The translations under genes were made by a program, and so were the position numbers. Under the pieces are notes generated by a model. The model was not told where the DNA came from. It saw only the letters and a list, made by a program, of their open reading frames with translations, and searched no databases. From a virus, in the IMG/VR virus record IMGVR_UViG_3300032287_001187, positions 1-20,288 of that record: DNA of 20,288 bases; one strand, given 5' to 3'. This document shows positions 1 to 20,288 of the stretch, piece after piece. How positions within the stretch are numbered: the first letter of the stretch is position 1; each line of letters starts with the position of its first letter.

Positions 1-47
1 AATAAATAATCAACTCAGGGGTGCGACTGACCAACGCACAAATTAAC

Positions 48-212
48 ATGAAAAAACTACTTTACATTCTTTTAGCTTTTGCCTTATTCCAGTCAACAGC
101 TTACCTGCCTTACAAGTTTTTTTTACCTATGCTTGTAGGCTCAATTTTAATCATTGTAACACAAATCAACCTTTATATATATGACCGAAAAAAAACGACT
201 ACAAAGCTTTAG
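48..212 (+). CDS. Small two-helix membrane protein
   Basis: This 54-residue protein starts with MKKLL and is hydrophobic over most of its length. There are two likely membrane segments, about residues 4-20 and 27-46, and a short basic tail (DRKKTTTKL). The ATG at 48 is preferred over the in-frame GTG at 21, because the extra nine residues would be polar and the ATG begins a normal membrane-type N-terminus. It stops at TAG (210-212), 32 nt inside the next gene, which lies in another frame. I do not recognise a family. Its place at the start of a run of tiny early phage genes suggests an accessory membrane protein. The first helix could also be read as an uncleaved signal anchor. Confidence 0.5.
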   Translation: MKKLLYILLAFALFQSTAYLPYKFFLPMLVGSILIIVTQINLYIYDRKKTTTKL

Positions 213-348
213 ATTAAGCGAAGAATTAATCAGACAGATTTCAATTCACCAAGACAAAATCAATCAAACCCGCTCAGCTTACGAGGGTATCTACACAAAG
301 GACCAACTCATAACCGATGCAATTAAACAATTTTTAAAATCTAAATAA
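181..348 (+). CDS. Ribbon-helix-helix-like small DNA-binding protein
   Basis: This 55-residue protein begins MTEKKRLQSFRLSEEL and ends DAIKQFLKSK. The pattern fits a CopG/Arc-type ribbon-helix-helix fold: a short basic N-terminus, one beta strand (LQSFRL, residues 7-12), a first helix (about 13-25) and a second helix near the end (about 41-53, TKDQLITDAIKQFL). Such proteins dimerise through the strand and bind operator DNA, so a role as a small phage transcription regulator is likely but inferred. The linker between helices is longer than in the smallest family members. It overlaps the preceding membrane-protein gene by 32 nt and ends one base before the next ATG at 350. Confidence 0.6.
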   Translation: MTEKKRLQSFRLSEELIRQISIHQDKINQTRSAYEGIYTKDQLITDAIKQFLKSK

Positions 349-349
349 C

Positions 350-535
350 ATGGACAAAATTAAAATCACTTTTGAAGCTTACGGAATCAAGCACTCAGTA
401 GAAATGGATGAAGGCTGCGATATTTTTGAACTGTGCAGAGTAGTTTCTAACTTAATTGAATCAATGACTTTTCAGCCTGAATCAATTATTAGAGGTTATG
501 AAAACGAAATTAAAAGATTGGAGGGTGAACTATGA
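350..535 (+). CDS. Hypothetical small phage protein (61 aa)
   Basis: This acidic 61-residue protein has an N-terminal stretch with alternating hydrophobic residues (KIKITFEAYGIKHSVEM) that looks like two beta strands, followed by helices (IFELCRVVSNLIESM) and a C-terminal YENEIKRLEGEL helix. No catalytic motif is seen. It starts two bases after the stop of the ribbon-helix-helix gene, and its TGA stop overlaps the next start in an ATGA junction, so the two are probably translationally coupled. Function is unknown. It belongs to the early small-gene run. Confidence 0.55.
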   Translation: MDKIKITFEAYGIKHSVEMDEGCDIFELCRVVSNLIESMTFQPESIIRGYENEIKRLEGEL

Positions 536-756
536 CCTTAGAACAATTCGCAGAAGATACCATTACAAATTGGTATGCTATGGGAGAGAAAGACTTTCCT
601 ACCTGCTTAGAACTTGCCGAGAGTTTAGGCCTTTGGAACTTCGCTGCTGAACTTAAAATGATGGAAAAAGTAAACCAGCAGAACCAAACTGAGCATAATC
701 AAGATTTTAGAGAACTACTTTATCACACTTCAAACCCTTTAAACAATGGATACTAA
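532..756 (+). CDS. Hypothetical small phage protein (74 aa)
   Basis: This 74-residue protein is mainly helical. The first 45 residues (MTLEQFAEDTITNWYAMGEKDFPTC, then LELAESLGLWNFAAELKMMEK) suggest two or three amphipathic helices, and the tail is polar (Q/N-rich). It overlaps the previous gene by 4 nt (ATGA) and the next by 11 nt, so it sits within a continuous translation unit. No known family is recognised. A small early host-interaction or DNA-metabolism accessory protein would fit the location, but nothing in the sequence proves it. Confidence 0.5.
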   Translation: MTLEQFAEDTITNWYAMGEKDFPTCLELAESLGLWNFAAELKMMEKVNQQNQTEHNQDFRELLYHTSNPLNNGY

Positions 757-949
757 TTATTGCGATTCACCAGTACAATGGTTGGCAGATGAAGTTAACG
801 AATTTTGTTTGATTAACCCATCACTTAAACCAGCATTTGATAAACTTGTAGAACATGCACTAAAAATGCAGGAAGTTAAAACAAGAATTGACTACTTAAA
901 CGGATTTAAAAACTCACAATCAAACACTTTAAACTCATTTGAACTATGA
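746..949 (+). CDS. Hypothetical small phage protein (67 aa)
   Basis: This 67-residue protein begins MDTNYCDSPVQWLADEVNEF. The motif SPVQWLADEVNEF, followed by helices through LVEHALKMQEVKTRIDYLNGF, resembles a recurring type of tiny Bacteroidetes phage protein in which an N-terminal SPxxWL element precedes a long amphipathic helix. This is recognition by style, not a named family. It overlaps the previous gene by 11 nt and shares an ATGA junction (946-949) with the next. Function unknown. Confidence 0.5.
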   Translation: MDTNYCDSPVQWLADEVNEFCLINPSLKPAFDKLVEHALKMQEVKTRIDYLNGFKNSQSNTLNSFEL

Positions 950-1107
950 TACTATTTATTAACCGATTACAAAGGCTAATCAAGCTAAGAGAATTAGCCA
1001 TCTCGGATTCAAACATTGAAAAAAAGATACAAGCCGACCTATTAATCAGGCAAGTATCGGAAAGAATCAACTACTTAACCCACTTTAGATATGAAGAAAC
1101 CAATTAA
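946..1107 (+). CDS. Hypothetical helical mini-protein (53 aa)
   Basis: This short open frame encodes 53 residues. It starts at ATG 946, which overlaps the TGA of the preceding gene (ATGA), and stops at TAA 1105-1107, 17 nt inside the following gene. The protein is strongly helical and basic (MILFINRLQRLIKLRELAIS..., then IEKKIQADLLIRQVSERINYL), with heptad-like leucines and isoleucines. The coupled start and the exact filling of the gap between two neighbours are the main arguments that it is translated. No function can be assigned. Confidence 0.5.
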   Translation: MILFINRLQRLIKLRELAISDSNIEKKIQADLLIRQVSERINYLTHFRYEETN

Positions 1108-1369
1108 ATCAAAGTATCCAGAGCTATTAGAAATAAGAAACAGACACTATCAAGCTACTGAGGAACTAAAAGAAGCCTTTAAAAAGTACAATCAAGCCCG
1201 CAAATTTGTAGAAAAATACAATACTGAGGAAAATTACACCCAGATGGCTCAGGCTTTAAAAGAATGGGACGAAAAAGACCATGAACTGGATCAAATCAAA
1301 TCACAAATTAACCAATTTACTAATTTAAAATTCTATGGAAAACTTAACACACTGGAAGAAACTCACTAA
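1091..1369 (+). CDS. Coiled-coil phage protein (92 aa)
   Basis: This 92-residue protein is almost entirely charged and helical: many K, E and Q residues, with two helical stretches (about 12-45 and 52-80) suggesting an antiparallel coiled coil. No enzymatic motif is present. The gene overlaps its upstream neighbour by 17 nt and its downstream neighbour by 35 nt, which is typical of compact phage operons. Position just before the conserved 111-residue protein suggests an accessory to recombination or replication, but that is inference only. Confidence 0.5.
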   Translation: MKKPIKSKYPELLEIRNRHYQATEELKEAFKKYNQARKFVEKYNTEENYTQMAQALKEWDEKDHELDQIKSQINQFTNLKFYGKLNTLEETH

Positions 1370-1670
1370 TCCTAACTACATAGGAGCTGAAATCCTGCAA
1401 CCAAATCAAGAACTTAAACTAATTATTGAGAAAGTTCAAAAGGAGCAAGTAAAAACCGCTGAAGGCACGCAAGAATGTATCGTTGCTTACTTTAAAGGAG
1501 GCCAGAAAGGAATGATTATAAACAAGACTAACGCAAAAATCATTACTAAAATTCTGGACACTCCATACATTGAACAATGGGCAGGCAAATCAATCATTAT
1601 CTATGCAGCTAAAGTTCGTGCATTTGGCGAAATGGTAGAGGCATTAAGAGTTAAAAATCAAAAAGCATAA
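1335..1670 (+). CDS. Conserved phage protein beside recombination genes (111 aa)
   Basis: This 111-residue protein starts MENLTHWKKLTNPNYIGAE. I recognise the overall pattern as a widespread phage hypothetical protein: opening HWKKLTNPNYIGA, a central beta-rich stretch with two E/Q-rich turns, then INKTNAKIITKILDTPYIEQW and AGKSIIIYAAKVRAFGE near the end. It often lies near recombinases and exonucleases. The alternating strand pattern would suit an OB-like or other small beta fold, possibly nucleic-acid binding, but no fold can be proved by eye. It precedes the ParB/PAPS-reductase pair and lies 2.3 kb upstream of the YqaJ-type exonuclease. Before the AT-rich block arrived, it may have adjoined that exonuclease. 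Confidence 0.65.
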   Translation: MENLTHWKKLTNPNYIGAEILQPNQELKLIIEKVQKEQVKTAEGTQECIVAYFKGGQKGMIINKTNAKIITKILDTPYIEQWAGKSIIIYAAKVRAFGEMVEALRVKNQKA

Positions 1671-1672
1671 AT

Positions 1673-2803
1673 ATGAAAACATTAATTGAAATTAAAAACG
1701 CTATAAGCGAATTATTAAACTGTGATACTGATACTAAAATTAATTTAATCAATGATTTAAGAAGTTATATTCATGAAGTATCCCCTTTTAAAAATGAACC
1801 AGTTGATTTTGTTAAATGGGTAAAGTCTGAAAATGTAATAGCCAATGATTATAATCCAAACAAAGTAGCGCCACCTGAAATGACTTTATTAGAGATTTCA
1901 ATAACTAATGATGGATATACTCAACCAGTAGTAACATTCCCAAATGGAGATAAAATAGAAGTAGTTGATGGATTTCACAGAACAAGAGTTAGTAAAGAAT
2001 CTAAAGTAGTTAGAGAAAGAGTTTTGGGATATACTCCTACTGTTATAATTCGCAAAGATCAATCAGATAAAAATGATAGGATTGCATCAACAATAAGACA
2101 TAATAGAGCAAGGGGTAAACATCAAATAGATGCAATGAGTGAAATTATTTTAGAACTTAAAAACCGCAACTGGAAAAACGAAAGAATAGCAAGAGAATTA
2201 GGAATGGATGAAGATGAGATATTAAGACTTTGCCAAATAACTGGACTTCAAGATATATTTAAAGATGATGATTTTAATAAATCTTGGGAATCATCAGATT
2301 CAATATTAGATTATGAGCCATTGACAGATGATTTATCTGATGAAGAATTAGAGCATATTAGAACAGTAAATACAAATGACCCTGAAAGAATATTTCATAC
2401 ATTTGAAAAATGGGAGTGTCACAAAGCTGGATTTTATGCTTCTAAAAAAGAAGGTATGACAGCTGAACAATGCCAGTTAACATACGCTGAATACCTATCT
2501 AATGAAGATAGATTTAGAGAAGGGTTAAACGGTGTTATTAACGAATGGATTAATTCTTGTGAACATTATTTAACTAATAAAGCAATGAATAGAATTGCAT
2601 GGTTAGGCCAAGCTGCTATGTGTTATTCAACTGGAGTGCCATCTAAATATTGCTCAGGATTTAATTTACTTACACCTGAACAACAAGATAAAGCTAATTT
2701 AATTGCATTAGAAGCTTTAAATTATTGGAGGGGGAAATATAATAGAGATCCAATAACAATGGAAGAGGCATTATCAATTGGTAGACAAGTTAATATTTAT
2801 TAA
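1673..2803 (+). CDS. IbrB-like ParB-domain protein with extra C-terminal domain
   Basis: This 376-residue protein has a ParB/sulfiredoxin-type domain at about residues 45-150. The strand-turn motif VVDGFHRTR (97-105) matches the ParB core, and STIRHNRARGKHQ (139-151) matches the second ParB box. A helix-turn-helix follows (about 165-190). The N-terminal half resembles IbrB, the ParB-family partner of IbrA that was described in Escherichia coli as an activator of immunoglobulin-binding protein genes. Residues 225-355 form a separate region (WECHKAGFYA, SCEHYLTNKAMNRIAWLGQAA) that I have no name for. The next gene starts one base after the stop, so the two are probably co-translated and act together. 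Its AT-rich codon use differs from the flanking genes. Molecular role in a phage is unknown: regulation or DNA modification are both possible. Confidence 0.75.
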   Translation: MKTLIEIKNAISELLNCDTDTKINLINDLRSYIHEVSPFKNEPVDFVKWVKSENVIANDYNPNKVAPPEMTLLEISITNDGYTQPVVTFPNGDKIEVVDGFHRTRVSKESKVVRERVLGYTPTVIIRKDQSDKNDRIASTIRHNRARGKHQIDAMSEIILELKNRNWKNERIARELGMDEDEILRLCQITGLQDIFKDDDFNKSWESSDSILDYEPLTDDLSDEELEHIRTVNTNDPERIFHTFEKWECHKAGFYASKKEGMTAEQCQLTYAEYLSNEDRFREGLNGVINEWINSCEHYLTNKAMNRIAWLGQAAMCYSTGVPSKYCSGFNLLTPEQQDKANLIALEALNYWRGKYNRDPITMEEALSIGRQVNIY

Positions 2804-2804
2804 A

Positions 2805-4007
2805 ATGGCAACAAAAGTATATACAGATAAAACAGTTTTACAAGCATCAAAGGAAAGAATATCAATGGCATTTGATACATTTAAAAGAATTTATATTTCT
2901 TTCTCTGGTGGTAAAGATAGTTCAGTAATGTTTCATTTAATAATGGATGAGGCTATAAAAAGAAATATAAAAGTAGGTGTATTAATTATTGATTTAGAGG
3001 CACAATACAATGATACTATAATTCACATTGAACAAATGATTGAAATGTATAAAGATAATATTGAACTTCATTGGGTATGTGCTGAACTATTATTAAGGAA
3101 TGCTGTAAGTAATTACCAGCCAAGATGGGTATGTTGGGATGAAGATAAAAAAGATGTTTGGATAAGACCTAAACCAAAACAAGCATCTGATTTAACTCAA
3201 TATAATTTTTATGTACCTAAAATGGAGTTTGAAGAATTTATGGTAATCTTTGGGGAATGGTATTCTAAAGGAGAATTGACAGCTGCATTTATTGGTATTA
3301 GAGCTGATGAAAGTTTGCATAGATATAGAGCAATTGTATCTAAAAAAGATGGTTTAATGGTTAACAATTGGAAATGGACTACTAAAGTATCAAATAAACT
3401 TTTTAATGTTTACCCAATTTATGATTGGAAAACTGAAGATATTTGGGTTTATAATGGTAAAAACAAACATTTACATCACAATAGGGTATACGATAAAATG
3501 ATGATGGCTGGAGTTAAAATAAGTCAGCAAAGATTATGTCAGCCTTATGGAGATGACCAAAGAAAAGGATTATGGCTGTATCATATTTTAGAACCTGATA
3601 CATGGTATAAATTGGTTTCAAGAGTTAATGGGGTTAATTCGGGAGCTTTATATATTCAAGAAAATGGGAATATGACTGGATACCATAAAATAACCAAACC
3701 GAATGGCCATACTTGGGAATCATTTTGCAATTTACTTTTATCAACTATGCCAAAAAAAACAAGTGAACATTACCGAGAAAGGTTTATTAAGTTTATTAAA
3801 GGATGGCAAGATAGAGGGTATATAGTTATACCTGATGAAGCTCCTGAAGATTTAGAATCTAAATGCTGGGTACCGTCTTGGAGAAGAATGTGCAAAGTAA
3901 TTTTAAGAAATGATTATTGGTGTAAAGGTTTAGGACAAACACAGCCACTATCAGATGCTTATCAAAAATTTAAAGAAATTAAAAATTATAAAAAAACTAA
4001 TTTATAA
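2805..4007 (+). CDS. IbrA-like PAPS-reductase-family protein (DUF3440 type)
   Basis: This 400-residue protein belongs to the PP-loop ATPase superfamily. The nucleotide-binding loop is SFSGGKDSS at residues 32-40, followed by a beta strand ending LIIDLEAQYND. The later segment YPIYDWKTEDIWVYNGK, then MMMAGVKISQQRLCQPYGDDQ and SRVNGVNSG, follows the layout of IbrA and its DUF3440 region. A C-terminal WRRMCKVILRNDYWCKGLG also fits. Such proteins activate a substrate as an adenylate, often for sulfur transfer, but the substrate here is unknown. The start at 2805 gives MATKVYTDKT, one base after the ParB gene stops; an upstream in-frame TTG at 2778 is less likely. Like its partner it is AT-richer than the surrounding genes. 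It does not look like a normal cysteine-biosynthesis enzyme. Confidence 0.82.
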   Translation: MATKVYTDKTVLQASKERISMAFDTFKRIYISFSGGKDSSVMFHLIMDEAIKRNIKVGVLIIDLEAQYNDTIIHIEQMIEMYKDNIELHWVCAELLLRNAVSNYQPRWVCWDEDKKDVWIRPKPKQASDLTQYNFYVPKMEFEEFMVIFGEWYSKGELTAAFIGIRADESLHRYRAIVSKKDGLMVNNWKWTTKVSNKLFNVYPIYDWKTEDIWVYNGKNKHLHHNRVYDKMMMAGVKISQQRLCQPYGDDQRKGLWLYHILEPDTWYKLVSRVNGVNSGALYIQENGNMTGYHKITKPNGHTWESFCNLLLSTMPKKTSEHYRERFIKFIKGWQDRGYIVIPDEAPEDLESKCWVPSWRRMCKVILRNDYWCKGLGQTQPLSDAYQKFKEIKNYKKTNL

Positions 4008-4010
4008 AAT

Positions 4011-4631
4011 ATGTTTGACAACAATAGATATGGTTTAATAACTGGAAGTAGGTGTTCAGTTTTATTTCCTGATAGACAAACAAAAGAAAAAAAAGGGCAA
4101 AGAAGTTATGCTAAAGAACTTGCAAATAATATGTTCTTTAAATTTTACGATGAAAAAGGAACATGGCAAACTGAACATGGACACTTAGCAGAAAGCTCAG
4201 CATTTGAGTATTATCAGCAGCACTTTTGCAAGGATGCCGAGTACCAACCTAACTTTGAAATGTACATGGAGTTCGGAGGCTCAGCAGATTGTATCGCACC
4301 TGAATGGGGAGTGGACTTTAAATGTCCAACAACTTTACAAGGTTGGTTAGATTATCTTCACGAAGGAATTGATAAGCAACAGTACCACCAAGCCCAGATG
4401 TATATGTTCCTTTATGACCGACCTGAATGGCATATCTGCGCCTACTTACTTGAAACCAACAGAATGAGCGACAACGGACTAACTTATCCAGTAGACCATT
4501 ACAAACGAATGATAATAACTAAGGTAAAAAAAGAGGAAGGCTGGAGCGATTTACTATTGGAACGAGGCGAACCAGTTATTCAAATGAGGAATGAATTTTA
4601 CACCAACTTAATTAACAACTTTAGATCATGA
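4011..4631 (+). CDS. YqaJ-type phage exonuclease (PD-(D/E)XK fold)
   Basis: This 206-residue protein has the signature layout of YqaJ/lambda-exonuclease-type nucleases. An opening Y-GLITGSRCSVLF is followed by the helix EHGHLAESSAFEYY (E55, E61). GGSADCI supplies the catalytic aspartate D93, GVDFKCP supplies D102 and K104, and a Q-rich helix follows (QQYHQAQMYMFLY, about 123-135). The usual glutamate of the ExK motif is an aspartate here. Such enzymes resect double-stranded ends 5' to 3' for single-strand annealing recombination. No recognisable RecT, Erf or Beta partner lies next to it. Codon style changes inside the gene: the first 150-200 nt are AT-rich like the upstream pair, and the rest matches the phage backbone. 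Confidence 0.8.
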   Translation: MFDNNRYGLITGSRCSVLFPDRQTKEKKGQRSYAKELANNMFFKFYDEKGTWQTEHGHLAESSAFEYYQQHFCKDAEYQPNFEMYMEFGGSADCIAPEWGVDFKCPTTLQGWLDYLHEGIDKQQYHQAQMYMFLYDRPEWHICAYLLETNRMSDNGLTYPVDHYKRMIITKVKKEEGWSDLLLERGEPVIQMRNEFYTNLINNFRS

Positions 4632-5023
4632 AATTTGACAATCCATTTTTAAAAACACTTGCCAAAAAATACGATTTCAATGTCCTTGCAGAATGGGCTA
4701 TTTACATTCAGGATGCAAAAGACAAAGACAATCTAAATGAAATTGAAATGATGATATACGAACTGGCCAAGATTAGCGGGTACACCTTTGAAGACATCAG
4801 AGGAACTTGCAGAAAGCGAGAGCTAATAGAAGTAAAACACATTGGAAGGTATATTGCTTGGAATAACCAACTCGGTTCACTCTCAGAAATCGGACACGCA
4901 TTTGGTCACAAAGACCACTCAACAGTTATTCACTCCAGAGATTTCGTTGACAGTATGTTATCTATCAATCAAAAATCATTTTTAAACACTTTTGAAAAAT
5001 ATAAACACTTGTTAAAATCATGA
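4628..5023 (+). CDS. Small protein with DnaA domain-IV-like DNA-binding fold
   Basis: This 131-residue protein carries at about residues 47-110 a sequence laid out like DnaA domain IV. IRGTCRKRELIEVKHIGRYIA matches the basic helix region, SLSEIGHAFG precedes the signature, and GHKDHSTVIHS (93-103) closely follows the DnaA signature that reads GRDHTTVLH in typical bacterial proteins. The ATP-binding domain of DnaA is absent, and the first 45 residues are unrelated helices. It likely binds double-stranded DNA at specific boxes, perhaps the phage origin or host DnaA boxes. It starts in an ATGA overlap with the exonuclease gene and ends the same way against the next gene. Confidence 0.75.
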   Translation: MKFDNPFLKTLAKKYDFNVLAEWAIYIQDAKDKDNLNEIEMMIYELAKISGYTFEDIRGTCRKRELIEVKHIGRYIAWNNQLGSLSEIGHAFGHKDHSTVIHSRDFVDSMLSINQKSFLNTFEKYKHLLKS

Positions 5024-5280
5024 AACCAAAATCACAAAAGGCTGCAATTTTCAGCCTATTAAATTCAGGAATTAAACTTGACCTTATCAAAGCTTTTAAG
5101 TTAACTGGTACCATGAAACTTGCTGCAAGAGTTAGCGAATTTAGAAACTTAGGCTGCAACATTACTGGAGAGGTTAAGCACTTTAAAACTAAGTTTGGAA
5201 CGGCTGGGAAATACATGGAGTATTCTATGAAACCAAACAAATCCAGCAAACAACTTAGCAAATTCTATGTGAATAACTAA
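5020..5280 (+). CDS. Helix-turn-helix phage protein (86 aa)
   Basis: This 86-residue basic protein begins MKPKSQKAAIFSLLNSGIKL. The first 65 residues fit a small winged helix-turn-helix type common in phages: helix (KAAIFSLLNSG), helix (DLIKAFKLTG), recognition helix (MKLAARVSEFRNLG) and a short wing (CNITGEVKHFKTKFG). Such proteins are usually annotated simply as helix-turn-helix domain proteins. The overlap with the DnaA-like gene (ATGA) suggests that both work in origin binding or early regulation. It is the last gene before a 150-bp intergenic region with a large hairpin. Confidence 0.65.
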   Translation: MKPKSQKAAIFSLLNSGIKLDLIKAFKLTGTMKLAARVSEFRNLGCNITGEVKHFKTKFGTAGKYMEYSMKPNKSSKQLSKFYVNN

Positions 5281-5305
5281 TTTTTTACTTAGTTAAAAAG
5301 CTTAT

Positions 5306-5313
5306 TAAGTTTG
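5306..5313 (+). promoter_or_regulatory. Possible Bacteroidetes-type -7 promoter box
   Basis: The octamer TAAGTTTG matches the Bacteroidetes -7 consensus TAnnTTTG. It lies in one of only two intergenic gaps over 100 bp in the window. A -33 TTG or TTTG at the expected distance is not seen, only a T-run at 5281-5286. If active, transcription would begin near 5320, and the leader would carry the hairpin at 5361-5419 before the HNH gene. A chance match in AT-rich DNA is quite possible. Confidence 0.25.
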
Positions 5314-5360
5314 TTTCGGTTTCGCAGCCACAAAGCAAATGTTTCAAATACTAAAATATT

Positions 5361-5419
5361 GCCGATTGATTAAAGACTGGGTATCATTTGCACCCATGCG
5401 AAGTCTTTAGTTGGTCGGC
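5361..5419 (+). promoter_or_regulatory. Long RNA hairpin upstream of the HNH gene (terminator-like or translation control)
   Basis: Positions 5361-5378 pair with 5402-5419 in an uninterrupted 18-bp stem if four U.G/G.U wobbles are allowed. The interior holds a further 4-bp stem (5379-5382 with 5392-5395) over a 9-nt loop, plus a 6-nt bulge. The wobbles work only for + strand RNA; in the opposite strand they become A.C mismatches. The stem foot is GC-rich (gccga/tcggc) and is followed directly by TTTTATATTTT and then the ATG of the HNH gene at 5431. This could be an intrinsic terminator for the upstream operon, or a leader structure limiting translation of the endonuclease. Confidence 0.6.
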
Positions 5420-5430
5420 TTTTATATTTT

Positions 5431-5778
5431 ATGTCTAAATGTATTTCAGCTACTAAAAGAGAAAGAGTTTTTCTCAAGTATGATGGTAAATGTGCGTATT
5501 GTGGTTGTAGATTAAACCAAGATACTTTTCATATTGATCACATTATACCAAAATCAAGAAAAGGTAAAAATGATTTTGAAAATTTAAATCCATCATGTCC
5601 AACTTGTAATTCATGTAAAGGGACATTTTTAATTGAAGATTGGAGAAAATCTATTGAAAATAGGATTGATTCTGCATTAGATAAAAGCACCGATTTAAAA
5701 ATACTTTTTAAGTTCAAACAAATTGAACCAACATTTAACCCAGTAATATTTTATTTTGAAAAAAATGGCAGTAGGTAA
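5431..5778 (+). CDS. HNH endonuclease, free-standing
   Basis: This 115-residue protein shows a full zinc-supported HNH motif. CAYC (21-24), HIDHIIPKSRKG (34-45, catalytic H37) and ENLNPSCPTCNSCKG (50-64) supply both CxxC pairs and the conserved Asn. Such proteins nick or cut DNA, and free-standing phage copies are often homing endonucleases that spread into related genomes. The start codon lies 11 nt after a large hairpin, and the 3' end overlaps the replication gene by 14 nt. Codon style is AT-richer than the phage backbone and resembles the second HNH gene, suggesting acquisition. It is not inside any recognisable intron or intein. Confidence 0.82.
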   Translation: MSKCISATKRERVFLKYDGKCAYCGCRLNQDTFHIDHIIPKSRKGKNDFENLNPSCPTCNSCKGTFLIEDWRKSIENRIDSALDKSTDLKILFKFKQIEPTFNPVIFYFEKNGSR

Positions 5779-6367
5779 AAAAAGTTTTGTACTGTATACA
5801 GATTTGATACATACAATTGAGAAGATGCCAAACGATAAGGCAGGGGATTTATTTAAACATATTTTACGCTATGTTAATGACCAGAATCCGATAACAAATG
5901 ATTTAATTATTGAGCTTACATTTGAACCAATCAAACAACAATTAAAAAGAGATTTGGAAAAATGGGAAACTGAAATAAAGCCAAAGCGTTCAAAATCAGG
6001 TAAATTAGGAGGCATTAAAAGTGGCGAAGCAAGACGAAGCAAAATGAAGCAAAACGAAGCAAATGCTTCAATCACGAAGCAAACCGAAGCAAACGAAGCT
6101 GTTAATGTAAATGTAAATGTAATAAATAATAGTATAGAGAATATCCAATCTATTTTTCTTTCTAAAACTGAAGATATTTGGAATAGAGAATTTATTTTAA
6201 AAGAGGCTGAGAAATTCTTTAACTATTACTCATCAAATAATTGGATGGTAGGTAAAAACAAAATGAAATCAATTGAACATACAATAGCTAACTGGATACT
6301 AAGAGTTGAAAAACCAATACTCAAAAATGCTCCTAAGCCGTTTGACCCTTCAAAAGTAATCTGGTAA
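5765..6367 (+). CDS. Phage replication protein, DUF6291-like
   Basis: This 200-residue protein begins MAVGKKSFVLYTDLIHTIEKM. The opening KKSFVLYTDL, then DKAGDLFKHILRYVND and LTFEPIKQQLKRDLEKW, is the pattern of the DUF6291 family, which is common in phage and integrative-element replication modules. A basic low-complexity linker (KPKRSKSGKLGG onward, then NEAN/TEANEA and VNVNVNV repeats) leads to a C-terminal helical domain (FILKEAEKFFNYY, then NWMVGKNKMKSIEHTIANWI) similar to DnaD-like replisome proteins. The ATG at 5765 is preferred to a TTG nine bases upstream. It directly precedes the helicase gene, so a role as initiator or helicase loader is likely. The linker coding region carries an iteron-like array. 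The N-terminal half is AT-richer in style than the helicase gene. Confidence 0.68.
   Translation: MAVGKKSFVLYTDLIHTIEKMPNDKAGDLFKHILRYVNDQNPITNDLIIELTFEPIKQQLKRDLEKWETEIKPKRSKSGKLGGIKSGEARRSKMKQNEANASITKQTEANEAVNVNVNVINNSIENIQSIFLSKTEDIWNREFILKEAEKFFNYYSSNNWMVGKNKMKSIEHTIANWILRVEKPILKNAPKPFDPSKVIW
6026..6121 (+). repeat. Iteron-like GAAGC array plus AT-rich tract (candidate replication origin)
   Basis: GAAGC occurs at 6026, 6036, 6046 and 6056 with an exact 10-nt period. An inverted copy (GCTTC) follows at 6065-6069, then GAAGC again at 6076, 6086 and 6095. Most copies are followed by CAA or AAA, giving a unit close to GAAGCAAAAC. The 10-bp spacing puts all copies on one face of the helix. 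Immediately after, AATGTA is repeated three times (6104-6121), leading into an AT-rich run to about 6140. An iteron block followed by an easily melted tract inside the initiator gene is the arrangement of the lambda O origin. The array also encodes the protein's linker, so a purely coding origin of the repeat cannot be excluded. Confidence 0.6.
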
Positions 6368-6368
6368 T

Positions 6369-7286
6369 ATGGGAAAGATAATACAAGCTAACGACATACA
6401 AGAGCAACTCATGCACTTGCACAAATACGGTCAGAATGCAGGGTTAAAAATAGGCTTTAATAACTTAGATAAACTCTACTCAATCAAAGAAGGTCGCTCA
6501 ACTATCATTTACGGACACCCAACCAGCGGTAAAAGTCAGTTCCTTATACAAACTCTTTGCGCTTTAGCTACTAAACACAATAAAAAGTGCTTGATTTATA
6601 CACCTGAAACTGGTTCAGCTCATGAAATTTACGCAGAGATAATACATTGCTTGACTGGAAAGACTTTTGACAAACGCTCAATTAACTATCAGATTAGCGA
6701 AAAGGAGCTTTATACAGTTTACCCATTTGTTCAGGACTATTTTAAGGTAATTGATGTTGATGAAAAAGGTTTAGATTTTGATGAGTGGTTAGAACTTACT
6801 GATGAGGCAATTCGTGACTATGGGATATTCAGTAGCTCAGTAGATAACTGGAACGATATAGAACACAAATACACCAACACTATCAGTGAATACCTTAAAC
6901 AGCAACTACCGAGAGTAAATAGACACGCTCGCAAAAATAATACTCATAATTTTATAGTGGCTCATGCAAGAAACCCTGATATGCGAGGCGGAGATAAGTA
7001 CCCACCAGCTCCCCGACCTGATGAAATTGAAGGCGGTTCAGTTTGGTATGCTAAAGCTCTTAACTTAATCTGTGTTCATAGAGATTACGAAGAACATGGC
7101 GAAGGTTGGAGGCAATCAAGTGAAGCTCAAATAATAATTAGAAAGATAAAAAAGAGAGCAGAAGGGGAAAAGGGGACGGCTAAGCTTACCTTTGATATAT
7201 TCAGGAATGCTTACTACGAGAATTTAGGCGAAAGAAACTACTTAGAAACACCATTTAACGGATTACAAATAAAAACACCATTTTAA
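6369..7286 (+). CDS. DnaB/RecA-type replicative helicase ATPase
   Basis: This 305-residue protein has the RecA-fold core of DnaB-type helicases. The Walker A loop is GHPTSGKS (49-56). TPE (78-80) supplies the likely catalytic glutamate, and SSSVDNWND (155-163) is a Walker B region. VAHARNP (198-203) matches the sensor position, and IRKIKKRAEGEKGTAKLTFD (257-276) resembles the conserved C-terminal motif of DnaB helicases. It lacks the N-terminal primase-binding domain of full DnaB, which fits its short length. It would form a hexamer that unwinds DNA at the phage fork. The start is one base after the stop of the replication-protein gene, forming an initiator-helicase pair. Confidence 0.8.
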   Translation: MGKIIQANDIQEQLMHLHKYGQNAGLKIGFNNLDKLYSIKEGRSTIIYGHPTSGKSQFLIQTLCALATKHNKKCLIYTPETGSAHEIYAEIIHCLTGKTFDKRSINYQISEKELYTVYPFVQDYFKVIDVDEKGLDFDEWLELTDEAIRDYGIFSSSVDNWNDIEHKYTNTISEYLKQQLPRVNRHARKNNTHNFIVAHARNPDMRGGDKYPPAPRPDEIEGGSVWYAKALNLICVHRDYEEHGEGWRQSSEAQIIIRKIKKRAEGEKGTAKLTFDIFRNAYYENLGERNYLETPFNGLQIKTPF

Positions 7287-7290
7287 AACT

Positions 7291-7941
7291 ATGATTGAAA
7301 TTAAAAACGGAATTAGATATTTTATACCTGATGTATTTGAACAATACGAATACAAAGGAATGTTAATTACTATTGAGAGCATAAATGAAACTGAAAAGTA
7401 TGTATTTGCTACACCTACAAAATTTGCTCATTTATTAAATTATGATAACCATTATGAATCAGATGAAATTTTAGAAAAAAATGGACACTTTATATGGAAT
7501 GAAAATTATGATTTTAACAATGATGAACCAGAATATAAAGAAGGTGAAATAGATTATTTTTTATTAGACCCATCTGATGAAACAATGATATTTATGAGAG
7601 GTATAGATATGACATCAACATCACATTTACTTGATTATATTGTTCATGAAATAAACTGGTGGTTTGGATATACACCTAAAACAGTAGTACTTAAACAAGT
7701 AAATAAAAAAAGTATTACACCAAAGACTTCAAAAAAACAAAGGGGATTTAATCAGGTTGCATGGTCTTCAATGGTAAAAATTAGGGATGGTAAATGTATG
7801 AAGTGCAGTAGTGTTTATGACTTACACGCTCATCATATTAAAAGTTTTAAAGACCACCCAGAACTAAGATACGATGTAAACAATGGAATAACACTTTGCG
7901 GAATTTGTCATAGATTAGAACACAAATTAAATGGTAAATAA
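7291..7941 (+). CDS. HNH endonuclease with unknown N-terminal domain
   Basis: This 216-residue protein ends in a clear HNH nuclease domain: CMKC (169-172), LHAHHIKSFKDHPELRYD (178-195) and NNGITLCGICHRLEHK (197-212) provide the His, Asn and zinc-binding residues. Residues 1-135 are a separate acidic region (NGIRYFIPDVFEQYEYKGMLI, EYKEGEIDYFLLDPSDETMIF, INWWFGYTP) that I do not recognise; it may recognise DNA or a partner. The gene sits between the helicase and a coiled-coil gene. Codon use is AT-richer than both, until about the HNH region. This looks like a second homing-type endonuclease inserted in the replication module. Confidence 0.78.
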   Translation: MIEIKNGIRYFIPDVFEQYEYKGMLITIESINETEKYVFATPTKFAHLLNYDNHYESDEILEKNGHFIWNENYDFNNDEPEYKEGEIDYFLLDPSDETMIFMRGIDMTSTSHLLDYIVHEINWWFGYTPKTVVLKQVNKKSITPKTSKKQRGFNQVAWSSMVKIRDGKCMKCSSVYDLHAHHIKSFKDHPELRYDVNNGITLCGICHRLEHKLNGK

Positions 7942-7942
7942 C

Positions 7943-8317
7943 ATGAACCACTTAGAACGCTACGAGTATTATAAAGCTCAACAAGATAGACAATTTAATT
8001 TCACTTTAACCAACCACGCAATGGCAGATATAGAAAGACGAATAGGAAGACGACCACAAAGGATTCAAGCCGTAATTGACTTAGAAAACTTTTTGAATGA
8101 TTCCGAAAATAAGATTTCCAAAATACCTGATGAGAGATTAAGGAACGCTAAACTTGACCAGTTAAAATTACTTTACAAAGTTCACGATACAATTAGTCAG
8201 ATGCTAACTGCCGAAATGTACGCACTAACTAAATTAGACGAGGCTAAGGCTAAGATATTAGAACTGGAGCAACAGAACTACGATTTAGCAAATAAAATAA
8301 ATGTACTTGAGTTGTGA
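7943..8317 (+). CDS. Coiled-coil hypothetical phage protein (124 aa)
   Basis: The protein starts MNHLERYEYYKAQQDRQFNF when the ATG one base after the preceding stop is used; an in-frame ATG at 7931 would add four residues inside the HNH gene. It is helical and charged: a basic stretch DIERRIGRRPQRIQ near residue 30 and a long coiled-coil towards the end (EAKAKILELEQQNYDLANKINVLEL). No enzymatic motif is present. It is the last gene before a spacer of about 280 bases, so it may close the replication operon. Function unknown. Confidence 0.55.
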   Translation: MNHLERYEYYKAQQDRQFNFTLTNHAMADIERRIGRRPQRIQAVIDLENFLNDSENKISKIPDERLRNAKLDQLKLLYKVHDTISQMLTAEMYALTKLDEAKAKILELEQQNYDLANKINVLEL

Positions 8318-8350
8318 AAAAAAAGTGAAAAACTACGAAACAAATAAATT

Positions 8351-8358
8351 TAAATTTG
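8351..8358 (+). promoter_or_regulatory. Possible Bacteroidetes-type -7 promoter box
   Basis: TAAATTTG matches the TAnnTTTG consensus. A correctly spaced -33 TTG is lacking; the nearest upstream TTG at 8312 is too distant. If used, transcription would start near 8365 and run through the tRNA-like element into the 83-residue protein and NinG-like genes. It is partly inside an AT palindrome, so chance is a serious alternative. Confidence 0.25.
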
Positions 8359-8373
8359 TTACACAATGACACG

Positions 8374-8457
8374 ATGAGCAACCGAAACTATTATATACAC
8401 TGGTTTTGGCAATGCGAACAAGCACATAGAATACCGTTTATCGTCGGTAAGTTTTAA
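8374..8457 (+). CDS. Doubtful 27-residue open frame
   Basis: An ATG at 8374 opens a frame of 27 codons ending at TAA 8455-8457, rich in aromatic residues (NYYIHWFWQC) and ending HRIPFIVGKF. It lies wholly in the spacer, upstream of the tRNA-like element. There is no overlap with a neighbour to support translation, and a frame this short can arise by chance. It could be a leader peptide or nothing. Confidence 0.18.
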   Translation: MSNRNYYIHWFWQCEQAHRIPFIVGKF

Positions 8458-8492
8458 GTTCTATTGACCGCAGGGAAAGACCTGCAAAAAAT

Positions 8493-8575
8493 AGTCAGGT
8501 GGCGACATGGTGTTGTCGTAAATAGAATATCCGAGGTCGTAAGCCCTCATATAGGTTCGAATCCTGTCCTGACTA
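8493..8575 (+). tRNA. tRNA-like element with unresolved anticodon arm
   Basis: A perfect 7-bp acceptor stem pairs AGTCAGG (8493-8499) with CCTGACT (8568-8574), followed by A as discriminator. T8 and G9 follow. A D arm has stem 8502-8506 with 8515-8519 and GG in the loop. The T arm is 8551-8555 with 8563-8567 around the canonical loop TTCGAAT. These arms are in the right order and spacing for an 83-nt tRNA. However, the 31 nt between D and T arms (8520-8550) do not give a 5-bp stem with a 7-nt loop: the best pairing is GAGG (8533-8536) with CCTC (8545-8548) around an 8-nt loop. The isotype cannot be called, and CCA is not encoded. It may be a degenerate tRNA, an unusual class II tRNA or a tRNA mimic. 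Confidence 0.6.
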
Positions 8576-8595
8576 CAAATAAATTAAAACCACTT

Positions 8596-8847
8596 ATGTT
8601 AATTAACATCAACTTATGTCTTAGCGACATCCCTCAAGACAAAATCTTTACTTCTAAGAATGGCAAGAAGTACCTTTCAATTTGCGTAACTGATAGAAAA
8701 GAACCTGACCAGTTCGGTAATGACTTGACTGCCTACATCAATCAAAGCCAAGCCGAAAGGGAAGCAAAACAACCAAGAAAGTTTGTAGGTACTGCTAAGA
8801 ACTTAAAAAAGACTGCATTAACTGAAAAGAACGATTTACCTTTCTAA
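8596..8847 (+). CDS. Small phage protein with SSB-like C-terminal tip (83 aa)
   Basis: The 83-residue protein starts MLININLCLSDIPQDKIFTSKNG. The order of a hydrophobic beta strand, IPQDKIFTSKNGKKYLSICV, EPDQFGNDLTAYINQS and a polar linker matches a recurring type of small Bacteroidetes phage protein. It ends KNDLPF, which resembles the acidic -DDxPF tip with which bacterial SSB recruits partners, so it may bind host or phage replication proteins or compete with SSB. The ATG at 8596 is chosen because the longer frame from a TTG at 8464 would run through the tRNA-like element. Its stop overlaps the ATG of the NinG-like gene by one base. Confidence 0.62.
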   Translation: MLININLCLSDIPQDKIFTSKNGKKYLSICVTDRKEPDQFGNDLTAYINQSQAEREAKQPRKFVGTAKNLKKTALTEKNDLPF

Positions 8848-9476
8848 TGAAACAAAAAACTTGTAAAATCTGCAAGGTTAAGTTTGAACCATTTAAACCA
8901 CTTCAACAAGTATGTTCACCTGCTTGCGCTATATTGTTAGCTGAGAAAAACAAAGGTAAAAACGAAAAGAAAGAAAAGACTAAAATAAAAAAAGAGCTAA
9001 GAGAAGCAGCCAAGACTATCAGCACTTACAGAAAGGAACTTCAAATCATAATCAACAAGATAGTGCGAGAGATTGACGCAGGATTTAATTGCATTAGTTC
9101 TGGACGACCATACAAAACAAACGATCAAGCTGGACACTATTATTCGGTTGGGGCTTATCCGAGTTTAAGATTTAATCTTCATAACATTTACTCTCAATCG
9201 GTAGCTGATAATCTTTATAAGTCAGGCAATCCAATAGGGTTTACTCAGGGTTTAATTAGGGAATTTGGCGAAGATTGGTTTAAATTAGTAACTAAACTCC
9301 CAGAACAGTACAGAGAAATCAAGCTGGACAAAGAAGACATTAAACAGTGCATTCTAAACGCTAAGGACTTTCTTAAAATAGTGCAGGAATACAAGAAAGA
9401 AAACGAGTTAATGACCAGCCATCGGATTTATTTGCGAAACTTAGGTAATAAGACTATCGGAATTTATGCTGAGTAA
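8847..9476 (+). CDS. NinG-like recombination protein with altered second cysteine cluster
   Basis: This 209-residue protein resembles NinG (Rap) of lambdoid phages, which acts on recombination intermediates. The N-terminal zinc-type cluster is intact (C6, C9, C23, C27), then comes a lysine-rich helical linker (about 32-72). The core has CISSGRPY (82-89), DQAGHYYSVGAYPSLRFN (93-110) and SQSVADN (116-122), then GFTQGLIREFGEDWF. In typical NinG the core cysteines are CISC and QCxxCN; here the second Cys of the first pair is Ser85, and the QCxxC pair is Ser118 and Asp121. The AGHYxSVGAxPxLRFN core is kept. Expression is coupled to the upstream 83-residue protein and the downstream sigma-like gene (11-nt overlap). 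Confidence 0.78.
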   Translation: MKQKTCKICKVKFEPFKPLQQVCSPACAILLAEKNKGKNEKKEKTKIKKELREAAKTISTYRKELQIIINKIVREIDAGFNCISSGRPYKTNDQAGHYYSVGAYPSLRFNLHNIYSQSVADNLYKSGNPIGFTQGLIREFGEDWFKLVTKLPEQYREIKLDKEDIKQCILNAKDFLKIVQEYKKENELMTSHRIYLRNLGNKTIGIYAE

Positions 9477-10062
9477 GGACCAGATAATACTTCAGTTCTA
9501 CAATAGCCCCAACCCGATGCAGATTTGTAAGAAAATCTCGCATCAATATTACACCGACGACTTATTACACGAATGTATTTTAACTCTATACGACTTAGAC
9601 GAACAAAAGATATTAGATGCGCACAAAAACAACTACTTAACCTATCTATTCTACAAGATAGTGAGCAACTCTTACGTATCTTACACCAGTCCATTTGCTA
9701 AAAAATACAAACACTTTGAGAACAATACTAACAACTTTGAAAAAATTAAGACAGAGAGCGATTTTGAAAGTAGTGATTTTGAGATTGAAAATGAGAAATT
9801 TACTCAAGACATTGAAAACTCAATAGCCGAGCTTGAAGAATATGACCGAGAGCTGTTTAAACTTTATATACAATTCGGTGACTTTAGAAAAATAAGCAAT
9901 TTAGTAGACATCAAGTATGGAGCAGTCAGGCATTCAATTTTACAAACTATAAACTATTTAAAAACAAAACACCATGAACAATTTAATAACCTGCATTTTG
10001 ATTGGTTCGGTCGGGTATGTATTGAGCCAGACAATAATAGATTTCTGGAGGAAGAACTTTAA
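9466..10062 (+). CDS. Sigma-70-like transcription factor
   Basis: This 198-residue protein has the two-part plan of small sigma factors. Region 2-like helices lie at about residues 30-75 (DDLLHECILTLYDL, NNYLTYLFYKIVSNSYVS). After an acidic linker, a region 4-like segment follows at about 120-165 (ELEEYDRELFKLYIQFGDFRKISNLVDIKYGAVRHSILQTINYLK), with a helix-turn-helix. Small divergent factors of this sort in phages often direct late transcription, which fits its place just before the packaging and tail genes. The last 30 residues run across the start of the next gene (89-nt overlap). It is less similar to bacterial ECF factors than to phage versions, so the function call is moderate. Confidence 0.6.
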   Translation: MLSKDQIILQFYNSPNPMQICKKISHQYYTDDLLHECILTLYDLDEQKILDAHKNNYLTYLFYKIVSNSYVSYTSPFAKKYKHFENNTNNFEKIKTESDFESSDFEIENEKFTQDIENSIAELEEYDRELFKLYIQFGDFRKISNLVDIKYGAVRHSILQTINYLKTKHHEQFNNLHFDWFGRVCIEPDNNRFLEEEL

Positions 10063-10219
10063 TACTTACCCTAAAAAACCTTTAAGTTGTGGTTATTGCC
10101 TATCGTTTTGGATTGGGTTGATTACTTTTCTCATTATTGAACCTACTTTATATGCGTTTGGTTACGCTTGTTTAAGTGCGGTCATGTCTTCTATTATCTT
10201 TAAAAAAATAACTCAATGA
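9974..10219 (+). CDS. Small membrane protein with CGYC motif (81 aa)
   Basis: The protein begins MNNLITCILIGSVGYVLSQTI and has two or three membrane segments: about residues 3-20, 41-57 and 59-76. Between the first two lies KPLSCGYCLSFWIGL, a short Cys-x-x-Cys motif followed by a helix, like the small DUF1360-type membrane proteins. A holin-like or envelope role is possible but unsupported by any further lysis gene here. The start lies inside the sigma-like gene in another frame, and the stop is an ATGA junction with the next gene. Confidence 0.55.
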   Translation: MNNLITCILIGSVGYVLSQTIIDFWRKNFNTYPKKPLSCGYCLSFWIGLITFLIIEPTLYAFGYACLSAVMSSIIFKKITQ

Positions 10220-10464
10220 ATCAAGATATTTACGATTTACTACTTCCTTTGAAACCAAAGTGGGAAGTCTACAAAACTGAACACCATTCAACATTTACTA
10301 ACATAGATTTTCACATTGTGCAGGAAGCATGGTCTAAAATGTTTGGCGCACCACCGAGAAACTTAGGTTGTCAATCATGTGTTCAGGAGTTACTAAGTAG
10401 AGTATTCAACCAATTTGATAAGTTCGTCCCTCAAACTAAAAAGAAAAGAAATGCTAAAGTTTAA
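10216..10464 (+). CDS. Conserved small phage protein (82 aa)
   Basis: This 82-residue protein contains APPRNLGCQSCVQELLSRVF, with a CxxC pair (C52, C55) and a helix. The tail is basic (KKKRNAKV). I recognise the type LGCQSCVQELL as common in Bacteroidetes phages but know no function. It may bind a metal with only two cysteines or act as a dimer. It starts in an ATGA overlap and ends 14 nt inside the glycosyltransferase gene. Confidence 0.5.
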   Translation: MNQDIYDLLLPLKPKWEVYKTEHHSTFTNIDFHIVQEAWSKMFGAPPRNLGCQSCVQELLSRVFNQFDKFVPQTKKKRNAKV

Positions 10465-11206
10465 ACATAGTGGTAATACTGGCGATATTATTTACTCACT
10501 AAACGCAATTAGGAAGGCTTGTCAAGATAATGAGTCTTTAGGCGTACTTTATTTGCATTTGAATCAACCTTTAAGACACATTATGGCAGGACACCCACTC
10601 GGCAACGTGATGCTAAACGAGTATATGTTTAAAATGCTCAAGCCTTTACTTCTCAGTTGTGACTTTATAGCTGATGTAATGGTTTACAATGGGCAGAAGA
10701 TTGATTACGACTTAGACAAGTTTAGGAATATCGGTTTAAACTTAGGAGCTGGAGACATTAAAAAGTGGTATTACTACGCACATCCTGAATTAACCTTTGA
10801 TATTGAAGGTCCTATCTTTACTTCAGAAAAGCCTAAAGAGGACTTTTTGCTAATAAATCGCACAAATAGGTATCAAAATGGGCAGATTGACTATTCTTAT
10901 TTAAATGATTACAGCATAAAGCAAATGTTTGCAGGTACTAAGGATGAATTTGAAGTAATGAAAAAGACCTTACCCAGACTTGAATATTTAAAAGTAAACG
11001 ACTTCAACGAGTTAAAAGACTATATCTCATCATCAAAAGTATTCATCGGCAATCAATCAATGTGTTTTGCGATAGCTGAGCAACTACAAACGGAGAGGAT
11101 TTTAGAGGTTTACTTTGGTTGCCCAAATGTTATTCCTGCAGGTGGGGAGTTTTACGATGTATTTAACCAGAACGGATTTAAACACGCTTTAAACAATTTA
11201 TTATGA
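10451..11206 (+). CDS. GT9-like glycosyltransferase
   Basis: The 251-residue protein starts MLKFKHSGNTGDIIYSLNAIR, where GDIIYSLNAIR resembles the N-terminal loop of heptosyltransferase-type GT-B enzymes (GDIIxxLPxI). The C-terminal segment VFIGNQSMCFAIAEQLQTERILEVYFGCPN matches the family motif for binding the nucleotide sugar (GNxSxxxxIAxxL). The protein is shorter than full GT9 enzymes (about 330-350), so the first domain is reduced. The ATG at 10451 gives a natural N-terminus; an upstream in-frame start at 10415 adds only a basic stretch. It is the first of three sugar/methyl genes in a row. Donor and acceptor are unknown. Confidence 0.6.
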   Translation: MLKFKHSGNTGDIIYSLNAIRKACQDNESLGVLYLHLNQPLRHIMAGHPLGNVMLNEYMFKMLKPLLLSCDFIADVMVYNGQKIDYDLDKFRNIGLNLGAGDIKKWYYYAHPELTFDIEGPIFTSEKPKEDFLLINRTNRYQNGQIDYSYLNDYSIKQMFAGTKDEFEVMKKTLPRLEYLKVNDFNELKDYISSSKVFIGNQSMCFAIAEQLQTERILEVYFGCPNVIPAGGEFYDVFNQNGFKHALNNLL

Positions 11207-11853
11207 AAAGTCACTATACACAATTAGAAAACGGAAGTTATAAGAGTAATCACTTCCATAAACCTGAAGACATTTACTTTAATGATTACTGGTCACCAAG
11301 TGCAAACCATTCAACTATTCACCAGCAAGTTGGAAACGTAGTAGAAAAGAATATACTTGTCAAAAACGCTTTAACTAAGATTGAACCTAAGAAAGTTTTA
11401 GAAATTGCCTGCGCTCCTGGTATTCTTTTAGGTGACTTATCAGAAGAGTTCAAATGTACTGGAATTGAGATAGACGAAAGATATAAGAACGACATTCAAG
11501 GATTTGCCAAAGATTCAGACTTACATTTCGGATTCTTTCCTGAAGTTACGGGGAATTGGGAAAGTGAGCAATTCTCAAACATTATCGCACTTGATGTAAT
11601 TGAACATATTGAAGACGGAAAAGGATTCTTAGAGGAATGCCATAGACTTTTAGTTAATGGGGGAAGGTTAATTATTCAAGCTCCAATGATTTTAGAGGAT
11701 GGGATATACGAGGAAAGCTCTTTCCATGAAGTTGAGCATATTTGGATTTATGACATTCAGCACATGAAACACATGTTAGTAGAGGCAGGATTCATTCCGA
11801 TTTCAGTTGAGAGGTTCAAAGTAGGTCATGAGCAAATAGTAGCTGAAAAATGA
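11203..11853 (+). CDS. Class I SAM-dependent methyltransferase
   Basis: This 216-residue protein has a Rossmann methyltransferase core. KKVLEIACAPGILLGDL (about 64-80) is motif I, CTGIEIDERY supplies the acidic residue after strand 2, FSNIIALDVIEHIEDGKGF is the motif IV region, and LLVNGGRLIIQAPM is motif V. The EHI after the D is the pattern of Methyltransf_11/23-type small-molecule or sugar methyltransferases rather than DNA base methyltransferases; there is no DPPY or PCQ. It lies between two glycosyltransferases, overlapping both by 4 nt, so a sugar or lipid acceptor is likely. Confidence 0.75.
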   Translation: MKSHYTQLENGSYKSNHFHKPEDIYFNDYWSPSANHSTIHQQVGNVVEKNILVKNALTKIEPKKVLEIACAPGILLGDLSEEFKCTGIEIDERYKNDIQGFAKDSDLHFGFFPEVTGNWESEQFSNIIALDVIEHIEDGKGFLEECHRLLVNGGRLIIQAPMILEDGIYEESSFHEVEHIWIYDIQHMKHMLVEAGFIPISVERFKVGHEQIVAEK

Positions 11854-12911
11854 AAATACTTGTAATTATACCAAAGCCAATAACGGGAGTTGAATACCAC
11901 CGCTTATTAATGCCCTTTGAGAATATGGGGGAAGGCTACGAAGTGACCGCAGTTGAGATAATAGACCAGCAACAAGATTCATTCTTTGAACAGTTTGACC
12001 TAATCTATACAAGTTCAGTAGTAAGTAAACAAGGATTTCAAGAAGTACTCTGGGCGCAGCTTAAACGCTTAGGCATTCCTGTAATAATTGATAGAGATGA
12101 CGACTGGCAGTTACCACATGACCACTTAATGAAAAGGGATTGGGTACAAAATAAGACAGCTGAACAAATAGTGTATAATCTAAAAATGGCTGATGCTGTA
12201 ACTGTGCCTACTGAGTATCTTGCTCAAAAAGTTAAACAATATAACCCAAATGTGTTTGTTATACCGAACGCTATTGATTTTAACCAAGCTCAGTTTAAAC
12301 CTGACCAAAAAATAAAGGACTTAAAAACTGATAAAGTTCACATTGGCTGGAGCGGTAGTGTTACGCATTTTCATGACGTAATGCTATTGACTGATACTTT
12401 TATGCAGTTAAACGCCAATCCTGACACGAGCAAAAAATATAGAGTAGTTTTGAGCGGATTTGTAGAAGGGGATTCAGTATGGAGCGAATATCAAAAAATC
12501 TTTACTTCAGGATACAAGATAGCAGAGGACCAGTACTGCAGAATAAACGGAATGGATGTCTTTACTTACGCAAGTGCTTACGATTTAATGGACGTTGGTT
12601 TAATTCCTTTAAAGGACACCGAATTTAACCGCTGTAAGTCAGAATTAAAAATGATGGAAATGGGGGCAAAAAGACTTCCAGTTGTAGTTTCGGACCAGTA
12701 CCCATATACCAATATAGCTAAACATGGGATTAACTGCCTAACTGCAAAAAAGAATACATGGTTTAAAAACATAAAGAGGTTAATTGACAGCAAAGAGTTA
12801 AGAGAAGACTTAGGCGAAGCCTTATATCAAGAAATATTTGCTAATTTTAATATATTACAAGTGAACCAATTAAGAAAGGAGTTATTTAATTATGTCACAA
12901 GGAAGAAATAA
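11850..12911 (+). CDS. GT4-type glycosyltransferase (GT-B fold)
   Basis: This 353-residue protein begins MKILVIIPKPITGVEYHRLL, the start of a GT-B N-terminal domain. ADAVTVPTEYLAQKVKQYNPNVFVIPNAID is the family pattern between domains. KVHIGWSGSVTHFHD opens the donor-binding domain, and LMDVGLIPLKDTEFNRCKSELKMMEMGAKRLPVVVSD is the EX7E-like donor motif region. Length is typical of GT4 enzymes. It probably transfers a sugar from a nucleotide donor to an acceptor made by its two upstream neighbours. It overlaps the terminase small-subunit gene by 20 nt, tying the cassette to the late genes. Confidence 0.75.
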   Translation: MKILVIIPKPITGVEYHRLLMPFENMGEGYEVTAVEIIDQQQDSFFEQFDLIYTSSVVSKQGFQEVLWAQLKRLGIPVIIDRDDDWQLPHDHLMKRDWVQNKTAEQIVYNLKMADAVTVPTEYLAQKVKQYNPNVFVIPNAIDFNQAQFKPDQKIKDLKTDKVHIGWSGSVTHFHDVMLLTDTFMQLNANPDTSKKYRVVLSGFVEGDSVWSEYQKIFTSGYKIAEDQYCRINGMDVFTYASAYDLMDVGLIPLKDTEFNRCKSELKMMEMGAKRLPVVVSDQYPYTNIAKHGINCLTAKKNTWFKNIKRLIDSKELREDLGEALYQEIFANFNILQVNQLRKELFNYVTRKK

Positions 12912-13323
12912 AGCTATTGAAAGTCCCGAGTTAATGTTAGAACTATTCAATGCATACAAAAACAAGGCTAAATCAAGTCCTATTTTGAAACATACATTTG
13001 TTGGGAAGGATGGCAAATCGGTTTATGAAGAGAGGGAAAGAGCCTTAACTATGGAAGGTTTTGAATTGTATTGTTTTGAGCAAGGCATTATAAGTGATTT
13101 GAGCCATTATTTTGCAAACAAGGAAGAAAGATACTCAGATTTTGTCGCTATCTGTCATACGATTAGAAAAGCCATCAGAGAGGACCAAATACAAGGAGGG
13201 TTAGCTGGGGTATACAATCCAAGCATAACTCAACGATTGAATGGGTTAACAGAAAAGGTTCAAACTGAGCAGAACATTAATGTCAATAAATTACCGGAAT
13301 GGTTAACCAAACCGATTGAGTAA
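12892..13323 (+). CDS. terS: Terminase small subunit
   Basis: This 143-residue protein begins MSQGRNKAIESPELMLELF. The order of KAIESPELMLELFNAYKNK, a middle DGKSVYEERERALTMEGFELYCFEQ with FANKEERYSDFVAICHTIRKAIREDQI, and a C-terminal GGLAGVYNPSITQRLNGLTEKV is a typical Bacteroidetes phage small terminase: a helix-turn-helix region that binds pac or cos DNA, then an oligomerisation helix and a tail for large-subunit contact. It directly precedes the large-subunit gene with a one-base overlap, which is strong contextual support. Confidence 0.8.
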   Translation: MSQGRNKAIESPELMLELFNAYKNKAKSSPILKHTFVGKDGKSVYEERERALTMEGFELYCFEQGIISDLSHYFANKEERYSDFVAICHTIRKAIREDQIQGGLAGVYNPSITQRLNGLTEKVQTEQNINVNKLPEWLTKPIE

Positions 13324-14474
13324 TGTTTAATCCTAACTTTGTTTTTTTAGAGAAGGCAGTTAAGGACAAAAGGATAATAGCACTTCAAGGTGGTACTCGT
13401 TCAGGTAAGACCTACTCAGCTCTACAATGGTTGATAAGGTTATGTCTCAAACATCAAGGCATGACCATCTCAATAGTAAGGAAAACACTTCCTGCTTTGA
13501 AGTCTTCATCAATGAGGGACTTTATAGAGATACTTAATTCAATCGGGTACTATAACGAGTCGGACCATAACAAGTCTGAAAACACCTACCTACTGAACAA
13601 GAACCTTATTGAATTCTTTAGCGTGGACGATGCGCAAAAGATAAGAGGTAGAAAGCGAGACATCCTATTTGTGAATGAAGCCAACGAGATTGACTTAGAA
13701 GACTGGAGGCAGTTACTTTTAAGAACGACTGGAAAGGTAATTATTGATTATAACCCTTCCGACTTTGAGCATTGGATATATGACCAAGTATTAACCCGAG
13801 AAGACTGCGGATTGATTATTACGACTTATAAGGACAATCCACATTTACCCGATGCACTAAAAAAGGAAATTGAAAGTTTAGAGCAGGCTGACCCAGAGTA
13901 TTGGAAAATCTTTGGTTTAGGTGAACGAGGTCAATTGATGGGCTTAGTGTTTAACAACTGGACCAATCAACTAACGGTACCAGATAACGCCAATTTTGTA
14001 GGTTACGGATTAGACTGGGGATTCTCAGCTGACCCTACTGCATTGGTTTCAGTTTGGAAGTATGAGCAGGAGTTATACATAAGGGAGGAGTTATACGAAA
14101 GAAAGTTGACCAACCAAGATATAGCCGAAAGGTTGAAGGACATGGGCATAGCTCGGAAGGAAATATTTGCTGACTCAGCCGAGCCGAAAAGTATTGAAGA
14201 AGTTTACCGACTTGGATTCAATATCAAACCAACTCAGAAAGGCAAGGACAGTATTATCAACTCAATAGACATTCTTAGACGATACCGACTGAACCTGATA
14301 GGCAACAACTTACAAAAGGAGTTTAGAACCTACAAGTGGAAAACGGATAAGGCAGGCAAGATAGTAAACGAACCAGTTGACTTTAATAATCACTTAATTG
14401 ATGCTACACGCTATTTAGCATTGATGAAGTTACAAGAACATAGACGGGGGCAATATGTTACAATCAGGGCTTAA
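13323..14474 (+). CDS. terL: Terminase large subunit
   Basis: This 383-residue protein has both terminase domains. In the ATPase domain, Walker A is GGTRSGKT (23-30), Walker B is DILFVNEA (113-120, with E119 catalytic), and TTYKDNP (167-173) is the coupling motif. In the nuclease domain, three aspartates in RNase-H-like strands are visible: GLDWGF (D231), FADSAEP (D284) and NHLIDATRY (D360). All catalytic positions are present, so it should be active. It drives ATP-powered packaging into proheads and cuts the concatemer. It follows terS directly. The next gene is a tail-type gene, not portal. Confidence 0.92.
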   Translation: MFNPNFVFLEKAVKDKRIIALQGGTRSGKTYSALQWLIRLCLKHQGMTISIVRKTLPALKSSSMRDFIEILNSIGYYNESDHNKSENTYLLNKNLIEFFSVDDAQKIRGRKRDILFVNEANEIDLEDWRQLLLRTTGKVIIDYNPSDFEHWIYDQVLTREDCGLIITTYKDNPHLPDALKKEIESLEQADPEYWKIFGLGERGQLMGLVFNNWTNQLTVPDNANFVGYGLDWGFSADPTALVSVWKYEQELYIREELYERKLTNQDIAERLKDMGIARKEIFADSAEPKSIEEVYRLGFNIKPTQKGKDSIINSIDILRRYRLNLIGNNLQKEFRTYKWKTDKAGKIVNEPVDFNNHLIDATRYLALMKLQEHRRGQYVTIRA

Positions 14475-14492
14475 AAAAATATATTAGATAGA

Positions 14493-15083
14493 ATGAAAAG
14501 CATTTACTACAATTTAACCTTAAAGGACTTCATAGAACTAAACTCAGTGAAGGGTAACGACTTGGAAGCGAAAAGACAAAAGCTTTCAATCTTGTTTAAG
14601 GTGGAGCGTGAGTTCTTTGATGGCATGACCTCAGCCCAAGTGATTGAGTTATACTCAGATTTTGAGAAGTTAGAAGCCCAGCCAATAAAGGCAGTTTACA
14701 AAAGTAAAGTAAAGGTTGGCGGTAAGTGGTTTTATATTGATTACAGATTGAGTCAGATTAGTTCAGCTCAGTTTATTGACATTAGCCACTTTGCAAAGTC
14801 TAATCCATTAGACAATATACACCGAATTGTGGCAAGTTGTATCAGGCCGATAAGTTGGAGATTTGGGAAGGCAGGAAAGTATAACGGAGATGAACATGAC
14901 GAGATCAGCGAACTACTACTAAATCAAATGAAAATCAAAGATGCTTATCCAATCATGCTTTTTTTTTGCACTCTATCCGCCAAATTATCGGACAATATCC
15001 TAAACTTTTTCCTGAGTCAAGCGGAAACGATGGAGAGCCAGCTCAGAACTTTAACACAAAATGGGGATGGGTTGCAACAATAG
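14493..15083 (+). CDS. Tail assembly chaperone, short (zero-frame) product
   Basis: This 196-residue protein begins MKSIYYNLTLKDFIEL. The helical plan, with SSAQFIDISHFA, DNIHRIVASCIRPI, ISELLLNQMKIKDAYPIML and a final helical stretch, matches the tail-assembly chaperones of Bacteroidetes siphophages, the counterpart of lambda gpG. Near codon 156 the frame crosses nine T residues and an ORF opens in the -1 frame, as expected of a G/GT pair. The zero-frame product continues 39 residues past that point and ends at 15083. It would coat the tape measure protein during tail assembly. The tape measure gene lies about 4.7 kb downstream, further than usual. There is an 18-nt gap after terL. Confidence 0.62.
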   Translation: MKSIYYNLTLKDFIELNSVKGNDLEAKRQKLSILFKVEREFFDGMTSAQVIELYSDFEKLEAQPIKAVYKSKVKVGGKWFYIDYRLSQISSAQFIDISHFAKSNPLDNIHRIVASCIRPISWRFGKAGKYNGDEHDEISELLLNQMKIKDAYPIMLFFCTLSAKLSDNILNFFLSQAETMESQLRTLTQNGDGLQQ

Positions 15084-15223
15084 ACAACCTTGCAGGACAT
15101 GACAAGACTAAATGGGATTACTTTTTTAATTTAGGATTGAAGGAATTTTTAAACATAGTAAGCTATCACATTGACCATACAGAGGAGATAAAGCGACAAA
15201 ATGCAGGAACAAGATTACACTAA
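14493..15223 (+). CDS. Tail assembly chaperone, -1 frameshift fusion (about 243 aa)
   Basis: A -1 slip on the heptamer at 14960-14966 joins 158 residues of the zero frame to 85 residues of the -1 frame. The added part reads LHSIRQIIGQYPKLF, NFNTKWGWVATIDNLAGHDK and LKEFLNIVSYHIDHTEEIKR. WGWVATIDNLAGHD followed by a helical E-rich end is the expected gpT-type domain. The -1 ORF has no natural ATG: its first possible start is a TTG within the T-run. It overlaps the zero frame by 118 nt and ends 23 nt inside the next gene. Fusion is therefore the best explanation of this ORF. Confidence concerns the fusion, not the ORF itself. Confidence 0.6.
14960..14966 (+). promoter_or_regulatory. Slippery heptamer T TTT TTT for -1 frameshifting
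   Basis: A run of nine T (14959-14967) contains T TTT TTT in the correct phase for -1 slippage relative to the zero frame. A 4-bp hairpin (14976-14979 with 14989-14992) begins nine bases after it, and 14976-14980 can also pair with 15021-15025. Either could stimulate slippage. The stems are short, so stimulation is uncertain. Confidence 0.55.
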
Positions 15224-15821
15224 CTTACTGAGCGACTTAGGAACTGACTTATCAGAACCAGCCGAATTCAACTCATTGATTGAGGAGGCAGTAATTAGGT
15301 TCGTTAATAGTTTGTCCGATGCGATGAAATCTAACCTAACTGAAAGGGATGCTTACTACGCTGACTCGGATTTGGTGCAGTCAATTATAACTTTGCCACT
15401 TAATGTAAACGGAACTACTTTTAGTATGGCTATTGATATGAACTATTATGGTGACTTTATCAATAAGGGTGTAAGCGGTACCAGAAACAAATTTAATTCT
15501 CCTTACTCATTTAAATTTGAATCAGTCAGTCCAGCATTTAACAAATCCCTTCGCAAGTGGATTACAAAAAGAGGCATCCCGATTCAAAGCAGATATTCCC
15601 AAACTCGCAACTTAACTAAATCAGCAAGGGCAAAAAAACAAATAGACGAAAAGACTAAGATGGCCTATGCTATGGGAATGGGAATAAAAAGGGAAGGTAT
15701 AGAACCAACTCACTTTATTGATGATGCCCTAAGCGAAAAGAGTATAGCGACCTTTGCTCAAAGTTTAGCCGATGCCTTAGGTAGGTCTATTTCAGTAACA
15801 ATAATAAATAAATTCAAATGA
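15201..15821 (+). CDS. HK97-gp10-like tail completion or neck protein
   Basis: This 206-residue protein starts MQEQDYTNLLSDLGTDL. A helical N-terminus (EFNSLIEEAVIRFVNSLSDAM) is followed by MNYYGDFINKGVSGTRN, SPYSFKFESVSPAFNKSLRKWITKRGI and AYAMGMGIKREGIEPTHFIDDAL. The order YGDFINKGVSGT, a middle KW-ITKRG and an FAMGxxIKREGIEPTHF end is the plan of gp10-type tail completion proteins in Bacteroidetes phages, which join head and tail. No head genes lie near. It overlaps the -1 chaperone frame by 23 nt and the next gene by 4 nt. Confidence 0.6.
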   Translation: MQEQDYTNLLSDLGTDLSEPAEFNSLIEEAVIRFVNSLSDAMKSNLTERDAYYADSDLVQSIITLPLNVNGTTFSMAIDMNYYGDFINKGVSGTRNKFNSPYSFKFESVSPAFNKSLRKWITKRGIPIQSRYSQTRNLTKSARAKKQIDEKTKMAYAMGMGIKREGIEPTHFIDDALSEKSIATFAQSLADALGRSISVTIINKFK

Positions 15822-17026
15822 TAATAAACAGTCAGCCTAACAATTGGCAAAACGTGTATAATGAGTTAGTATTTGGATTGGAAAGTACCAACGCTTCAGC
15901 AGCGGGTTTTCAATTCTTGGTGGACATTAACGTAAGCGGACAGACAAACCCAGTCGCAAGATTAACTTTTCCTAAACAACCCAATGTAAATACAGTTGAT
16001 GTGGATGTAAGTGAAGTATTACGCAACTATGTTACCTATGACTTTCAAAGTTATAACAGTTCAGGCATTAAACATTGCACCAGCTCAAAAGTAGATTACT
16101 GGGTAGACTTTGGAGAGGTTAGGAATAACGCTTCAGGCATCCCGACAATTTACCCTAACTTGATTAACTACTACTCAAGTGGTAATAATGCTCACTCAAC
16201 TAATGCAGTATTTGACTTCTTAGATTGGAGCAAAACTGCTTTTATAGATTTAAATATAGGACCTCCTGAAAGCTCACTAAAGACTTTGAATCAAACAGGC
16301 TATCAAGAAAGACTGCGACAAGGTGAGGAAAGATTCTTAACTGTCTTTGATAGAGAAGGATTGTTCAGCAATATCAATGTGCAAGTACTTGATAAGAATA
16401 GCTCAGTACTAATTCAATCAAATGCAAGTTTTACTCCATTCGGTTCAATCGTTTCAATCAATGTGGCTAACTCAGGCAACTCAACAGGCTTTTATAAATC
16501 GGTTTATGATTACGCCTTTACTGATTCTGCTGCGGTTTATTACCGAGTTAACGGACAGAACACGAGTGGTAGCGGTGCAATAACTTATTTTAGTAGAACC
16601 TTTGTAATTGATAAGACTTGTCAAAAATATTCGCCAATCCGTTTACATTGGCTAAACAACTTGGGGGGATTTGATGCGTTTACATTTACTAAGGTTAGCC
16701 GAAACTTTACAGACATTGAACGCAAGATGTTTAAGAAATTCCAACCTTTAAACTATCCTAAGACCTTCCGAGCTAAAACAGATTACTACACTAAGTTCAC
16801 TGACACGATACAGATTAACTCAGATGGTTTGACCGATGCTGAATGGATAGGATTAAAAGAGTTAGTACTTAGCCCAGTTGTAATGATGGAATACGGAGCG
16901 ACTTACATTCCCGTAAACATTAAAGAAACCAATTACGAGGAAAAACAATACGTAAACGATAGACAGTTGAGTAGTTTAAGCTTGACTATAGAATACACCT
17001 TTGATAATTATCGCCAATCACTATGA
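15818..17026 (+). CDS. Phage tail structural protein (402 aa)
   Basis: The 402-residue protein is beta-rich. N-terminal strands lie at about 14-70 (YNELVFGLESTNASAAGFQFLVDINVSGQ, FPKQPNVNTVDVDVSEVLRNYV). The C-terminal part reads SPIRLHWLNNLGGFDAFTFTKVSR, KTDYYTKFTDTIQINSDGLTDAEWIGLKEL and an ending in short strands. I recognise this as a type common in Bacteroidetes siphophage tail modules upstream of the tape measure. A distal-tail or baseplate role is plausible. A hydrophobic signal or membrane segment is absent. It shares ATGA junctions with its neighbours. Confidence 0.6.
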   Translation: MIINSQPNNWQNVYNELVFGLESTNASAAGFQFLVDINVSGQTNPVARLTFPKQPNVNTVDVDVSEVLRNYVTYDFQSYNSSGIKHCTSSKVDYWVDFGEVRNNASGIPTIYPNLINYYSSGNNAHSTNAVFDFLDWSKTAFIDLNIGPPESSLKTLNQTGYQERLRQGEERFLTVFDREGLFSNINVQVLDKNSSVLIQSNASFTPFGSIVSINVANSGNSTGFYKSVYDYAFTDSAAVYYRVNGQNTSGSGAITYFSRTFVIDKTCQKYSPIRLHWLNNLGGFDAFTFTKVSRNFTDIERKMFKKFQPLNYPKTFRAKTDYYTKFTDTIQINSDGLTDAEWIGLKELVLSPVVMMEYGATYIPVNIKETNYEEKQYVNDRQLSSLSLTIEYTFDNYRQSL

Positions 17027-19638
17027 ACCAAACCGAACTAAAAATAATAGCTTACAACGCTTCAGGAATTGTTAGTAATACTTGGAACGTAGATTTGTAC
17101 GATAGTGTACCAATGCCTATCAATAAGTCAATTGTTGACATTAGAGAACCCGACAAAAGACAGAGCGACTATTCTAAGAGCTTAACTATACCTGGTACCG
17201 CAAACAACCATTCTATTTTCTCGGCTATCTTTAATCTTGACCGCTCAACAATAAACAGTTCCACTCTAAACTTTAACCCTGACTTTAACCCTAACTTAAA
17301 AGCTGATGCAATACTTTACCGCAAAGGTATTCCGCAATTGACTGGTTATATTCAGTTAGCAAGTATTAAGAATGTAGATGGAGCTATTGAGTACGAATGC
17401 GTAATTATTGGAAAGTTCGCAAACCTATTTCAAGACTTAGGAGAGTTGAGCTTATCAGAACTTGACCTATCGGACTATAACCACGTTTGGAATAAGACTA
17501 ATGTTCAAAACAGTTGGGAAACGTCAATAATAAAGAACGGTACCACCTATGTAAATTTCAACGCAAGTGCGCAACCTAACGGAGCTGGTTATGTTTACCC
17601 ACTTATTGACAGAGGAAACTCAGTTGGTTTAGCTGAGAATGACTACAACTTTGGCACTATGTATCCAGCAGTCTATGCTAAACAAGTAATTGATTCTATT
17701 TTTTTAGGTGCAGGTTATAGGTATCAATCAAACTTTTTCAACTCTCAAAGATTCAAGAATTTAATTATACCATTTTGCGGTGGTGAGTTTAGAATGACTG
17801 GAGCTGAAGTTGAGGATAGGACTTTCTTAATGACTAACTCAACGGGATTAAGTTTTACAAGTTCCGACCAGTATAGATCAAACGTTTACAAAATAGCTTT
17901 TAACACTAACGGAAACGACACCAACCCTTCAGGAGTAAGTACAGCAAATCATGAGTGGACTTGCCCAGCAGGATTGAATGGGAAATATAGATTTGCAATT
18001 GAAGGTGGAATTAGTATAACTGGAACGGGTACGGGATTTTGCAAATTTAATTTTGGGATAAGAGTAAATAGGGGCGGAAGTGTTTTATCTCAAATTGCGA
18101 CAGATTATAGAACGGCTGCAATAAATCAAAGTAATACTATAAAATTAGAATCTGGACTATTTGATATTCAAGCAGGCGACAAAGTATATGCAGTAGCTTA
18201 TTATGAAAGTTATGTTGGAGCTGATGCAAGATTATTTACTTTAAACTTTCAAACTGGTTTTGAATTATACTCAAACCCTGATGCAAACTACCAAGAGGGA
18301 CAAACTATTGACATAGTATCAGCACTTCCCGAAAAGACAAAACAAACCGAGTTTCTTCAGTATCTAATTAAGATGTTCAATCTTTATGTAGAAGTTGACC
18401 AGATAGACAAGAAAAAGTTAATCATTGAGCCAAGAGATGAGTTTTACACAGATACCTTAGTAGACCTTACCGAATATTTAGACGTATCGCAGGAGCTTGA
18501 AATTAAACCTATGGGTTTACTTGACTTCAGAGTTTTTGAGATGTCTTATAAAACAGATTCGGACGAGTTCAATCAAAGATATGAGATGGTTTACAGAGAG
18601 CCATTCAGCAAACAGAAATTCAATATTAACAACGACTTTATAAGAGATACCAAATCAGTTGAAATCGGATTCAGCGCAACTCCTTCAGCTGATGCGACTA
18701 CTAACGATAGAATAATTCCAAAGATAAGACCTCAAGACCCTGCGACTGGTTCGGATAATTTACCCGTTTACAATATTAGAATCCTTCAATATGGTGGATT
18801 GGTAGAAACTTCTCAGGGATGGAATTTAAACTACAACGGAACAGCAATCCAAAACTATACTGAGTATCCTTACGCTGGAATGCTTAATTCAATTACAGCC
18901 CCAACTTTTAGTTTAGAATGCACAACTGCAAAGGCTTACTTTTATGGAAGTACTCCTGCAATTACAACGGCCAACCTTTATAATTCTTATTGGTTAAAAA
19001 CCATTACCGAAATAACGGACAAAGATTCAAAGTTAGTTAGTGGGTACTTTCATTTAAGCCCTAATCAATTGGCTAACTTATCATTCAGAAATTATTACCG
19101 AATAGACCAGCAGTACTACCGACTTCATCAAGTTGAATATGACCTAAACTCAAACGAACCTGTTAAAATTGAGTTCCTTAAATTAAAAGTTGCGCCTGAT
19201 TTTATAGCAGAAAACACCACAACCAACGGAGGTTATGCGACTTTTGAACCTGAGCAGCCAAACTTACCAGATATTTTACTACCTAATTTAGACAAAACAA
19301 GTAACAGCGGATTCTTAGAGGATAGGGAAAAGACTTATACGGATATTGTTTTCACTAATGACACTTTTGTTTTTACTGATTACTCACAAAAGATTTGGTT
19401 GGTGGATGGTTCAACTCGTACTTACTTACCTGATGCGACAATTCAGAAACCTAAAACGGGCTATCCTTTTATAATTCTTCACAATCAAAACGGAAGTGAC
19501 TTGGACATTTACCCAATAGCAGGACAAACTATTGGAGGTGCATCAAGTTTCAAATTAAAGACTAAGCACACAGCTTGGTTCGTACCTTATAACGGAGTCT
19601 GGACAGTAATATTAAATAATAACACAAATGCTGGATAA
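17023..19638 (+). CDS. Large tail/baseplate protein with jelly-roll-like insert
   Basis: This 871-residue protein starts MNQTELKIIAYNASGIVSN. The N-terminal VDLYDSVPMPINKSIVDIREPDKRQSDYSKSLTIPGTANNHSIFSAIF is a pattern seen in Bacteroidetes phage baseplate/tail proteins. About residues 300-420 show a beta-sandwich style region (HEWTCPAGLNGKYRFAIEGGI, then LESGLFDIQAGDKVYAVAYYES) like a C1q/TNF-type or related jelly roll; its codon style is AT-richer than both flanks. Residues 430-620 resume the tail protein. The C-terminus (about 765-871: YTDIVFTNDTFVFTDYSQKIW, then TYLPDATIQKP and WTVILNNNTNAG) looks like a fibre-tip domain. It probably contributes to the baseplate or receptor binding. Confidence 0.62.
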   Translation: MNQTELKIIAYNASGIVSNTWNVDLYDSVPMPINKSIVDIREPDKRQSDYSKSLTIPGTANNHSIFSAIFNLDRSTINSSTLNFNPDFNPNLKADAILYRKGIPQLTGYIQLASIKNVDGAIEYECVIIGKFANLFQDLGELSLSELDLSDYNHVWNKTNVQNSWETSIIKNGTTYVNFNASAQPNGAGYVYPLIDRGNSVGLAENDYNFGTMYPAVYAKQVIDSIFLGAGYRYQSNFFNSQRFKNLIIPFCGGEFRMTGAEVEDRTFLMTNSTGLSFTSSDQYRSNVYKIAFNTNGNDTNPSGVSTANHEWTCPAGLNGKYRFAIEGGISITGTGTGFCKFNFGIRVNRGGSVLSQIATDYRTAAINQSNTIKLESGLFDIQAGDKVYAVAYYESYVGADARLFTLNFQTGFELYSNPDANYQEGQTIDIVSALPEKTKQTEFLQYLIKMFNLYVEVDQIDKKKLIIEPRDEFYTDTLVDLTEYLDVSQELEIKPMGLLDFRVFEMSYKTDSDEFNQRYEMVYREPFSKQKFNINNDFIRDTKSVEIGFSATPSADATTNDRIIPKIRPQDPATGSDNLPVYNIRILQYGGLVETSQGWNLNYNGTAIQNYTEYPYAGMLNSITAPTFSLECTTAKAYFYGSTPAITTANLYNSYWLKTITEITDKDSKLVSGYFHLSPNQLANLSFRNYYRIDQQYYRLHQVEYDLNSNEPVKIEFLKLKVAPDFIAENTTTNGGYATFEPEQPNLPDILLPNLDKTSNSGFLEDREKTYTDIVFTNDTFVFTDYSQKIWLVDGSTRTYLPDATIQKPKTGYPFIILHNQNGSDLDIYPIAGQTIGGASSFKLKTKHTAWFVPYNGVWTVILNNNTNAG

Positions 19639-19762
19639 ATTTAAAGAGCTTATTGAAAAATGCGAATTAGCCGAATTAGTTAAATTAATTGATTCGGCTG
19701 ATTCCACTATATTAAGTATAATAATCAAAACAGAAAACGAGGTACTGAATGGCAAAAAATGA
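19628..19762 (+). CDS. Small helical phage protein (44 aa)
   Basis: This 44-residue protein starts at ATG 19628 (MLDKFKELIEKCELAELVKL), overlapping the stop of the large tail gene by 11 nt, and stops at TGA 19760-19762, 14 nt inside the tape measure gene. It is helical and acidic (FKELIEKCELAELVKLIDSAD), then a hydrophobic stretch (TILSIIIK). The coupled junctions on both sides argue that it is translated. No function is recognised. A small chaperone or linker for the tape measure would fit the site. Confidence 0.5.
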   Translation: MLDKFKELIEKCELAELVKLIDSADSTILSIIIKTENEVLNGKK

Positions 19763-20288
19763 AGTTAAAATAATAACCCAAGTTGAAACGGGAGATAGTG
19801 CAGAACAGATTGATGAAGTAAGTAAATCCGCAGAGGGGTTAAATGAAAACCTCAAAGAAACCGAAAAGACCACAGAGAAAACCTCAAAGGCTGTAAAGAA
19901 AACTAAAGATACTTTTAGCGATTTACCCGGTCCTATTGGTGGGGTAATTTCAGCGTTAAAAGATACTGGAAAGGCTATGTATGCTTTAGTAGCTAATCCT
20001 ATCGGGGCAGTTATAGCCGCTATTGCTGCAACTCTTTTTACTTTATATAAGGCATTTACTTCTACTAATGAAGGGGCAGATAGGTTTGATTCTGCAATGG
20101 CAGGTTTAAAGACTGGACTTGATGTAGTTTTAAATGCTATTGCTAAGGTTGCTGATATTTTAATCGGCATGTTTGAAAATCCTCAAAAAGCCCTTGAAGA
20201 TTTTGGAAACTTAATTAAAGAAAATATTACCAATAGGTTTGAAGGGTTAATTGAGTTAGTTCCTGCTTTAGGTAATGCAATAAGTTTA
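19749..20288 (+). CDS. Tape measure protein, N-terminal part (runs off the end)
   Basis: The frame begins MAKNEVKIITQVETGDSAEQ and is open for all 180 codons to the end. The first 60 residues are a charged helical region (IDEVSKSAEGLNENLKETEKTTEKTSK), then FSDLPGPIGGVISALK, followed by hydrophobic helices at about residues 75-100 (YALVANPIGAVIAAIAATLF) and later amphipathic helices. NPIGAVIAAIAATLFTLYKAF is the segment typical of tape measure proteins. Such proteins fix tail length and are ejected with the DNA. The rest of the gene lies outside the window, so length and later lysozyme-type domains cannot be judged. Confidence 0.78.
   Translation, partial: MAKNEVKIITQVETGDSAEQIDEVSKSAEGLNENLKETEKTTEKTSKAVKKTKDTFSDLPGPIGGVISALKDTGKAMYALVANPIGAVIAAIAATLFTLYKAFTSTNEGADRFDSAMAGLKTGLDVVLNAIAKVADILIGMFENPQKALEDFGNLIKENITNRFEGLIELVPALGNAISL

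Follow-up and report, generated by a model that had tools for sequence, protein, structure and literature searches.

Two adjacent phage genes, one encoding a ParB-like protein and the other a PP-loop protein, raise the question of what such a pair does for the virus that carries it. The genes lie in a 20,288-base window (the whole stretch of DNA analyzed here), positions 1 to 20,288 of the IMG/VR virus record IMGVR_UViG_3300032287_001187; the best named matches to the terminase of the window, at ~40% identity, are from Bacteroides and Parabacteroides phages. Homologues of the two proteins, known as IbrB and IbrA, are found in phages of many phyla and on chromosomes, e.g., at the Escherichia coli K-12 ybdNM locus. 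IbrA is mislabelled as a PAPS reductase in databases, and a literature search found no biochemical function for IbrA or IbrB. While the pair itself is known, what is new here is a previously unannotated third component, the C-domain, fused to IbrB on a phage cargo cassette. A first-pass annotation, made from the sequence alone, overlooked this component and the exchangeable accessory enzymes that we describe below. The features of the locus, all on the plus strand, are as follows:

1335–1670: left flanking gene, 111 aa, phrog_21613, function not annotated; backbone, outside the cassette
1671–4010: cassette, between the stop of the 111-aa gene (1670) and the exonuclease ATG (4011)
1673–2803: ibrB-like gene, 376 aa, stop codon TAA at 2801–2803, assigned by PHROG and by a structure model matching Noc/ParB/KorB in Foldseek; N-terminal helices, ParB/Srx-type nucleotide-binding domain, HTH-like segment, linker, and C-domain
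1967–1981: DGFHR motif, IbrB aa 99–103, counterpart of the ParB/Srx nucleotide-binding box
2090–2116: TIRHNRARG motif, IbrB aa 140–148
2120–2242: helix-turn-helix (HTH)-like segment, IbrB ~aa 150–190, from model helices and alignment with ParB/KorB
2384–2800: C-domain (“IbrC” part), ~139 aa, C-terminal in IbrB, all-helical; a separate gene in other phages
2805–4007: ibrA-like gene, 400 aa, start codon ATG; PP-loop ATP-pyrophosphatase of the CysH/CysD/FAD-synthase-like group, plus DUF3440
2904–2921: ATP PP-loop SGGKDS, IbrA aa 34–39
3510–3842: DUF3440 domain (Pfam), best stretch, IbrA aa 236–346
4011–4631: right flanking gene, YqaJ/lambda-exonuclease-like; backbone, outside the cassette

The first-pass annotation had the coordinates, the motifs, and the gap of one base between the two ORFs right, as judged by the ORF positions. 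Its proposal that the genes are co-translated also fits: with one base between them, ibrB and ibrA are probably translationally coupled. Similarly close spacing is seen in other loci arranged like that of the window, where the gap is 1 nt in 42/76, −1 nt (i.e., an overlap) in 16/76, and 2 nt in 13/76.

The upstream gene had been described as encoding a ParB-domain protein, and three lines of evidence agree. First, it matches phrog_2159 (“ParB-like”; E=1.9e-66). Second, direct comparison with E. coli K-12 YbdM gives 51% identity over 193 aa. Third, its AlphaFold2 model matches crystal structures of Noc, ParB, and KorB (Foldseek, best E=2.7e-6) with weaker matches to sulfiredoxin and to SerK (5x0k), a free serine kinase. 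The model has a pLDDT of 86.5 and a whole-model pTM of 0.48, so the relative orientation of its domains is tentative. The Pfam search that had been suggested as a check fell short, with ParB_N at 16.0 bits, below its cut-off of 26.3, although the PHROG and structural matches uphold the assignment. IbrB is a member of the YbdM (IbrB) family, with a ParB/Srx fold and a DGxHR box. The D, G, H, and R of DGFHR are invariant in 85/85 aligned IbrB proteins, as are R142, H143, N144, A146, R147, and G148 of TIRHNRARG, and helices 152–164, 169–176, and 180–189 of the model make up the HTH-like segment. IbrB is not a sulfiredoxin, since the catalytic Cys before HR is replaced by Phe in 82/85 proteins, including that of the window, by Tyr in two, and by Ser in one. 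A role as a chromosome or plasmid partition ParB was also rejected: the partner is IbrA in essentially all loci, and Pfam HTH_ParB does not match.

For the downstream gene, both parts of the earlier description, a PP-loop and a DUF3440-type tail, are confirmed by Pfam matches above cut-off (DUF3440, E=2.7e-36, 125.5 bits against a cut-off of 25; PAPS_reduct, E=1.1e-15, 58.5 bits against a gathering cut-off of 22.5). The protein also matches phrog_2302 (E=1.9e-87) and, in direct comparison, is 41% identical to E. coli K-12 YbdN over 391 aa; it is a member of the YbdN (DUF3440) family. These identities, the family profiles, and the adjacency of the genes bear out the original view that the phage carries an IbrA/IbrB-type pair. 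The S, K, D, and S of the PP-loop are kept in 179 of 180 aligned IbrA relatives, the remaining one being gapped, and the other near-invariant positions hold Arg, Glu, Asp, Trp, Asn, or Tyr. No cysteine is invariant among the 180 proteins; C245 is kept in 140/180 and C373 in 159/180, and subtypes differ in which cysteine is lost. The structures nearest to the IbrA model (Foldseek) are CysH, CysD (ATP sulfurylase), and FAD synthase. CysD and FAD synthase adenylate an oxyanion with ATP, while CysH requires a cysteine. Given this fold, the kept PP-loop, and the lack of an invariant cysteine, IbrA looks like an adenylating ATP-pyrophosphatase, as far as alignment and structural modeling can tell, and unlike a reductase or a cysteine-persulfide sulfurtransferase. 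The cysteine pattern counts against both PAPS reduction and Dnd-type sulfur transfer. Thus, where the first-pass annotation had suggested sulfur or adenylate chemistry, the sulfur option has lost ground, with cysteines lost subtype by subtype, and the adenylate option is strengthened by an essentially invariant, ATP-type SGGKDS.

IbrA and IbrB form an obligate, co-evolving pair. Of the records in the phage collection, 216 carry IbrA and 218 carry IbrB, and the taxa on the two lists are nearly identical. IbrB lies within 2.5 kb of IbrA in 166 of 170 IbrA loci, and three of the four exceptions are truncations at contig ends; their co-occurrence, which the earlier reading had put forward as a point to check, is non-random. 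The orders A-B and B-A are about equally frequent among the IbrA loci examined. Pairwise distances for IbrA and IbrB are strongly correlated (r=0.90 over 162 loci), against a permutation maximum of 0.13 (n=200).

YbdM stops where the IbrB of the window runs on for another ~139 aa. This extension, the C-domain, is modeled confidently as all-helical (pLDDT ~97 over aa 250–360; AlphaFold2). It has no match in Pfam, PHROG, or PDB sequences, and a Foldseek search with the whole IbrB model returned no match that annotates it. A separate gene encodes it in Microcystis phage Mwe-JY13, Pseudomonas phage Amjad_SA, Pseudoalteromonas phage XCL1123, and Mycobacterium phage Gaia (gp106). Two scans of the viral collection with the C-domain as sole query, considering the best 80 matches per scan, gave 76 new and 80 further loci. 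Among the matches listed, the C-domain adjoins IbrA in 156/156 viral loci, and IbrB is present in 154/156; in the other two, the C-domain is ~110 bases from a contig end. Because the scans used neither IbrA nor IbrB, this conserved neighborhood is independent evidence that the C-domain belongs to the IbrAB system, with architectures (BC-A, in which B and C are fused; B-C-A; and A-B-C) that are shuffled yet kept together. In the lineage of the window, the third component is fused to IbrB; elsewhere, it is a separate neighboring gene.

Comparison with known pairs shows how far this arrangement varies. The E. coli K-12 proteins share the invariant motifs and are likewise encoded by an adjacent, in this case overlapping, gene pair. 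However, the K-12 genes are in the order A-B on the chromosome, next to a LysR-type repressor gene (citR/ybdO), and YbdM lacks the C-domain, whereas the window has the order B-A, with C fused to IbrB, and its pair is carried as phage cargo. Metabolic and redox genes lie alongside the K-12 ybdNM locus. Microcystis phage Mwe-JY13 has a ParB gene, a 141-aa gene, and a PAPS-like gene in the order B-C-A, with 62% identity for IbrA and 56% for IbrB; it differs in that C is a separate gene and in having another YqaJ plus RecT downstream. Mycobacterium phage Gaia (gp103–gp106) also groups IbrA, IbrB, and the C homologue, but in the order A-B-C, with an EctC-like cupin on IbrB and an IbrA that lacks C245.

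The pair had been placed inside a phage recombination block, with a conserved recombination-associated protein on one side and the YqaJ exonuclease on the other. The label of the upstream neighbor is not supported, since its sole match is phrog_21613, to which no function is assigned. That of the downstream neighbor is supported in part: the gene matches exonuclease PHROGs of phages (E=3.9e-14), while no Pfam family recognizes it. We compared the backbone of the window with those around 27 viral relatives of the exonuclease gene. Neither IbrA nor IbrB is present in any of the 27, and in nine the site is empty, with the TAA of the 111-aa gene followed by 2 nt and then the exonuclease ATG; other relatives have different cargo in the slot matching 1671–4010. 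Seen from the other side, the DNA of 80 viral relatives of IbrA resembles the window over the pair alone (~1736 to 3985 in most), and none of the 80, which have other backbones, carries the exonuclease of the window. The pair is mobile as a unit and was acquired between two backbone genes as a “moron” cassette. Since the flanks generally occur without the pair, and the pair generally away from these flanks, the exonuclease neighborhood is incidental, and a functional link between the pair and a recombination block was rejected.

Codon usage also sets the pair apart, with GC at third codon positions (GC3) at 0.165 in the pair and 0.341 across the 24 backbone genes compared (Fisher p=5e-25). The AT-richer codon style noted at the outset is therefore real, but not peculiar to the pair, since two HNH endonuclease ORFs at 5431–5778 (GC3 0.14) and 7291–7941 (GC3 0.17) share it. 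Together with the relatives in which the flanks are joined directly, the GC3 contrast agrees with the earlier claim that the pair has a different history from its flanks. The first HNH ORF is found in 3/27 backbone relatives (L083, L096, and L107) and the second in 0/27; with their low GC3, both look like mobile insertions.

Other cargo was seen at and near the same slot. In four phages (L082, at 895–1632; L084; L089; and L097), the slot holds another ParB-superfamily protein of 246–249 aa, with an IIDGQHR motif, a match to phrog_12305, and weak GmrSD_N/DndB similarity, such that ParB-fold cargo of two kinds alternates at one slot. A second cargo site is the junction of the exonuclease and DnaA-C-like genes at 4628–4631, where several relatives have inserts of ~200–1050 bp; in the window, these genes overlap.

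Accessory genes divide the IbrA loci into subtypes, which we counted across 181 non-redundant loci. The C-domain is present in 105/181. A GNAT-like gene is present in 22/181, often between A and B, and never together with the C-domain (0/181, with ~13 expected under independence), an exclusion that is confounded by phylogeny. The GNAT label matches Pfam for few members and was checked with a held-out, Clostridia-only profile, which finds the Pfam-positive protein of L130 at 9e-14, the best shuffled sequence scoring 0.19. An EctC-like cupin occurs in 19/181 loci, as a separate gene or fused to IbrB, and always with the C-domain (19/19); examples from the A-B-C group, fused to or beside IbrB, are L112 (7302–8201) and L117 (6302–6694), and the IbrB-fused cupin of Gaia matches Pfam Ectoine_synth (1.3e-32). 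A SNF2-type helicase is found in 21/181 loci, mostly directly upstream of IbrA, and Pfam SNF2 matches 17 members of the accessory set. No shared defense or modification context surrounds the SNF2/GNAT loci; their chromosomal neighbors are unrelated and largely housekeeping, so these loci look like self-contained operons. C, GNAT, and cupin are all lacking from many IbrAB pairs, including those of E. coli and of several Streptococcus and Flavobacterium phages, meaning that no accessory is essential. A conserved ORF of ~125 aa, function not annotated, immediately precedes IbrA in three phage or MAG loci that are unrelated and lack both C and GNAT (L113, 571–948; L119, 7594–8004; L120, 7615–7995).

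As to what the pair does, we tentatively favor a modification of DNA or RNA that depends on adenylation and is targeted by the IbrB subunit. IbrB, with its ParB/Srx-type NTP-binding domain and HTH, would bind the nucleic acid. IbrA would bind ATP at the PP-loop and adenylate the target, which could then be modified without a catalytic cysteine in IbrA itself. Helpers of other lineages (C-domain, GNAT-like, EctC-like cupin, SNF2 translocase) may tailor or steer the reaction, and the likely benefit to the phage would be DNA or RNA changed so as to evade host nucleases or to alter expression. A more doubtful extension is that IbrA, IbrB, and the C-domain constitute an undescribed, modular, phage-spread nucleic-acid hypermodification system, in which the ParB-like subunit would target DNA, the cysteine-free PP-loop enzyme would adenylate, and interchangeable modules would set the subtypes. 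Iyer and colleagues, in a 2013 NAR survey of DNA-modification enzymes, reportedly predicted lysidine-like pyrimidines. If the pair is a modification system, it would represent a new class of phage DNA or RNA chemistry. The C-domain, the subtypes, and the invariant residues indicate which proteins to co-express and which residues to mutate, making the long-open biochemistry of IbrAB directly testable.

A parallel to modification is the CmoX/CmoY system for cytosine hypermodification, which, like the scheme proposed here, has an ATP-dependent, AMP-forming step and a frequent ParBc neighbor in phages (PMC12783734). It differs in that CmoY is of the asparagine-synthetase type, in another PP-loop group, and its methyltransferase partner is absent from IbrBA. 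Several observations weigh against modification: SNF2/GNAT loci have no consistent modification context, and the K-12 copy has metabolic and redox genes as neighbors; phylogeny confounds the GNAT/C exclusion, and no accessory is essential; and the sole published IbrAB phenotype, in which the IbrAB island of E. coli ECOR-9 activates prophage eib genes (Sandt 2002, as cited in PMC7649339), is also explicable by a simple regulator.

That phenotype leads to a serious rival, although we consider it fairly unlikely: IbrB and IbrA as co-regulators of transcription, with IbrB a ParB-type NTP switch on DNA and IbrA a modulating enzyme or ligand sensor, tuning host or prophage expression with no modification of nucleic acid. 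The resemblance of the IbrB fold and HTH to KorB, Noc, and ParB suits such a role. A complete ATP-pyrophosphatase site over ~180 diverse IbrA proteins, and enzyme-like GNAT and cupin genes, exceed what a regulator needs.

The other serious rival, also fairly unlikely, is that the pair acts on a small molecule (a nucleotide, amino acid, or cofactor), with IbrA adenylating it and IbrB serving as an NTP-dependent kinase like SerK or SbnI; the product would be a signal, an anti-defense metabolite, or a sulfur compound. Some proteins with the ParB/Srx fold are indeed free serine kinases (SerK; SbnI, profile E=0.018), and GNAT-like and EctC-like helpers would fit. Expression data from E. coli point the same way: sulfate-assimilation (cys) genes are up in a delta-ybdO strain, in which ybdNM is derepressed (PMC9068703). 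In that article, log2FC is 5.5 for ybdN and, in Table 1, 2.6–3.2 for cysJIH of the CysB regulon, ChIP-exo supports control by YbdO at its own ybdO-ybdNM promoter only, and the authors do not discuss a link between cys and ybdNM in the available part of the article. However, a large flagellar/lrhA change confounds the cys effect, which was measured with ybdNM present, and the IbrB HTH and SNF2 partners suggest DNA.

It is improbable that the pair is a toxin-antitoxin or superinfection-exclusion module in which IbrB holds a toxic IbrA in check. The genes do overlap or abut and co-evolve, and TASmania lists lmo1309/lmo1310 as a toxin-antitoxin pair (PMC7020466), but that entry was made through guilt by association, IbrB and IbrA are equally conserved, and K-12 retains both on the chromosome under a repressor. 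An auxiliary metabolic PAPS reductase that raises host sulfate assimilation during infection is highly improbable: many records carry that name and PAPS_reduct matches, but the PP-loop is of the ATP type, no cysteine is invariant, DUF3440 is present, and IbrA is tied to IbrB; membership in CysH was rejected on the cysteine pattern and on the score for NCBIfam TIGR00434 (29 against a cut-off of 165.1 bits). Dnd-like phosphorothioation, with IbrA as DndC and IbrB as DndB, is just as remote: the two systems share a CysH-like-group PP-loop enzyme and a ParB-like partner (DndB; PMC10853773), and IbrA has weak DndC similarity (TIGR03183, E=2.3e-4; PADLOC DndC, E=3e-6), but TIGR03183 scores 20.2 against a cut-off of 290.4 bits, the conserved cysteines are absent, and no DndD or DndE was seen in the 20-kb window, such that membership was rejected on scores and cysteines.

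An Rfam search of the whole window gave no match. Elsewhere in the window, a tRNA-Ser (aga) at 8493–8576 lies within an ORF called with a long start (8464–8847), which therefore probably begins later. Just upstream of the terminase genes, the region 10415–12911 includes overlapping genes for a class I methyltransferase (11203–11853) and a group-1-type glycosyltransferase (11850–12911), a possible modification or glycosylation module. Lastly, the early-gene region encodes a NinG-like protein (8847–9476; Pfam E=7e-36) of a recombination nuclease family.
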